Shown: one piece after another, positions 1 through 64,000 of the stretch
Numbering within the stretch: the stretch's first letter is position 1
How the letters are laid out: every line of letters begins with the position of its first letter
Assembly: GCF_900156285.1 (NCBI RefSeq)
Contig: NZ_FTNC01000012.1
Coordinates: forward strand, 1 to 64,000
Direction of reading: 5' to 3'
Length of the DNA stretch: 64,000 bases
Source of the DNA: Halanaerobium kushneri
GTDB lineage: Bacteria > Bacillota > Halanaerobiia > Halanaerobiales > Halanaerobiaceae
Position numbers and translations under genes: made by a program
The notes under the pieces: model-generated
Told to the model about the DNA's origin: nothing
Seen by the model: the letters and a program-made list of their open reading frames with translations, nothing else
Database searches by the model: none

Positions 1-175
1 CTGCTTTTTGATAGCTAATATTATCTGAAATTAAAGATTTAAAATCTATACAGGATTTAGCAGCTTCCAGATAAGAAAAGGCTGGACAACTAGACACAGT
101 ATCACTATCAAATTTAGCTGGAATATTTAATTTGTTAAAACTATTTATTTTATTGTTGTTTTGTGGTAAACTCAT
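1..175 (-). CDS. N-terminal part of a probable transposase (cut by window edge)
   Basis: An open frame on the minus strand starts at an ATG at 175 and runs off the window, giving 58 residues (begins MSLPQNNNKINSF, includes DTVSSCPAFSYLEAAKSC). A good ribosome binding site (AAGGAGAT) lies just upstream. The leader is a long inverted repeat covering that site, an arrangement typical of transposase genes and shared with the clear transposase at 29766-31199. The protein does not resemble that transposase, so this would be a different IS family. The catalytic region is outside the window, so the family cannot be named. It could instead be an unrelated small gene. Confidence 0.5.
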   Translation of the reverse strand, partial: MSLPQNNNKINSFNKLNIPAKFDSDTVSSCPAFSYLEAAKSCIDFKSLISDNISYQKA

Positions 176-178
176 ATC

Positions 179-251
179 AGAATCTCCTTTTTGGTTTTGG
201 TATGGTTTTTTGTCCTAAAAACATTTTACCATAAAACCAAGAGGAGATTCT
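179..251 (-). promoter_or_regulatory. Leader inverted repeat hiding the transposase ribosome binding site
   Basis: The arm at 242-251 (AGGAGATTCT) is the exact complement of 179-188 (AGAATCTCCT), which encodes the Shine-Dalgarno of the gene ending at 1. The stem continues inward as 228-240 against 191-206 with a three-base bulge. A TAAAAT -10-like hexamer (223-228, minus) lies in the inner part, but no good -35 was found. In a read-through transcript the ribosome binding site would be paired. A transcript starting inside the repeat would lack the 5' arm. This is inferred from sequence complementarity only. Confidence 0.55.
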
Positions 252-381
252 ATTTTTTTATTCAAAAAAATTTGAACTAGATTTACTGTTTAAAGACTAT
301 CATAACTGGATTCGGTATTTTTACTTGCCGAATTCAAGTTTAATTTAGTGTTAGATCATTATAACATAAATTTCGACATAA

Positions 382-420
382 AAACAGAAAGCCCCGATTA
401 AGAATACTCTCAATCGGGGA
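382..420 (-). terminator. Rho-independent terminator after pflA
   Basis: The arms CCCCGATT (392-399) and AATCGGGG (412-419) are perfect complements. On the minus strand the hairpin is followed by a T-rich tract (CTTTCTGTTTTT). It lies about 40 bases beyond the pflA stop codon. Confidence 0.85.
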
Positions 421-458
421 ATTTAGAAAGTTTGACAAAACAGCTTATTTCAGGCTGT

Positions 459-1187
459 TCAGGCTATATTAATTTTATAGTTTTTAAAAATAGCATTCAG
501 CTCTGCCATTTTCTTTTCAGAAGGTGGTTTTACAGCAGCCAGCTTATACTCCAGCCCTAAATTTTCCCACTTATATTTACCTAATTCGTGGTAGGGAAGC
601 AGTTCAATTTTTTTTAAATATTCTTTTGGCTGCAGATATTCTGCAAATTTTTTCATTTTATTTAGATCATCTGTGATTCCAGGTACAATAACCTGTCTGA
701 CCCAGTAAGGCTGTTCTTCTTTCTCCAGAAACTCTACTAATTTAAGAGTCTTTTGATTGCTGACTCCGGTTAATTTTTGGTGAACCAGATCATCCATTGT
801 CTTAATATCCAGGAGTACTAGATCCAGATAGGGCAGAAATTTCTTAAATTTTTCCGGGTCCACAAAACCAGATGTATCTATGGCCGTGTGCAGCCCCTCT
901 TCCTTTGCCTTTTTTAAGAGATCAATAGTAAATTCTGGCTGCATTGTCGGCTCACCACCAGAAATTGTGAGGCCACCACCGGAGCGTTCAATATATGGTT
1001 TGATCTTTCTTATTTTCTCCATCAGTGCTTCTGTACTAACTTTTTTTCCTTCCTTTAACTTCCAGGTGTCAGGGTTATGGCAGTACTGACAGCGCAGGGG
1101 ACAGCCCTGAGTAAAAACAACAAAGCGGATTCCCGGTCCATCAACAGTGCCCATACTTTCAGTGGAATGAATATATCCTTCAGCCAT
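459..1187 (-). CDS. pflA: Pyruvate formate-lyase activating enzyme
   Basis: Radical S-adenosylmethionine enzyme that installs the glycyl radical on pyruvate formate-lyase. The cluster motif CPLRCQYC supplies Cys29, Cys33 and Cys36. The N-terminus MAEGYIHSTESMGTVDGPG is typical of the family. I place the start at 1187 (242 residues) because AAAGGAGG sits just upstream; an upstream in-frame ATG would run through the inverted repeat between the genes and lacks such a site. It follows pflB by about 70 bases in the same direction, so the enzyme and its activator are probably co-transcribed. It acts in the cytoplasm under anaerobic conditions. Confidence 0.95.
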   Translation of the reverse strand: MAEGYIHSTESMGTVDGPGIRFVVFTQGCPLRCQYCHNPDTWKLKEGKKVSTEALMEKIRKIKPYIERSGGGLTISGGEPTMQPEFTIDLLKKAKEEGLHTAIDTSGFVDPEKFKKFLPYLDLVLLDIKTMDDLVHQKLTGVSNQKTLKLVEFLEKEEQPYWVRQVIVPGITDDLNKMKKFAEYLQPKEYLKKIELLPYHELGKYKWENLGLEYKLAAVKPPSEKKMAELNAIFKNYKINIA

Positions 1188-1209
1188 TTTAACCTCCTTT
1201 GTGGTTGAT

Positions 1210-1250
1210 GGTACCGGGTGCTTGGAAATAATCTCCAAGTAACCGGTACC
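1210..1250. repeat. Inverted repeat between pflB and pflA
   Basis: GGTACCGG (1210-1217) and CTTGGA (1221-1226) pair with TCCAAG (1234-1239) and CCGGTACC (1243-1250), leaving a 3x3 internal mismatch and a 7-base loop. No T-run follows, so it is probably not a plain terminator. It may stabilise or process the pflB-pflA message and lower pflA expression. The GGTACC ends recall the extragenic repeats at 6856-6970 and 22800-23092. Confidence 0.7.
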
Positions 1251-1259
1251 TATCTACCA

Positions 1260-3488
1260 TTAAATACTTTTATGGAAAGTCCTCGCGATTACTTCCTGCT
1301 GCTGTTCAGCTGTCAGCTTAATAAAGTTAACTGCATAACCGGAAACTCGAATAGTGAGCTGTGGATACTCTTCCGGATGCTCAACCGCATCAAGCAGAGT
1401 TTCGCGCTTTAAAACATTTACATTTAAGTGATGTGCACCCTGACCAAAATAACCGTCCAGAATCGAAGTTAGATTCTTAACCTGGGCCACCTCAGATTTA
1501 CCCAGTGCTTTTGGCACTATGGAAAAGGTATTAGAAATACCATCCTGGCAGTACTCATATGGAATTTTAGCCACAGAGTTTAGTGAGGCTAAAGCACCTG
1601 AAGTATCTCTGCCGTGCATTGGATTTGCTCCCGGAGCAAAGGCCTCTCCTGCCTCTCTACCATCTGGAGTAGCACCTGTTTTTTTACCATAAACTACATT
1701 TGAGGTAATAGTCAGCACTGACATTGAATGAATAGCATCCCGATAAAGCTGATGCTGTTTTAATTTATTAATAAAGAGTTTAACTACTTCTACAGCCAGT
1801 TCATCAACCCGATCGTCATCATTACCATATTTAGGAAAATCACCGTTAATTTCAAAATCAATGATCATCCCTTCAGCATTTCTAATCGGCTTAACTTCTG
1901 CATATTTAATAGCACTTAAAGAGTCAGCAATTATTGAAAGTCCTGCCACTCCAAAGCCCATAATTCGCTGAACTTCTGTATCATGAAGGGCCATCTGAAC
2001 CGCCTCATAGGCATATTTATCGTGCATATAGTGAATAATATTTAAGGCATCTACATATTTTTCGCTCAACCAGTCGAGGAAGCGGTCAAAGTTTTCCATC
2101 ACCTGATCATATTCCAAAACCTCACCCTCATAGGGTTTGAATTCTGGTCCTACCTGAGCTCCTGTTTTCTCATCTTTACCACCATTGAGTGAGTAAAGTA
2201 AGGTTTTAGGCAGATTACAGCGAGCACCAAAGTACTGAATATCTTTACCCGGTGTCATTGCTGATACACAGCAGGCGATTCCGTAATCATCGGAAAAATT
2301 GCGGCGCATCAAATCATCATTTTCATACTGCAATGAGCTTGTATCTTTAGAAACCTTTGTACAGTAGTTTTTAAAACTCTCAGGCAGCTTATCTGACCAG
2401 AGAACAGTCAGGTTTGGTTCCGGTGCCGGACCGAGATTATAAAGGGTGTTTAAAATACGGTAGCTGGTCTTAGTAACTAAAGGTCTGGTATCAATTCCGA
2501 TTCCACCAAGTACAATTGTCACCCAGAGTGGGTCACCACTAAAAAGCTCATTGTAGGCTGGAGTCCTCAGCTGGCGGGCAAGCCTCAGTTTAATCACAAA
2601 ATCATCAATGATTTCCTGAGCCTCTTTTTCAGTCAGTCTACCAGCTTCAATATCTTGTTCAATGTAAATATCAAAGAATTCTGCCACCCGCCCAAAGGAC
2701 ATTGCAGCACCATTATTTTCCTGAATTGCAGCCAGATAGGCAAGATAGGTCCACTGTACCGCCTCTTCTGCATTTTCAGCCGGACGTGATAGATCACAGC
2801 CGTAGGTTTCCCCGAGCCCCTTTAACTTTTTCAGAGCTTTAATCTGATCACTAACCTCTTCCCGCAGACGAATAGTCTCTTCTGTCATCGGACTTTTTAA
2901 ATTGGCTTTATCCTCTTTTTTGGCTTCAATCAGTCTATCGACTCCGTAAAGAGCTACCCTTCTATAATCACCAATTATTCTACCACGGCCATAAGCATCA
3001 GGGAGACCGGTAATTACCCCGGAACGTCTGATCTCTCTAATTTCTGGAGTATAGGCGTCATAAACTCCATCATTGTGGGTCTTTCTATATTTAGTAAAAA
3101 TCTCATCTATTTCGGGATCTACCTTTTCCCCGTAAGCTTCTGCTGCCTGACGGGCCATTCTGATCCCACCATAGGTGTTTAAGGTTCTCTTTAAGGGTTG
3201 ATCGGTCTGCAGTCCAACAATTATTTCTTTATCCCGGTCTATATAACCGGCATCATAGGCGTTGATATCTGCAACTATTTCTGTATCAATGGCCAGAACA
3301 CCATCATTTTCTCTTTCTTTTTTTAAAAGTTCGGAACTCTGCCGCCAGAGATCTTCAGTTCTTGAGGTTGGCCCCTCTAAAAAATCTGATCCTCCTGTAT
3401 AAGGAGTATAATTTTGCTGAACAAAATCTCTAACATCAATTTCTTCTTCCCATCTTTGACCCTTTAATTCCAAAGTATCAAAATCCAT
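1260..3488 (-). CDS. pflB: Formate C-acetyltransferase (pyruvate formate-lyase)
   Basis: Converts pyruvate and coenzyme A to acetyl-CoA and formate, a central step of anaerobic mixed-acid fermentation. The protein has 742 residues, close to the usual 740-760. The catalytic cysteine pair Cys406-Cys407 is seen in GIACCVSAM. The glycyl-radical motif RVSGYAVNF near the C-terminus puts the radical at Gly717. Both features separate it from choline or glycerol glycyl-radical enzymes. AGGAGG precedes the ATG. It is first in the transcript with pflA and has a promoter at 3612-3640. Confidence 0.97.
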
Positions 3489-3611
3489 TAAAAATCCTCC
3501 TCTTTTAGTCTTATAATCTTATTGGCTGCTTAAAAGATATTTATGAGTAAGCAAATTTATCCTACCTTTCCAGTAAATTGATTTTCATCTTTTAAGCTGA
3601 ATTTCATTCTA

Positions 3612-3640
3612 ATCTTAGCAGAAAAAATTACCAACGTCAA
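3612..3640 (-). promoter_or_regulatory. Sigma-A type promoter for pflB-pflA
   Basis: On the minus strand a -35 TTGACG (3635-3640) and a -10 TAAGAT (3612-3617) are separated by exactly 17 bases. The predicted start lies about 115 bases before pflB. I saw no convincing Rex-type palindrome. The rest of 3489-3901 holds only this promoter, AT-rich leader and the terminator at 3729-3783. Confidence 0.7.
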
Positions 3641-3728
3641 ATCCTGAGTATTTTACTATGCTTTGTTGTAGGAGCGTAATTGTAAATTAGATTACATTAG
3701 CTTTCTTTTAGTCTAAAATCTATATAAA

Positions 3729-3783
3729 AACAAAAAAATCGCCCCCCGGATAAAGAATTACTCAATATCCAGGCGGGCGATTT
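3729..3783 (-). terminator. Terminator after the cyclase-HAD-macrodomain group
   Basis: AAATCGCC...GGATA (3736-3752) pairs with TATCC...GGGCGATTT (3766-3783). On the minus strand the stem runs into GATTTTTTTG, a classic T-run. It separates the group at 3902-5619 from pflB. Confidence 0.8.
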
Positions 3784-3901
3784 ACTAAAGATTATATTCC
3801 CCTATGGTTAGATCCATATTTATCCGCCAGTCATATAATCCAATTATTTAAATTTAAAACTACATTTTATAGTTTAGCAGATTGTTTTTTGAGTGTCAAA
3901 T

Positions 3902-4519
3902 CTAAATTTCTGCTGCAACTCGACAGGGAGCCGCTTCAGCTCTAACTTTAAGGGGAAAAACAAAAATTTTAAATGATTTTAATCCCAGCAGTTTTTCTAA
4001 ATTACAGAGATTTTCGAGAATAAAAATATCATTTTCAAAAAATTTTTGATGTATTTTAAATGGGCTGTAATCAGGTGATGGCATATCAAAACCCAGCAGT
4101 TTTATTTCTTTTGCAATTAAAAAATCAGCAAATTCTTCGGAAATGATAGGATGCTTACTATAATATTGTTTATTTCCATATTCCTTCTCCAGACCTGTAT
4201 AAATAATAACAATATCATTTTTTTCTATAACAGATTTATATATATCCTTTAGATTAATAACCTCTTTACTTACAGCATAGATCATTTTCGCCTGACCAGA
4301 AATTGAATTAAGAGAAATATCAGCTGCATTACGAACATCTTCCAGCATATGAGCCGGTAAATCAAGATGGGTCCCGGCATGCATTCCAATTTTTAAATTA
4401 TGATTACAGTAACCATCGCGGACAATTTTCTTATTATTAACCAGCTCAACTTCTATATCCCCTGGATATACAGGCATTCCGTTATAAATTTCATAACTTA
4501 AATCAATCAATTCTGACAC
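3902..4519 (-). CDS. Cyclase-family metal-dependent hydrolase (kynurenine formamidase-like)
   Basis: 205 residues. The metal-binding signature HAGTHLDLP (residues 47-55) and the N-terminal LSYEIYNGMPVYPGD are hallmarks of the cyclase family that includes bacterial kynurenine formamidase and polyketide-cyclase-like amidohydrolases. No tryptophan catabolic genes are nearby, so the substrate is unknown. It lies 38 bases downstream of the HAD gene in the same direction and is the last gene before the terminator. Confidence 0.8.
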   Translation of the reverse strand: MSELIDLSYEIYNGMPVYPGDIEVELVNNKKIVRDGYCNHNLKIGMHAGTHLDLPAHMLEDVRNAADISLNSISGQAKMIYAVSKEVINLKDIYKSVIEKNDIVIIYTGLEKEYGNKQYYSKHPIISEEFADFLIAKEIKLLGFDMPSPDYSPFKIHQKFFENDIFILENLCNLEKLLGLKSFKIFVFPLKVRAEAAPCRVAAEI

Positions 4520-4557
4520 AATTAACCTCCCTTTTATGCCGTCTTAAATTGGTCAAA

Positions 4558-5028
4558 CTATTTTCTTAAAGTTGCCTTAATCCGGTCCGGATTAAAAATT
4601 AGATCAAAAACGTCATTAATCTCTCTACTAATTAATTCTGCTCCCAGGAGTGCAGCCCTGGCAGTACCCTCAGGACCGATAATTGCTATCCCCAGCTCAG
4701 CGTTTTTAAGCATCTGAGCATCATTATTGCCATTACCAACAGCTATAACCCGTTTTCTGCCCAGTTTTTCTACAAAATCAGCCTTAAATTTGCTGCCATC
4801 ATTACCTTCAATTATTACCACTTCTGCCTTTAGATCCCGAAGCAAACTTTCTGCATTTCCAAGTGTATCTGCAGTTAGAATATAAATTTCAAATTCTTCT
4901 GACAGCCTGTTGATGCTCTCTTTTACCCCTGCTATTAGTTTACCATCACAGGCTAAAGTTCCATTAAGGTCGAAAACAATTTTTTCTACTTTTAGATTTT
5001 TACATCCTGGTATATTGAGATCTAGCAT
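4558..5028 (-). CDS. HAD-superfamily protein resembling the soluble part of P-type ATPases
   Basis: 156 residues from the ATG at 5028, chosen because AAGGAGGAATAT stands directly before it. Motif I is DLNGTLA (residues 20-26), in which the second HAD aspartate is Asn, close to the DKTGT phosphorylation loop of P-type ATPases. The C-terminal GNGNNDAQML is the Mg-binding motif. No membrane segments or second large domain exist, so it is a free-standing HAD unit of the COG4087 type. Such proteins have no settled function. It sits between a macrodomain gene and a cyclase-family gene. Confidence 0.75.
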   Translation of the reverse strand: MLDLNIPGCKNLKVEKIVFDLNGTLACDGKLIAGVKESINRLSEEFEIYILTADTLGNAESLLRDLKAEVVIIEGNDGSKFKADFVEKLGRKRVIAVGNGNNDAQMLKNAELGIAIIGPEGTARAALLGAELISREINDVFDLIFNPDRIKATLRK

Positions 5029-5082
5029 ATATTCCTCCTTAGATAATTGAAGTGCGACCCCCACCCGTCTGCAAGTTTTATC

Positions 5083-5619
5083 TTATTGAGTTAAAATCTT
5101 ATTCGCCTGACTTTCAAATGTTCTGAGATCATCTTTATTATAAAGTACAAATCTAATTATCTTAATATTTTTTAATTCTGATGCCATTTCTTTGACAGTT
5201 CTTATACTTACTTCAGCAGCCTCTTCTGTAGGATAGCCAAAAGCACCCGTAGAAATTGCAGGAAAAGCAATACTTTTAATTCTATTGGCTGCAGCAAGTT
5301 TCAAAGAATTTTTATAGCATCTGCCAAGTATATCAGCTTCTGGTTTATCACGACCATAAACAGGACCCAGAGTATGAATTACATACTGATTTGGCAGCTG
5401 AAAAGCCTCTGTTATAACTGCTTCTCCTGGATTTATTGGTGCCAGATTTCTGCAGGCTTTTTCGAGTTCGGGCCCAGCCGCTCTGTGAATAGCACCGGCA
5501 ACTCCTCCTCCAATCTTTAACTGAGCATTTGCTGCATTGACTACAGCCTCAATGTCCTTCTGATCTGTTATATCTCCCTGAATCAGCTCCAGTAAAATTT
5601 CCTCAATTTGAAAGTTCAT
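5083..5619 (-). CDS. Macrodomain protein, probable O-acetyl-ADP-ribose deacetylase
   Basis: 178 residues, a single macrodomain. Visible ligand-binding features are GDIT at 15-18, VVNAANAQL around Asn28 and Asn31, the GGG loop at 37-39, and ISTGAFGYP later in the chain. These match the MacroD/YmdB class that removes ADP-ribose-linked acetyl groups or mono-ADP-ribose. AAAGGAGGA precedes the ATG. It is the first gene of a three-gene group with the HAD and cyclase-family proteins. Mono-ADP-ribose hydrolysis is an alternative to the deacetylase role. Confidence 0.85.
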   Translation of the reverse strand: MNFQIEEILLELIQGDITDQKDIEAVVNAANAQLKIGGGVAGAIHRAAGPELEKACRNLAPINPGEAVITEAFQLPNQYVIHTLGPVYGRDKPEADILGRCYKNSLKLAAANRIKSIAFPAISTGAFGYPTEEAAEVSIRTVKEMASELKNIKIIRFVLYNKDDLRTFESQANKILTQ

Positions 5620-5930
5620 AAAAATCCTCCTTTCAAAATATAATTTAGAAACCTTAACTGTTTTACAATTATTAAAATATTAATAAATCTACAGGCTTCA
5701 AAATCTTTATTACCTGTTACTTATATAATTCTTTAACTGTTTATGATTTCCTTTTTAAACAGAACAAAAAGTTTGAATTCTTAATTTAAATTTTCTGATA
5801 ATTATAAAAATAAATAAATATCATACAGTATCAATTTGCAAGTTAGATTAACTTAATGAGATTATTTTAGAGTATTAATGCTTTAATAATAGCTAATAGT
5901 TTATAAATTTTATTTTTGAGTCTATATATT

Positions 5931-5959
5931 TTGACACAACTTCTAATCTTTCCTATAAT
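5931..5959 (+). promoter_or_regulatory. Consensus sigma-A promoter for nadE
   Basis: TTGACA (5931-5936) and TATAAT (5954-5959) with a 17-base spacer, a perfect consensus promoter. The 60-base leader ends in GGGAGGT before the nadE ATG. In the 400-base gap 5620-6019 I otherwise see only AT-rich sequence and, presumably, the leftward promoter of the macrodomain gene. Confidence 0.85.
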
Positions 5960-6019
5960 CCATAGTGGAATTAATCTTAAAAGATAAAAAATTACTTTCT
6001 CTGGGAGGTAATAGTAAAA

Positions 6020-6814
6020 ATGATTGATGAAAATTTAGCAGACGATATTCAGAAATGGATGCAGGAACAGGTTGAAGCAAGAAATGCTGATGGAGTTGTA
6101 GTTGGACTTAGTGGAGGGATCGATTCCTCTGTTGTTGGGGCTCTTGCTAAAAAGGCTTTTGGAGAAAATGTTCTGGGAGTTATGCTACCAGCAAATGGTA
6201 CAATCACTAAAGATGTAGAATATGCTGAGCTGCTGGCTGATAAGTTTGATATAGAGACTCTTAAGGTAAATATGAAGGAAATTAATAAACCTCTTGAAAA
6301 TACCTTAAAGAACATAGACATTGAAGAAAATGAACAGAATCACTGGCCTCAGACCAAAATTCCCACTCCAAATCCGGCAGAACAGAATATCCAAACAAGA
6401 TTAAGAATGATGACTCTCTATTATATTGCTGAGAAAAAGAACTATGTAGTTATGGGAACCAGTAATAAAAGTGAAATTCTAACCGGATATTATACTCTTT
6501 ATGGTGATGGTGGAACAGATATGAGACCAATTGGTGATTTAAATAAAACTCAGGTCTGGGAACTGGCAGAAGTTTTAGGAATTCCGAAAGAAATTATCAA
6601 TAGACCCCCTACAGGTGGCTGCCGCGGAGATGAAAGTGATCGTGATGAAAAAGAATTTGGTATCAGTTATGAAAATTTTGATAAAATCTATGAATCAATC
6701 AACAATCATGATGATCTCTCCAAATTTGAAGAGGGAGATGTCAAACGGGTTAAAGAATTGATTGATGCTGCCAGGGAAAAAGAAAATGTTCCAACTTTTC
6801 AAATTGCTGAGTAA
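6020..6814 (+). CDS. nadE: NAD+ synthase, ammonia-dependent type (copy 1)
   Basis: 264 residues. Amidates nicotinate adenine dinucleotide to NAD+ using ATP and ammonia. The PP-loop SGGIDSS is at residues 31-37. The region GTSNKSEILTGYYTLYGDGG and the later PPTGGCRGDESDRDE loop belong to the NadE core. There is no N-terminal nitrilase domain, so it depends on free ammonia. It is monocistronic between a strong promoter and a hairpin terminator. A second, clearly different NadE lies at 49137-49922; the substrate-loop residues differ (GCRGDESDRDE here against LWDGQSDEDE there). Confidence 0.92.
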   Translation: MIDENLADDIQKWMQEQVEARNADGVVVGLSGGIDSSVVGALAKKAFGENVLGVMLPANGTITKDVEYAELLADKFDIETLKVNMKEINKPLENTLKNIDIEENEQNHWPQTKIPTPNPAEQNIQTRLRMMTLYYIAEKKNYVVMGTSNKSEILTGYYTLYGDGGTDMRPIGDLNKTQVWELAEVLGIPKEIINRPPTGGCRGDESDRDEKEFGISYENFDKIYESINNHDDLSKFEEGDVKRVKELIDAAREKENVPTFQIAE

Positions 6815-6855
6815 TTTTAATACTTTTAAAAATAATTTCAAATGACAAATAATCA

Positions 6856-6892
6856 CAAAAACTGACAGGTACACGGCACCTGTCAGTTTTTG
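6856..6892. terminator. Bidirectional terminator built from an extragenic repeat
   Basis: Perfect 15-base arms (6856-6870 and 6878-6892) with a 7-base loop, flanked by A and T runs, between the convergent nadE and msrAB genes. The loop region reads GGTACACGGCACC, the exact reverse complement of the GGTGCCGTGTACC core of the repeat at 23050, so the terminator appears to be derived from or shared with that family. Confidence 0.85.
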
Positions 6893-6911
6893 TAGCTTTT
6901 TATTTTATTTT

Positions 6912-6970
6912 GCTGAATTTAACGTGTTTTCGACAAAATAACTTATATATCGGGTTGTTCACGGTACCTG
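6912..6970 (-). repeat. Copy of dispersed extragenic repeat (GGTACCGTG core)
   Basis: On the minus strand this reads CAGGTACCGTGAACAACCCG, followed by TTTTGTCGAAAACACGTT. It corresponds in order to the copies at 22800-22842 and 23050-23092. It lies between nadE and msrAB, outside coding sequence. The bases just to its right contain a tandem ACCTGTACAT. Confidence 0.6.
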
Positions 6971-6991
6971 TACATACCTGTACATTAGTTT

Positions 6992-8191
6992 TTAGAATAA
7001 ATCTTTATATTCCTCATAACCTTCTTCAGCCAGATCTTCAGCTGAAATGAATCTTAAAGCCGCAGAATTAATACAGTATCTCAAACCTGTTGGCCCCGGG
7101 CCATCTGCAAATACATGCCCTAGATGAGAATCTGCTTTTTTGGACCTTACTTCTATTCTGGTCATCCAGAGTGAGTTATCTTCAACTTCAACTAGATTAT
7201 CTTCAACCAGCGGCTTGGTAAAACTGGGCCAACCAGAACCAGATTCAAATTTATCGGTTGAAGAAAAAAGAGGCTCACCTGAAACAACATCTACATAAAT
7301 ACCGGGCTCTTTGTTATCCCAGTACTGATTGTTAAAAGCAGGTTCTGTTGCATTAAGCTGAGTCACCTTATATTGAAGGTCAGTAAGGCGGGCTCTTAAT
7401 TCCTGATCACTTTCTTCTTCATTAATTATTACATTTTCCGCATCTTCAGTCTTACAGAAAGTTACACATTCAGCTGGATCAATACTATTTTTTTCTAAAA
7501 GCCTTTCCTGAAGTTCAGAAGTTAAACCAAGTTCAGCAATATTTTTTATAATATTATCTCGCTCACCATTACCGGTAATATATCCGTTTACTTTCGTTAC
7601 TGAAGGAGAGTTAATAAACTCTTTCATAGTCATTTGTTCTAAATAATGATCTCTAAAAGCTACCTGCTGTTGAAGTCTAAATTTCTGATGATAATCTTCA
7701 GCCAGATAGAATCGATCTAATTTTTTAATCTCAGTTTTTATTTCTTTTCCGCTTTCAGCCTCCAGTTTTTCTTTCATTTCCAGAGCTATTTGCTTCTGTT
7801 CTGAATTATGATAAAGAATCAAAGAAGCATACTGTCTGGAATAAGCCTGACTATAGGGGTCATGACTGTTAAAGAAAATCTGGAGCAGTTCTCTGTAAGA
7901 TATAATCTCCGGATTATAATCAATTTCAATTGTTTCTGTGTGATCACCAATCATCTTATAACTTGGGTTCTCTGTAGTTCCACCAGCATAACCAACTCTT
8001 GTTCTAACAACACCTTCGAGAGCACCAAAAGACGCATCAGGTCCCCAGAAACAGCCAAGAGCAAATGTAGCAGTTTTAGTATCTACCTGATTCATTTGCT
8101 GATCATAGGAAATTTCAGTCTGAGCCAACCCATTTAGCGTCATACCCAAAACACTTAGCAAAATAATGAAAACAACTAATAAATAATTCAT
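6992..8191 (-). CDS. msrAB: Exported bifunctional methionine sulfoxide reductase MsrA-MsrB
   Basis: 399 residues. The first 24 form a signal peptide or membrane anchor ([16 protein letters not shown]...GLAQ), so the enzyme acts outside the cytoplasmic membrane. MsrA follows (about 40-190) with catalytic Cys47 in GCFWG. MsrB is at about 265-399 with catalytic Cys373 in [13 protein letters not shown]. It reduces both methionine sulfoxide epimers in surface proteins. Usual families have Glu after GCFWGx; here it is Asp (GCFWGPD). The 70-residue linker contains two cysteines (CVTFC) that might serve in resolving. The gene stands alone and is convergent with nadE. Confidence 0.92.
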
Positions 8192-8419
8192 CTAATCTAC
8201 CTCCTGTATATAAAAAGATATAATATCCTGCCCTGCTAATGCTATAATAAGATTAATATTAATAAATTAATAGTAAGTAGATTACTCAAGATTAAATTTA
8301 AATTATTTGCCTTCTTAAAAATCCTAAAATAATTTGATTTTAATTAAAAAAATAGTTATGATATAAACAATGTGCATATTATAAATAAGATAAATACATA
8401 ATAAGGAAGTTGATTAAAA

Positions 8420-9799
8420 ATGAATAAAGCAAAAAGAAAAAAACCAGATTCCAAAATTGCAGTTATCATTCTACTGTCAGTAATTGCCGTTATTTTAATT
8501 TCGATTAGAACAGCTTTAGTTCTGGAGACAGCTTTAGTCCTGGGAACAATGACTGCTGCCCTGGCAGGGCTCTATCTTGGTTTAAGCTGGAATGAAATTG
8601 AAAATGGAATGATTAATGGAATAAAAAACGCACTCGGAGCCTCATTAATTTTAATAATTATTGGCATGGTAATTGGCAGCTGGATTTTATCAGGTACTAT
8701 TCAGACTATGGTTTACTATGGGCTGGAACTTTTAAGTCCAGGCATCTTTTTACCGGCCGCCTTTCTTCTGGCAGCCATTACTTCCATTTTAATTGGGAGC
8801 TCTTTTGGAACAATTGCTACAATGGGGATTGTACTGCTGGGGGTTGCGGAAGGACTGGGAGTTCCAAAAGCAATTACTGTTGGAGCAATTGTCTCTGGAG
8901 CTATGCTGGGAGATAAAATTTCGCCAATGTCCGATTCTACAAATTTAACTGCTGCCATGAGCAGCACAGGACTTTTTGAACATATTAAATCTATGCTTTA
9001 TGTCTCAGCCCCAGCCGCTCTGATCAGTTTAAGCTTATATGCTTTTATTGGAACATCCTATCTGGAAAACGGTGCTAATCTGACTAATATTAATCAAATT
9101 TTAAACAGTCTGAGCCAAAATTTTAATATTTCTCTCTGGACTTTAATACCACCTGCTCTAATGCTCTTGCTTTCACTATTTAAGGTGCCTGCAATCGCTT
9201 CTCTTTCAATTAGCTTTCTTACAGCTTCTCTTTTTGCTATTTTAACTCAGGGGGCAAGTTTTGCAGAAATTTTACATGCAGCTGCCAGTGGTTATCAGGC
9301 TGATACTGGAATGGAACTTTTAGACAGCCTTTTAACTCAGGGCGGAATTAATAATATGATGAGTACAGTTGCTATTATTATGGCCGGAACCGCAATGGGA
9401 GGAATTTTAGAAAAAGCAAAAATTTTAGAATCAATTTTAGATTCACTGCTTAACTTTATTAAAAAACCAAGGGATTTAATTTTAATTTCTCTTACTTCAG
9501 CTTATATTATGCTGCTGGCTACGGGAGAAATGTTTGTTTCCATTGTTATCCCTGGGAGAACTCTAGCTCCAGCCTATCAGGAAATGAAGGTTAATAATAA
9601 TGTTCTTTCACGTACTCTGGAGACTGCCTCAACTCTCGGTTGTGCTATCCTGCCCTGGGGAGTTGTTTCTGTTTATATTCAGAATGTAATGGATATCGGT
9701 TTTAGTTATATACCCTATACTTTCTTATCTTTTCTGGCACCAATTATTGCTGTATTTTATGCCTTTAGCGGTAATTTTATTTTTCAAAGTGAAGAATAA
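8420..9799 (+). CDS. nhaC: Na+/H+ antiporter, NhaC family
   Basis: 459 residues, almost entirely hydrophobic, with roughly 11 membrane segments. The signature GDKISPMSDSTNL, with acidic and serine residues in the ion path, is characteristic of NhaC-type antiporters, as is the later ATGEMFVSIVIPGR region. It would extrude sodium in exchange for protons, fitting a salt-loving anaerobe. AAGGAAGTT precedes the ATG. It is monocistronic with its own terminator. Some members exchange malate/lactate (MleN), so the exact substrate is not certain. Confidence 0.88.
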   Translation: MNKAKRKKPDSKIAVIILLSVIAVILISIRTALVLETALVLGTMTAALAGLYLGLSWNEIENGMINGIKNALGASLILIIIGMVIGSWILSGTIQTMVYYGLELLSPGIFLPAAFLLAAITSILIGSSFGTIATMGIVLLGVAEGLGVPKAITVGAIVSGAMLGDKISPMSDSTNLTAAMSSTGLFEHIKSMLYVSAPAALISLSLYAFIGTSYLENGANLTNINQILNSLSQNFNISLWTLIPPALMLLLSLFKVPAIASLSISFLTASLFAILTQGASFAEILHAAASGYQADTGMELLDSLLTQGGINNMMSTVAIIMAGTAMGGILEKAKILESILDSLLNFIKKPRDLILISLTSAYIMLLATGEMFVSIVIPGRTLAPAYQEMKVNNNVLSRTLETASTLGCAILPWGVVSVYIQNVMDIGFSYIPYTFLSFLAPIIAVFYAFSGNFIFQSEE

Positions 9800-9815
9800 T
9801 AGTTTAAAAATTTAA

Positions 9816-9858
9816 AACTGGCTCATTAACTATACTATTTTTGAGCCAGCTTCTTTAT
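9816..9858 (+). terminator. Terminator after nhaC
   Basis: CTGGCTCA (9818-9825) pairs with TGAGCCAG (9842-9849), followed by CTTCTTTATT. It sits between convergent nhaC and the phosphatase gene. Confidence 0.7.
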
Positions 9859-9879
9859 TAAAAGTTAATTTATTTTGTT

Positions 9880-10530
9880 TTAAAAGAGTAGTGAAGCAAT
9901 TGGATTTTTTTCTGCAGAAGTATATACTTTTTTAGTTTTTAAATTAATGGCACTTAATATTCCACCCTTACCAGCCCCAGTATCCATTAGGATCTTATTT
10001 CCTTGAAATTTAACTTCTGCTACTGGAGTATGTCCGGCAACTATTGTTCTTTTCTCTTTAAAATTTTCTGCTTCTGCCTCCAGAAATTTATATCGAATCC
10101 AGACTAGATCGTGTTCTGACTGTTCTGTCAATTTTAGATCAGGTCGAATACCGGCATGAACAAATATATAATTCCCATCTGTATATTGATAAGGTAGAGA
10201 ATCAAAAAAATTAGCGGCCTCTTCCAGCTCTGAATAATTGGGAAAACTTCTTTCTGTTGCCCGGCCTCCATTATGATACCAGAGCCCCTTGTTATTTTTA
10301 TTCAAAACTGCATCAATCATCATTTCTTCATGATTTCCTCTAATGAAAATATTGCTTCCATTATCAAGTTTTTTAATATATCGATAAACATGGTAGGAAT
10401 CAGAACCTCTATCTATATAGTCACCAAGAAATATTAACTTATCCTCTGTCGAGTCATAATTAATTTTATTGATGATTGTTTTTAAAGCTTCTATTTCTCC
10501 GTGAATATCACCTATTACATATTCACCCAT
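9880..10530 (-). CDS. Metallophosphatase, PrpE/ApaH-like serine/threonine phosphatase family
   Basis: 216 residues containing the calcineurin-like motifs in order: GDIHGE near the N-terminus, FLGDYIDRG, RGNHEEMM and AGHTP. This arrangement is shared by bacterial PP1-like protein phosphatases and diadenosine tetraphosphatases. The short length fits both. It is cytoplasmic and has no added domains. A 76-base gap separates it from the upstream Mut7-C gene on the same strand. The substrate is undetermined. Confidence 0.85.
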   Translation of the reverse strand: MGEYVIGDIHGEIEALKTIINKINYDSTEDKLIFLGDYIDRGSDSYHVYRYIKKLDNGSNIFIRGNHEEMMIDAVLNKNNKGLWYHNGGRATERSFPNYSELEEAANFFDSLPYQYTDGNYIFVHAGIRPDLKLTEQSEHDLVWIRYKFLEAEAENFKEKRTIVAGHTPVAEVKFQGNKILMDTGAGKGGILSAINLKTKKVYTSAEKNPIASLLF

Positions 10531-10606
10531 TTAAGCCACCTCCACTTACTACTTTCTTTTATTATAACACAGCTGTTTAAAATTATTAATCATTTAAAAT
10601 TAGAAG

Positions 10607-11368
10607 TTAATCAGGAGCTATTTTTTCCAGCAGTTTTTCCGTTTTTTCATAATGTGAGCCTCTCCAGTAAATTTTGTCACATTTACTGCAGTATCTAAAG
10701 TCATTATAATATTTCTTTGTTTTTGGCTCCAGTCTTTCGACTATTTTCTTTTTATCAACTTTTTTTAATTCACCATTACAGTTAACACAGCGACTTTCTC
10801 CTTGATAATAATTAGATAAACTGTATCGATCAAATACCTCTTTTAGCTGTTTTTGGGGGTCATCATCCCGGATAAAACTGGCCCACTTGACTCTTTTTCT
10901 CATTAAAAGGCCGAGATCTCTGCTTAAAATAATTCTTTTTTCTTTAATTGAAATTTCTACAATCTGTCGATCCAGATAGTCATTTCTATATGCAGTATCA
11001 AAACCAAAACGCCTCAGATAGCGAGCCAGTCTACCTAAATGAACATCTAAAATAAATTTTGGTTTCCCAGGGTACTCAGGCAGCAGTTTTTTAGTTTCCT
11101 GCAGCTCAAAATTGTAAAAATAAGGGTAAATTGAGAAAAAATCTTCCGGCTGAACAAGATAAGAAAAATTAACTGGTCTGCCATTTTTTAAAATCAAAGC
11201 TATCTCTGAATGAGGAACCCCTATACTTTCGATTCTATCTTTAATTGTCTGCCGGCCTCGATAATTATGAAGATAATAACGATCATCTATAAGCCCAAGA
11301 TTCTTGCTCTGATCTACACTAATAAATTTATTTAAATATCCATAAAATCTTAATTTGATTTTTTTCAT
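10607..11368 (-). CDS. Ubiquitin-like/Mut7-C RNase domain protein
   Basis: 253 residues from the ATG at 11368. GAGGA lies 10 bases upstream; a GTG 9 bases earlier would overlap that site. The N-terminal half has the beta-grasp, MoaD/ubiquitin-like fold found fused to Mut7-C. The middle holds the PIN-like Mut7-C core (FILDVHLGRLARYLRRFGFD and IILSRDLGLL, with its acidic residues). The C-terminus has a zinc ribbon (CVNCNG and CSKCDKIYWRGSH). The family is predicted to be an RNase, but a cellular target is not established. It lies 23 bases after a diguanylate cyclase gene, suggesting co-transcription. Confidence 0.85.
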   Translation of the reverse strand: MKKIKLRFYGYLNKFISVDQSKNLGLIDDRYYLHNYRGRQTIKDRIESIGVPHSEIALILKNGRPVNFSYLVQPEDFFSIYPYFYNFELQETKKLLPEYPGKPKFILDVHLGRLARYLRRFGFDTAYRNDYLDRQIVEISIKEKRIILSRDLGLLMRKRVKWASFIRDDDPQKQLKEVFDRYSLSNYYQGESRCVNCNGELKKVDKKKIVERLEPKTKKYYNDFRYCSKCDKIYWRGSHYEKTEKLLEKIAPD

Positions 11369-11391
11369 ATAAACCACTTCCTCAAGAGCAA

Positions 11392-12243
11392 TTACTCACA
11401 GAGCTCTTTTCTTTCTAAATCCAAATTCAGCCTCTTCTTAACTTTTTTCTTATTAAGATACATTTTTCGATCAGCAGCATTAATCATCTCTTCCAGAGTA
11501 TCATATTTATGACTTTCATATATGTGACCAAAAGCAATGCTGAAAAATTTTTCTGGATGTCTTTTAACCTTTGTCTTAATTCTTTTTATAATCCTATTAC
11601 AATCCTTCCGATCAGTATCCGGTAAAATAATGGCAAATTCGTCTCCGCCAATTCTGCAGATAATATCTTTCTGCCTCAGCTCAGATTTTAACAGCCCGGC
11701 AGCAGATTTGATATACTGATCTCCTTTTTTATGACCGTGATTATCATTAATTACCTTCAGATTATTAATATCAGCTATAATTACTGAGAGATTATGCTTT
11801 TCAGGATCATTAAAATCTTCAAGCTTATTTTCAAAAAACCTGCGGTTGTGGAGACCGGTCATTTCATCGTGAAAACTTAAGTATTTAATTTTTTTGTTCT
11901 GCTTTTTGAAAGTTTTAATCTGCTTACCGCTGGAGATAACTCCAAAAAGAACCTGAAATAGAATAAAGAATTTAATTACTGTATAATATTCTAAAAACAA
12001 AAATATTACATATAATACTACCTGTAAGAGCCAGATTAAAAGATTCTTTAGGTCATCTGTATTTTTTAAGAAATTATCATAGATAATGAAAAAAATCAAA
12101 AAATATGAAAAAGCAAATAGATAATCTATTCTATCATTAATACCCCCAGCATTAAATTTTGAAATTAATATTAGAACAATCATAAATAAAAAAAGATAAG
12201 TTAAGATGTTAATTATTTGATTTTTATTTGTTTTCAAGTCCAT
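11392..12243 (-). CDS. Membrane diguanylate cyclase
   Basis: 283 residues. About five membrane segments fill roughly 1-120 without a recognisable periplasmic sensor domain. A GGDEF domain follows from about 125, with an intact RIGGDEFAIILP active site. An RQKD inhibitory I-site lies five residues before GGDEF, so product inhibition by cyclic di-GMP is likely. It makes cyclic di-GMP from two GTP. It is first in a likely transcript with the Mut7-C and possibly the phosphatase gene. Confidence 0.9.
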   Translation of the reverse strand: MDLKTNKNQIINILTYLFLFMIVLILISKFNAGGINDRIDYLFAFSYFLIFFIIYDNFLKNTDDLKNLLIWLLQVVLYVIFLFLEYYTVIKFFILFQVLFGVISSGKQIKTFKKQNKKIKYLSFHDEMTGLHNRRFFENKLEDFNDPEKHNLSVIIADINNLKVINDNHGHKKGDQYIKSAAGLLKSELRQKDIICRIGGDEFAIILPDTDRKDCNRIIKRIKTKVKRHPEKFFSIAFGHIYESHKYDTLEEMINAADRKMYLNKKKVKKRLNLDLERKELCE

Positions 12244-12319
12244 AACTCCTCACCCTTAATCATTATAGTGATAAACCTTATTAAATAGTTCAAGATTAAA
12301 TTACAAAACCCTTTTAATT

Positions 12320-12348
12320 TTGCCTAAGTAAAGATTTTTTTATATAAT
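12320..12348 (+). promoter_or_regulatory. Promoter for the DUF3159-like gene
   Basis: TTGCCT (12320-12325) and TATAAT (12343-12348) with a 17-base spacer. It lies 54 bases before the start codon and diverges from the diguanylate cyclase gene. Confidence 0.65.
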
Positions 12349-12401
12349 GATTTTAGAATAAATAACTTAAGTTTAAATAACTTATAAAGGGGCGATCAAA
12401 A

Positions 12402-13073
12402 ATGGATGTAAATAAAGAAGAAATCCTGGAAGAATTACGCTCTGTTTTTTTAAATAAAACTTTTGATGCACTGCTGCCACCTCTGGTTTATGCTGTCAGC
12501 AACTCTATTTTTGGACTGCTGCCTGCAGTTATTTTGGCTGTAACTACAGCTTTATTTAATTTTACAAGAAGGCTCATCAAAAAAGAAAACTGGAAGTATT
12601 CTCTGGGAGGTCTTGTGGGGGTTATTTTTGCTTCTTCCCTGGCCTATCTGAGCAATAATGCCAGCAGTTATTTTATACCTGCCCTTACTTCTTCAAGCCT
12701 ATTTTTGCTGGCTGCTCTGATTACCCTTTTGGTCGGAAAACCCCTTGCAGCCTGGGCGAGTCATCTGAGTCGGGGCTGGCCTTTAGCTTGGTTCTGGCGG
12801 GATGATGTTAAACCTGCCTACAGAGAGGTCACAATTTTCTGGGCAATTTATTTTGGACTGAGGCTTACAATTCAGCTCAATCTATTTTTTAGTGAAGCTG
12901 TGCTCAACCTGGCCTGGGTTAATATTATACTTGGCTGGCCTGCGATTTCAGTGGTTTTAATAATCAGCTACATCTATGGAGTCTGGCGCCTGAATAATCT
13001 TGGGGGACCGGGAGTTGATGAATTTAAAAAAGAAAAAGAACCACCCTGGGATGGCCAGAAAAGGGGATTTTAA
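12402..13073 (+). CDS. DUF3159-like membrane protein
   Basis: 223 residues with five or six hydrophobic segments. The pattern matches the DUF3159 layout: an N-terminal LLPPLVYAVSNSIFGLLPA segment, an ARG-rich short loop (FTRRLIKKENW), a small glycine-rich segment (GLVGVIFASSLAYL), a WRDDVKPAYREVTIFW loop and a final LGWPAISVVL segment. The family is best known from Actinobacteria and its function is unknown. It is monocistronic with its own promoter and terminator. The family assignment is from pattern memory and needs a profile search. Confidence 0.65.
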   Translation: MDVNKEEILEELRSVFLNKTFDALLPPLVYAVSNSIFGLLPAVILAVTTALFNFTRRLIKKENWKYSLGGLVGVIFASSLAYLSNNASSYFIPALTSSSLFLLAALITLLVGKPLAAWASHLSRGWPLAWFWRDDVKPAYREVTIFWAIYFGLRLTIQLNLFFSEAVLNLAWVNIILGWPAISVVLIISYIYGVWRLNNLGGPGVDEFKKEKEPPWDGQKRGF

Positions 13074-13098
13074 TAGTTGCATACTTTTATCTTAAATC

Positions 13099-13143
13099 AA
13101 AAAGGTCACGCAGCTGCAAATTTTTTGCAGGCGTGACCTTTTA
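13099..13143. terminator. Bidirectional terminator between convergent genes
   Basis: AAAAAGGTCACG pairs with CGTGACCTTTTT across an inner stem CTGCAAA/TTTGCAG. A and T runs on both sides serve both the DUF3159-like gene and the GH31 gene. Confidence 0.85.
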
Positions 13144-13148
13144 ATATC

Positions 13149-15821
13149 TTAATTGGTGAATCTCTCTTTAATAAAATCAGTGTAATTAATTTCCAAGCTC
13201 CACTGATCTGAGTTAATATTTTTGAGATCAATCAGCTTGAAATCTTTGATCTCCTCTTTTTCTCTTTTCATTTCTGCCCTGTGATGTCCTTTTGTTAAAG
13301 CAGCCTGAGAAAAGTTAAAGCTCATCTTTTCTAAATCACCTTTAAAAATCAGGAGCTGATCTGTATCTGCATTCTTAATTCTGCTTGAGCCGCAGCTGTA
13401 GAGCATTTCAATTAAAGTTTTCATTTGCAAGCTCGAAAGCACAGCTTCAAAACGCTCTAAGAATTCTGCTCCTATATTATCGGCAGCAGCTTTTTCTATA
13501 CTTTGAGCAAGCTCAGTTTTGACTACTGTTTCCAGCTTAAAGTTTTTGAGCATTCTTTTGATTTTATCTACTCGTAAATCTTTTTTATCTATTAATTCAT
13601 TGTTATTTTTTATTTTAATCTGATAACTTTTTTCTGGATCATAATCAAATTCAAGCTTTAAAGTTCCTACTTTTTGATCATAACTACTTTTGAAGTCAAT
13701 TTTTTTGCCATCAGATTTTATCTCAACTTTAGGACTTCTAAGATTTCTAAAATTAAGCTGCAGACAGCGGTCTCTCGGAATAACTTCTGCCTCACCCTGA
13801 AGTTGCTCAATCTCAAAAATTAGCAGATCCTGCTGCCAGCTATTTTTGAAAGTGGTTTTGGCTGTTTTTAGCTCAGATTCTGCTGCCGCCCCATTATCTT
13901 CAAATAGCTCAAATTTATTATCTGCACCCGGGAAAATTTCTACTTTTAGCTTTTCTGGATTGGAGCTGTCGCCAAAGTTAATTTCTCCTGCCAGCGGAAT
14001 AATCGCTCCGGCTTTTGCAAATAGTGGAAAATCTGAGAGATCTCCATAGATCTGATACCAGCTATCACCTTCGTAATATTCGCCGCTGAAGAAATCAAAC
14101 CATTCTCCTTCAGGTAGCCAGACTGTCTGCTGACTTAGATTGGTCATTTCATTAGCCGGTTTTAAAAATGGAGCTGCAATCAGTTCACTGCCAAAGTAGT
14201 ACTGATCTGGAAGTGAATATGCCGGCTCAGACTTTTCCTGATAGTACATTGGTCTGATTAGAGAAAGAGCAGTTTCTTTTGCCCTGTAGCTATGGGTATA
14301 AAGATAGGGAATCAGCTGATGTCTGAGCTGCATATATTTCTTTGCAATCTCAAAGACCTCAGCCCCGTGGCCCCAGGGTCTCCGGTCAAGATAAGGGTCT
14401 TTGGTGGAATGAAGTCTCATTATCGGGCTGAAAACTCCAAACTGCAGCCAGCGGGTATATAATTCAGGATCTTCAGTTCCCATACAGTGACCGCCGATAT
14501 CATGACTCCACCAGCCATAAAGCACATTGGAAGCAGTGGCAGTGAAGTACGGTTGAAATTTAAGCGAATCCCAGCTGACTACTGTGTCTCCAGAAAATCC
14601 AATTGGATAGCGATGACTCCCCAGACCACCCCAGCGAGAAAAAATAAAATTGCGCTTGTTAAGATTTCGGGCCAGATCGTAATAATGAAGATGATTTAGA
14701 CCCCAGAGTGGATCAACCCCTTCCAGACCACTGTCTGTCCCCTGCTGCCAGTCCAGCCACCAGAAATCAATTCCGTCTTCATCTTCCAGCGGATTATGAA
14801 GAAATTTAAAATAGCCATTGATAAAATCAAGATCACTCAAGTCAAATTTAATTCCCTCTTCACTTTTGGGGTCAAGCTGCATAAATTCTGCAAATTGTTG
14901 ATACTGCTCTTCATGGGGATGAACTCCATCAGCAGGGTGAAGATTAAGGGCAGTTTTTAGGCCTCTATTATGCAGCCAATGAATAAATTCCTTTGGTTTT
15001 GGAAAAAATTCTCGATTCCAGCTGTAGCCTGTCCAGCCACTTGTATATTTATTTTCGACCTGATGCCAGTCCATATCAATAATACAGACTGAAAGTGGAA
15101 TTTCCTTTTCTTCAAACTCCAGCATCAATTCTTTTAGTTCCTGAGCAGAATACTCCCAGTACCGACTCCACCAGTTACCTAAAGCCCAGCGAGGAAGTAG
15201 GGGAATATCTCCGGTAAGTTTAGAAAAATCATTCAATATTTTCTGATAGTCATCTCCATAGGCCAGAAAATATAAATCCTGATATTCATCTCCTTTATTA
15301 CGAGCCTCCAGCCAACCAGTGTCATTAAAAACCAAACTTGCTGTATCATCAATTAGAGTCCAGCCTGATTTTGAAAGCAGCCCCTCTTCTAATTCAACTG
15401 CCCCCTCAATTCCATCCAGAGTTCTGTAAGTTCCCTTAAGATTCTGATCATCTTTCTTTCCATAAAACCAGTTTTCATTATTTGCTTTAATATCTATCTT
15501 TAAATTATCTTGAGATAATTCTTTACTATCTTTTTGATATTTCAATTTTAAATTTCTGGTTTCTACTAATAACTCCTGTTCATCCTGCTGATAAGAAAAA
15601 TCAGGTAATTTAAGTTTCCTTTGCCAGATAAGCTGTGTTGGACGGCTGTCAAATTCTTTTTGCGGGTCAAACTCCAGCCGCAAAATTTGATCGGTTAAAA
15701 CAGTAATTTTTAAATTGTCAGCTATAATGACAGCTTCTTTTGAAGCTTTAGAATTAAAATCAATCTGAAAATGATCGGCAAGTTTCATAATATATATTTC
15801 AGCTCCCATTAGTTTTTTCAT
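13149..15821 (-). CDS. Glycoside hydrolase family 31 (alpha-glucosidase or alpha-xylosidase type)
   Basis: 890 residues by the longest reading. Central GH31 barrel motifs are IDMDWHQ, WWLDWQ with the nucleophile Asp357, and GFSGDT with the acid/base Asp412. The substrate-site sequences RWGGLGSHRYP and SPIMRLHST are also clear. No signal peptide is visible, so it is probably cytoplasmic and acts on imported oligosaccharides. The last 150 or so residues form a charged, mostly helical extension not expected in ordinary GH31 enzymes of 750-800 residues. None of three N-terminal ATGs (15821, 15809, 15788) has an ideal ribosome site, so the start is uncertain. Confidence 0.88.
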   Translation of the reverse strand: MKKLMGAEIYIMKLADHFQIDFNSKASKEAVIIADNLKITVLTDQILRLEFDPQKEFDSRPTQLIWQRKLKLPDFSYQQDEQELLVETRNLKLKYQKDSKELSQDNLKIDIKANNENWFYGKKDDQNLKGTYRTLDGIEGAVELEEGLLSKSGWTLIDDTASLVFNDTGWLEARNKGDEYQDLYFLAYGDDYQKILNDFSKLTGDIPLLPRWALGNWWSRYWEYSAQELKELMLEFEEKEIPLSVCIIDMDWHQVENKYTSGWTGYSWNREFFPKPKEFIHWLHNRGLKTALNLHPADGVHPHEEQYQQFAEFMQLDPKSEEGIKFDLSDLDFINGYFKFLHNPLEDEDGIDFWWLDWQQGTDSGLEGVDPLWGLNHLHYYDLARNLNKRNFIFSRWGGLGSHRYPIGFSGDTVVSWDSLKFQPYFTATASNVLYGWWSHDIGGHCMGTEDPELYTRWLQFGVFSPIMRLHSTKDPYLDRRPWGHGAEVFEIAKKYMQLRHQLIPYLYTHSYRAKETALSLIRPMYYQEKSEPAYSLPDQYYFGSELIAAPFLKPANEMTNLSQQTVWLPEGEWFDFFSGEYYEGDSWYQIYGDLSDFPLFAKAGAIIPLAGEINFGDSSNPEKLKVEIFPGADNKFELFEDNGAAAESELKTAKTTFKNSWQQDLLIFEIEQLQGEAEVIPRDRCLQLNFRNLRSPKVEIKSDGKKIDFKSSYDQKVGTLKLEFDYDPEKSYQIKIKNNNELIDKKDLRVDKIKRMLKNFKLETVVKTELAQSIEKAAADNIGAEFLERFEAVLSSLQMKTLIEMLYSCGSSRIKNADTDQLLIFKGDLEKMSFNFSQAALTKGHHRAEMKREKEEIKDFKLIDLKNINSDQWSLEINYTDFIKERFTN

Positions 15822-15936
15822 TTATTATTTTTTTCAATTACTTTTTCATTATAACACCCACTGATATATCAAACAAATTTATTCTAAACTAAATATTTCA
15901 AAGTTGTTTTTTTAGCTATTATTTTATTTTGAATAC

Positions 15937-15971
15937 AAAAACCCCTCACCTGTCCAAAATGAGGGGTTTTT
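15937..15971 (-). terminator. Terminator after ptsH (end of the hexitol operon)
   Basis: AAAAACCCCTCA (15937-15948) and TGAGGGGTTTTT (15960-15971) are perfect complements with an 11-base loop. It lies 80 bases past the ptsH stop codon and before GH31. Confidence 0.85.
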
Positions 15972-16052
15972 GCCTATTGTTGCTGTATAGTATTTTAATC
16001 AACTGAATTCAGCCCCGTAATCTGGAAAACCATCCAGATATTCGGTTACCTT

Positions 16053-16331
16053 CTACTCAGCTAATTTAAAATCATTTTCTACCAGTTCAAGCAGCGAACT
16101 GACTGCTTCTTCCTCATCACTGCCATCTGCCTGAATGGTAATTTTATCATTCTGAGTTGCACCCATAGTCATAATCGAGATTATACTTTTAGGATTATAT
16201 TCTTTTGCCTGATTTTCATTTTTAAAGAGTACAATATCTGCCTTAAATTTACTGGCCAGTTTCGAAAAAACTCCTGCCGGTCTGGCGTGAAAACCTTCTT
16301 CATGTTCTAAAATGAATTCTGCCTTTTTCAT
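16053..16331 (-). CDS. ptsH: Phosphocarrier protein HPr
   Basis: 92 residues. Carries phosphate from enzyme I to PTS permeases. His15 in GFHARPAG is the phosphorylated histidine. Ser49 in NPKSIISIMTMG corresponds to the regulatory Ser46 used by HPr kinase in low-GC Gram-positives. It is last in the operon with a mannitol-type EII, so it may be a sugar-dedicated HPr. No ptsI is present in this window. Confidence 0.93.
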   Translation of the reverse strand: MKKAEFILEHEEGFHARPAGVFSKLASKFKADIVLFKNENQAKEYNPKSIISIMTMGATQNDKITIQADGSDEEEAVSSLLELVENDFKLAE

Positions 16332-16382
16332 AATAATTCACTCCTGTTAATTTTATACTATAAATATTTGATCATCTTTTGC

Positions 16383-17642
16383 TTATTTTGTAAAATTTTC
16401 AAGCAAATATTTTTCTGCTTCAGCTGACCAGAGTCCATTATTTTTTGCAATAATTTCTGCCAGATCAGCATATCTGGGATCTTCTTCTCCCTTTTTAGTA
16501 AAATCATCTAAAGCTGTCAATTCCATATCAATTGATGTATAAATTAATTTTTTCCCGCCCGGAATTCCTGGTAAATTTTGAATTGTATCAGCTGCACTGT
16601 CCAGGCCACCAATATGAGTAATCATTGTAGCTGGATTTAATTTACCCTCTGCTGACATTTTAAGGGATTCTCGCATATCATCATCATTACCACCAGTTGA
16701 CCCCATAATATGTGTTGGGGAATAATGAATATTGTACAAATTAAATTCTGCAGATAGTTCCTTATCACTGGGGCCGGCAAAAAAGTTCATGCAGCCGTCC
16801 TTACCGAGTATTTGATCTCCCTGTTCTGCCAGTTCTCTTACCGGTGCATAAACAAAAACATCATCATATCCTTCACCACCAACCAGATCATTTAATTCTT
16901 TTGGCACATCTTCCATTTCAGCCGTATTGACAAAGTGAAGTTCAACCCCCTGCTTTTTTGCCTCTTCCTGAGTAAATAAGGAAGCTGCTCTGTCTAAACG
17001 CTCCTGATTAATGTCAGTTACAACCACTACTGAAGGTCTGCGTTCTGCATGTAGAGCATAATCAACTGCTCCTAATCCCATTGGTCCTGCAGCTCCCAGT
17101 AAAGCAAGCTTTCCACCTTCTACAATTCCCATTTTGTGAATATAATTGTTGCTTTCTGTATGATAAACAGCGTGATAACCACCTAAAATACAGGACATTG
17201 GTTCTGAAAGTGAAGCTTCGTAAAAACCTTCTCCCTCATATTTTAAAAGATATCCCAGTTCCATAACTTCCTGGGGAATAATTGTATATTCAGTATTTCC
17301 GCCAAAGTATTTATAAGAATATCCCGGAGCATAGGGACTTCCTTTATAATTTAGAGCGGGCTGCACAGCAAATTTATCCCCTGGTTTAAACTGTTCCTGC
17401 CACTTTTTACCAACTTTAATGATCTCACCGGCAAATTCGTGACCGGTTATTGTTGGATTTTCAGCTACATCGTCAGGTACACGCTTATGACGAGCTCCCT
17501 GAATTACAGCTTTATACGTTGACATACAGATACTGTTGGAGACTATTCGAGCTAAAATCTCATCGTCTTTAATTTCTGGAAGTTCAAATTCTTCCATTCT
17601 AAGATCATTTTCACCATATATTCGAACTGCTCTTGTTTTCAT
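16383..17642 (-). CDS. Zinc-dependent sugar-phosphate dehydrogenase, L-sorbose-1-phosphate reductase (SorE)-like
   Basis: 419 residues from the ATG at 17642 (AGAAGGG upstream; a GTG four codons earlier overlaps that site). It is a medium-chain dehydrogenase: probable catalytic-zinc ligands Cys39, His68-Glu69 (GHEF) and the Glu of SEPMSC, and a nucleotide fold with GAAGPMGLGAVDYAL. The four-cysteine structural zinc loop is absent. Residue runs such as DDEILARIV, KVPDDVAENP-like and NFFAGPSDKE strongly recall SorE, which interconverts sorbose-1-phosphate and glucitol-6-phosphate. In this mannitol PTS operon it may oxidise mannitol-1-phosphate to fructose-1-phosphate; that is inference. Galactitol-phosphate dehydrogenase is an alternative. 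Confidence 0.75.
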   Translation of the reverse strand: MKTRAVRIYGENDLRMEEFELPEIKDDEILARIVSNSICMSTYKAVIQGARHKRVPDDVAENPTITGHEFAGEIIKVGKKWQEQFKPGDKFAVQPALNYKGSPYAPGYSYKYFGGNTEYTIIPQEVMELGYLLKYEGEGFYEASLSEPMSCILGGYHAVYHTESNNYIHKMGIVEGGKLALLGAAGPMGLGAVDYALHAERRPSVVVVTDINQERLDRAASLFTQEEAKKQGVELHFVNTAEMEDVPKELNDLVGGEGYDDVFVYAPVRELAEQGDQILGKDGCMNFFAGPSDKELSAEFNLYNIHYSPTHIMGSTGGNDDDMRESLKMSAEGKLNPATMITHIGGLDSAADTIQNLPGIPGGKKLIYTSIDMELTALDDFTKKGEEDPRYADLAEIIAKNNGLWSAEAEKYLLENFTK

Positions 17643-17732
17643 TACTTTAATCACCCTTCTTATTTATAATTATTAATATCATCTTCAAAAATTTTAAAAT
17701 TTTTTGGACCGACTTTCAAAAAAACTGATACT

Positions 17733-18662
17733 TTAAATTTCAGTGATTCTAATTAATTTTTTGAGCCTTTTTAAATCCTTTAGGCTTCCCATTTCTGTAC
17801 CATCTCTTAACAGTGTTGCACTGCTGGCAGCGGCTGCAAATTTAATCATTTCCCTTAAATTAAGGTTATTTTCCAGAGCATAGGCCAGTCCACCGACCAT
17901 CGCATCTCCAGCTCCAACTGTGCTTTTTACATTTAACTTTAATGGATCAATTTTATATTTCCCCTGCTCTGTAATAAATACTGCCCCATTTTCGCCCAGA
18001 GAAAGCATAATCATTTTAATACCATTATCTAAGAGACTTTCTGCTTTTCTAATCATCATCTTTAGATCCTTAAAGTCTTTTTTAAAATAAAGTTCCAGCT
18101 CATGTTCATTGGGTTTAATTAATGTGGGTGCTGCTTCTATACCTGCTTCAAATAGTGGTCCATCTGCATCCAGTATAGTTTTAATTTTTCTATTTTTAGC
18201 TTCTTTAATGAGTTCAAAATAAATATCATTATCAACTCCAGCTGGAACACTACCTGCTAAAACTAATATATCATCTGTTTTTAAATTAGTAAAAAGTTTT
18301 GTCTTTAATTCTTCAATTTGTCTGAAAGAAATTGGAGAACCTGATTCATTAAGATCAGTAAATGTGTTATTAACTGGATCTACTATTTTAGTATTTGTTC
18401 TAGTTTCCCTACTAGTTTTAATAAATTCTGTTTTTATACCTAAGCTTTTAATTTCATTTATAATAAAATTTCCGGCTGCTCCACCTAAAAGACCGGCAGC
18501 TGTGCTCTGCTGACCTAAGTTTTTAAGCATTTTCGAAACATTAATCCCCTTACCTCCAGCATCTTTGTGTACTTTTTTGATGCGGTTTAAATTATTAATT
18601 CTAAAACTTTCTATAATTATGGTTTTATCTAAAGCTGGATTTAAAGTTAGTGTTTTGATCAT
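17733..18662 (-). CDS. PfkB-family kinase, 1-phosphofructokinase type
   Basis: 309 residues from the ATG at 18662, ten bases after AGGGA. The N-terminal TLNPALDKT, the GGKGINVSK substrate motif and GAGDAMVGG (catalytic Asp253) match the FruK/LacC branch, which phosphorylates fructose-1-phosphate or tagatose-6-phosphate to a 1,6-bisphosphate. It lies between mtlA and the SorE-like dehydrogenase. A role on fructose-1-phosphate would complete a route from mannitol to fructose-1,6-bisphosphate. Sequence alone does not separate FruK from LacC. Confidence 0.8.
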   Translation of the reverse strand: MIKTLTLNPALDKTIIIESFRINNLNRIKKVHKDAGGKGINVSKMLKNLGQQSTAAGLLGGAAGNFIINEIKSLGIKTEFIKTSRETRTNTKIVDPVNNTFTDLNESGSPISFRQIEELKTKLFTNLKTDDILVLAGSVPAGVDNDIYFELIKEAKNRKIKTILDADGPLFEAGIEAAPTLIKPNEHELELYFKKDFKDLKMMIRKAESLLDNGIKMIMLSLGENGAVFITEQGKYKIDPLKLNVKSTVGAGDAMVGGLAYALENNLNLREMIKFAAAASSATLLRDGTEMGSLKDLKRLKKLIRITEI

Positions 18663-18693
18663 TATTATCAATCCCTATTAATTATTTTAATTT

Positions 18694-18740
18694 GCTCCCC
18701 CGCTTAGAGCTTCTCTTAAAGACATTCTAAACAGGGGAGC
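18694..18740 (-). promoter_or_regulatory. Large hairpin in the mRNA between mtlA and the PfkB kinase
   Basis: On the minus strand GCTCCCC-x-GTTTAGA pairs with TCTAAGC-x-GGGGAGC, giving about 14 pairs around an 18-base loop. No T-run follows, so full termination is unlikely. It may protect the upstream mtlR-mtlA message or reduce expression of the downstream kinase. Confidence 0.6.
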
Positions 18741-18760
18741 CTGCTTATTTATTAATATTT

Positions 18761-20653
18761 TTAAAGTGTAAATTCTTCGTAGATATAGTCAATATCATCT
18801 GTAGTTCTTAATTTTTCAGCTGTGGTATTTTCTTCTATTAATTCCGATAAATTAGCCAGAATCTTGAGATGTTCATTACCTACACCTGCAATTGCAATTA
18901 CCAGATAGACTGTCTCACCTTCAAAATTTACTCCTTCCGGAAACTGCAAAATTGAAATTCCAGTCTTTTTAATTTTCTTTTTAGCACTTCCCACACCATG
19001 AGGTATTGCAACCCCCTGACCAATATATGTTGACATTTCTTCTTCTCGATCCAGCATTGCATTAACATAATCCTGGTCAACATAACCGCTGTCAACAAGA
19101 AGCTGACCTGCCATTTTAATAGCCTCAGTTCTTTTGACACTGTCTAAACCCAGTTTTATATTTTCTTTTTTTAAAATTTCTTGATTGACGAAAGCAGCAG
19201 ACTGAGCTTCTTTTTTTTCTACTGCTTTACTCTGCTTTTTTTGATCATCTTCTCCTGCCTGCAGTCTTTCTACTAGCTGATCATAAACAGGAGTCTGCAG
19301 AAAGTCCTGTATTGAAATATGTTCAGCCTGAGGTGCTTTCTGTTTTGCTCGTTCAGTTAAATTCTGATGAGTAATTACTATCTGAGCATCCTGAGGGATT
19401 TCATCAATTGCCTTATTGACAACTTCAATATCCAGTCCGGCTGCTTTTATCTTCTTACGCAGTCTTCCTGCTCCCATTGCACTGGAACCCATACCTGCAT
19501 CACAGGCAAAAACAATTTTACTTACTTCTGAGGCACTTAACTTTTTATTAGCTTTATCCATGTGTAAATCTCTACCCTTTTGCTCTCTTACCCTAGACTG
19601 GGCTGATTCAAACTCCATAGTATCTCCGCGGGCAACAGACCTTTTAATTAAAACAGAGGCTATTACAAATGATACTGCTGTAGCAGCTAATATTCCGGCA
19701 AATACACCTAGATAATTTCCTCTTGGTGTCATTGCCAGATAGGCAAAAATACTACCAGGAGAAGGTGTTGCTACAAGACCAGTGTTAAATAGTCTGAAAG
19801 TAAAGATCCCGCTGGCTCCACCACCTATAACTGCTAATAAAAGAGAAGGCTTCATTAAAACATAAGGAAAATATATTTCGTGAATTCCACCAAAAAAGTG
19901 AATTATTATTGCACCAGGTGCAGACTCTTTTACCATTCCCTCCGCCGAGAAAATCCAGTAAGCTAAAAGAATTCCAAGTCCGGGACCAGGATTTGTTTCC
20001 AGCATAAAAAAGATTGACTTACCCGCTTCTTCTACCTGCTGAACTCCTAAGGGACTTAAAATACCATGGTTGATTGCATTATTTAAAAATAAAATTTTTG
20101 CAGGCTCAATAAAGATTGAAGCCAGAGGTAAAAGACCACGATTTACAAAAAATTCTACTCCTACCCGTAAGACTTCATTTAAGTTGCTTACAACAGGACC
20201 AATAATTTGATAAGCAAAGATTGCAAGCAGACCACCAACAATACCGGCTGTAAAGTTATTAATCAGCATTTCAAAACCAGGTTTTATCTTTCCTTCAAAC
20301 TGCTGATCAATATGTTTAATAACCCAGCCTCCAAAAGGACCTAAAATCATTGCCCCAATAAACATTGGAATATCAGTACCAACAATAACTCCCATTGTAG
20401 CAATAACACCTATTACACCACCTCTTTTACCAGCTACCATCTGCCCACCAGTAAAAGCTATCAAGACAGGCAGCATATAGGTTATCATAGGACCAACTAA
20501 ACTTGCCAGTCCTTCATTTGGAATCCAGCCTGTTGGAATAAAAAAGGCCGTAATTAAACCCCAGGCAATAAAAGCACCAATATTAGGCATTACCATCCCA
20601 CTTAAAAAACGACCAAAATTCTGCACCTTATTCTGAAAACTACTTTTCTGCAT
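18761..20653 (-). CDS. mtlA: PTS mannitol-specific EIICBA permease
   Basis: 630 residues with all three domains in one chain. EIIC (about 1-340) starts with MVMPNIGAFIAWG and contains GGIHEIYFPYVLM, typical of mannitol permeases. EIIB carries Cys384 in FACDAGMGSSAMG, the same number as in E. coli MtlA. EIIA carries His552 in AIPHGVG. It imports mannitol as mannitol-1-phosphate. It begins directly after the mtlR stop codon, with AAGGAGG inside the end of mtlR, so the two are tightly coupled. A basic, Gln/Lys-rich linker joins EIIB and EIIA. Confidence 0.93.
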   Translation of the reverse strand: MQKSSFQNKVQNFGRFLSGMVMPNIGAFIAWGLITAFFIPTGWIPNEGLASLVGPMITYMLPVLIAFTGGQMVAGKRGGVIGVIATMGVIVGTDIPMFIGAMILGPFGGWVIKHIDQQFEGKIKPGFEMLINNFTAGIVGGLLAIFAYQIIGPVVSNLNEVLRVGVEFFVNRGLLPLASIFIEPAKILFLNNAINHGILSPLGVQQVEEAGKSIFFMLETNPGPGLGILLAYWIFSAEGMVKESAPGAIIIHFFGGIHEIYFPYVLMKPSLLLAVIGGGASGIFTFRLFNTGLVATPSPGSIFAYLAMTPRGNYLGVFAGILAATAVSFVIASVLIKRSVARGDTMEFESAQSRVREQKGRDLHMDKANKKLSASEVSKIVFACDAGMGSSAMGAGRLRKKIKAAGLDIEVVNKAIDEIPQDAQIVITHQNLTERAKQKAPQAEHISIQDFLQTPVYDQLVERLQAGEDDQKKQSKAVEKKEAQSAAFVNQEILKKENIKLGLDSVKRTEAIKMAGQLLVDSGYVDQDYVNAMLDREEEMSTYIGQGVAIPHGVGSAKKKIKKTGISILQFPEGVNFEGETVYLVIAIAGVGNEHLKILANLSELIEENTTAEKLRTTDDIDYIYEEFTL

Positions 20654-22768
20654 TTAATTTTCCTCCTTGTGATATTGAACTGTACTTTTTTGTTGTAAAA
20701 AATAATCAAAATGTTCTGCCAGTCCATAATAAATTTCTTCCCTACTGCCGCTATTAACAGCATCGATAAAATTTTGATTTTCAATTAATAAATGACTGAT
20801 TTCACTTAAAACTTCTCTGCCCTGAGTACTTCCCTTAAGAGGGGCAGCCATTAAAACAACAAGATTTATTGCTGTTTTATCTTCATTTTCAGCCTCAAGT
20901 TCAAAGCTTTTCTCAGGTCGAATAACTGCAAAATATAATTCATTAACTGCACTGCTCTGGCAGTGGAGCAGCATGATCCGATTATGTTTTAAAACTGTAC
21001 TTCCCTTTTCTTCTCTTAAATTCAAATCCATTTTAACTTTATTTCTTTTGGCTGGTTTTTCGGCCAGGATAGCTGCAGCATCTTCAATTAATTTTTCTAT
21101 ATTTTGAAATTGATAATTACTTTTTAACTGAAAGTTATTTAAAACCTCCAGTATTCCCTGATTGTAATTATTAATCATTTCCAGTTTTTCTTTTAAAGTA
21201 ATTTTATTATTCCTTCTCCGGCTTTTAGCCCTGTTTTTGAGGAGAAAATCGCTAATTTCCTGCTGCTGCTTTTCATTTAAGAGAGGATTAACAACAATTA
21301 CCGGAACTGTACTCTCAGGGATTGCAACTGTCGAAATAATAAGATCAAGATTCAAATTTTCAATTTCCTGCCTGTCAAAATCTAAGGTTGAAATTAAAGA
21401 TGTTACTTCTATATTTTTAAATTCTTTGCTTAGTCTGGATGCCAAGAGCCTGGAGGCACCGATGCCGCTTGTACAGGCAACTGCTGCTCTATATTTTTGC
21501 TGTGGCTTCCTCTTTCTTTCCACAGCAGAACCAAGATGCATTGCAATATAGGCTGCCTCAGAATCAGGAACTTCAATTTTTTCTTTTTCGGCCAGAATAG
21601 CTGCACATTTTTTTGAAACTTCAAATAACTCAGCATATTTTTCTTTTATTTCCTCTAAAAGAGGATTTCGAATATCTAACTCCAGCTTAATCCGATTAAT
21701 TGTTGGCTCAAGGTGCCGGACCAGCCCAATTAAAAGTTCTTCATCATCTTCAAGATAGATTCCAAGCTCTATTTCCGCTTTTTCAATCATTTTTCTTGTT
21801 ATATTAACCAGATGGTAATCTTCGGTCATCGAAATTTCGTCATTATAAATTCCACCACGACCTTTACTCCCCATTAAATGCATTGTCACATAAGCGATTT
21901 CTGCTTCCGGTATTTCTACTTTAAAGGCCTCTGCGATTGAAGAAACAAGTTCGCTGGCTATTAGAAATTCCTTTTTCCCTTTTAAATTATCCAGTATCTC
22001 TGGATTAATAGTTATTTGTTCACCATCCTTAATCCTCTTTAAAGCAATTGCCAGGTGTACCATCAGTGCAGCATAGGCATCATCAGCAAGCTGATAACTC
22101 ATTTTGTTTTCTAGTTTTTTGATATATTCATCTAATAAATTAATTGTATCAAGTCCAATTAGATTTAAGAGCCTATTTTTTGATATATTTTTTCTCAGTT
22201 TTTTTTCTGGCTCAGAATACTTATCCTGAAGCATCAGTAAAATTTCTTCCAAATTGAAATTCTGATAGAGCAGATTAATACTTGCCTTTCTGATCTCCCT
22301 CTCCTTACCCTGTAGAAAAACTCCCAATCCTGGCTTTCTGACCAGTTTGATCTGATATTCTTTAAGCCAACCTTCAATTTCATCTAAATCGTGACTGATT
22401 GTTGCCTCAGAGACATTACAAATCCTGGTAAAAGTATAAAGTTTATTGGGCCTCTGATCTCTTAAAAGCTCGGAAAGAATAATCATTTTTCTTTCTTCAG
22501 GTGTAAAATGTCTGTCAACAGCCTCAAACTCCAGCAGTTCTGCAATTCTGGTTTTATCAGCTGGCAAACAGTCCAGGCGAATCCCTGTACCTTTTTTCTT
22601 TTCCAATTTAATATCATTACTTCTCAACCATTTTTCTACTTTTTTGAGTTCTCTCAAAACCGTTCTGGAGCTGACATCTAACCTTTCTGCAATTTTCTCA
22701 GTCACAATGTAATCCTCATTTTTAATTAAGATCTTAATAATCTTTTTAGTTCTAGAACTAATTTTCAT
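20654..22768 (-). CDS. mtlR: Mannitol operon transcriptional activator, PRD-containing
   Basis: 704 residues from the ATG at 22768, preceded by AAAGGAG. Domains in order are a DeoR/HTH_11 helix-turn-helix (SSRTVLREL at about 30-40), a second Mga-type helix-turn-helix, two PTS-regulation domains with their histidines (MVHLAIALKR, VTMHLMGS, GLVRHLEP, IAMHLGSA), an EIIB-like domain with Cys in ACTSGIGAS, and an EIIA-like domain with His in LLHCQSS. This is the MtlR architecture, in which PTS phosphorylation sets activity. It is the first gene of the operon and overlaps functionally with mtlA. Confidence 0.92.
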   Translation of the reverse strand: MKISSRTKKIIKILIKNEDYIVTEKIAERLDVSSRTVLRELKKVEKWLRSNDIKLEKKKGTGIRLDCLPADKTRIAELLEFEAVDRHFTPEERKMIILSELLRDQRPNKLYTFTRICNVSEATISHDLDEIEGWLKEYQIKLVRKPGLGVFLQGKEREIRKASINLLYQNFNLEEILLMLQDKYSEPEKKLRKNISKNRLLNLIGLDTINLLDEYIKKLENKMSYQLADDAYAALMVHLAIALKRIKDGEQITINPEILDNLKGKKEFLIASELVSSIAEAFKVEIPEAEIAYVTMHLMGSKGRGGIYNDEISMTEDYHLVNITRKMIEKAEIELGIYLEDDEELLIGLVRHLEPTINRIKLELDIRNPLLEEIKEKYAELFEVSKKCAAILAEKEKIEVPDSEAAYIAMHLGSAVERKRKPQQKYRAAVACTSGIGASRLLASRLSKEFKNIEVTSLISTLDFDRQEIENLNLDLIISTVAIPESTVPVIVVNPLLNEKQQQEISDFLLKNRAKSRRRNNKITLKEKLEMINNYNQGILEVLNNFQLKSNYQFQNIEKLIEDAAAILAEKPAKRNKVKMDLNLREEKGSTVLKHNRIMLLHCQSSAVNELYFAVIRPEKSFELEAENEDKTAINLVVLMAAPLKGSTQGREVLSEISHLLIENQNFIDAVNSGSREEIYYGLAEHFDYFLQQKSTVQYHKEEN

Positions 22769-22799
22769 AACTGATACTCCTTTGGCCAAAATTCCTGTT

Positions 22800-22842
22800 C
22801 AGGTACCGTGTACCACCCGATTTTTGTCAAACTATGTTGAAA
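22800..22842 (+). repeat. Dispersed extragenic repeat, copy A
   Basis: 43 bases starting CAGGTACCGTGTACCACCCG and ending GTTGAAA, 40 of 43 identical to copy B at 23050-23092. It lies in the 496-base gap between divergent mtlR and lipM. No open reading frame or clear promoter was found in that gap, only AT-rich sequence and these repeats. Confidence 0.75.
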
Positions 22843-23049
22843 TAGTTCAAATTAAGAAAAAGCAGATTATAAGCTTATGCCATTCTTATTAAATTATGTC
22901 ACTTAAATGCAGATTTATTTTATAGCTTTTCTCAATTTCTAATTTAATTTTATTCTCTTAAGACTTAAATTACAAGGAAAAGAAAAATAGTTCTGGCAGC
23001 TTTTATAAATGACAGAATTTATAATCTTTAATTTTGTCTTATTTACATC

Positions 23050-23092
23050 CAGGTGCCGTGTACCACCCGATTTTTGTTAAACTATGCTGAAA
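23050..23092 (+). repeat. Dispersed extragenic repeat, copy B
   Basis: Same orientation as copy A, 250 bases away, with core GGTGCCGTGTACC. The three differences are substitutions. The core occurs again, reverse-complemented, in the nadE terminator loop at 6868-6880. Such short palindromic cores recall REP sequences moved by RAYT (TnpA-REP) enzymes, though no RAYT gene is in this window. Confidence 0.75.
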
Positions 23093-23137
23093 AAGACCTA
23101 AAAACAGGATCTTTCGATAAATATATACATAATATGA

Positions 23138-23165
23138 CAAGTGCCAGGCACATGTACATGTACAT
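23138..23165. repeat. Palindromic element GTGCCAGGCAC with ATGTACATGTACAT
   Basis: Two adjacent palindromes, GTGCC-A-GGCAC and ATGTACATGTACAT, lie about 100 bases before lipM. The first resembles the ends of REP-like elements. The two may be part of the lipM leader or a remnant of the same repeat family as copies A and B. Confidence 0.5.
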
Positions 23166-23264
23166 AAAAGGATAAAATAAAAAAAGGACCTCTATATTTT
23201 AAATAGAATATATTAATTAGCGATAAATAAAATAGAGTAAGAATTCAATAATGGAGTGATGACT

Positions 23265-24083
23265 TTGCATAAATGGCGGCTTATAATTGAGAACAAAAAC
23301 GATGCCTACTATAATATGGCAGTTGATGAAGCGATCATGAAAATCCACAGTCAGGGTGAAACTCCTCCCACTTTACGTTTTTATGGTTGGAAACCTGCTG
23401 CTCTTTCGTTGGGCTATTTTCAGCAGGCTAGAAAAGAAGTTAATTTTGAGAAATGTCAGCAGCAAGGAATCGATCTTGTCCGGCGCTTAACTGGGGGTAG
23501 GGCAATTTTACATGATAGAGAACTCACCTATAGTATTGTAATTAGAGAAGATTATAAACTGCTGGCTGATTCTATAGAAAAAAGTTATCAGCAGATTAGC
23601 AGAGGTCTTGTTGCTGGCTTAAATCAGCTGGGAATTGAGGCAGAGTTAAAAGCTGTTGAAAAGGGACAAAAAGCCCCACGTGGTCATTCTGCTGCCTGTT
23701 TTGATGCTCCATCCTGGTATGAAGTGATTTTAAATAATAAAAAGTTGATTGGAAGTGCTCAAAGGAGAAAGAATAATACAATTTTGCAGCATGGCTCTCT
23801 TCCACTTGAAATTGAAGCAGATAAAATTTTTAAATTTTTAAATTATGATTCTGAAAGACAGCGAGAAAAAGCCCGGAGAGTGTTTGCAGCTAAATCAACC
23901 TCATTGAAAAAAGCCGGATATTATTTCTCTGAAAAAAAACTAAAAAGAGCTTTAGCTCAGGGACTGGAGCAGGCACTGGAAATCAATTTAGAAAAAGATA
24001 AATTAACTGAATCAGAAAAAAAACTGGCTTTAAAACTGGCTGAAGAAAAATATAAAAGTAAAAAGTGGACCTATAAGAGATAA
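23265..24083 (+). CDS. lipM: Octanoyltransferase LipM / lipoate-protein ligase A family
   Basis: 272 residues from a TTG at 23265, eight bases after GGAG; the ATG at 23259 would be only two bases from that site. The biotin/lipoate-transferase fold shows RRLTGGRAILHD, Cys145 in ACFDAPSWYEV, and GSAQRRKNNTILQHGSLPL. Cys145 corresponds to the nucleophile of Bacillus LipM, so octanoyl transfer from acyl carrier protein is likelier than ATP-dependent ligation. The lipoyl synthase gene 25 bases downstream supports de novo lipoate synthesis. Confidence 0.85.
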   Translation: MHKWRLIIENKNDAYYNMAVDEAIMKIHSQGETPPTLRFYGWKPAALSLGYFQQARKEVNFEKCQQQGIDLVRRLTGGRAILHDRELTYSIVIREDYKLLADSIEKSYQQISRGLVAGLNQLGIEAELKAVEKGQKAPRGHSAACFDAPSWYEVILNNKKLIGSAQRRKNNTILQHGSLPLEIEADKIFKFLNYDSERQREKARRVFAAKSTSLKKAGYYFSEKKLKRALAQGLEQALEINLEKDKLTESEKKLALKLAEEKYKSKKWTYKR

Positions 24084-24108
24084 ATTAATCCTGAAAGGTG
24101 GTAATATA

Positions 24109-24984
24109 ATGATAAATAAAAATGCTCGCAAAAGATTACCGAGCTGGTTGCGTCAAAAAGATCCTCTGCAGAAAGGGATGCTGGCAACCCGCAATATGCT
24201 TAAAAATTTAGAATTAAATACAGTCTGTCAGAATGCCCGCTGTCCTAACATTGGTGAATGTTACAGCAAAAAAACAGCTACTTTTATGATTCTGGGCCAG
24301 TACTGTACTCGCAACTGCCGTTTCTGTTCTGTAACTCATCATAAACCGGAAGCTGTTGACCTTAAGGAAGCTGCTAGAGTGGCAGAAGCTGTTGCAAAAC
24401 TAAAGCTTAAACACGCTGTTATTACTTCAGTAACCCGTGATGACCTTGAAGATGGTGGTGCAGAACAGTTTGTAAGAGTAATTAATGCTATTAGAGAAAG
24501 AACACCGTCAGTTTCTGTAGAAGTATTAACTCCTGATTTTAACAATAATCAGGCTGCTTTAGACAAAATTATTAAGGCAAAACCTGAAATTTTTAATCAT
24601 AACGTAGAAACTGTACCTGCCCTTTATCAAAAGGTAAGACCACAGGCGGATTATCAGCAGTCACTAACTGTTTTAAATACGGTAGCGGAAAGAGATTCAG
24701 AAATAATAATTAAATCAGGTATGATGCTTGGGCTTGGAGAAAGTGAAGAAGAACTTACTGCAGTCTGGAAAGATCTGCTGGCAGCTGGGGTGGAAATATT
24801 AACGATGGGACAATATCTTCAACCTACAAATAAAAATATTGAAGTAGCAGAATATATAAGACCGGAGCAATTTGAAGAATTTAAAGAAAAAGCTCTTAAA
24901 CTTGGCTTTAAATCAGTTTCCTCCGGTCCTCATGTGCGAAGTTCTTATTTAGCTGAAGAAACTTATGAAAATTTAAATTCTTAA
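24109..24984 (+). CDS. lipA: Lipoyl synthase
   Basis: 291 residues. A radical SAM enzyme that inserts two sulfurs into protein-bound octanoyl groups. The auxiliary cluster cysteines are Cys40, Cys45 and Cys51 (CQNARCPNIGEC). The radical SAM cluster cysteines are Cys66, Cys70 and Cys73 (CTRNCRFC). The C-terminal RSSY motif of LipA (VRSSYLAEE) is present. GAAAGGTGG precedes the start. It forms a two-gene unit with lipM. The lipoylated client proteins are not in the window. Confidence 0.96.
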   Translation: MINKNARKRLPSWLRQKDPLQKGMLATRNMLKNLELNTVCQNARCPNIGECYSKKTATFMILGQYCTRNCRFCSVTHHKPEAVDLKEAARVAEAVAKLKLKHAVITSVTRDDLEDGGAEQFVRVINAIRERTPSVSVEVLTPDFNNNQAALDKIIKAKPEIFNHNVETVPALYQKVRPQADYQQSLTVLNTVAERDSEIIIKSGMMLGLGESEEELTAVWKDLLAAGVEILTMGQYLQPTNKNIEVAEYIRPEQFEEFKEKALKLGFKSVSSGPHVRSSYLAEETYENLNS

Positions 24985-25043
24985 ATATTTAAAAAGCAAT
25001 AAATCTCTAAAGCTATAGTAACTTTAACAGTAATTTAAAAATT

Positions 25044-26999
25044 TTAACCAGGGTATTTTTCCTTGATGATTCCATCCTGATAGGCGGTAAGAAGCTGCAT
25101 TAAATACTTGACATCTTCTCCCAGCTTTTTACCAATATCTGTATCAGCTATTTTTTGTGGTTTCTCAAATCTCAATACATCTGTTGCTGAAATTGTGTCC
25201 CTGCTATCTTTATGCAGGGCATTTTTTTTGCTAATAAAAGGTTCATGAGATATCAACCGCATTTTAGTATTACTATAAGTTAAGGTATAGCCTGCTATTC
25301 CAGTTTTTTCATGGTAGGCTGCAGAAATACCGCCATCAATTACTAATAGTCTTCCATTTCCCTTAATTGGACTTTCTCCCTTTTTTTCTGCTACCGGAGT
25401 ATGACCATTAATAATATGTCCGGTTTCCGGATTAAGTCCAAACTCAGCCAAAATCTTTTTGCAGATATATTCTTTCTCTCTGGCCTGATAGTAAGGGTTT
25501 TTCTTTTCCAGATAAAGCTCCGATTTATCTTCCTCAGTAAAGTAGCGGAGAAAAGTTGTCATTTTCTCTTTACCAAATAATGGGGACAGCTCACCCCGCC
25601 AGAGGTACCAGAGCCAGTCTTTAAAATTATGATTACTGTCCGGATTAGAATAACTGCGCCGAATAACATCATCGAAAAAATCCATTAGATTTTTTCCACT
25701 GTATTTCTTGCCCTCAACTTCGATTGCAGAAAAGCTGCCCTCTTCATTCATCGGCAGGCAGCCATGAAAAAGCAAATTACCATTATATTTTCTGTACATA
25801 TTGCCATTATTAAAAAGAAAACGTATGTCAGCTTTCAATCGATCATTATTTCTAAATGAATAACGAAGCTGTTCTATAACCTCTTCCTCCCAGCTGCTCA
25901 AGCGATAGGGATCCTGGGGATCAATAGTTGGAAAATCAGAATCAGTTAATTTATACTCTTTGCCATTAAGAACAATAATACCTTTTTGATAGTCAATTTT
26001 TTCTAAATATAAAGCCTCATTCATTTTAAATTCAGGCCTCTTTTTTATCAGCTGTCCTTCCAGTTTAAATTGAATAACAGCAATTGCCTTATGCATCTGG
26101 GTCATTATATTTATTTCATCCTGATCCAGCTCTCGTTCAATTAACTTAGGTTTAAAAATTTCCGAATTAACTTTTTGATAGTTACTCATGGCGAATCTGG
26201 CCAGGGGCCTCATGTTAATTCCATAACCCTCTTCTAAAAACTCAAGATTACCATAGCGAAGTGCAATTCTTAAAGCAGTAGCAATTAAAGATTTCTGACC
26301 CAGAGCTGCTCCCATCCAAAGGATATCGTGATTTCCCCACTGAATATCAACATTATGGTGATTTTTTAAAACATTCATAATCACATCAGGTGCCGGACCA
26401 CGGTCAAAAATATCACCAATAATGTGCAGTTTATCAACTGCAAAACTCTGTATTAATTCAGAAAGAGATATAATAAAATTTTCTGCCTGATCGATTTCGA
26501 TAATTGTTGTTAAAATCTGATCCTTATAGTCTTTTTTATTGGGATCGCCTTTTTTTATATGTAAAAGCTCTTCAATAATATAAGCAAATTCTTCCGGCAG
26601 AGCCTTTCGCACCTTAGAGCGAGTATAAATTGAAGAAACTTCCTGAGAAATTCTGACCATATAATCCAGGGCCTCTTTATACCACTCAGGTGGAATTCCT
26701 CCTCGTGCATGCAGTTCTTTCATCTTTGATTTAGGATAAAATATTAATGTAGCTAATTCTCTTTTTTCTGTATCGGTTAAACTGTCAGAAAAAATCTGAT
26801 CAATCTTATACTCAATTACTCCTGAGGCAGTTTTCAGCATATACTTAAATGCCTCAGCTTCTCCGTGTAAATCAGTTAAAAAATGTTCGGTACTTTTTGG
26901 CAAATTTAAAATCGCTTTTAAATTTATAATTTCTGTGCTGACAGCCGGTATATTTGGAAATTGATCTGCTAAAAGCTGTAAATATTTTAAATCTTTCAT
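25044..26999 (-). CDS. fbp: Fructose-1,6-bisphosphatase, class III
   Basis: 651 residues from the ATG at 26999, which has GGGAGGT five bases upstream. The class III (Firmicutes) enzyme contains a metallophosphatase core split by long insertions: FLTDLHGE, GDIFDRGPAPD, WGNHDILWMGAA and NGHTPVAEK are visible in order. It removes the 1-phosphate of fructose-1,6-bisphosphate in gluconeogenesis. It follows the acetyltransferase gene by only three bases and is convergent with lipA. Confidence 0.95.
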   Translation of the reverse strand: MKDLKYLQLLADQFPNIPAVSTEIINLKAILNLPKSTEHFLTDLHGEAEAFKYMLKTASGVIEYKIDQIFSDSLTDTEKRELATLIFYPKSKMKELHARGGIPPEWYKEALDYMVRISQEVSSIYTRSKVRKALPEEFAYIIEELLHIKKGDPNKKDYKDQILTTIIEIDQAENFIISLSELIQSFAVDKLHIIGDIFDRGPAPDVIMNVLKNHHNVDIQWGNHDILWMGAALGQKSLIATALRIALRYGNLEFLEEGYGINMRPLARFAMSNYQKVNSEIFKPKLIERELDQDEINIMTQMHKAIAVIQFKLEGQLIKKRPEFKMNEALYLEKIDYQKGIIVLNGKEYKLTDSDFPTIDPQDPYRLSSWEEEVIEQLRYSFRNNDRLKADIRFLFNNGNMYRKYNGNLLFHGCLPMNEEGSFSAIEVEGKKYSGKNLMDFFDDVIRRSYSNPDSNHNFKDWLWYLWRGELSPLFGKEKMTTFLRYFTEEDKSELYLEKKNPYYQAREKEYICKKILAEFGLNPETGHIINGHTPVAEKKGESPIKGNGRLLVIDGGISAAYHEKTGIAGYTLTYSNTKMRLISHEPFISKKNALHKDSRDTISATDVLRFEKPQKIADTDIGKKLGEDVKYLMQLLTAYQDGIIKEKYPG

Positions 27000-27002
27000 C
27001 AA

Positions 27003-27512
27003 CTACCTCCCAATTAATCTTTCGTAAGCCAGTCTTTTACTACCATCTTTAGTATAAATAATGCCACAGTATTTAAAACCTGCTTTTTTTACTGCCCGCT
27101 GCATAGAACTATTATCCTGATGAGTGTCAATGCGAATACTTTTGGCCCCAAGATCTAACCCCATTTGAAATGTTTTTTTAAAAATTAGAGAAATAATCCC
27201 CCGACCTCTATACTCTGGTGCAACTGCTGCTCGATGGATCACCCCATATAGACCTTTAGAAATCCATTCCCCGTTTTCAATTAAATTATAAGTAGGATCT
27301 TCTCCGAAAATAATTGCAGCGGTAGCAATTATTTTGTTCTCCTTTTTAATTAAATATGAATTTTGATTATTAATATCATTTACTAAAGTCTCTGGATTAG
27401 GATAATTGTTCTGCCACTGATCTATCCCCTCCTCTTCTAGATATTTTTGGGCATTTTTAATGATATTCATAATATCAGGTATTTCTTTGATCTCAGCTTT
27501 AACAAAATCCAT
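27003..27512 (-). CDS. GNAT-family N-acetyltransferase
   Basis: 169 residues. The acetyl-CoA binding loop is in VAPEYRGRGIISLIF, followed by SIRIDTHQDNSSMQRAVKKAGF, the usual motif B of GNAT enzymes. AAAGGAGAG lies nine bases before the ATG. The gene is translationally close to fbp. The acceptor substrate is unknown. Confidence 0.85.
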   Translation of the reverse strand: MDFVKAEIKEIPDIMNIIKNAQKYLEEEGIDQWQNNYPNPETLVNDINNQNSYLIKKENKIIATAAIIFGEDPTYNLIENGEWISKGLYGVIHRAAVAPEYRGRGIISLIFKKTFQMGLDLGAKSIRIDTHQDNSSMQRAVKKAGFKYCGIIYTKDGSKRLAYERLIGR

Positions 27513-27591
27513 TTTTTATAGCTCTCCTTTCAAAATTTAACCTGACTGCAATATGTAATAATTGCCTGCTTATTCTTTTTTTATTTTAAAA

Positions 27592-27897
27592 TTATGGATT
27601 ATTATTCTGACTTCTTCTTTCAGAAATCATAAAATTGACTTCTTCAATCCAGTCATCACTCAGATATTTGCGGCTAACCCAGAGAGCTCTTCCCAAAAAA
27701 TCAGCAGGAAGTGCAATAAAAACCCCAGAAGACCAAGCTTAAAATAGACCCCGAGCAGATAGCTCAAACCAAGTTTTATCAACTTTTGAGAAAAAAGATT
27801 ACCGAATAAAGCAGATTGCGTATTACCAGCACTATTTAAATGTCCAGCCAGAACCCCATAGATTGTAATTACCGGACCACCAATCCAGTTAATTAGA
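27592..27897 (-). pseudogene. C-terminal remnant of a MATE-family efflux transporter, frameshifted
   Basis: Reading leftward from the end of thrC, one frame gives WIGGPVITIYGVLAGHLNSA and then a run ending LGVYFKLGLLG. After a one-base shift at a run of five T and four G (about 27718-27726), a second frame gives VFIALPADFLGRALWV and SRKYLSDDWIEEVNF before TAA at 27592. Joined, this reads as the last membrane helices of a MATE multidrug exporter. There is no start and no N-terminal 350 residues. The remnant begins within the last bases of thrC, so a deletion junction probably lies there. It explains the otherwise empty 27513-27892. Confidence 0.8.
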
Positions 27898-29386
27898 TAT
27901 TTAAAATCTCTGCTATTTTTGCTTTTACCTCATCTTTTTTGCAATTTTGCTGATGTTTGATCTCCATTGTTTCCAGACCCTCAAGTCCACGATGAATTTT
28001 TGTTGAAGTTAATTGTTCCAGTTCCTCAATTATTCGGTACTCATCCTTAACAATATCTTTTTCTTTTAATGATTCCAGAACTGCTCTGCTAAATTTATAA
28101 GGGCTGGCAGTAGAGTCAACAACAGCATTTTTCTGGTCAGCACTCTGACTACGATACTTAACCAGAGAGTTTATTCCTACAGCTGTATGAGGATCAATTA
28201 AATAATTAAACTTCTGAAAAACATTACGAATTGTTTTTCGGGCTTCATCTTCAGTGGAATACTGACCAACAAATAAATCTTTTATTGCTGACAGAGTTTC
28301 TCGGTCTATTTCAAATTTGTTTTCCTGCTGCAACTTTTGATACCACTGATTGATTCTGTCACTATCATGGCCGGTTATCTCAAAAAGAAAGCGCTCCAAA
28401 TTGGATGAAATTAATATATCCATTGATGGACTAATTGTTTTTTTGAATTCACGTTCAGTATCATAGAGGCCTGTTTCTAAAAAATCTGTCAGCACTTTAT
28501 TGTCATTGGAAGCACAGATAAATTTATTAACTGGCAGTCCCATCCGATAAGCATAGTATGCTGCCAGTATATTACCAAAATTACCAGTTGGAACAGCAAT
28601 ATTAATTTCTTCGCCAGCCTTAATTTCAGTTTTATTTAAAAGATCAAAATAGGCTTTAAAGTAATATACTATTTGTGGTAAAAGTCTACCCCAGTTAATC
28701 GAATTAGCTGAAGAAAATTGATAATTATTAGCTTCCAGCTTCTTTTTAAAATCCTGGTCTGCAAAAATATTTTTTACTGCAGTCTGACAGTCATCAAAAT
28801 TACCTTTTAAAGAAACTACTTCTGTGTTGCTGCCTCCAGTTGTTTTCATCTGATCTTCCTGGACTCTGCTGACACCAGTCTCAGGATAAAAAACAATTAT
28901 TTTTACTCCTTCAACATCCTTAAAACCCTCCAGAGCAGCCTTACCTGTGTCTCCAGATGTTGCAACCAGAATTACTATTTCTTTTTTTACTCCTAATTTT
29001 TTAACTGAGCGGACCAGCAGCTGGGGCAGGATCTGCAGAGCCATATCCTTAAATGCTGCAGTCGGCCCGTGCCAGAGCTCCAGAATAAAAGTATTACTAT
29101 TTAACTTAACAAGTGGTGTTTTAGCAGCAGGTGGAAAACTTTCTTCTTTATAAGCGGCCTCAACAGCTTCTTTAATTTCTTTTTTACTAAAATCAGTTAA
29201 AAATTTATCAAAAACCCAGCTGGCGAGCTCCTGATAATTTGCATCCCTTTTTGCCAGAATTTGATCTAAATTTAACTCTGGTATTTTTTCAGGAACAAAA
29301 AGACCTCCTGCGGGAACCATCCCCAGACTGATGGCTTCTGCTGAACTCACACTTCTGTAATTTTCTCTAGTACTAATATACTCCAT
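27893..29386 (-). CDS. thrC: Threonine synthase
   Basis: 497 residues from the ATG at 29386, seven bases after GGAGGT. It converts O-phosphohomoserine to threonine with pyridoxal phosphate. The cofactor lysine is Lys113 in HGPTAAFKD, and the phosphate loop lies in AVPTGNFGNILAAYYA. The length and N-terminal segment match the long ThrC form found in Proteobacteria and many clostridia. No other threonine pathway gene adjoins it. The C-terminus looks complete despite the truncated MATE remnant next to it. Confidence 0.93.
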   Translation of the reverse strand: MEYISTRENYRSVSSAEAISLGMVPAGGLFVPEKIPELNLDQILAKRDANYQELASWVFDKFLTDFSKKEIKEAVEAAYKEESFPPAAKTPLVKLNSNTFILELWHGPTAAFKDMALQILPQLLVRSVKKLGVKKEIVILVATSGDTGKAALEGFKDVEGVKIIVFYPETGVSRVQEDQMKTTGGSNTEVVSLKGNFDDCQTAVKNIFADQDFKKKLEANNYQFSSANSINWGRLLPQIVYYFKAYFDLLNKTEIKAGEEINIAVPTGNFGNILAAYYAYRMGLPVNKFICASNDNKVLTDFLETGLYDTEREFKKTISPSMDILISSNLERFLFEITGHDSDRINQWYQKLQQENKFEIDRETLSAIKDLFVGQYSTEDEARKTIRNVFQKFNYLIDPHTAVGINSLVKYRSQSADQKNAVVDSTASPYKFSRAVLESLKEKDIVKDEYRIIEELEQLTSTKIHRGLEGLETMEIKHQQNCKKDEVKAKIAEILNI

Positions 29387-29443
29387 ACTCTCTACCTCCA
29401 CTAAAATTTATTCTTAATACTGATTATTTAATAACTATAAATT

Positions 29444-29472
29444 ATTATATCGAAAGTAACAGTTGATGTCTA
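29444..29472 (-). promoter_or_regulatory. Promoter for thrC
   Basis: Minus strand TAGACA (29467-29472) and TATAAT (29444-29449) with a 17-base spacer, about 60 bases before the start codon. The rest of 29387-29765 is AT-rich and holds the left end of the IS; a plus-strand TATAAT near 29582 has a poor -35 and no gene behind it. Confidence 0.7.
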
Positions 29473-29765
29473 TTAAATAACAGATTTCTTTTTAAATAAT
29501 TAAATTACTAAAAATAGATTTTTATCACATCTAACCGCAAAACATGTTAGAAAAATCACTATACAAATCAAGTTTTTTTATGTATAATATTATTGTTAGG
29601 TGTTTGCAAAATAGGCAAAAAAAATAGTAAAAAAATGTAATTAATGGGTTGAATTAAATTTTAAGAATTTAAAAATTAAATAAGAAAATGTTCTAATAAA
29701 ATTAGGCATGACAAAATAAACCTATGAATACAGGTTTTTAAAAAAGATATTAAAAGATTTAAATT

Positions 29766-31199
29766 CTAAGCAATTAGTGATCTTAAAGATCTAATATTTT
29801 CTGGTTTATCCATTTTATCAGCTAAGATCAATGTTAAAAGCTGAGTGATTCCAGCTAGAAAAACATCGGTTTTAATACTCTTTAGATTCTGAGTTTTTAG
29901 ATTGCCAGTAACCATGGCATCTTTAAAATAGTTAATTGTCTGTTCAACAACTCCCCGTTTTTTGTAGAGGTCTATCCAGTCATCTGTATCTCTAATGATG
30001 CCAGGATAAGTTCTTAAATCCTGGTCAGGATATGTATAGGTAACTCTACCGTAATTGGAGTCAGTGCAGGGTTCTTCACAGTAGCAGTTTCTTTTACCAC
30101 CCTTGTAATTGATTTTAGGACAGACAAACTTAAATCTGGGGCTGCGGTTTTTACCACGACACCAGCCATTAGGTTTCATTGGCAACGAAGAATCTTTAGG
30201 ACATAAAGGCCAGCCATTTTCATTGTATTCTGGCTGTGGTAGATCTGATTTAGTATTTCTAGAATTAAGTGGAATGACTGCTTTATCAAAGCCAAAATCC
30301 TTAATTAAAAAGGGATAAGTCTGATAACTGTCAAAGGCAGAGTCAGCAATAAAAGTGGAGTAATGATGATTATGAAGATTAAAATAATCTTCTAAAACTG
30401 GTTTTAAAGAAGTTGAGTCACCAATAGATTTGTCTTCATCAGGTGAGTCAGATTTTTTCTCAACAGGTACTTCAGGGTGATTATCTTTAAATTCATCATC
30501 AAAAAAGGAGATGTGACGGATAACTCCAAGCCCATTAGTGACAATACCTGCTTTGTAGACATAGCAGAAATGGCCGTTAATGTAGAGCTGTTTTATCTCT
30601 TGATTAACCTGAGCAGAAGAAGGCATAGACTGATAAGCGAAAGCATATATATTAACATTTTTATCGTTTCTGTAGATGTTTTTAAGTCTGCGAATGATAT
30701 TGTTTATGTATTTAGGATTGTTTTCAGTCACATAGGGTTCAAAACCAGTTGTGTCATAGATAAAAAGATCAGATTTTAGAGGATCAATTTTTCTGCAAAG
30801 AGGTTCAGTAACATCAACAAGATGATAGAAAAGATCTTCTAAGTGGTCTTCAAACTTTGTTTTAAAACGAGAAAACTGAGAGATATCAGGAATAGATTTA
30901 AAACCACAGAAATCTCTTAAGTCACTGCTTAAAGCAAAAATATTAACTAAGAGCACAAGAGTTGGAATTCCCAGTATTTTTTGCAGAATAAATGCAGAAA
31001 GCATCGATTCTAGATCATATTCTCTTTTTCTACCAAAATATTTGTAGTAAGCAGTATAGAAATTGGCAGGAATAAATTCAGATAAATCAAGATATTGATC
31101 AAGCATTTCAAGGAATTGAGGCTTGTCATTTTGAGCCCAATCTTTGGCCTGTTGATAAAGATCACCGAAAGATAATTGCTTTTTAGAATTAAAAGACAT
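29766..31199 (-). CDS. DDE transposase
   Basis: 477 residues, intact. Probable catalytic residues are Asp in IYDTTGFE, Asp in FIADSAFD and Glu in KRGVVEQTINYFKDA, a DDE triad of the IS4/IS1182-like superfamily. The N-terminal region includes the helical LESMLSAFILQKILG segment common to these enzymes. A cysteine cluster (CYCEEPC) in the C-terminal third may bind a metal. The ribosome site AAGGAGGAA lies in a leader hairpin. The copy appears functional. Confidence 0.88.
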   Translation of the reverse strand: MSFNSKKQLSFGDLYQQAKDWAQNDKPQFLEMLDQYLDLSEFIPANFYTAYYKYFGRKREYDLESMLSAFILQKILGIPTLVLLVNIFALSSDLRDFCGFKSIPDISQFSRFKTKFEDHLEDLFYHLVDVTEPLCRKIDPLKSDLFIYDTTGFEPYVTENNPKYINNIIRRLKNIYRNDKNVNIYAFAYQSMPSSAQVNQEIKQLYINGHFCYVYKAGIVTNGLGVIRHISFFDDEFKDNHPEVPVEKKSDSPDEDKSIGDSTSLKPVLEDYFNLHNHHYSTFIADSAFDSYQTYPFLIKDFGFDKAVIPLNSRNTKSDLPQPEYNENGWPLCPKDSSLPMKPNGWCRGKNRSPRFKFVCPKINYKGGKRNCYCEEPCTDSNYGRVTYTYPDQDLRTYPGIIRDTDDWIDLYKKRGVVEQTINYFKDAMVTGNLKTQNLKSIKTDVFLAGITQLLTLILADKMDKPENIRSLRSLIA

Positions 31200-31205
31200 T
31201 ATGAT

Positions 31206-31276
31206 TTCCTCCTTTTGGTTTGTGGTATTTTTAGTATCTCTAACTATATTATACCATATTTTAAGGAGGAAGTCAC
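31206..31276 (-). promoter_or_regulatory. Transposase promoter inside an inverted repeat that can hide the ribosome site
   Basis: The Shine-Dalgarno region (31206-31214, reads AAGGAGGAA on the minus strand) is the exact complement of 31263-31271. A promoter GTGACT-N17-TATAAT (31271-31276 and 31248-31253) lies so that its transcript would begin near 31241, after the 5' arm. Native transcripts have a free ribosome site, while read-through transcripts fold it into a stem. Confidence 0.7.
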
Positions 31277-31311
31277 CAAAAATTTATGTCATGAGCCCTG
31301 TTATTTCGGGC

Positions 31312-31340
31312 TTTAGACATTATACAAAGGACTATATAAT
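31312..31340 (+). promoter_or_regulatory. Possible promoter of the ytfI-ytfJ-like pair
   Basis: TTTAGA (31312-31317) and TATAAT (31335-31340) with a 17-base spacer, 25 bases before the start codon and just outside the right end of the IS. The -35 is weak (3 of 6). A small AGCCC/GGGCT hairpin precedes it. Confidence 0.45.
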
Positions 31341-31365
31341 ATTATTGTGTAAAGGAGGGAAAAAA

Positions 31366-32061
31366 TTGATTCAGATTTTATTTTTATTTATAATATTCTT
31401 AATTTTCTTTCTATTGATTCTTCTTATTATTCCCTACTACTACAGCTTTAGTTTTAAATATCAACAAAAATTTACTTACAGCCTCTCTCTCTTATTAATA
31501 TTTATAAAAATTAAATTTAGTAGTACAGGAAAAAATCAAATACTATTAATTGAAATTTTAAATTTTAAAAAGAGAATTAAACTTAATAAAAACAGCAAAA
31601 GAAAATCAACAGAAAAACAAGCCAGAAAATTTCCCGGATCTAAAATTAAACAAGCCGTTTCTAAAAACGATAAAGTAAAAAAACCAAAAAATAAATCATC
31701 TTTAAATTTTGATTATAAATTGATAAATAAAGAAAATTTTAGTCATTTGTTTAAATTTATACTGGATATAATTAAAATATTAAAAGCAGATTATTTAAAA
31801 TTAAATTTATTATTCTCTTTTGAGGATCCCTACTATAATGGTCTTTTCCTGGCCTACTACTATACTTTTAAAGAAGTGTTTGATTATCCGAATATTAAAG
31901 TTGAAGTTAACTGGCAGGAGGTGATTTTTGAGGCAGATGGTTCAATCGGGGGTAAAATTAGACCTGGAGAAATTATCTACCACATATTAAAGTTTATCTT
32001 TTCGTTAAAAAGTCTTAAAATTTTCTGGCGTTTATATCAATCAAATTCTAAGAAAGGGTGA
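31366..32061 (+). CDS. DUF2953 membrane protein (YtfI-like)
   Basis: 231 residues from a TTG at 31366, six bases after AAAGGAGGG. A longer frame reaches back to 31201 but would run through the IS leader hairpin. It has one N-terminal membrane helix (LFLFIIFLIFFLLILLIIPYY), a lysine-rich middle and a conserved C-terminal half (FEDPYYNGLFLAYYY, WQEVIFEADG, GKIRPGEIIYHILKF) of DUF2953. The adjoining gene is GerW-like, the same pairing as Bacillus ytfI-ytfJ. Function is unknown. Confidence 0.75.
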   Translation: MIQILFLFIIFLIFFLLILLIIPYYYSFSFKYQQKFTYSLSLLLIFIKIKFSSTGKNQILLIEILNFKKRIKLNKNSKRKSTEKQARKFPGSKIKQAVSKNDKVKKPKNKSSLNFDYKLINKENFSHLFKFILDIIKILKADYLKLNLLFSFEDPYYNGLFLAYYYTFKEVFDYPNIKVEVNWQEVIFEADGSIGGKIRPGEIIYHILKFIFSLKSLKIFWRLYQSNSKKG

Positions 32062-32066
32062 TTTTG

Positions 32067-32438
32067 ATGCAAAGTACTGAAAAAGTTATGGAAAAAATGT
32101 ATGATAAACTTGATAATTTTTTGAAGACTGAAACAGTTGTTGGAGAAATAATTGAGGTAGGAGAAGTAAAGTTAATTCCAATAATAACTGCTTCCTTTGG
32201 TCTTGGTGGAGGTATTGGGGAAGAAGATAAATCGGGCGGCGGTGGGGGTGGAGTTGGCTGTAAGATTTCGCCTGATGCAATCCTGGTTATTAGAGGCAGT
32301 GAAGTAGAAATGATGCCCGTAAAAAATAAAAATTCACTTGATAAATTAATAGAAAAAGTTCCTTCCTTAATTGAAAAAATTGAAGCAGCTAAAGAGAAAA
32401 AAGAAAGCACAAAGGAAGAAGCTGAAAAAGATCAATAA
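32067..32438 (+). CDS. GerW/YtfJ family sporulation-associated protein
   Basis: 123 residues from the ATG at 32067, eight bases after AGGGTG. The central region GLGGGIGEEDKSGGGGGGVG with KISPDAILVIRG is characteristic of the family. In Bacillus the protein is made in the forespore and is needed for germination to some nutrients. Nothing else here is sporulation-specific, so it may have another role. It overlaps the reading frame of the previous gene closely (five-base gap) and is followed by a perfect hairpin. Confidence 0.8.
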   Translation: MQSTEKVMEKMYDKLDNFLKTETVVGEIIEVGEVKLIPIITASFGLGGGIGEEDKSGGGGGGVGCKISPDAILVIRGSEVEMMPVKNKNSLDKLIEKVPSLIEKIEAAKEKKESTKEEAEKDQ

Positions 32439-32477
32439 TTTATAAAATATAATTATTCTAACTGTATTAAACTGTAT

Positions 32478-32511
32478 TAAAGTCCTGAGTTAATTAACTC
32501 AGGACTTTAAA
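32478..32511. terminator. Bidirectional hairpin terminator
   Basis: A 34-base perfect palindrome (TTAAAGTCCTGAGTTAA and its complement) lies between the convergent GerW-like and aldo/keto reductase genes. A two-fold repeat of ACTGTATTAA precedes it. Confidence 0.8.
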
Positions 32512-32515
32512 ATAC

Positions 32516-33472
32516 TTAATAATTTAAATTTTTAATGACATTATCCGACTCTGCTGCCAGAGCATCCATTTCCGCTTTAGTTAAATCAAAATCTGATGCT
32601 TCAGCATTTTCTCGGGCCTGCTTTTCAGTTTTTGCTCCAACTAAGGCTGTAGTTATTCCAGCTCTATTAATTGCCCAGTTAATTGCTACCTGAGCAGGAG
32701 ATTGATTGTGAGCAGTAGCAATTTCTTCAAGTAAACTGATTAAACTTCGAGTCTGAGGCCAGTTTTCTTCTCTAAAAAAGGGATAAAATCCAGCTCTGTT
32801 ATCTTTTTCATCTTCAAACTCCGGTCTTTCTTGATATTTTCCGCTTAATATACCGCCTCCAAGAGTCCCATAACTCAAGGAACCAAAATTATTCTCAACT
32901 AAATAGGGTAATATCTCTGCTTCAACATCCCTTTTTAAAAGCGAGTACTGTGGCTGCAGTGATATTATATCAGTCATTTCAGAAATATCTTCAATCAATT
33001 CTATTCCAAAATTACAGACACCCAGATACTTAAATTTACCTTCCTTTTTTAACTTTAAAAGTTCTTCAACACTTTCTTCTAAAGGAGTATCTGGATCCGG
33101 CCAGTGAATCTGATAAAGATCAATCTGTTCTACATTTAATCTTGTCAATGAAGCTTCCATTTCTTTTCTGATTCTTTTTGGACTTAAATCTCTAACATAT
33201 TTTGAGCCATCACGATGAGTTCCGCACTTTGTGGCAATAACTACTTTATCTCTTATTCCCTCAATTGCTCTCCCAACAACTTTTTCAGCGTGTCCTGCCC
33301 CATAAGCTGGAGCAGTATCAATCAAAGTAATTCCCGCTTCCACAGCAGCTCGGATGGCTTTAATCGACTGCTGATCTTCAACTTTACCAAATGTGTCATT
33401 ACCATAAGCCCAGGTTCCCAGACCAACTGCAGAAACTTTCAAATTAGAGTTTCCAAGATATCTGTATTTCAT
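32516..33472 (-). CDS. Aldo/keto reductase
   Basis: 318 residues. Catalytic tetrad members Asp52 and Tyr57 are in LIDTAPAYG, with Lys in VVIATKCG and His in YQIHWPD. The C-terminal ALVGAKTEKQARENAEA is the NADP(H)-binding end of the fold. It resembles the YghZ/IolS-type oxidoreductases of Firmicutes. The physiological substrate cannot be told from sequence. GGAGG lies before the ATG, and the gene stands alone. Confidence 0.9.
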   Translation of the reverse strand: MKYRYLGNSNLKVSAVGLGTWAYGNDTFGKVEDQQSIKAIRAAVEAGITLIDTAPAYGAGHAEKVVGRAIEGIRDKVVIATKCGTHRDGSKYVRDLSPKRIRKEMEASLTRLNVEQIDLYQIHWPDPDTPLEESVEELLKLKKEGKFKYLGVCNFGIELIEDISEMTDIISLQPQYSLLKRDVEAEILPYLVENNFGSLSYGTLGGGILSGKYQERPEFEDEKDNRAGFYPFFREENWPQTRSLISLLEEIATAHNQSPAQVAINWAINRAGITTALVGAKTEKQARENAEASDFDLTKAEMDALAAESDNVIKNLNY

Positions 33473-33546
33473 TATTTACCTCCTCTTAAAATCTTGATTA
33501 CAAGCTATTAAATTTTAAACTAATAAATAATTGACTTTTAAAGACA

Positions 33547-35073
33547 TTATTTTAAAGTTTCAGCATTCACACTGCTGTAATTATCCAAAAACACCTTTAG
33601 TTTTTCTAAAATATAATCCAGACTTTCTTTTTTATCACATTCAACATTTAAAACTAAAACCGGATCATGCAGTGACATTCTCAATAAAAACCAGTCATTA
33701 TCACCACAGTTTACTCTAACCCCCTGATAGTTTTTAGGTGCGATTACCCAGTTATCTATATCCTGAATGTAATCTTTTAAATCTCTAAGAATCTGCTGTC
33801 CATATTCCTTAAAATCATCAAGCTGGATTGTCATTCTATATTCCTCTTTAATTTCTGCTTCACTAAGCTCTGAAATAAGATCCCCGATCTTTCTGCTTTC
33901 TTCCGCTTTTAAATTAGCCATTTTAATCAGAACTTTTGCTACCAGATAGGCACCATCATCAAGAAAATAATTTTCTTTAAAAGCTGCATGACCGGAAGTT
34001 TCTATAGCAAGTGGTGCCTTAATACCTTCACTTTCCAGCCTTTTGGCTTCATTAATCACATTTTTATATCCCCTCTTAAAGCGGTGGTGAACTCCTCCCA
34101 GCTTATTTTCAATAAAATCTTTAAGACCAACTGAAGTTACAGAGTCGGTAACAATAGTTGCACCTGGATTTTTTTCTAAAACTATAGCTGCAGCCAGTGC
34201 TATTAATTTATTCCGGTTGATTTCCTGACCACTGCTGTCTACTACCGCTGCTCTATCAACATCAGTATCAAAAATAATTCCTAAATCAGCTTCATTTGCA
34301 AGCACAGTCTGCTGAATTGAATGCATTGCCTCTTTATCTTCAGGATTAGGCGCATGATTAGGAAAATTACCATCAGGCTCCAAAAATTTACTACCTTCAG
34401 TATCCGCACCCAGACTTTTAAGAATTTTGTCAGTAAAAAATCCACCCGAACCATTTCCTGCATCCACTACAATTTTAAAATCAGCAAGGGGTTGTTTTTG
34501 GTCAACCTTCGGGCTTAGATTTTTGCGAATAATACTTTTTATATGTTCAGCATAATCAGATATTAAATCAATTTCATTTATTTCTTCAGGATTTGTAGCT
34601 TTACTGTTTAAAAATTCACTTTCTCTCTCAGCTGCCAGGTTAAGAATTTCAATAACATTTTCTTTTTCCAACCCTCCCTTACGAGTAAAAAACTTAAATC
34701 CATTTTTATCATAGGGCAAATGGCTGGCTGTAATCATTATTGCTCCATCATACTGATGACCATCTAATAAAGTTGACATAAACATTGCAGGAGTAGAAGC
34801 CAAACCGGTACTATAAACTCTGGCTCCCGCCAATTCCATCCCACAGGCAAGAGCATCTTTAAGCTTTTCGGCACTCAACCTGGAGTCATGACCGATTGCT
34901 ACTTTAAGCTTCTGCTGTTTTTGATCTAAATTATCTTTAAGCCAGCTGACAAAAGAAAATCCTATTCCCACTGCCACTTCTGCAGTTAAATTAGCTTCTT
35001 CATTTTCGGTCGCAATTGCCTTACCTCTTACATCAGTACCACTAAGTAATTTTTTCCAGTTAATATTTGACAT
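33547..35073 (-). CDS. Phosphomannomutase/phosphoglucomutase
   Basis: 508 residues from the ATG at 35073, eight bases after GGAG (a GTG three codons earlier overlaps it). Alpha-D-phosphohexomutase: phosphoserine loop ITASHLPYDKNGFKFF with Ser117, metal loop DTDVDRA, sugar loop GYKNVINEA and ETSGH. It interconverts hexose 6- and 1-phosphates for polysaccharide and nucleotide-sugar synthesis. The TASHLP variant replaces the more usual TASHNP. Confidence 0.9.
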   Translation of the reverse strand: MSNINWKKLLSGTDVRGKAIATENEEANLTAEVAVGIGFSFVSWLKDNLDQKQQKLKVAIGHDSRLSAEKLKDALACGMELAGARVYSTGLASTPAMFMSTLLDGHQYDGAIMITASHLPYDKNGFKFFTRKGGLEKENVIEILNLAAERESEFLNSKATNPEEINEIDLISDYAEHIKSIIRKNLSPKVDQKQPLADFKIVVDAGNGSGGFFTDKILKSLGADTEGSKFLEPDGNFPNHAPNPEDKEAMHSIQQTVLANEADLGIIFDTDVDRAAVVDSSGQEINRNKLIALAAAIVLEKNPGATIVTDSVTSVGLKDFIENKLGGVHHRFKRGYKNVINEAKRLESEGIKAPLAIETSGHAAFKENYFLDDGAYLVAKVLIKMANLKAEESRKIGDLISELSEAEIKEEYRMTIQLDDFKEYGQQILRDLKDYIQDIDNWVIAPKNYQGVRVNCGDNDWFLLRMSLHDPVLVLNVECDKKESLDYILEKLKVFLDNYSSVNAETLK

Positions 35074-35180
35074 TATAATCACTCCAGTTTAATTTTTTTT
35101 CTTTTCTTGATTGTCAGATCAACTTATTTGTTAACTACCTATCTGCTCTTAAAAAGTCTGCAAAAGAGAAAAATTAACGA

Positions 35181-36908
35181 TCAAAAAGTTCGCGATATCT
35201 GATATTCACTCAAGGGTCTATTTAAAAGGAAACCCTGTAAATAATCACAATTATGGTCTTCTAAATAATGAAGTTGTTCTACAGTTTCCACACCTTCCGC
35301 AATAACCCTGATTCCCCACTGATGAGCCATCTCAATTATTGGAGGGACCATCATCTTCTCACTTTCCTGGGTTTGAGAAATTAAATCGATAAATACCTTG
35401 TCAATCTTTAAAATATCAAGTGGAATATGCTGCAAATAACTCAAAGAAGCATAGCCAGTTCCAAAATCATCCATTGCAATACTAATTCCCAGTTCTTTTA
35501 ATTTATATAAAACATCAATTACATATTCCTGATCAGAAATAAAAAGTGATTCGGTTATTTCAAATTCAAGTTTAAATCCTTCAATTTTTTCCTGACTTAT
35601 AATTTCTGTAATCTGCTCGATAAAATGAGGATCTGTTAGCTGAACAACAGAAATATTGATTGAGAGAACCGGTTCATCTTTAAATCTACCATTGAGAGAT
35701 CTAAATTTATTAATGGAAGTTTTTATGACCCATTCTCCAATCTCTTTAATCAAACCTGTTTTTTCGGCAATCGGAATAAAACGTCCTGGACTAATTGTCC
35801 CCTGTTCTGGAGAATGCCATCTGATTAATGTTTCGAAACCTCTCAACTTTTCTCCATCGATTTGATACTGAGGTTGAAATAATAAATGAAATTCTTCATC
35901 TTTAATTGCTTTTTTAAGAGAATCTTCCATCTGTACTCCGGCTACAACGTCTTTTTCCATATTTCTGGCAAAAAACTCGATTTCTTTATCAATACTAGTT
36001 TTAGCCTTATAGATAGCTATATCAGCACTTCTAATAATTTCTTTACTGTTTTTGCCATCTTTAGGATAAGATGAAACACCAAAATTACTGTTTAAAGTAA
36101 TTTCTCTACCTTCACATCTGTATGGTCTTTCAAGTTCTCTTTTTATTTTTCTAATATATCTTTTTAAATTTTTTTCGGACAATTCTCGCTGAACAATTAC
36201 AGCAAATTCGTCTCCACCCAATCGAGCTGGAAGATCATTTTCATCCAGACACTTTTGAAGTCTAAAAGCTATTTCCTGTAAAATATAATCTCCAGTTTCA
36301 TAACCCCAGGAATCATTAATTTTTTTAAAGTTTTTAAAATCCACAAATATTAATTTATAATTAATTTTTTCAGTTTCTGACATAGAAGAAAGATAGTCAA
36401 GTCTTTCAATTAGCATTTCTCTATTAGCTATTTCTGTTAAATTATCATAATAAGCCATATATTGCAGCTTTTTCTTTTCTTTTTTTAACTGGTTGACTCT
36501 TAAATTTATTTCCTGCTGATAATCAAAAATCAAATACATAATAATCAGGATTGTCAAATACCCGATCAGAGCTGGTAAAAGAAAGATTGATTTTTTAATA
36601 ATCATTACTGTGGCAAAGGAAAAAACAGAAAAAACATTTAAAATCAGTGCAGAAATAAAACCTCCCGCAGCAAAATTAAAGGTTAAATAAAGTAATATAA
36701 TTATTTGTAGCTGGACAATTATTCCCCGCAGTGTATCTGCAGAAAGTGCAAAATTGTTTAAATTTATAGAATTACTGAGTATTAAAAAAATTGCAAAGAA
36801 AATATATAAAACATTTAAAATGATTAGGAGTTTATCATTTATATAATTATTGATTTTTATCTCTTTGATTTCATCTTTTAAAAAACTCCTCAAAGATCTT
36901 TTTGTCAT
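35181..36908 (-). CDS. Membrane GGDEF-EAL protein (cyclic di-GMP turnover)
   Basis: 575 residues. About five membrane segments fill 1-135. A GGDEF domain (140-305) has an intact RLGGDEFAVIV. An EAL domain (315-575) has ETLIRW in place of EALIRW, with NISVVQL, FEITES, MDDFGTGYASL, KIDKVFI and AEGVET all present, so phosphodiesterase activity is plausible. No separate sensory domain is visible. Either catalytic activity could dominate. It is the second of three cyclic di-GMP proteins in the window. Confidence 0.92.
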   Translation of the reverse strand: MTKRSLRSFLKDEIKEIKINNYINDKLLIILNVLYIFFAIFLILSNSINLNNFALSADTLRGIIVQLQIIILLYLTFNFAAGGFISALILNVFSVFSFATVMIIKKSIFLLPALIGYLTILIIMYLIFDYQQEINLRVNQLKKEKKKLQYMAYYDNLTEIANREMLIERLDYLSSMSETEKINYKLIFVDFKNFKKINDSWGYETGDYILQEIAFRLQKCLDENDLPARLGGDEFAVIVQRELSEKNLKRYIRKIKRELERPYRCEGREITLNSNFGVSSYPKDGKNSKEIIRSADIAIYKAKTSIDKEIEFFARNMEKDVVAGVQMEDSLKKAIKDEEFHLLFQPQYQIDGEKLRGFETLIRWHSPEQGTISPGRFIPIAEKTGLIKEIGEWVIKTSINKFRSLNGRFKDEPVLSINISVVQLTDPHFIEQITEIISQEKIEGFKLEFEITESLFISDQEYVIDVLYKLKELGISIAMDDFGTGYASLSYLQHIPLDILKIDKVFIDLISQTQESEKMMVPPIIEMAHQWGIRVIAEGVETVEQLHYLEDHNCDYLQGFLLNRPLSEYQISRTF

Positions 36909-37003
36909 CTTCTAACCTACCTTTATTATTAATATTATACATGTTATAGTATATCGAATCCTGCTCTTTAAATCAATAAAAATTAATCATAAAATTTTTC
37001 CAA

Positions 37004-37053
37004 TAAAAAAATCCCCTTTAGAAAAATATTACAACTAAATTCTAAAGAGGATA
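37004..37053 (-). terminator. Terminator after the riboflavin operon
   Basis: ATCC-CTTTAGAA pairs with TTCTAAAG-GGAT. On the minus strand the stem is followed by a seven-base T-run. It lies 60 bases after the ribH stop codon. Confidence 0.75.
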
Positions 37054-37113
37054 AAACTAAAAATATTATATTACAAACTTTTTCAGTCTATAAATTTAAC
37101 AAATTACAGGATA

Positions 37114-37578
37114 TTAATCAATTTCCTTAAATAAATTAACCATTTCGATCAAAGAAACTGCTGCATCATAACCTTTATTGCCGGCTTTCGTACCTGCTCG
37201 AGAAATCGCCTGCTCAATTGTATCTGTTGTCAGCACACCAAAAATCACCGGTTTTTCTGTATCCAGTCCCGCCTTAGCAACTCCTTTTGCAACCTCTGCT
37301 GCTACATAATCAAAATGAGGAGTTTCACCTCTAATAACTGCTCCCAGTGCAATTACCCCGTCATAATCTTTTTGGGCAGCTAACTTCTTTGCAGTCAGAG
37401 GGATTTCAAATGCTCCTGGAACCCAGGCTACATCAATATGATTTTCATCAATTCCATGTCTTTTTAAAGCATCAACTGCCCCTTCAAGCAATTTACCGGA
37501 AATAAATTCATTAAATCTGCCAACAACAATTGCTGTTTTCATTCCCTGCGCATTTAATTTTCCTTCAAATTTTTTCAT
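37114..37578 (-). CDS. ribH: 6,7-dimethyl-8-ribityllumazine synthase
   Basis: 154 residues. It condenses the ribityl pyrimidine with dihydroxybutanone phosphate in riboflavin synthesis. Visible motifs are [34 protein letters not shown] and FGVLTTDT. Last gene of the ribD-ribE-ribBA-ribH operon, 54 bases after ribBA. Confidence 0.96.
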
Positions 37579-37632
37579 ATTTTATCATTCTCCTTTTGTG
37601 AATAGTTTCTTCTAAATTGGTAAAATAATTAC

Positions 37633-38823
37633 CTATAAATCCAGAAGGTGACCCATCTTATCTTTTTTTACCTTAAGATAAAACTCGTTTTCTTGGTTAG
37701 GATCAATTTCTAATGGTACTCTCTCAGTTACTTTGAGACCATAACCTTCAAGCCCCACAATTTTAGTTGGATTATTTGTCAGCAGACGGATAGTTGAAAG
37801 TCCCAGTTCAGAAAGAATCTGAGCTCCGATACCATAATCTCTTAAATCCGGGTCAAAGCCGAGAGCCACATTGGCTTCTACAGTATCCATCCCCTGATCT
37901 TGAAGTTGATAGGCTTTAATTTTATTGGCAAGTCCAATACCGCGTCCTTCCTGCCTCATATATAATACAACTCCTCTACCTTCCGTTTCAATTAACTTTA
38001 AGGCTGCTGCCAGCTGTTCACCACAGTCGCACCTTCTGGAAGCAAAGATATCTCCTGTAATACACTGAGAATGTACTCGAACCAGAACATTTTTTTTATT
38101 TCTTATATCACCTTTAATAATTGCAATATGCTCTTTATCATCAACTCTGGTAGTAAATACTTTGATTCTGAATTCACCAAAGTCTGTGGGCAGTTTGGCT
38201 TCAGCGGCCATTTCAATTAGCTTATCTTTTTCTTTTCTATATTTAATTAAGTCTTCAATGGAAATTAACTTTAAATTATGTTTTTTAGCAAATTTCTTTA
38301 GATAAGGCAGACGCCCCATCTCTCCATCTTCCTTGATAATCTCACAGATTACACCTGCAGGCTTTAACCCTGCCAGTCTGGCCAGATCAACTGCTGCTTC
38401 AGTGTGACCGGCTCTTCTTAAAACTCCGCCTTTTTTAGCAATTAAGGGGAACACATGGCCCGGACGCATAAAATCATCTGCTTTTACACTGGATCTGACA
38501 AGCTGCTGAATTGTATGGGCTCTTTCCTGAGCTGAAATGCCTGTTGTAACATCTTTATGATCAACAGAAACTGTAAAAGCAGTACCGTGTGTTTCGGTAT
38601 TATTTTCTACCATCATTGGTAAACCAAGGCTATCAACTGTCTCTTTTTCCAATGGAGTACAGACTAAGCCCCTGGCTTCTTTGATCATAAAATTAATGGC
38701 CTCTTTATCAACTTTCTCTGCTGCCATTAATAAATCACCCTCATTTTCTCGGTCTTCATCGTCAACTACCACTATCATTTTACCAGCCTTAATATCTTCT
38801 ACTGCAGCCTCTATTTTATCCAT
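37633..38823 (-). CDS. ribBA: Bifunctional GTP cyclohydrolase II / dihydroxybutanone-phosphate synthase
   Basis: 396 residues from the ATG at 38823, seven bases after AAAGGAG. The N-terminal RibB domain contains [13 protein letters not shown] and the C-terminal RibA domain contains the zinc-binding region [21 protein letters not shown]. It supplies both branches of riboflavin synthesis from GTP and ribulose-5-phosphate. It is third of four genes under the FMN riboswitch. Confidence 0.96.
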
Positions 38824-38917
38824 TTCAATTCTCCTTTCGGACAAATATTTGCTTTTATTATTTCTATGCTTTTACTATTTCTATAAAGATTAATTGTTTT
38901 ATTGATAATTTTAAAAA

Positions 38918-39571
38918 TTAGAAAAAACCATTTTCAGCTAAGAATTCTGCTGATATTTTTGACTTTTCATCTTTTTGATTGCTGATATTTCCAAGCAATT
39001 TATAAACATATTTTCCCAGCATATCTGTTTCAATATTGACACTGTCACCTGGATCCAGCTGAGAGAGATTTGTCTGAGACCAACTTTCCGGGATTAGCGA
39101 AATTTTTAAAATACCACTTTTGATCTCCATCACTGTCAGACTGACTCCATTTATAGCCACAGAACCTTTATCTACAATAAATTTTTCAAGCTGCTCATTA
39201 ACTTGCAGATTGATAATTTTTGCATTAGCTTCACTTTTTATTGATCTGACAGCAGCAGTACTGTCGACATGACCGGTAACAAAATGACCACCAATAAAGT
39301 CATCCGGTTTTAAAGATTGTTCTAAATTTACAGCTTCAGACTGTTTTAAATCACCTAAATTAGTAGCCTTAAGAGTCTCCGGCATAACATCCGCTCTAAA
39401 ATAATCCTGACCAAAATCAACAACTGTCAGGCAGACACCATTAACAGCAATGCTATCCCCTTTTTTAATATTATTTAAAACTTTATCTGCCTTAATTTCC
39501 AGCTGATAGCTGCCACTGCCTTTAAATCTGCGCAAAAAATATCCTTTTTCCTGAATGATTCCAGTAAACAA
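38918..39571 (-). CDS. ribE: Riboflavin synthase, alpha chain
   Basis: 217 residues, starting with TTG at 39571, which has GGGAGGTG six bases upstream. The internal duplication is clear: FTGIIQEKG with SIAVNGVCLTV in the first half and VTGHVDSTA with SVAINGVSLTV in the second. It dismutates two lumazine molecules into riboflavin. It lies 35 bases after ribD. Confidence 0.95.
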   Translation of the reverse strand: MFTGIIQEKGYFLRRFKGSGSYQLEIKADKVLNNIKKGDSIAVNGVCLTVVDFGQDYFRADVMPETLKATNLGDLKQSEAVNLEQSLKPDDFIGGHFVTGHVDSTAAVRSIKSEANAKIINLQVNEQLEKFIVDKGSVAINGVSLTVMEIKSGILKISLIPESWSQTNLSQLDPGDSVNIETDMLGKYVYKLLGNISNQKDEKSKISAEFLAENGFF

Positions 39572-39606
39572 TAGTTACACCTCCCGTTAAATGAGATTAA
39601 CCATAA

Positions 39607-40761
39607 TTAGTTTTCCTTCTGATCGTGCATCTTTTCGGCTATAAATAATAGATTATCTCCCAAATTTTTCTGTTCAATTATCTTAAGCTCTACTGCATCT
39701 GCCATCATTTTTGGGCCACTGCCCCAAAAGGCAGCAATTCCATCACTGCCTCCATAAATTTTGGGAGCAATAAAATAATAAAATTTATCCACCAGCTTTT
39801 CTTTTAGAAAAGTATGACTCAATCTGGCTCCTCCTTCAACTAAAATACTGCTAATTTTATGGTCATGCAGAGTTTGCAAGAGATCTTTGAGTCTAAAATA
39901 ATTATCAGCTCCGGTTTTAAAACTCATTACCTGGACTTTCTCTTTTTGGGCTAAAATTTCTTTTTTTTCAAGAGCCTCGACAGCTCTGGCAGGAGGAAAA
40001 TTTTCGGCACAGATAATTAAAGTATCTGCTCTGGATTTCTGGTTGATAACTCGGGCATCCATTGGAATATCAAGCATTGGATCCAGGATTATTCTAAGTG
40101 GATCAATTCCATTCTTTGCCTCCAGTCTGGCAGTTAAAGAAGGATTATCAGCCAGAACTGTCCCAATTCCAACCATAATTGCATCGACCCGATGCCTTAG
40201 TCGGTGACCTTCCAGTCTGGCTCTGGAATTAGTTATCCATTTGGAATCTCCAGTACTGCTTGCTATATAACCATCAAGAGTCTGAGCTTTTTTTAAATAA
40301 ACAAAAGGATAGTCACTTTGAATATATTTCAAAAAACTTTCATTTAGTCTTTGAGCTTTCTCTTCTAATAGTCCTACTTCAACTTTAATTCCTGCTTCTC
40401 TTAACATTTTTATTCCTCTACCAGCAACTTCAGGATTGGGATCAATCATGGCAATTACAGCCCTTTTTATCCCTGAATCAATAAGCTTTTGAGCACAGGG
40501 AGGTGTTTTACCGTAATGACTGCAGGGTTCCAGATTGACATAGATATCTGCTCCGGCTGCTGCACCTCCTGCAGCTTGAAGTGCATAAACTTCAGCATGA
40601 GGACCACCATATTTATGATGAAAACCCTCCCCAATAATTTCTCCATTTTTAACCACAACAGCACCTACCATAGGATTGGGCGAAGTGCTACCCTCTCCCT
40701 GCCGGGCAAGATTTAAAGCTCTTGCCATGTATTTTTGATCATCAATCGAAAAATCTTGCAT
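39607..40761 (-). CDS. ribD: Bifunctional pyrimidine deaminase/reductase
   Basis: 384 residues. The N-terminal deaminase holds the zinc motif HAEVYAL and PCSHYGKTPPC. The C-terminal reductase holds TLDGYIASSTGDSKWI and VEGGARLSHTFL. It carries out the second and third steps after GTP cyclohydrolase II. First gene of the operon, about 80 bases after the riboswitch terminator. Confidence 0.95.
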   Translation of the reverse strand: MQDFSIDDQKYMARALNLARQGEGSTSPNPMVGAVVVKNGEIIGEGFHHKYGGPHAEVYALQAAGGAAAGADIYVNLEPCSHYGKTPPCAQKLIDSGIKRAVIAMIDPNPEVAGRGIKMLREAGIKVEVGLLEEKAQRLNESFLKYIQSDYPFVYLKKAQTLDGYIASSTGDSKWITNSRARLEGHRLRHRVDAIMVGIGTVLADNPSLTARLEAKNGIDPLRIILDPMLDIPMDARVINQKSRADTLIICAENFPPARAVEALEKKEILAQKEKVQVMSFKTGADNYFRLKDLLQTLHDHKISSILVEGGARLSHTFLKEKLVDKFYYFIAPKIYGGSDGIAAFWGSGPKMMADAVELKIIEQKNLGDNLLFIAEKMHDQKEN

Positions 40762-40837
40762 TTTATACCCCCAGTCTTCTAAAATTTTTTCATTTTAGTA
40801 GTTATTATTAATCTTTTCTTTCTAATAAACATCCTTT

Positions 40838-40873
40838 AAAAAAGAAAAAGTCCCTCCAGTACTGGAAGGACTT
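40838..40873 (-). terminator. Regulatory terminator of the FMN riboswitch
   Basis: AAGTCCTTCCAGT and ACTGGAGGGACTT on the minus strand form a stem with one mismatch, followed by TTTTTCTTTTTT. Its place between the aptamer and ribD suggests transcription attenuation by FMN. Confidence 0.8.
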
Positions 40874-40975
40874 AATAATCAAAAATACCTAAACTAAATT
40901 TATCAAAATATAATTTTGCCCACTAATGAACAAATTTGCCCATTATTAAACAAAATAAATTAGATTAATAAATTT

Positions 40976-41090
40976 ATAATCTAACTCCCTTCCAGACTTT
41001 ACTGTCGGTTCTGCATTTCATCAGATCAATCCCAAATGGACTTGTGGACTTTTACCACCGGTAGGGAATTTCACCCATCCTCGTTAGTTA
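40976..41090 (-). promoter_or_regulatory. FMN riboswitch (RFN element)
   Basis: On the minus strand the conserved RFN blocks appear in order: GAGGATGGGTGAAATTCCC, TACCGGTGGTAAAAGTCCAC, GATGAAATGCAGAACCGACAG and AGTCTGGAAGGGAG. The ends CTAAC and GTTAG can close the P1 helix. It senses FMN and controls the four rib genes below it. The 385-base gap 40762-41146 is filled by this element, its terminator and the promoter. Confidence 0.95.
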
Positions 41091-41109
41091 TATTCAATTT
41101 TCTATTTAT

Positions 41110-41138
41110 ATTTTAGCATTTTAAAGTTGAGTTGTAAA
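41110..41138 (-). promoter_or_regulatory. Promoter of the riboflavin operon
   Basis: Minus strand TTTACA (41133-41138) and TAAAAT (41110-41115), 17-base spacer, about 20 bases before the aptamer. Confidence 0.7.
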
Positions 41139-41146
41139 GTTAAACT

Positions 41147-42538
41147 TTATTCAAACTTCAAATTATCCAGGCTTCCCCAGCTTTCAATATAATAATAACC
41201 TTCATCATCCTGTTTAAAACTATCTCCATATAAAAGTTGGGCAAAAAGCAGTAACTGTTCTACAGATTGATTTTTGGACTTGAATTTAAGCAGCGAATTA
41301 CTAATATATGGAATTTCATTATTCAAATTAAATTCAGCATTTAAATCGGCATCAATTAAATTTGATTTTAAGTTTAATTGACTTTTACCCTGAGGATGAC
41401 TGTAATTCTGTTGATAATTCAGGGAATCAATATTGAGCTGAAATTGTTTGTTCTGAGCTAAAATACCAAAACTGCTTTCATTAACTCTTTGACTTAAATT
41501 TTCCTGCAGGCCCAGCTGAAAATCACTCAAATCAAAATCCAGATCAAATTTCTGGAACTGATAACTGCTGTTTTTAGAGTTTAAATACATTTCAAAATCA
41601 GAATCGAGATTTAGCTCCGCAAACGAAAATTTATTAAAAAAATCATTTTTAGAAATATTTAAAAACTCGCCATTTAGAGCAAGACTATAATTGCTTTTTA
41701 ATTCCTGGAGGACAATTTTTTCTGCTTGATCACTGTAAATAACAATTTCCTCAAAATCAGCTGCTGTTTTATTTGAAGTATCTTCTGCTCTTTGATTTTT
41801 ACTGTCTTCTGCCTTGGTTTCAAGATTGGTGGCACCAGTATCATTTAGTCTTCTTTCGATAACAGTCTCAAAATTAAGCTCATAATCAATAAACTCATTT
41901 TTAAGCATAAAATCATTTATCAGCAGCCTATTGTTCTGACTCTGATAATCTGCTGCAAAAGCAAAATTGTTAAAAGTAGAAATTTGTTCCCAGTTGTTTT
42001 TATCAATTCCATAACTACGGTAAAAAGGATAATCATAATTTAATTCTTCACTTAAAACTGTCAACTTATGATCATTTTTTATAAGTTCCAGCGGTTTTTT
42101 TAAATCTTCAGAGTTAAACCCCCCCTGATAGCTGAGTTCAGTATTAAAAAAGTCAAAGTGGTTATTCCGCTGTAGGTCATAAAAACTAAACTTATCTATG
42201 TCAGCTTTAATATCTTTTTTTGTCAAAAATTCTCTTTCTTTTATATAATTAAATATTTGCTGCCAGCTAAATTCTATTTTTGCTCCGTTAATTTCATAGC
42301 TTTGCTCATTATTTTTTAATAAACTCAGAGTATCAATATCCACCCTTCTTAAAAGAGGATTAGATTTAATACTTAAGTAGCGGAGCTGATAGTTATTTTC
42401 TGCAGCAATCTCTTCAATCTCATTCTCCAAATCACTGGTCAGTCTGTGACCTAAAAAATAATTTAAAGAAAATACTCCTGCCGCAATTAAAAGTAGTAAT
42501 AAAAGATAAACCGAGGCCTTTTTCAGGAATTTTTTCAT
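41147..42538 (-). CDS. Exported or membrane-anchored protein of unknown function
   Basis: 463 residues that I do not recognise. Residues 1-28 form a basic, hydrophobic signal or anchor (KKASVYLLLLLLIAAGVFSL). The rest is hydrophilic, rich in Asn, Ser, Phe and Leu, with alternating beta-type strands (YQLRYLSIKSNPLLRRVDIDTLSLL, FNTELSYQGGF, SQLNLKSNLIDADLNAEFNL). That pattern recalls AsmA/DUF945-like periplasmic proteins. A run near the middle (TNLETKAEDSKNQRAEDTSNK) looks like a flexible linker. It stands alone, after the LtaS-like gene on the same strand, with no shared transcript evident. Confidence 0.7.
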   Translation of the reverse strand: MKKFLKKASVYLLLLLLIAAGVFSLNYFLGHRLTSDLENEIEEIAAENNYQLRYLSIKSNPLLRRVDIDTLSLLKNNEQSYEINGAKIEFSWQQIFNYIKEREFLTKKDIKADIDKFSFYDLQRNNHFDFFNTELSYQGGFNSEDLKKPLELIKNDHKLTVLSEELNYDYPFYRSYGIDKNNWEQISTFNNFAFAADYQSQNNRLLINDFMLKNEFIDYELNFETVIERRLNDTGATNLETKAEDSKNQRAEDTSNKTAADFEEIVIYSDQAEKIVLQELKSNYSLALNGEFLNISKNDFFNKFSFAELNLDSDFEMYLNSKNSSYQFQKFDLDFDLSDFQLGLQENLSQRVNESSFGILAQNKQFQLNIDSLNYQQNYSHPQGKSQLNLKSNLIDADLNAEFNLNNEIPYISNSLLKFKSKNQSVEQLLLFAQLLYGDSFKQDDEGYYYIESWGSLDNLKFE

Positions 42539-42614
42539 ATTTTGCCCCTTTCTTTAAATTCTTATAATATTTTTACGAAAATTCTATTAATATTATAACA
42601 TAAACTTAAGTAAA

Positions 42615-42653
42615 TAAAAATCTCCTCAGACATTAATTTGCAGCTAAGGAGTT
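42615..42653 (-). terminator. Terminator after the LtaS-like gene
   Basis: CTCCTTAG and CTGAGGAG on the minus strand pair around a 14-base loop and run into ATTTTTATTT. Confidence 0.65.
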
Positions 42654-42658
42654 TTATA

Positions 42659-44554
42659 TTATTCACTTAAAAATCTATTCATTACTTCCTGCATATAATT
42701 AATTGTATTATTCAAACGCTCTTTTTCCTTCTCTGGAAGCTCAACATTTAAATCACCTGTGCTTTTTTTATAGGAAATTTTTTCAAACTCACTTTCTTCT
42801 TCTGGACCAGCTGGAACTCTAATAAAAAGCTGATCTTTATAAATGATCTGAGGTATCTCATGTAAAAAAAACAGCGGATTTTCAATTTCTTTTAAAAGAG
42901 ATACTCCTAAAAAACCTTCTGGTTTTTCCTGATAACCCATGATGTCAAGAATTGTAGGTGCAATATCAGTATGAGTGCCGCTTTTTTTGATTACTTCTGG
43001 TTCAATATCCTGATGGTAAATAAAAAGTGGTATCTGCTCAGGTTCTTTAATGTTTCTGTTGTTTGCAAAATTGTCACCCGATTTATACTCCTCTCGATTA
43101 ATGTCAGCTACATGATCAGAATAAATAACAAAGAGGGTGTCCTCCATCATAGAATTTGCTTTAATTTTTTTAAAAAACATCTCCAGTGAATGATCAACAA
43201 AATGCATGGAATTAAAATAATCTCTGACTATTGTGGTTTCAATATCTGAGAACTCTTTTACTTTATATTCTTCTGGATAAAAAGTAAAGGGGGTATGACT
43301 GGTCACCGTAATAAAAACTGATAAAAATGGTTCTTTTGCCTGGTCTAGATAATCAATTGACTGGTCAAAAAGATCATAATCATTAATTCCTAAATAGGTA
43401 TCTTCACCAATGACAGCCTCACTAACAGAAAAATCTTCTCGACTGTAAAAACGGTCAAAACCCATTTCTAAATATCCCTTATCCCGGTAGAAAAAACCTT
43501 CTTTATTCCCGTGAAAAGCATAGGTGTTATAACCATCCTGACGAAGAACATTAACTATCGTATTAAATTCACGCATGTCATTACTTCTAAAAGTATAATT
43601 TCTATTAATTGGGTAAAGTGAGGTAAAGAAAGAAAATTCGGCATCAAAACTTCCATTAATATGATGTGCATAAATATCAGAAAAATATTTAGACTTATCT
43701 TTTAACTTATTTAAAAAGGGAGTTACTTCCTGACCATTGTATTTATAATCAATAAGTTTAGCGTCCAGTGATTCCAGCTGAATAATAATTACATTTTTAA
43801 TATTATCCAGCTCTGCTTCACTGCTTAATTCCTTTTCTGTTTCCACTTTTCTCAGATCAATTTCCAGATCTTTATTAGAGATTTCTCTGGACCGCTGACT
43901 CTTATGTTTCAGTTCCTGATATTCTGCCAGATAAAGAGGAATAATTCCATAGACATTAACAAAAGCAGGCGTACTGTGATTAAAAAGTTCCATTAAACTG
44001 TCAGCTGGAAATAAACTATAGCTGTAGATAAGCTGAGTAAAAAAAAGTATTATTATTAAAAGTACTAAAATAAAATTATTCTTTAGTAAATTTTTTCTGC
44101 TAAATTCTGATTTTTTTAAAATTGGAGTTTCGGCTTTTGATTTTACAGTTAAATATATTAAAATTGGGATATCAAAGATAAAAAAAGGATCAAGCTTCCA
44201 ATTAATTAAATGTCTGGTCAATACTCTAAATGGTCTAATACCCTGTCCCATTATCATATCAGTCAGACTCAGATAATTACCAAAATAACGATTATAATAT
44301 AAATTAGCTATAAATAGAAAAGAAAAAATAAGATAAGTGACAAGTGTTATAATTTTTCTTCTTTTATTTTTCAATATAATACCAGAAAGCAAGATGAAAG
44401 CCATAAAAATAATCAGATTTTTTAAAAGTAATATTTTTAGAGACGGCACATTAAAAATATACCAGTTAAAATAGTTATATTTTATTAAAAAACCAATTAA
44501 GAGAAAAATAAAAAATAATTTGTCCCTTTTTCGAAACTTGAGACTGCTGAACAT
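42659..44554 (-). CDS. LtaS-family phosphoglycerol/phosphoethanolamine transferase
   Basis: 631 residues: five membrane helices in 1-205, then an extracytoplasmic sulfatase-like domain. Metal and active-site motifs are IQLESLDAKLI, NGSFDAEFSFFTSLYP and YSDHVADI, with a late GTHTDIAPTIL. The nucleophile, Thr in LtaS of Staphylococcus, appears to be Ser302 here. Lipoteichoic acid synthase polymerises glycerol phosphate from phosphatidylglycerol. In a lineage with an outer membrane an OpgB-like role is also possible. It stands alone between two terminators. Confidence 0.85.
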   Translation of the reverse strand: MFSSLKFRKRDKLFFIFLLIGFLIKYNYFNWYIFNVPSLKILLLKNLIIFMAFILLSGIILKNKRRKIITLVTYLIFSFLFIANLYYNRYFGNYLSLTDMIMGQGIRPFRVLTRHLINWKLDPFFIFDIPILIYLTVKSKAETPILKKSEFSRKNLLKNNFILVLLIIILFFTQLIYSYSLFPADSLMELFNHSTPAFVNVYGIIPLYLAEYQELKHKSQRSREISNKDLEIDLRKVETEKELSSEAELDNIKNVIIIQLESLDAKLIDYKYNGQEVTPFLNKLKDKSKYFSDIYAHHINGSFDAEFSFFTSLYPINRNYTFRSNDMREFNTIVNVLRQDGYNTYAFHGNKEGFFYRDKGYLEMGFDRFYSREDFSVSEAVIGEDTYLGINDYDLFDQSIDYLDQAKEPFLSVFITVTSHTPFTFYPEEYKVKEFSDIETTIVRDYFNSMHFVDHSLEMFFKKIKANSMMEDTLFVIYSDHVADINREEYKSGDNFANNRNIKEPEQIPLFIYHQDIEPEVIKKSGTHTDIAPTILDIMGYQEKPEGFLGVSLLKEIENPLFFLHEIPQIIYKDQLFIRVPAGPEEESEFEKISYKKSTGDLNVELPEKEKERLNNTINYMQEVMNRFLSE

Positions 44555-44640
44555 TTTAGTCCCTCCTTAAGAAAAAAACTTCCCCTGATATTTAATTATA
44601 ACAGAGAAAGTTTTGCAGAATTCCTAGCTAACTATATCTT

Positions 44641-44674
44641 AAACTATTTATTGATAATTATCAATAAATAGTTT
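44641..44674. terminator. Palindromic terminator between acetyltransferase and LtaS-like genes
   Basis: A 34-base perfect palindrome (AAACTATTTATTGATAA and complement). The T-run is better on the plus strand than on the minus strand, so its strength as the end of the ilvB transcript is uncertain. Confidence 0.55.
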
Positions 44675-44705
44675 TTTAAATCCTGGGAAGAGACATCTCT
44701 ACAGT

Positions 44706-45176
44706 TTATTTTAACATACCCCGATAAATACTCTTTCCACTACCTTTAATAACCTGAGCCGAACATGTTTTTTGGTAATAATCTACTGGTCCGGCATCTC
44801 CAATCACTGCATAGGCATAGCCATCTTCTTTTAAGGCTTCCATAGATTTCAATAAAAGTGAAGTTCCAATTCCTTTTTTACGGGCTTTTTCGCCAACTCC
44901 TGTTGGACCAAAAAAACCTTTTGCACTGGTGTCGTAACAGGCAAATCCGAGAAGCTCCCCTTCTTTAACCGCAATAAATATTTTTGCAGGACTGGCTGAC
45001 ATTGCAATATCAGCCTCAGAAACCCAAGTCTCTGAAAAGTTTTCTCTAATCCAGCTTAAAATATAGTTTTTTTCAGGTGGAATGGCTCTTCTTATTACAA
45101 CCTCATCATCTTTTAAAGATTTTAGCGGATTTTCTAAAGCTTCTAAATCATATAATTTAACCAACATATCTGACAT
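44706..45176 (-). CDS. GNAT-family N-acetyltransferase
   Basis: 156 residues with GVGEKARKKGIGTSLLLKSMEAL, the acetyl-CoA loop, and a C-terminal YYQKTCSAQVIKGSG segment. The start at 45176 has AGGAGG ten bases upstream. It lies 14 bases after ilvB and is probably in the same T-box-controlled transcript. That suggests, but does not show, a tie to branched-chain amino acid metabolism. Confidence 0.8.
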   Translation of the reverse strand: MSDMLVKLYDLEALENPLKSLKDDEVVIRRAIPPEKNYILSWIRENFSETWVSEADIAMSASPAKIFIAVKEGELLGFACYDTSAKGFFGPTGVGEKARKKGIGTSLLLKSMEALKEDGYAYAVIGDAGPVDYYQKTCSAQVIKGSGKSIYRGMLK

Positions 45177-45190
45177 AAAAATTTATCCTC

Positions 45191-46948
45191 CTATTTGTTG
45201 TTATTATCTTTGCGCAAAATCATTTCTTCAAGACTACCACCGGCCGAAACCATGGGAAAGACATTCTCCTCTTCCTCAATCATAAAGTTGAGAATATAAC
45301 TCTCATTTGCCTTAATGGCATTTTTTAATGCATTTTTAATTTGACTGCGTTCAGTTACTGTTTCTCCTTTAATTCCATATCCTTTTGCTACCTGAATAAA
45401 ATCTGGTATCATTTCCGGACAATCCTGACCAGGAGCAGAACAATGGGGTGGACAGTTCTCCTGACGTCGGAGACAGGTTGCAGAATATCGCTTATCGTAA
45501 AATAATTCCTGCCACTGACGCACCATTCCCAGATACTGATTATTAAAAAGTATAATTTTAACTGCTACTCTATTTTTAGCAGCAGTTGCCAGTTCCTGAA
45601 TATTCATCTGAAAACTGCCATCACCAACCAGGGCAAAAACATCCCGATCGGGATTGGCCAGTTTGGCACCGATTGCTGCCGGAAAACCATATCCCATTGT
45701 TCCCAGACCTCCAGAACTAATAAAAGTTCTGGGTTTAGAATATTTATAATATTGAGCAGCCCACATCTGATGTTGGCCTACTCCCGCCGTTATAATAGCA
45801 TTTCCCTCTGTTAGCTGATATAAAGTTTCTATTATCTCTGAGGGAAGTAATTTCTCTGCCTTTTTTGGATCAGCCGGCTGATCAATTTTTCTCCATTCTT
45901 CAATTTCTTTAAGCCATCCCGGTCTTTTTACTTCCCTGATCCGGGGGAGAAGTTCTTCCAATGCCATTTTAACATCAGCTGTAATTGGAACTTTAGTTTT
46001 AACAATTTTAGCAATTTCTGCTGGATCAATATCAATATGAATAACATCTGCATTAACGGCAAAATCTTCTAATTTGCCAGTTACCCGATCATCAAAACGG
46101 GCACCTAAAGCAATTATCAAATCTGAATTTGAAATTGCCAGATTAGCTTCAGTCGTTCCATGCATCCCAAGCATTCCCAGAGAAAGATATGAATTTTCAT
46201 CAAAAATACCAATTCCATTTAAGGTTGTTGTGACAGGAATTTCTGCTCTCTGAGCCAGCTCTTTAATCTCTTGATCAGCACCAGAAATTATACTACCTCC
46301 TCCAGCATAAATTACTGGCTTAACCGCTTGATTAATTAATTCGGCTGCTCTTTTTAACTGCAGTTTATTGGCCCGATAAGTTGGGCTGTATCCGGGTAAA
46401 TCAACCTGGGCAGGATAGTTAAATTTCGCTTTAGCTTTTAAAATATTTGAAGGTATATCGACCAGAACCGGACCCGGCCTTCCTGTTGAAGCAATATGAA
46501 AAGCTTCTTTTATTACTCGCGCCAGATCCTCTACATCATTGACAATATAATTATTTTTAGTAATTGGCATCGTAATACCCTTTATATCAGCCTCTTGAAA
46601 ACCATCTGTACCAATCATGGTATTTGGAACCTGCCCTGTAAAAGCTACCAGAGGAACCGAATCCATATTAGCTGTAGCCAGCGCAGTTACCATATTGGCT
46701 GCTCCAGGTCCTGAGGTTGCTATACAAACACCAGTTTTCCCACTCGAACGGGCATAGCCATCCGCTGCATGTACTCCTCCCTGCTCGTGATGGGGCATAA
46801 TATGCCTAATTTTTGAATCGTAGAGTTTATCATATATATCAATTACTTTAGCACCAATATAACCAAATACTGTATCTACACCCTCTGCTTCCAGTGACTT
46901 TACAAAGATTTCTGCTCCTGTTATCCTATCATTTTCCTTAATGCTCAT
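45191..46948 (-). CDS. ilvB: Acetolactate synthase, catalytic (large) subunit
   Basis: 585 residues from the ATG at 46948, eight bases after GAGGAG. Thiamine-diphosphate enzyme condensing pyruvate to acetolactate for valine, leucine and isoleucine. HHEQGGVHAADGYAR carries the cofactor glutamate, and GDGSFQMNIQEL starts the diphosphate/Mg motif. A cysteine-rich insert with C-x6-C-x3-C-x6-C spacing sits after FYDKRYSAT, a place where most IlvB proteins have none. No ilvN lies beside it. The gene is under a T-box leader. Confidence 0.92.
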   Translation of the reverse strand: MSIKENDRITGAEIFVKSLEAEGVDTVFGYIGAKVIDIYDKLYDSKIRHIMPHHEQGGVHAADGYARSSGKTGVCIATSGPGAANMVTALATANMDSVPLVAFTGQVPNTMIGTDGFQEADIKGITMPITKNNYIVNDVEDLARVIKEAFHIASTGRPGPVLVDIPSNILKAKAKFNYPAQVDLPGYSPTYRANKLQLKRAAELINQAVKPVIYAGGGSIISGADQEIKELAQRAEIPVTTTLNGIGIFDENSYLSLGMLGMHGTTEANLAISNSDLIIALGARFDDRVTGKLEDFAVNADVIHIDIDPAEIAKIVKTKVPITADVKMALEELLPRIREVKRPGWLKEIEEWRKIDQPADPKKAEKLLPSEIIETLYQLTEGNAIITAGVGQHQMWAAQYYKYSKPRTFISSGGLGTMGYGFPAAIGAKLANPDRDVFALVGDGSFQMNIQELATAAKNRVAVKIILFNNQYLGMVRQWQELFYDKRYSATCLRRQENCPPHCSAPGQDCPEMIPDFIQVAKGYGIKGETVTERSQIKNALKNAIKANESYILNFMIEEEENVFPMVSAGGSLEEMILRKDNNNK

Positions 46949-47010
46949 ACTGCTCACTCCTCTTTGAAATACAAAATTATAAAATAAATGTTATAAAAAA
47001 TAATCTAATA

Positions 47011-47326
47011 AAGAAAAAACTCTCATCTCAACTAATAGCTAAACTATTAATCGGGACGAGAGTTCTCTCACGCGGTACCACCCAACTTGCTGTTTAAACA
47101 GCCTCTCAAAGTACTGAACCAAAATTAGATATAATTAATTATCAATACCTCTGCACTAGATAACGGGTGCAAAACAAACTGGATTCCGGCAGTTCCTACT
47201 TTATTCAAAACTACAGTTCAAAGGCTACAAAAATAATTTTTCTGGGACTCGGCTCTCAGCTAATCCGATTCTCTGTAACCAGTCAAAATTATTTTCCTCC
47301 CTCTCACAACTTTTAAATTATTTATT
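47011..47326 (-). promoter_or_regulatory. T-box leader controlling ilvB
   Basis: The diagnostic T-box sequence GGGTGGTACCGCG is at 47072-47084 on the minus strand. It is followed by a terminator stem (AACTCTCGTCCC...GATGAGAGTT) and a T-run ending near 47011. Upstream the leader has the AGAGA/GCTGAGAGCCGAG stem I features. The specifier codon is not certain: CTG (Leu) in TTTGAACTGTAG fits the usual GAA-codon context, and ATC (Ile) in GGAATCCAG is a rival. Uncharged tRNA would switch on ilvB. Confidence 0.9.
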
Positions 47327-47332
47327 TTGTAT

Positions 47333-47361
47333 ATTATACATTAATGTTAGAAAATTGTCAA
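47333..47361 (-). promoter_or_regulatory. Consensus promoter for the T-box/ilvB transcript
   Basis: Minus strand TTGACA (47356-47361) and TATAAT (47333-47338) with a 17-base spacer, a perfect consensus. It diverges from the glnA promoter 125 bases away. Confidence 0.88.
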
Positions 47362-47485
47362 GAATCAGTCGCAAGAATATTATATCTGTATACAGGTATT
47401 TAAAATACGACTTAAAGTAATTATTTTTTTAACAAAGACTGTTATGTCGGCTCTGACGTGCTTTATTTTGCTAATTTCGGTTCTA

Positions 47486-47514
47486 TTGACGAATTATTAA
47501 AAAGGCACTATACT
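47486..47514 (+). promoter_or_regulatory. Promoter for glnA
   Basis: TTGACG (47486-47491) and TATACT (47509-47514) with a 17-base spacer, 45 bases before the start codon. I searched for a GlnR box (TGTNA-N7-TNACA) and found no acceptable match. Confidence 0.75.
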
Positions 47515-47558
47515 GAAATCAGAAGTTAAAAAACGAAAATTTTAGGAGAGTGATTATA

Positions 47559-48893
47559 ATGTCAAAGTACAGCAAAGAAGATATTTTAAAAATGGCAGAG
47601 GAAAAAAATGTTAAGTTTATTAGAATGCAGTTTACTGATATTCTGGGAATAGTAAAAAATGTTGCAATAACAGCCAAACAGCTGGAAGATGCTCTGGATA
47701 ACAAAATTATGTTTGATGGTTCTTCCATTGATGGTTTTACCAGAATTCAGGAATCTGATATGTATTTAAGACCTGATTATGATACCTTTACTATTTTTCC
47801 CTGGCGTCCTGAAGAAGGTGGAGCTGTTGCACGTTTAATCTGTGATGTTTATACTCCTGATGGCAAACCTTTTTCTGGTGGTCCCCGTAATGTTTTAAAA
47901 GAAGCTTTAAAAGAAGCTGACGAAATGGGTTTTGATATGAATGTTGGCCCCGAACCTGAATTTTTCTTATTTCAGTTAGACGAAAATGGAGATGCAACTA
48001 CTAAAACTCATGATGACGGTGGTTATTTTGATCTAGGACCAATTGATAAGGGTATCAACGCCCGCCGCAGTATTGTTTTAGCTCTGGAAGAAATGGGTTT
48101 TGAAGTTGAGGCCTCACATCATGAGGTAGCTCCCGGCCAGCATGAAATTGACTTTAAATATGCTCCAGCTCTTAAAACAGCTGATAATATTGCAACATTT
48201 AAATTTGTAACAAAAGCAATTGCCCATGAACACGGTTTACATGCAACCTTTATGCCCAAACCTATTTTTGGAGAAAATGGTTCAGGAATGCATGTTCATC
48301 AGTCATTATTTAAAGATGGAGAAAACGCATTTTATGATGAAGATGATCGACTTGGTCTAAGTAAAACTGGTTATCACTATATAGGTGGCTTACTAAAACA
48401 TGCTAAAGCAATGGCTGCAATTACCAATCCTTCTATAAATTCTTATAAGCGTTTAGTTCCGGGATATGAAGCTCCTGTTTATCTTTCCTGGTCAAGTGCT
48501 AACAGAAGTGCTTTAATTAGAATACCTGCAGCTCGTGGTAATGGAACCAGGGTAGAATTAAGAAATCCTGACCCAACTGCCAATCCTTACCTGGCAATTG
48601 CAGTTATGTTAAAAGCAGGTCTTGACGGAATTAAAAATGAAATTGAACCTCCAAAAGAAGTATTGGAAAATATTTATGAAATGTCATTAGAGCGAAAAAA
48701 TGAACTAGGTATTGAAAGTTTACCTGGCAATATTAATGACGCTGTGAAACTTTTACTAAAAGATGAAGTTATTAAGAGTGCACTGGGCGAACATGTGATG
48801 GAGCATTTTGTAGCAGCTAAAAAAGTAGAATGGGATGAATATAGAACCCAGGTCAGCCAGTGGGAACTGGATAGTTATCTAACTAAATTTTAA
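47559..48893 (+). CDS. glnA: Glutamine synthetase, type I
   Basis: 444 residues from the ATG at 47559 (AGGAG ten bases upstream; a GTG three codons earlier overlaps it). Assimilates ammonium into glutamine with ATP. Motifs include [10 protein letters not shown], the GPEPEFFLF metal site, [13 protein letters not shown] and [12 protein letters not shown]. The length of about 444 is the GSI-alpha form of Firmicutes and archaea, which is controlled by feedback rather than adenylylation. It heads the nitrogen block with nadE copy 2, amtB and glnK. Confidence 0.96.
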
Positions 48894-49036
48894 TTAACGC
48901 CAGACTAAATTAAAATTAGAATATTAAAGATTTGTTTTACTGAAAAATGAAATAGAGAATAGAGTATCGGAGTAATGAAATTTCTACTTTTTAAAGAGTA
49001 TGAAACAAGAACTAATAACTCCCCTATAATTAATGG

Positions 49037-49073
49037 CCTCCCAGTTGAATATTTCCTGGGAGGTTAATGCTTT
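49037..49073 (+). terminator. Probable terminator after glnA
   Basis: CCTCCCAG (49037-49044) pairs with CTGGGAGG (49056-49063), followed by TTAATGCTTTT. The T-run is interrupted, so partial read-through into nadE copy 2 is possible. Confidence 0.6.
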
Positions 49074-49136
49074 TAGATATTTATTCTCAATTTACATGTT
49101 GATAATTAATTAAATTCTTAAAATGAGGTGTTAAAA

Positions 49137-49922
49137 TTGTTAGATAGAGATTATAAAGAAATAGAAAATAATTTAGTTGAATGGATCCAGGAAAAAGTTA
49201 ATAAAGCCGGCTGTCAGGGAGCAGTAATTGGTCTATCCGGAGGAATTGATTCCTCAGTTACCTCTCTCCTCTGCCAAAAGGCTTTTCCGAATAATACCCT
49301 GGGATTAATTATGCCCTGCCAGAGTAGTCCAGAGGATCGTATTGATGCAATTAAACATGCTGAAAAATTTAATATAAAATATAAAGAAATAAATCTAAGT
49401 CAACCATATCAGCAATTTTTAGAAACTATAAATAATAGTGATTCAGAAATTAATTTAGAAAAAGCAATTAATGGTCAGCGGCAGCTGCAGGATGCCCAAG
49501 AAAATTTTAAGCTAGCTCTGGCAAATATGAAACCCCGACTTAGAATGACTCTACTTTATTTCTATGCTAATTTAAATAATTATCTAGTTGTAGGGACTGA
49601 CAATCGCAGTGAACTCAAACTTGGCTATTTTACAAAATTTGGTGATGGCGGTATAGATATCGCACCCTTAGGCAATTTAGTTAAACTTGAGGTTCGTGGA
49701 TTGGCTCGAGAGATGGGAATTGACCAGAAAATAATTACCAAGGCACCTTCGGCAGGTCTCTGGGATGGACAGAGTGATGAAGATGAAATTGGCTTAAGCT
49801 ATAGAGAAATTGACTACTATATTGTAGACGGAGAAGCCGAAGCAGAAACAGCCGCCAGGATAGAACAAATTTCTTCCGCTAACAGCCATAAATTAGAGCT
49901 GCCTGCAATACCAGATTTTTAA
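49137..49922 (+). CDS. nadE: NAD+ synthase, ammonia-dependent type (copy 2)
   Basis: 261 residues from a TTG at 49137, six bases after GAGGTG; a GTG at 49128 lies within that site. The PP-loop SGGIDSS is at 34-40, with VGTDNRSELKLGYFTKFGDGG and APSAGLWDGQSDEDEIG. It has no glutaminase domain, so ammonia is the nitrogen donor. It sits between glnA and amtB-glnK, which suggests that NAD synthesis is co-ordinated with ammonium supply. It differs strongly from copy 1 at 6020-6814. Confidence 0.92.
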   Translation: MLDRDYKEIENNLVEWIQEKVNKAGCQGAVIGLSGGIDSSVTSLLCQKAFPNNTLGLIMPCQSSPEDRIDAIKHAEKFNIKYKEINLSQPYQQFLETINNSDSEINLEKAINGQRQLQDAQENFKLALANMKPRLRMTLLYFYANLNNYLVVGTDNRSELKLGYFTKFGDGGIDIAPLGNLVKLEVRGLAREMGIDQKIITKAPSAGLWDGQSDEDEIGLSYREIDYYIVDGEAEAETAARIEQISSANSHKLELPAIPDF

Positions 49923-49960
49923 TTGAATTACTGTATACTGTTATATAAACCTGAGATCAC

Positions 49961-49989
49961 TTGCTTTTTATGTTAGTTATATATATAAT
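49961..49989 (+). promoter_or_regulatory. Promoter for amtB-glnK
   Basis: TTGCTT (49961-49966) and TATAAT (49984-49989) with a 17-base spacer. A long inverted repeat TGTTAG (49971) to CTAACA (about 50011) spans the -10 and could be an operator; this is a guess. Confidence 0.6.
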
Positions 49990-50032
49990 CTACTCATAGT
50001 TAACATATACCTAACACGAGGAGGAAATTATT

Positions 50033-51373
50033 ATGAGTAGTAGAGTAATGAGTAATGATATTTTTAGGGTGATTATGACGGCATTAATGATGGTAATACT
50101 ATTTAGTGGGCTGGCTTTTGCCCAGGGAGATCAGGCAGCTGCCAACTCAGTTGCAATTGATACTATCTGGACTTTAATCGCGGCGTTTTTAGTTTTCTTT
50201 ATGCAGGCTGGATTCGCTATGGTTGAGGCCGGTTTTACCCGAGCTAAAAATGCAGGTAATATAATTATGAAAAATATGATGGACTTTGCTTCCGGTTCTT
50301 TAGTTTACTGGGCAGTAGGATTCGCCTTTATGTTTGGAGCTGGAAATGGATTTATTGGCAATACAGGTTATTTTCTTCAGGACACATTTGCAAATTTAGG
50401 ACTTGACATCCCGATTGCAGCTTTCTTCATTTTCCAGACTGTTTTTGCTGCAACTGCAGCAACTATTGTTTCAGGTGCAATGGCTGAAAGAACTAACTTT
50501 TCTGGCTACTTAGCTTACAGTGTTGTGATTACTGCATTTATTTATCCTGTTGTAGGACACTGGATCTGGGGTGGCGGCTGGTTAGCAGAAATGGGCCTTG
50601 TTGATTTCGCCGGTTCTACTGTTGTTCATTCAGTTGGTGGCTGGGCTGCTTTAGCGGGAGCAATTGTTCTGGGACCCAGAATTGGTAAGTATAATAAAGA
50701 TGGTAGCGCGAATGCTCTTCCAGGACACAACCTTTTAATGGCTGCTCTGGGTGTCTTTATTCTCTGGTTTGGCTGGTTTGGATTTAATCCTGGTTCTACT
50801 GTAGCTGGTACCGATTTGTCCATCGCCTCAATTGCAGTAACAACTAATCTGGCGGCTGCTGCAGGTGCAGTTATGGCAATGATAGTCAGCTGGATTAAAT
50901 ATGGCAAAGCTGATGTTAGTATGACTCTAAATGGCGCTTTAGCTGGTCTGGTGGGTATTACAGCCGGTACTGCAGCTGTTGGAAACCTATCCGCTATTAT
51001 CATTGGAGGAATTGCTGGTATTATCGTTATTTACTCGGTTGAGTTTTTTGATAAATTACAGATTGATGATCCTGTTGGAGCTGTTTCTGTCCACGGTGTC
51101 TGTGGGGCTTTTGGAACAATCGCAGTTGGGTTTTTTGCTACAGAAGGCGGACTCTTATTTGGAGGCGGATTTGATTTATTAATTACCCAGATTATTGGTG
51201 TTGGCGCTGTTTTCTTCTGGGCCTTTGGACTGGGATTTGTACTTTTTAAAGTAATTGATTCAGTTATCGGACTGAGAGTATCCGAAGAAGATGAGATCGA
51301 AGGTCTTGATTATTCAGAACATGGTGCAGAATCGTATCCGGACTTTATGGTTAATATTAAAGCTCAAAATTAA
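50033..51373 (+). CDS. amtB: Ammonium transporter
   Basis: 446 residues. A signal peptide (VILFSGLAFAQG, cleaved at about residue 31) precedes eleven membrane segments. Signature sequences are MQAGFAMVEAGFTRAKNAGNI, GHWIWGGGWL and DDPVGAVSVHGVCGAFGT, which carries one pore histidine. It imports ammonium across the membrane. GAGGAGG lies before the ATG. The PII gene follows after 14 bases, and its product blocks the channel at high nitrogen. Confidence 0.95.
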   Translation: MSSRVMSNDIFRVIMTALMMVILFSGLAFAQGDQAAANSVAIDTIWTLIAAFLVFFMQAGFAMVEAGFTRAKNAGNIIMKNMMDFASGSLVYWAVGFAFMFGAGNGFIGNTGYFLQDTFANLGLDIPIAAFFIFQTVFAATAATIVSGAMAERTNFSGYLAYSVVITAFIYPVVGHWIWGGGWLAEMGLVDFAGSTVVHSVGGWAALAGAIVLGPRIGKYNKDGSANALPGHNLLMAALGVFILWFGWFGFNPGSTVAGTDLSIASIAVTTNLAAAAGAVMAMIVSWIKYGKADVSMTLNGALAGLVGITAGTAAVGNLSAIIIGGIAGIIVIYSVEFFDKLQIDDPVGAVSVHGVCGAFGTIAVGFFATEGGLLFGGGFDLLITQIIGVGAVFFWAFGLGFVLFKVIDSVIGLRVSEEDEIEGLDYSEHGAESYPDFMVNIKAQN

Positions 51374-51387
51374 AGGAGGAAGCTAAA

Positions 51388-51726
51388 ATGAAACGAATCG
51401 AAGCGATTATTAGACCTGATAAAACAGATCGATTAATTGACAGACTTGAGGAAATAGGAATTAGTGGTTTAAACATTACTGAAATTAAAGGTTATGGAGC
51501 TCAAAAAGGACATTCCGAAACCTACCGGGGTGTAACTTACCGAATTAGACTCCGTAAAAAAATAAAGGTAGAAATAATTGTTGAATATACAGATGTAGAT
51601 AGAATTGTTGAAGCGATTAAAGAAGCTGTACAAACCGGGGAAGTTGGAGATGGAAAAATCTTTATTTCTGATATCGAAAACGTAATTAGAATTAGAACCG
51701 GCGAAGAAGGTGCAGTAGCTCTTTAA
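51388..51726 (+). CDS. glnK: Nitrogen regulatory PII protein (GlnK type)
   Basis: 112 residues. The T-loop GAQKGHSETYRGVTY has Tyr46 and Tyr51, the latter the uridylylation site in proteobacteria. The C-terminal signature GEVGDGKIFISDIENVIRIRTGE is intact. It binds ATP, ADP and 2-oxoglutarate and gates AmtB. The position directly after amtB defines it as GlnK. AAAGGAGGAAGC precedes the start. Confidence 0.95.
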   Translation: MKRIEAIIRPDKTDRLIDRLEEIGISGLNITEIKGYGAQKGHSETYRGVTYRIRLRKKIKVEIIVEYTDVDRIVEAIKEAVQTGEVGDGKIFISDIENVIRIRTGEEGAVAL

Positions 51727-51775
51727 TTAAATTTGATAATATTATTAAACTATCACATAAATAATATTATACTAC

Positions 51776-51823
51776 AAGAAAAACCTGTCCGATTGATTTT
51801 CCTTCTCTCGGCAGGTTTTTCTT
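51776..51823. terminator. Bidirectional terminator after glnK
   Basis: AAGAAAAACCTG (51776-51787) and CAGGTTTTTCTT (51812-51823) are perfect complements, between convergent glnK and the GGDEF/HD-GYP gene. Confidence 0.85.
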
Positions 51824-51840
51824 CATTTATTATAAAAATT

Positions 51841-53739
51841 TTACTCTGACATAAGTTCAATAAATTGCTCTGCCAGTTCCGGATCAAACTGGCTTCCGGC
51901 TTTATTCTGAATTTCTCTCAGAGCTTCTTTTTTAGAAACTGATTCTTTGTATACCTGATCAGTAGTCATTACATCATAGGCATCAACAATTGCTATGATT
52001 CTAGCAAGTAGGGGAATCTCTTTTCCTTTGAGACCGCGCGGGTAACCACTTCCATCCCAATTTTCGTGATGAGATAAAACCTCTTCGGAAATATGAGAAA
52101 ATTCCTCAGTTGCATTTAAAACCCGATGGCCGACTGCTGGATGGGTCTGAATTTCCTTCCATTCAGCTGCTGTCAACTGATCTTTTTTATTTAATATTTT
52201 TTCTGGAATTACCGTCTTTCCTATATCATGTAATTTAGCAATAAGAGTTAACTTATTAATTTCAGTCTGACTCAAAGCAATTTTTTGAGCAAGTTTACAG
52301 GCTAGATCAGCCATTCTATTAGAATGACTGGAAGTTTCCTGACTTTTTTCGCTTAAAGTTTTTAAAAGGGTGTTTAAAATATTACTTTTAATACTTCTGC
52401 TCTCTGTCAGTTTATTTTTATACATCTGAGATTCAGCGTCAGTTAAAATTTCAAAAATATCCTCAAAATAATGCTTTTTTACCCCATAACCAAGAGCTGC
52501 AGAAAGTGGTAGTCTGCTGCCATCCTCAAATTCTAAAAATGTATTGGCAATTTTTTTATTAATCCGGGCTACTATATTTTTTGCTGCTTCTCCGTCAGTT
52601 TGAGGTAGCAGAATAACAAATTCATCTCCACCCCAGCGGGCAATCAAATCATTATCACGACAGCTATCTTTTAAAATGGCAGCCATTTTTTTTAGTAATC
52701 TGTCTCCCTCATTATGACCATATGTATCATTAACCAGTTTTAATCCATTTAAATCTGCCATAATCAATGAAACTGGATATTTGTTTTTCTGATTCAGATC
52801 CTGGATTTTATTTTCAAGATAGGAACGATTATAAAGATCTGTAAGACTATCATGATAACTTGCATATTTAATTTTTTCTGCATTTTGAATTTTATCAGTA
52901 ATGTCACTCTGAATTGAAATAATTCCTTCTTCATTGTTGGGCAATGTTATTTTTCTTTCCTGAAGCCTGATAAATCTTTCTTCTCCTCTGCGGTTAGCTG
53001 AGGGAAGTTCATGAATCATCAGCTCCCCATTCAGAATTTTTTTAATATTTTCTCTAGCTATATGCTCCTGCTCTTCCGGAACTACAGTTTCAAAGACTGT
53101 GCTTTTTAAAAGTTCTTCTCTTGCATAGCCACTAATTTTCTCCATTGCCTTATTAACCTTTAAAATTTTCCCATTTTGATCTTCAATCATAACTCCCACA
53201 GGTAAATTATCAATTAATTCTGCATAATATTTTCTAAGACTAATATTTAAATGATTTTGATATATTATCTCCAGATCACTTTCAATCAAATTTTTTATAA
53301 ACCCAAGCTGTTTTTTTACTAAATCAGCAAAAAATAGCTGCTGATTTGCGTGGAGACAAACTGTACCATAAATCTCGCCCGTGGGCCATAAAATCGGATA
53401 ACCCAGATAAGCAATTAAACCCTTTTCCAGATAAATTGAATTCTGCCATTTTTTTATACTGGCTGCATTGTTGATTTCGAGAGCTGTTTTCTTATCAATA
53501 ACCTGATTACAATAAAGCTGTTCAACTTTAAAACGATCACCCTCAGAAAAAATATTATCTGGATTGGAACTTCCTTTTTCTATTCGCAAATATGGTTCCT
53601 GATAGCTGGTAATCAGTGCGTCCTGAGCTTCTGAAAAATCCATCAATAAATCCAACAACTGCTGCCACTGCTGCATAACAGTTTCAGCAATCTTAATATT
53701 ATCAACCTTAATTTTTATTTTATCTAAAATATCCTCCAT
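51841..53739 (-). CDS. GAF-PAS-GGDEF-HD-GYP signalling protein
   Basis: 632 residues, cytoplasmic. A GAF-like region spans about 30-165, PAS with a PAC end about 170-290 (PVGVMIEDQNGKILKVN), GGDEF about 295-450 (ARWGGDEFVILLP intact) and HD-GYP 450-632 (LHDIGKTVIPEKIL, then HHENWDGSGYPRG). It can both make cyclic di-GMP and, by its HD-GYP half, degrade it. No membrane segment is seen, so the input is likely a soluble ligand or redox state. It stands alone next to the nitrogen block. Confidence 0.93.
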   Translation of the reverse strand: MEDILDKIKIKVDNIKIAETVMQQWQQLLDLLMDFSEAQDALITSYQEPYLRIEKGSSNPDNIFSEGDRFKVEQLYCNQVIDKKTALEINNAASIKKWQNSIYLEKGLIAYLGYPILWPTGEIYGTVCLHANQQLFFADLVKKQLGFIKNLIESDLEIIYQNHLNISLRKYYAELIDNLPVGVMIEDQNGKILKVNKAMEKISGYAREELLKSTVFETVVPEEQEHIARENIKKILNGELMIHELPSANRRGEERFIRLQERKITLPNNEEGIISIQSDITDKIQNAEKIKYASYHDSLTDLYNRSYLENKIQDLNQKNKYPVSLIMADLNGLKLVNDTYGHNEGDRLLKKMAAILKDSCRDNDLIARWGGDEFVILLPQTDGEAAKNIVARINKKIANTFLEFEDGSRLPLSAALGYGVKKHYFEDIFEILTDAESQMYKNKLTESRSIKSNILNTLLKTLSEKSQETSSHSNRMADLACKLAQKIALSQTEINKLTLIAKLHDIGKTVIPEKILNKKDQLTAAEWKEIQTHPAVGHRVLNATEEFSHISEEVLSHHENWDGSGYPRGLKGKEIPLLARIIAIVDAYDVMTTDQVYKESVSKKEALREIQNKAGSQFDPELAEQFIELMSE

Positions 53740-53797
53740 TATCCCTACCTCACATTTTAAAATTCGGTTCCCATTCCGACATAATGCTCAGTTTAAT

Positions 53798-55732
53798 TTA
53801 AATTAGCTGTTCCCACTCCTCATACAACTCTTCCAGTCTCTTATTTTTAGTATGATAATCATCTTTTAACTGCTGCAGAAGTTCATAATCATCAATATTT
53901 TTTTCAGCAGTCATCTCTGTTTCCAGAAGTGAAAGTTCTTTTTCCAGTTTTTCTATTTCAGATTCAAGCTCTTCCAATTTTTTTTGCCTTCTCAACTCCT
54001 GACTTCGGGCTTCTTTTTGTGCCTCATAATCAAGTTTTCCCTCGCTTTTTTGCTGCTGTTCTTTTTGCTGTTCTGTAGAAACTTGCTGCTGTTTTTTTTC
54101 TTTATAATAACTGTAATCACCTAAATATTTATTTAATTTCTTTTCTTCAAGTTCATAAATATAATCAACAACCTTATCCAAAAAATAGCGATCATGAGAA
54201 ACAATCAAAACTGTACCTGGATAATCCTGCAGCGCTTCTTCCAGTACCTCACGGGAAGCCAGATCTAGATGGTTGGTTGGCTCATCTAAAATTAAAAAAT
54301 TATAATTACCACTCATCAGCTGCAGCAGACGTAATCTACTTTTTTCGCCACCACTTAGCTGTTTTACTTTTTTAAAAACATCTTCTCCAGTAAACAAAAA
54401 GGAAGCCAGCATATCTCTTGCCTGAGAATTGGTAACAGCTGTTTCTCTCTGGAGAGCACTAATCAGATCATCTTCAGGATTAAATCCTTCAAATTCCTGT
54501 CGATAATAGGCAGGATAGACATTGGTACCAATCTTTACTCTCCCCTGATCCGAATTGATTTCTCCCATAATAATACGTAAAATAGTAGATTTTCCGGTTC
54601 CGTTATCACCAATAATAGCCGCCCTATCAGTGCGGTGAAGCTCAAAATTTAAATTATCAAAAAGTTTCAAATCAGCAAAACTTTTGCTTAAATCCTCTAC
54701 AAATAAAACATCATCTCCACCTCTAATTTGAGTATCCAGTTCCAGCTTCATCTTTCTGCCTTTAAGACGGGGTTTTTCCAATCTGTCAATTCTTTCCAAC
54801 CTTTTTTCCATCGCTTTTGCTCTTTTAAACATTTTTTCGCTATCACGAGAGCGACCCCAAATATAAAGCTGTTCTATCGCATCTTCTAGCTCCTTAATTT
54901 TCTTTTGCTGATTTTTATATTCTCGCAGACGCTGTTCATACCGGCGTTTTCGTTCTTTTTGATAATAACTGTAATTACCGCTGTAATCCTCATTTTTACC
55001 ATTTTTAATCTCTACTATTCTCTCAATAGTATTATCCAGAAAATAACGGTCATGAGAAATAATCAAAAGACTACCCAGATAAGAATTAAGATAATTTTCC
55101 AGCCATTCTACAGATTTTAAGTCAAGATGATTCGTGGGCTCATCTAAAAGCAGCAAATCAGGTTCCATTAAAAGTAATTTAGCCAGGCCAACTCGTGTTT
55201 TTTCTCCACCACTCAACTGATCTAAAGTTTTTGCCTGGATTTCTTCTTCATCAAAGCCCATACCAGCTGCAACCTGACGAATTTTACTCTGATATTCATA
55301 ACCAATACCTTTTTCGAATTCCTGCTGTAAAGCACTGTATTTACTCATAGTGGCTTTAAGATTATTAGAGTGGGATTTAGATTCTTCGGCTTTTTTACCG
55401 TGGTGAGCAATTTTATCTTCCAGTCGTTTCATTTCTTTAATCTGTTTTTTTACTTCTGCAAATACTTTTTCCAATTCCTGATAAATTGTGAGTTCAGAAT
55501 TAAAATCAGGAAGTTGATCAAGATAGCCAACCTCAATATCATTTCTAACCGAAACTGTTCCCTCAGAAAGATGTTCCTGACCAGTAATGATTTTAAAAAT
55601 TGTTGTCTTACCAGAACCATTAGGGCCAATCAAAGCCACCGATTCTCCCTGATTTACATTTAGTGAAAAATCTTTGAGTACTGTTTCAATTCCATATTCT
55701 TTTTTTAAATTATTAATATTTAAAATAGCCAT
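53798..55732 (-). CDS. ABC-F family ATPase (ribosome-associated type)
   Basis: 644 residues, no membrane segments. Two ABC domains have Walker A GPNGSGKTT and GDNGTGKS, signatures LSGGEKTR and LSGGEKSR, and Walker B followed by LDEPTNHLD in both. The linker between them is charged and helical (the P-site interaction motif region), and the last 90 residues form a coiled coil rich in Glu, Gln and Lys, as in Uup/YdiF. Family members act on stalled or drug-bound ribosomes; the exact role is unassigned. Confidence 0.9.
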   Translation of the reverse strand: MAILNINNLKKEYGIETVLKDFSLNVNQGESVALIGPNGSGKTTIFKIITGQEHLSEGTVSVRNDIEVGYLDQLPDFNSELTIYQELEKVFAEVKKQIKEMKRLEDKIAHHGKKAEESKSHSNNLKATMSKYSALQQEFEKGIGYEYQSKIRQVAAGMGFDEEEIQAKTLDQLSGGEKTRVGLAKLLLMEPDLLLLDEPTNHLDLKSVEWLENYLNSYLGSLLIISHDRYFLDNTIERIVEIKNGKNEDYSGNYSYYQKERKRRYEQRLREYKNQQKKIKELEDAIEQLYIWGRSRDSEKMFKRAKAMEKRLERIDRLEKPRLKGRKMKLELDTQIRGGDDVLFVEDLSKSFADLKLFDNLNFELHRTDRAAIIGDNGTGKSTILRIIMGEINSDQGRVKIGTNVYPAYYRQEFEGFNPEDDLISALQRETAVTNSQARDMLASFLFTGEDVFKKVKQLSGGEKSRLRLLQLMSGNYNFLILDEPTNHLDLASREVLEEALQDYPGTVLIVSHDRYFLDKVVDYIYELEEKKLNKYLGDYSYYKEKKQQQVSTEQQKEQQQKSEGKLDYEAQKEARSQELRRQKKLEELESEIEKLEKELSLLETEMTAEKNIDDYELLQQLKDDYHTKNKRLEELYEEWEQLI

Positions 55733-55774
55733 CTCTAATCACACTTTTCTCTTTACTTTATTTAAGAATATAAT

Positions 55775-56653
55775 TTAGTATAATTCCGGATCTGCAACTT
55801 TTTTGCTATTTTTAAAAACAACTGCCAGGGTTCCCGGTCCAGCGTGAGACCCTACAGCAGCACCAATCTCACTGATAAATATTTCCTGGGGTTTAAATCT
55901 AGATTCAATTTGATCTTTTAATTTTAAGGCATATTCTTTATTCTGCGAGTAAGTTAAAGCAATAATTTGCGATTCAGGTTGATCAGCCTTCTTCTCAATT
56001 TCATTTAATAGATAAGAAATCATTCTTTTTTTTCCTCTGACTTTATCATGAGGTAAGATTTGACCATCCTGAATATGGAGTATTGGTTTAATATTCAAAA
56101 CACTGGCCATCACAGCTTTTGTTTTAGAAATTCTGCCACCACGCTTTAACATCTCCAGATCGCCAACGGCAAAAATATGTTCAAGTCGAGAAGCATCATC
56201 CATTAAATTCTGGACAACTGTTTCTAAATTTCTTCCCTGCTGCAGCCATTTTGCAGCCTGATAAACTAAAAGCCCCTGTCCCACAGAAGCCGCTCTGGAG
56301 TCAATAATTTTAATCCGCTCCTGTTCGCTGTTCAGTTCATTTTTGGCCAATACAGCTGATTCTAAAATACCGCTTAATTTAGAAGAGAAAGCAATTACCA
56401 GCAGCTGTTCATATTCTGCCAGACCTTTTTTATAGACTTCCAAAAATTTGCCCGGAGTAATTCTGGATGTTCGGGGTACATCAGTCTCTTTTTCAATCAA
56501 ATTATAAAAATCTTCTGGCTGCAAATCAGCGCGATCATAATAAACTCTGTTATTAATGTTAACTTCTATACTTAAAAAATCAATATCATAACTGTCCACA
56601 ATTTCTGCTGGCAAATCAGAACAGCTATCTGTTATTATTTTAACTTTTGACAT
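55775..56653 (-). CDS. DegV family fatty-acid-binding protein
   Basis: 292 residues. The N-terminal ITDSCSDLPAEIVDSYDIDFL and DVPRTSRITPGKF with later GPGTLAVVF are the family's conserved ligand pocket. DegV proteins bind acyl chains and can serve as FakB partners of a fatty acid kinase; no fakA is in this window. AGGGAGGAA precedes the ATG. Confidence 0.9.
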   Translation of the reverse strand: MSKVKIITDSCSDLPAEIVDSYDIDFLSIEVNINNRVYYDRADLQPEDFYNLIEKETDVPRTSRITPGKFLEVYKKGLAEYEQLLVIAFSSKLSGILESAVLAKNELNSEQERIKIIDSRAASVGQGLLVYQAAKWLQQGRNLETVVQNLMDDASRLEHIFAVGDLEMLKRGGRISKTKAVMASVLNIKPILHIQDGQILPHDKVRGKKRMISYLLNEIEKKADQPESQIIALTYSQNKEYALKLKDQIESRFKPQEIFISEIGAAVGSHAGPGTLAVVFKNSKKVADPELY

Positions 56654-56697
56654 AAAAATTCCTCCCTGTGAAACTCTCCCCCGGGTTTAATTGTTAT

Positions 56698-56985
56698 TTA
56701 AAGTTTAAAATTTGAATCTTCATCACGCTGGCGGAATAAAACTGCAATACCTCCAATAACCTGCACTACATCAGCACCGGTTGCTGTGGCCAGTTCCTCA
56801 GCTGCAGAACGAGTTGTTCGTCCTGTACTTTCTAAAATTCTAATTTTTAACAGCTCATGATCTTCTAAAGCAGCATCTAATTGTTCAATTACTGCTTCTG
56901 TAATTCCATCTTTACCAACGTGCACTACAGGATCGAGAGAATTTGCCTCACCTCTAAGATAACTTCTATTTTTACCTGATAACAT
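56698..56985 (-). CDS. yhbY: CRM-domain RNA-binding protein YhbY
   Basis: 95 residues. LRGEANSLDPVVHVGKDGIT and the glycine-rich VIGGIAVLFRQ define the single CRM domain that binds pre-50S ribosomal RNA. It lies 71 bases downstream of obg on the same strand, a pairing typical of ribosome assembly genes. Confidence 0.9.
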   Translation of the reverse strand: MLSGKNRSYLRGEANSLDPVVHVGKDGITEAVIEQLDAALEDHELLKIRILESTGRTTRSAAEELATATGADVVQVIGGIAVLFRQRDEDSNFKL

Positions 56986-57056
56986 TATATCACCTTCTTT
57001 CCTATTAAATAATTATTTATACTATATTTCACTAAATTATCACATTTAGAATTAAT

Positions 57057-58352
<1,296 letters not shown>

Positions 58353-58383
58353 CTAATTATTAAATAGTTTAACTTAAATTGCA

Positions 58384-58405
58384 GACTTAAATTGCAATTT
58401 AAGTC
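58384..58405. repeat. 22-base perfect palindrome between rpmA and obg
   Basis: GACTTAAATTG joins its exact complement CAATTTAAGTC. Part of the sequence (CTTAAATTGCA) is repeated just before it. It could form an mRNA hairpin or be a protein-binding site. No T-run follows closely on either side. Confidence 0.6.
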
Positions 58406-58431
58406 CTAAAATCACAGAAATATTAAACAGC

Positions 58432-58463
58432 AAAAAACCCTCAGCACCTAAAGCACTGAGGGA
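58432..58463 (-). terminator. Terminator after rpmA
   Basis: CCCTCAG pairs with CTGAGGG on the minus strand and is followed by TTTTTTG. It separates the ribosomal protein genes from obg, so obg may have its own promoter or rely on read-through. Confidence 0.75.
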
Positions 58464-58478
58464 TATTATACAATAATA

Positions 58479-58757
58479 TTAGTTAGCAATAGCTGCTACC
58501 TGATCTTCTGTATATACACTGATCTGACGATTCTTTTTACCTTTTCTTTCAAATTTAACATAACCGTCAACCTTGGAGAATAAAGTATCATCACTACCGC
58601 GGCCAACATTTAAACCTGGCTTGAATTTAGTACCTCTCTGACGTACTAAAATACTACCAGCTGATACGAATTCGCCGTCGAATTCCTTAACACCAAGTCG
58701 TTTCGATTCACTATCACGACCATTCCGGGAACTACCAACACCCTTCTTCTGGGACAT
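58479..58757 (-). CDS. rpmA: 50S ribosomal protein L27
   Basis: 92 residues. The start [18 protein letters not shown] resembles mature L27 and the proteobacterial form. The short N-terminal extension that ends in a Prp cleavage site in typical Firmicutes is missing. No prp (ysxB) gene lies between rplU and rpmA; the 92-base gap has no frame of that size. The N-terminal tail reaches the peptidyl transferase centre. Confidence 0.95.
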
Positions 58758-58849
58758 TTAACTCCACCCCCTTAGAAAATAAATTTTTAAAAATTTTAAA
58801 GTTAAATACTAACTTAAAAGTTAATATTTCTGCTTATCTATAAGATAAA

Positions 58850-59161
58850 TTAAGCATTAATGTCTTCGATTAAAACCTTAGTGTAAGGCTGTCTGTGACC
58901 AGTTTTCTTGCGGTATCTGATCTTTGGTTTGTATTTGAAAACGACAATCTTTTTATTTTTACCCTGTTCGATTACCTTTCCTTTTACAGAAGCTCCATCT
59001 ACAAGTGGAGAACCTGCTTTAAAACCATTATCATCAGATAAAGCTAAAACCTGATCAAATTCTACATTTTCGCCTTCCTCAGCAGAAAGCTTTTCAATTT
59101 TAATAATCTGACCCTCTTCAACGCGGTACTGTTTACCGCCAGTTTTAATAATAGCGTACAT
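58850..59161 (-). CDS. rplU: 50S ribosomal protein L21
   Basis: 103 residues. [18 protein letters not shown] at the start and [17 protein letters not shown] near the end are diagnostic. GGGAGGTG lies before the ATG. It leads the rplU-rpmA transcript, which has a promoter at 59291-59319 and a structured leader. Confidence 0.97.
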
Positions 59162-59164
59162 TAT

Positions 59165-59284
59165 ATGTTACACCTCCCTTACCTCAGACTCGCCGGATGA
59201 GGCACCCTTTATTGCAAGAGATTTTACTACCTGTACCGTGCGGTTTTGGCACCTTCAAAACGAAGGCTGGATAAATAACTCCAG
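59165..59284 (-). promoter_or_regulatory. L21 leader (autoregulatory 5' UTR of rplU)
   Basis: The 120-base leader reads, on the minus strand, GGTGCC...CGGCGAGTCTGAGG near its end, with a hairpin CCTCA/TGAGG directly before the ribosome site. This is the form of the L21 leader RNA of Firmicutes, thought to mediate feedback by ribosomal protein L21. A GCCTTCGTTTTGAAGG hairpin is nearer the 5' end. Confidence 0.65.
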
Positions 59285-59290
59285 ATATAA

Positions 59291-59319
59291 ATTCTAGCAT
59301 AAATCGGCTTCAGAGTCAA
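59291..59319 (-). promoter_or_regulatory. Promoter of rplU-rpmA
   Basis: Minus strand TTGACT (59314-59319) and TAGAAT (59291-59296) with a 17-base spacer. Confidence 0.8.
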
Positions 59320-59384
59320 GGGATTCGCTAAAATGATTAAATTATTAATCATTAATAAATATCCAGAAAAAATTGCTATCTAAA

Positions 59385-61067
59385 TTAAGCCAGATGAGCT
59401 CTAGCATAGGTGCGATGCATATCATCAATTATAATTTCAACTTCATTATCTACCATATTCCCGGCACCATTAACAATAATAATGTACCCATCTATTCTTG
59501 CAATACCAGCATTTTCGTTACTGGCATGCTGATCCTCAATCTTTACGCTTATTCTATCCCCGGCATCCAGATCTAAAACTTCAGGTTGAAGATCTTCTTT
59601 GCTTCCTTTTTCAATTACCATATCCTCATATTTAAGCTCTGCATTGCCGCTGATAAAAATATCAATACCAAACTTATTTTCCAGTTCCTGCAGCTTTTCT
59701 CCACCAGCTCCAATTAAAACAGCTGCTACTTCCGGATGTAGTTCTAAAGAAACAGCAGGATATTTTTTGCGGCTTGTTATCTCATCAATTTTACGTATAA
59801 CCTTCATGGCAACAGTGGACTCTGATAGAACTTTACCAGTTCCTCCACAGACAGGACAGTCTTTCTGCATCAATGATCCAAAACCTTCTCGAACTTTTTT
59901 GCGGGTCATCTCCAGCAGACCAAGCTGTGTAAAACCTAAAATAGAAGTCTTAGTTCTATCCTTTTCCAGCTCATTTGCCAGCAGATCAGTTACTGACTGC
60001 TGATCAGAATGGTTATTCATATCAATAAAGTCAATAATTATTATCCCACCAATATCCCTTAATTTAATCTGGCGGGCAATCTCCGAAACCGCTTCTTTAT
60101 TAGTTTTTACTATTGTATCCTGCAGATTTTTCTTACCGGTAAATTTACCGGTATTAATATCTATTGAGACTAAAGCTTCTGTCTGATCAATTACCAGATA
60201 ACCACCTGATTTTAGCCAGACCTTACGCTGCAACAAGCTTTCTATTTCTTTTTCGATATTATAAGCTGCTAAAATAGGTATATTACGCTGATAAAGTGCT
60301 ATTCTATTTTTTAAGTCAGGTGCAAAAACCGATGTAAGATCAATTAAACGCTGGTAATCTTTTTTATCATCTACTACTACTCGATCAATATTTTCATCTA
60401 AATAATCTCTAATTAAATTTTTGAGTAAATCTTCTTCCTGATAAAGAATATCTATATCATTTTTTTGAAAAAAATCGTTACGAATTCTTTTCCAGGTTCC
60501 CGATAAAAAATTATAATCATTCTGCAGCTTAGTATAACTTTCATCATGGGCATTTGTCCGAATAATCAGCCCTTCTTTTCCATTCTTTAAATCCTGAGCA
60601 ATTGATTTTAAACGTCCTCTTTCACCATCATCATTAATTCTGCGGGAAATTCCAATTTTATTGTCGGATGGAATATAAACAAAAAATCTACCCGGGATCG
60701 AAATCTTACAGGTAACCTTTGCCCCTTTAGTACCCATTGGTTCTTTAACAACCTGAACCATCAACCACTGTCCTGGCTGCAGTACATGTTTAATATTTAA
60801 ATTTTTCTGACTTAACTTCTTTTTCTGCTCACTACTTAAAATAGGATACAAATCATTTAAATGGATAAAGGCATTACGGGCAATACCAATGTCAACAAAC
60901 GCTGCCTGCATACCAGGCAGAACATCCTGCACTCGTCCACGATAAACATTACCTGCAATTTTATGATAGGTATCTCTTTCAAAAAATAAATCTTCTAAAG
61001 AATTATTATTTAATAAAGCTGCTCTTCTTTCTCTGTATTCCGAATTAATTATTATTTGTCTGCTCAT
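59385..61067 (-). CDS. rng: Ribonuclease G/E family
   Basis: 560 residues. An S1 RNA-binding domain (about 35-125, GNVYRGRVQDVLPGMQAAFVDI) precedes the catalytic domain with SIDINTG and IDFIDM, which carry the two metal-binding aspartates, and the CPVCGGTGK zinc-link motif that holds the dimer. It processes rRNA and decays mRNA. The long C-terminal scaffold of E. coli RNase E is absent. Its position before rplU is a known Firmicutes arrangement. Confidence 0.94.
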   Translation of the reverse strand: MSRQIIINSEYRERRAALLNNNSLEDLFFERDTYHKIAGNVYRGRVQDVLPGMQAAFVDIGIARNAFIHLNDLYPILSSEQKKKLSQKNLNIKHVLQPGQWLMVQVVKEPMGTKGAKVTCKISIPGRFFVYIPSDNKIGISRRINDDGERGRLKSIAQDLKNGKEGLIIRTNAHDESYTKLQNDYNFLSGTWKRIRNDFFQKNDIDILYQEEDLLKNLIRDYLDENIDRVVVDDKKDYQRLIDLTSVFAPDLKNRIALYQRNIPILAAYNIEKEIESLLQRKVWLKSGGYLVIDQTEALVSIDINTGKFTGKKNLQDTIVKTNKEAVSEIARQIKLRDIGGIIIIDFIDMNNHSDQQSVTDLLANELEKDRTKTSILGFTQLGLLEMTRKKVREGFGSLMQKDCPVCGGTGKVLSESTVAMKVIRKIDEITSRKKYPAVSLELHPEVAAVLIGAGGEKLQELENKFGIDIFISGNAELKYEDMVIEKGSKEDLQPEVLDLDAGDRISVKIEDQHASNENAGIARIDGYIIIVNGAGNMVDNEVEIIIDDMHRTYARAHLA

Positions 61068-61072
61068 CTATC

Positions 61073-61774
61073 TCAACTCCCAATGAATTTTTCTGCATAG
61101 GGAGGATCAAAACTTTCTCCATCTCTCACAAATACTCCCTCTCTAACAACCTGCAGAGGAGAAAATTCTTCTATTTTTGAATATTTGTCCCTTAGAGCTC
61201 GATTGAGCTCCTCCGGCCTTACATTTCCTCTACTCCCTGTAACAACTGCAAATTTCCATTTATTTTTATCTGTTATCTCTGCAGAAAATATTCTTTTCTT
61301 TAAATCTATTTTTCTGTCTTCTTTTTTTCTTCTGTGTCTGATAATCATTATTTCGTCCTGACTCATAAATTCTTCTAACATTTCCTTTTCTGTCTCTAAA
61401 CTTTTAGCTTCTGTATACTCAAAATTAATGGTATAGATAGCAGTATCAACTAAAGATGAAAGAGATCTAATATCATCAGGTACTGCTACAGCCTTTAAAA
61501 ATTTCAAATGATCAGGTGAGACAGAGTTTAATTTTGACAACAGCTCCTCGGCCTCCAATTCTTCCGTCAGCTCAAGGTCAAAATACTCACCTTTACTGAT
61601 TAAACCCACTGCAAGTGGAGGACCAATAGCAAGATTGATCCGGGGATTATAACCCTGCGAAAAAGCTGCCGGAAGTTCTGCTCTTCTGATAATCCTTCTT
61701 AATGTTTTAATAACTTCCAGATGTGAAATATACATTAAATCTTCAAGTTTAGCAAATTTAATTCTGTAATTCAT
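61073..61774 (-). CDS. TIGR03936 radical-SAM-linked protein (DUF2344)
   Basis: 233 residues from the ATG at 61774, inside the 3' end of the preceding gene (17-base overlap). RIKFAKLEDLMYISHLEVI at the start and GYNPRINLAIGPPLAVGL are typical. It is always found beside or fused to the TIGR03960 radical SAM protein, as here. The pair's reaction is unknown. Five bases separate it from rng, hinting at a role in RNA or ribosome modification. Confidence 0.88.
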   Translation of the reverse strand: MNYRIKFAKLEDLMYISHLEVIKTLRRIIRRAELPAAFSQGYNPRINLAIGPPLAVGLISKGEYFDLELTEELEAEELLSKLNSVSPDHLKFLKAVAVPDDIRSLSSLVDTAIYTINFEYTEAKSLETEKEMLEEFMSQDEIMIIRHRRKKEDRKIDLKKRIFSAEITDKNKWKFAVVTGSRGNVRPEELNRALRDKYSKIEEFSPLQVVREGVFVRDGESFDPPYAEKFIGS

Positions 61775-63635
61775 CTGTGCCACCACCTACTAACTCTAGA
61801 TCAACTTCAAAATTACCACAGATTGCACAACCATGACAGTCAGCAAATCTACAATCATCTATTAGTACTTCCTGATAAGCGTTTTGATATTCTTTCAGTA
61901 AAAAAGATTTAGGAATTCCTATATCAAGTTTTTCCCAGGAAAAAATTTCTTCTTCTCCTCTTTCTCTAAGATAATTTTCGGGATCAATCTCATTTTCCCT
62001 AAATGCCTCTCCCCATATTCTTGGCTCAAAACACTCATGCCATCCTTCAAAACGGCTCCCTTTTTTCCAGGCAGATTCGATTACCGCTGAGAGTCTTCTG
62101 TCACCTCTGGCAAGAACACCTTCCAGTCTTGATAGTTCGGGATCATTCCAGCTAAAAGAAAAACTTCTTCCTTTAATATTATCCCGTAAGTAATCATGTT
62201 TTTGAATAATTGTTTCTATATCATCCATCTGATGCCACTGAAAAGGAGTAAAAACTTTAGGTACAAAAGTTGAGACACTGACAGAAACTTCAATTCGACG
62301 CATTCTCTTTTTAGTGTTACGACGAACTTCCTGACCAATATTTCTTATCTTTTTAGCCATCTCGGCAATACCACTAATATCTTCCATAGTTTCGGTGGGC
62401 AGTCCAATCATAAAATATAACTTTATTTTAGACCATCCATTTTCAAAAGCAGAGCGAGCCGCACTATAAATATCTTCTTCACTAATGTTTTTATTGATAA
62501 CATTTCTTAAACGCTGGGTTCCTGCCTCAGGTGCAAAGGTTAAACCTGTTTTTCTAACTTTATTAACTTCCTCTGCCAGAGCAACCGAAAATTTATCTAC
62601 TCTTAGTGAAGATAAAGAAACACTAATCATTTTGTCACTAAATCTTTCTGTCATTTTTTGAACCAATTGTTTTGCTTCAGTATAATCAATAGTACTGAGC
62701 GAAGTAAGAGAAATCTCATCATATCCGGTTGCTTTTAAGGCTTTATCTGCCAGCTCTATTAAGCGCTCAACACTTCTTTCTCTTACTGGTCTATAAGCCA
62801 TACCAGCCGCACAAAACCTGCAGCTTCTGGTACAGCCTCTGGAAATTTCTAAAACAACTCTTTCGTGCACTGTATCCCGATAAGGAACTATAAAATCGGT
62901 TGGATAAAAGGCCTGGTCCAGATTCTGAACCACCTGTTTTTTTACTTTCCCCTTTACGCCAGCAGCTGAATTTAGGGACAAAACCTCACCCCGCTCTCCA
63001 TACTCTTCACTATAGAGTGACGGAACATAAACTCCAGGTATTTTACTTAAATTATTTAAAATTTTGTTTTTACTTAAACCCTCAGCTTTTAACTGCTTGT
63101 ATTTATTTAAAAGATCTATTATAAATGACTCTGCCTCACCAACAAAAAAGAGATCAATAAACTCTGCTATTGGTTCAGAATTAAATACAGTTGAGCCACC
63201 GGCAATTATTAGAGGATCATCTTCCTCTCTTTTATCAGCATAAATAGAAATCCCACTTAAATCAAGCATATTTAAAATGTTGGTATAGCTCATTTCATAC
63301 TGTAAAGTAAAACCTAAAATATCAAAATCTTTTATTTCATGATAGGACTCCAAAGTGTAAAGAGGAATATCCTCTTTTTTCATTAAATCCTCCATATCCT
63401 GCCAGGGTGCATAAACTCTTTCAGCCAGCATATTATCCTCTCTGTTAATTAAATGATATAAAATTTTTAGCCCCAGATGTGACATACCAATCTCATAGAC
63501 ATCAGGAAAAGCTAGAGCTACCTTAAGTTTTTCTGGTTCCCAGTCCTTGCTAATTGAATTCCATTCATTACCTGTGTAGCGTTCCGGACTGGATATTTTA
63601 TATAAATTTTCTATAATTTTTTTCTTATACTGCAA
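61758..63635 (-). CDS. TIGR03960 B12-binding-type radical SAM protein
   Basis: 625 residues. An N-terminal cobalamin-binding-like fold (about 30-180) precedes the radical SAM motif CTRSCRFCAAG, with FAPEAGTQRLRNVINK in the barrel and a cysteine-rich end (CRFADCHGCAICG). Substrate unknown. It overlaps the TIGR03936 gene by 17 bases, suggesting translational coupling. Cobalamin dependence is inferred from the family. Confidence 0.9.
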   Translation of the reverse strand: MQYKKKIIENLYKISSPERYTGNEWNSISKDWEPEKLKVALAFPDVYEIGMSHLGLKILYHLINREDNMLAERVYAPWQDMEDLMKKEDIPLYTLESYHEIKDFDILGFTLQYEMSYTNILNMLDLSGISIYADKREEDDPLIIAGGSTVFNSEPIAEFIDLFFVGEAESFIIDLLNKYKQLKAEGLSKNKILNNLSKIPGVYVPSLYSEEYGERGEVLSLNSAAGVKGKVKKQVVQNLDQAFYPTDFIVPYRDTVHERVVLEISRGCTRSCRFCAAGMAYRPVRERSVERLIELADKALKATGYDEISLTSLSTIDYTEAKQLVQKMTERFSDKMISVSLSSLRVDKFSVALAEEVNKVRKTGLTFAPEAGTQRLRNVINKNISEEDIYSAARSAFENGWSKIKLYFMIGLPTETMEDISGIAEMAKKIRNIGQEVRRNTKKRMRRIEVSVSVSTFVPKVFTPFQWHQMDDIETIIQKHDYLRDNIKGRSFSFSWNDPELSRLEGVLARGDRRLSAVIESAWKKGSRFEGWHECFEPRIWGEAFRENEIDPENYLRERGEEEIFSWEKLDIGIPKSFLLKEYQNAYQEVLIDDCRFADCHGCAICGNFEVDLELVGGGTDELQN

Positions 63636-63651
63636 AAAACCACCTCATAAT

Positions 63652-64000
63652 TTAAAACATTAATTTATTTTTTCTTAAGTTTACATTTATAACTATTGCC
63701 ACTGCAGTTAGAGAGGTAAGCATAAAAGTTCCTCCATAGCTGATAAAGGGCAGTGGAATACCTGTAATGGGCATAATTCCCATTGTCATACCTACATTTT
63801 CTAAAACATGAAATAAAAACATTGCCATTACACCTATTACAACCAGATATCCATAGCGGTCTCTGGCATTTTCTGCTATATTTAAAAACTGCCAGAGTAA
63901 ATATAAAAACAAGAGTATTACAACTGCTGAACCCAGAAAACCAAACTCCTCTCCAATTACCGAAAAGATAAAATCTGTATGTTTCTCCGGTAAAAAATTA
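63652..64000 (-). CDS. rodA: Rod-shape protein RodA (C-terminal part; gene continues past window)
   Basis: The frame is open to the window edge, giving the last 115 residues. NFLPEKHTDFIFSVIGEEFG is the SEDS loop, and GIMPITGIPLPFISYGGTFML is the final conserved signature of the FtsW/RodA/SpoVE family. RodA is a peptidoglycan glycosyltransferase for elongation. The neighbourhood with the radical SAM pair and rng supports RodA over FtsW. The start lies beyond 64000. Confidence 0.9.
   Translation of the reverse strand, partial: NFLPEKHTDFIFSVIGEEFGFLGSAVVILLFLYLLWQFLNIAENARDRYGYLVVIGVMAMFLFHVLENVGMTMGIMPITGIPLPFISYGGTFMLTSLTAVAIVINVNLRKNKLMF

Follow-up and report, generated by a model that had tools for sequence, protein, structure and literature searches.

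A candidate read-through guard in the leader of a DUF772/IS1182-like insertion sequence of Halanaerobium, and a Shine-Dalgarno-type motif beside its insertion sites

In the window, i.e. the whole 64,000-nucleotide stretch of Halanaerobium kushneri DNA analysed here, a transposase gene is preceded by an inverted repeat, one arm of which holds the Shine-Dalgarno (SD) sequence of that gene. In our view, this repeat probably serves a 1.7-kb DUF772/IS1182-like insertion sequence as a built-in guard against read-through. The transposase promoter would sit between the two arms: a message from this promoter would lack the upstream arm, leave the SD open and allow the transposase to be made, and a sense message entering from flanking DNA would carry both arms and form a long hairpin that spans the promoter region, with the SD hidden in it. 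At the level of sequence, the comparative support for this interpretation is strong.

The insertion sequence and its leader

The insertion sequence is complete, 1738 bp long and located on the minus strand (29597-31334), as established by comparing its flanks with those of other copies in the same genome, namely six 5' ends and three 3' ends located at the ends of contigs or close to them. Its left end is TAGTCCTTTGTATAATG and its right end is ...GCCTATTTTGCAAACACCTA. The transposase (477 aa; 29766-31199, minus strand) was classified with Pfam and NCBIfam. It belongs to the DUF772 group, with a Pfam score of 45.8 bits, and reaches 73.8 bits with the NCBIfam IS1182 model NF033551, under the curated cut-off of 270; it is therefore labelled IS1182-like and not a member of that family. 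The termini of the element are TAG...CTA, partly inverted as judged by eye, and the terminal repeats and target duplication that characterise the IS1182 family are both found. The named relatives with 94 and 88% identity are from Halanaerobium.

The sequence-only reading had pointed to a nine-base exact complement of the SD region, about 50 bases upstream of it, and this complement is confirmed. On the minus strand, TTCCTCCTT (31271-31263) is the exact complement of the SD segment AAGGAGGAA (31214-31206), with 48 nt between them. Three further pairs, between TGA (31275-31273) and TCA (31204-31202), are found beyond a single C.A mismatch (31272.31205). The upstream arm thus extends over 31263-31275, and the downstream arm, AAGGAGGAAATCA (31202-31214), holds the SD core GGAGG (31212-31208). 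A promoter with a 17-base spacing, whose own transcript would exclude the upstream arm, had also been proposed, and the site itself is indeed present (31248-31276, minus strand): GTGACT (31276-31271) and TATAAT, the latter within TGG TATAAT (31256-31248), are separated by 17 nt. It matches the consensus at 10 of 12 positions and has a TG ahead of the -10, i.e. an extended -10. As a small promoter scan yields 6 promoter-like sites against 2.0 expected, this candidate promoter is to be taken as a consensus match only. The corresponding transcript would start at about 31241, between the arms.

The two putative messages are predicted to fold very differently. The read-through leader (31334-31170) forms a single long predicted hairpin of -39.0 kcal/mol (z -4.49; 0/200 shuffles equal), in the inner helix of which (31223-31256, minus strand) TGGTAT from the -10 region (31256-31251) is paired with ATACCA (31228-31223). 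The arm-to-SD duplex of the window leader has a z of -5.1, which none of 300 shuffles equals. The native leader, from the putative start at 31241, is by contrast predicted to be unstructured (-2.8 kcal/mol, z +1.03). Rfam gives only sub-threshold matches for the leader (four, up to E 1, all under the gathering scores). A separate left-end hairpin, ATGTC..AGCCC/GGGCT..GACAT (31286-31320, minus strand), is predicted before the upstream arm; a terminator scan finds no terminator at the left end in the window, this hairpin not being scored as one. The possibility that the upstream arm is the SD of a divergent small gene was considered and rejected, since the plus-strand ATG that follows the arm runs into a stop two codons on.

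Covariation of the arms and predicted access to the ribosome site

Genome searches, together with two plasmids, provided 98 leaders that include a 5' end and represent 47 distinct ones. Of the latter, 45 were scored: L058 and L084 were left out as having no SD by the rule used, and L095, in which the left end is replaced, was scored and fails the arm test. Viral contigs yielded just three weak matches, at 29% identity. In relatives whose identity ranges from 63 down to 35%, changes in one arm are accompanied by changes in the other. By eye, the upstream arm complements the SD of its own leader in most lineages, with letters that differ from one lineage to another, as in the pairs GGCTTCCTCCT/AGGAGGAAGCC, ATAACTCCT/AGGAGTTAT, TATCTCCT/AGGAGATA and CACCCTCCTCATAGT/ACTATGAGGAGGGTG. 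The arm-to-SD z is at or below -3.0 in 32 of the 45 scored leaders. Lineages G (z about 0), M (-0.7 and -0.8) and L (-1.4) fail the test, and lineages D (-2.6) and K (-2.4) are intermediate.

When arms were swapped between 17 representatives, the sum over own pairs was -331.1 kcal/mol, compared to -280.2 for the best of 20,000 swaps (0/20,000 equal), with means of -19.5 for own and -12.7 for swapped arms. The own arm is the best partner in 8/17 rows and 9/17 columns. The representatives in this test are not fully independent, because some lineages contribute two or three. The columns beside the SD core hold several pair types, namely CG 8, AT 3 and TA 3 in column -1, and AT 6, CG 3, TA 2 and GC 1 in column -4. 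The layout is also constant: in 18/18 representatives, a -10-like hexamer lies between the arms, 8-15 nt past the upstream arm, and 59-66 nt separate the upstream arm from the left end, the hexamers and left-end patterns having been chosen by eye. A hairpin is present in most of the left ends, and is terminator-like in 1/5 loci scanned.

The arms are predicted to have a marked effect on SD access. Averaged over the 18 representatives, the cost of opening the SD is 11.3 kcal/mol in the read-through leader, compared to 3.0 in the native and 4.2 in the arm-shuffled ones, and the predicted unpaired probability of the SD is 0.05, 0.37 and 0.26, respectively. In 14 of the 18, none of 60 arm shuffles reaches the observed opening cost; in the remaining four, the shuffles at or above it number 27 (G), 7 (K), 2 (I) and 1 (L). 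Under this folding model, the arms would be expected to influence translation and, with it, transposition.

Closer relatives are less informative. The genome holds six further 5' ends of this element, and in these T replaces C at 31272, giving a longer perfect match, GATTTCCTCCTT/AAGGAGGAAATC. The SD arm does not vary over 17 Halanaerobium loci, some of which are one place represented in two collections. The upstream arm is variable: one site holds either T or C, and in L015/L038 and L017/L043 this arm has lost a core pair that no change in the SD arm makes up for; despite this lost pair, 0/60 shuffles reach the SD opening cost of L015. No compensating change of the arms is found among the 17 loci. 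The comparison of arms in other copies, suggested by the sequence-only reading, is thus positive across lineages, where the arms covary, but inside Halanaerobium it is neutral to slightly against the proposal.

Other transposases, known systems and rival explanations

Pairing of this kind is rare in ordinary genes. In the window and 12 other stretches, z is below -3 in 6/175 ordinary genes with a clear SD, and three of these six are transposase genes (IS256, IS110 and a DUF772 relative). A scan blind to gene identity covered 1,151 genes in 92 stretches (the 12 control stretches and 80 from four genomes), and 8 of the 9 genes below z -5 encode transposases: four are own-family copies, which were to be expected because the four genomes were chosen for carrying the family, two are IS256 and two are other IS1182/IS5-like transposases, the ninth gene encoding a transporter. 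Among eight multi-copy protein clusters, five are DDE transposases with z from -3.0 to -7.6; the other three, identified by eye, are an intron-type reverse transcriptase (+0.6 to +0.8), a metabolic enzyme (+0.2 to +0.3) and a TnpB-like protein (-1.6 to -1.7).

In IS1182 proper, z is below -3 in 2/29 NF033551 leaders (from 30 loci, L167 being left out and L153 being scored from a mis-picked start). The arms were therefore rejected as a general IS1182 feature, most NF033551 leaders being without arms by the z measure. Some leaders of IS1182 proper do have arms, such as L165 (AAAACCCCCTT/AAGGGGGTTTT, z -4.2) and, by eye, L153 and L170. Arms are also seen in a sister DUF772 element encoding a 425-aa protein (L174, L184, L192, L197 and L199). 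For IS256, z is below -3 in 6/30 leaders, a count in which the minimum arm separation skips shorter forms visible by eye. SD-complement arms are found in L180 (IS256, 5948-7165, z -7.4) and in L175 (IS110, 16635-17918, z -4.8), and the transposase leaders of L264, L267, L269, L279, L284 and L287, all from the IS256/IS110 set, have window-like ones. These IS256 and IS110 copies come from the same phylum and their arms are of the same kind as those of the window element, although their transposases are unrelated or distant; the arms have probably arisen there independently.

Read-through protection is reportedly known in IS10 (Tn10) and IS50 (Tn5), where it is said to go back to work by Davis, Simons and Kleckner in 1985 and by Krebs and Reznikoff in 1986. 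In these two IS4-family elements, the arms lie around the transposase promoter, the second one covers the ribosome site, and only outside messages carry both. The window element likewise has an upstream segment complementary to its ribosome site, and its arms also flank the candidate transposase promoter, as placed by consensus. It differs in that its transposase is DUF772/IS1182-like and not of the IS4 family, and in that its putative guard is supported by sequence comparison. The passages of PMC4265352, PMC8450116, PMC3196728 and PMC8944449 available to us do not describe the guard mechanism for IS10 or IS50. Our results would extend the control logic of two enteric transposons to a DUF772/IS1182-like group, as well as to IS256 and IS110 copies, and suggest that many insertion sequences could be protected against read-through in the same way.

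The hairpin could alternatively work in the element's own message, if the real start of this message preceded the first arm and native translation were switched by the fold in response to temperature, an antisense RNA or a protein. IS200 of Salmonella offers a parallel, as its leader reportedly has paired stem-loops, one hiding the ribosome site and the other stopping incoming transcripts, according to PMC3196728, which cites previous studies of IS200. The Halanaerobium left end moreover contains a TATAAT. This TATAAT is however absent from the left ends of the other lineages, whereas every representative has its -10-like hexamer (by eye) just past the upstream arm, that of the window being an extended -10. 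The likeness to IS200 is in the ribosome-site stem, and in the left-end hairpin that several lineages of the window family also have. The ribosome-site stem of IS200 is present in its own message too, whereas the predicted native message of the window element lacks the upstream arm, and a terminator-like left-end hairpin is limited to 1/5 loci scanned, with none in the window. We thus regard a switch acting on native translation as unlikely.

Still less likely is that the inverted repeat is a DNA operator, bound for example by the transposase or a host regulator so as to repress the promoter. Arms on both sides of the -10 would fit a binding site that is looped or paired, but the letters of the arms vary from lineage to lineage with complementarity retained, and the SD is in every case part of the second arm. 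As for a chance match between a pyrimidine tract and a nearby purine-rich SD, SD-like and CCTCC-like words are common and three lineages are without significant pairing; yet the absence of any equal among the 300 shuffles of the window leader and the 20,000 cross-lineage swaps, and the rarity of such scores in ordinary genes, make this hardly credible.

Insertion sites

Copies of the element seem to be directed to GGAGG-type motifs that precede genes, mostly the SD of the gene that comes next, and the transposase gene faces away from it. In the window, it is bordered by a 14-bp target duplication, TATAATATTATTGT, beside the left end (31335-31348, plus strand), the other 14-bp copy lying beside the right end (29583-29596, plus strand). 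The former is followed, after the 5 nt GTAAA, by a host GGAGG (31354-31358, plus strand). This is the SD of the neighbouring gene on that strand, for which a TTG at 31366 is the probable start. Target duplications are mostly 10-14 bp long.

A similar arrangement recurs over 89 distinct insertion sites, which are not independent, many coming from few genomes; L084, L059, L071 and L095 were left out, as having no recognised left end. A CCTCC-like word occurs within 40 nt outside the left end in 76/89 sites, compared to 6.6% of random positions, and the opposite strand carries an SD with a start codon after it in 66/89, compared to 4.2%. At 15-27 nt outside the left end, the SD-core complement is found in 71/89 sites, compared to 359/20,000 random positions (1.8%) and, in the same -27 to -15 interval, to 298/5,754 random positions located at most 150 nt upstream of SD genes. 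An SD-like word on the transposase strand is found in the left flank of 2/89 sites, and the right flanks of the insertions have the two words in 5/69 and 4/69. Among the measured sites, the duplication starts 5 nt from the CTCC edge in 31/41 when lineage group C-F is set aside; within that group, the distance is 8 nt in 14/16. A start and an open frame of at least 60 aa come after the core in 51/71 sites, compared to 22.7% of 6,702 genomic cores. Of the 18 sites with no core in the -27 to -15 interval, three (L106, L125 and L133) abut by eye, on their left flank, the right end of another copy, which suggests tandem copies; in several of the remaining ones, variants such as CACCTC or CCCCCTT are present.

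The target motif is probably read as DNA. In L126 (1258-1343), the GGAGG word is not an SD but is supplied by the 5' end of a tRNA-Tyr gene adjoining the insertion; this single case indicates that the motif need not be a functional SD and points to DNA recognition. Altogether, it seems rather likely that this transposase group uses the SD motif as a DNA address, cutting at a constant distance from GGAGG-type words (5 nt, or 8 nt in one group) and leaving its own gene facing away from the one that follows the motif, and combines this with a leader that closes its own SD in outside messages. If confirmed, this would amount to a site-specific preference in insertion for a motif that is among the commonest functional ones of bacterial DNA, and the target pattern would give a simple assay of target choice by a DDE transposase.

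The transposase gene is divergent from the gene that follows the target motif. Because of this orientation, the promoter of the target gene reads the element antisense, which lowers the sense read-through load expected from the nearest host promoter; the guard would then act on sense transcripts coming from the other side. In the sister 425-aa DUF772 element, SD-like words lie near the left end in 4/5 copies, as judged by eye. Finally, an outward promoter-like site spans the left end of the window element (31312-31340, plus strand); as its -10 is located inside the target duplication, the neighbouring gene may gain a -35 from the insertion.
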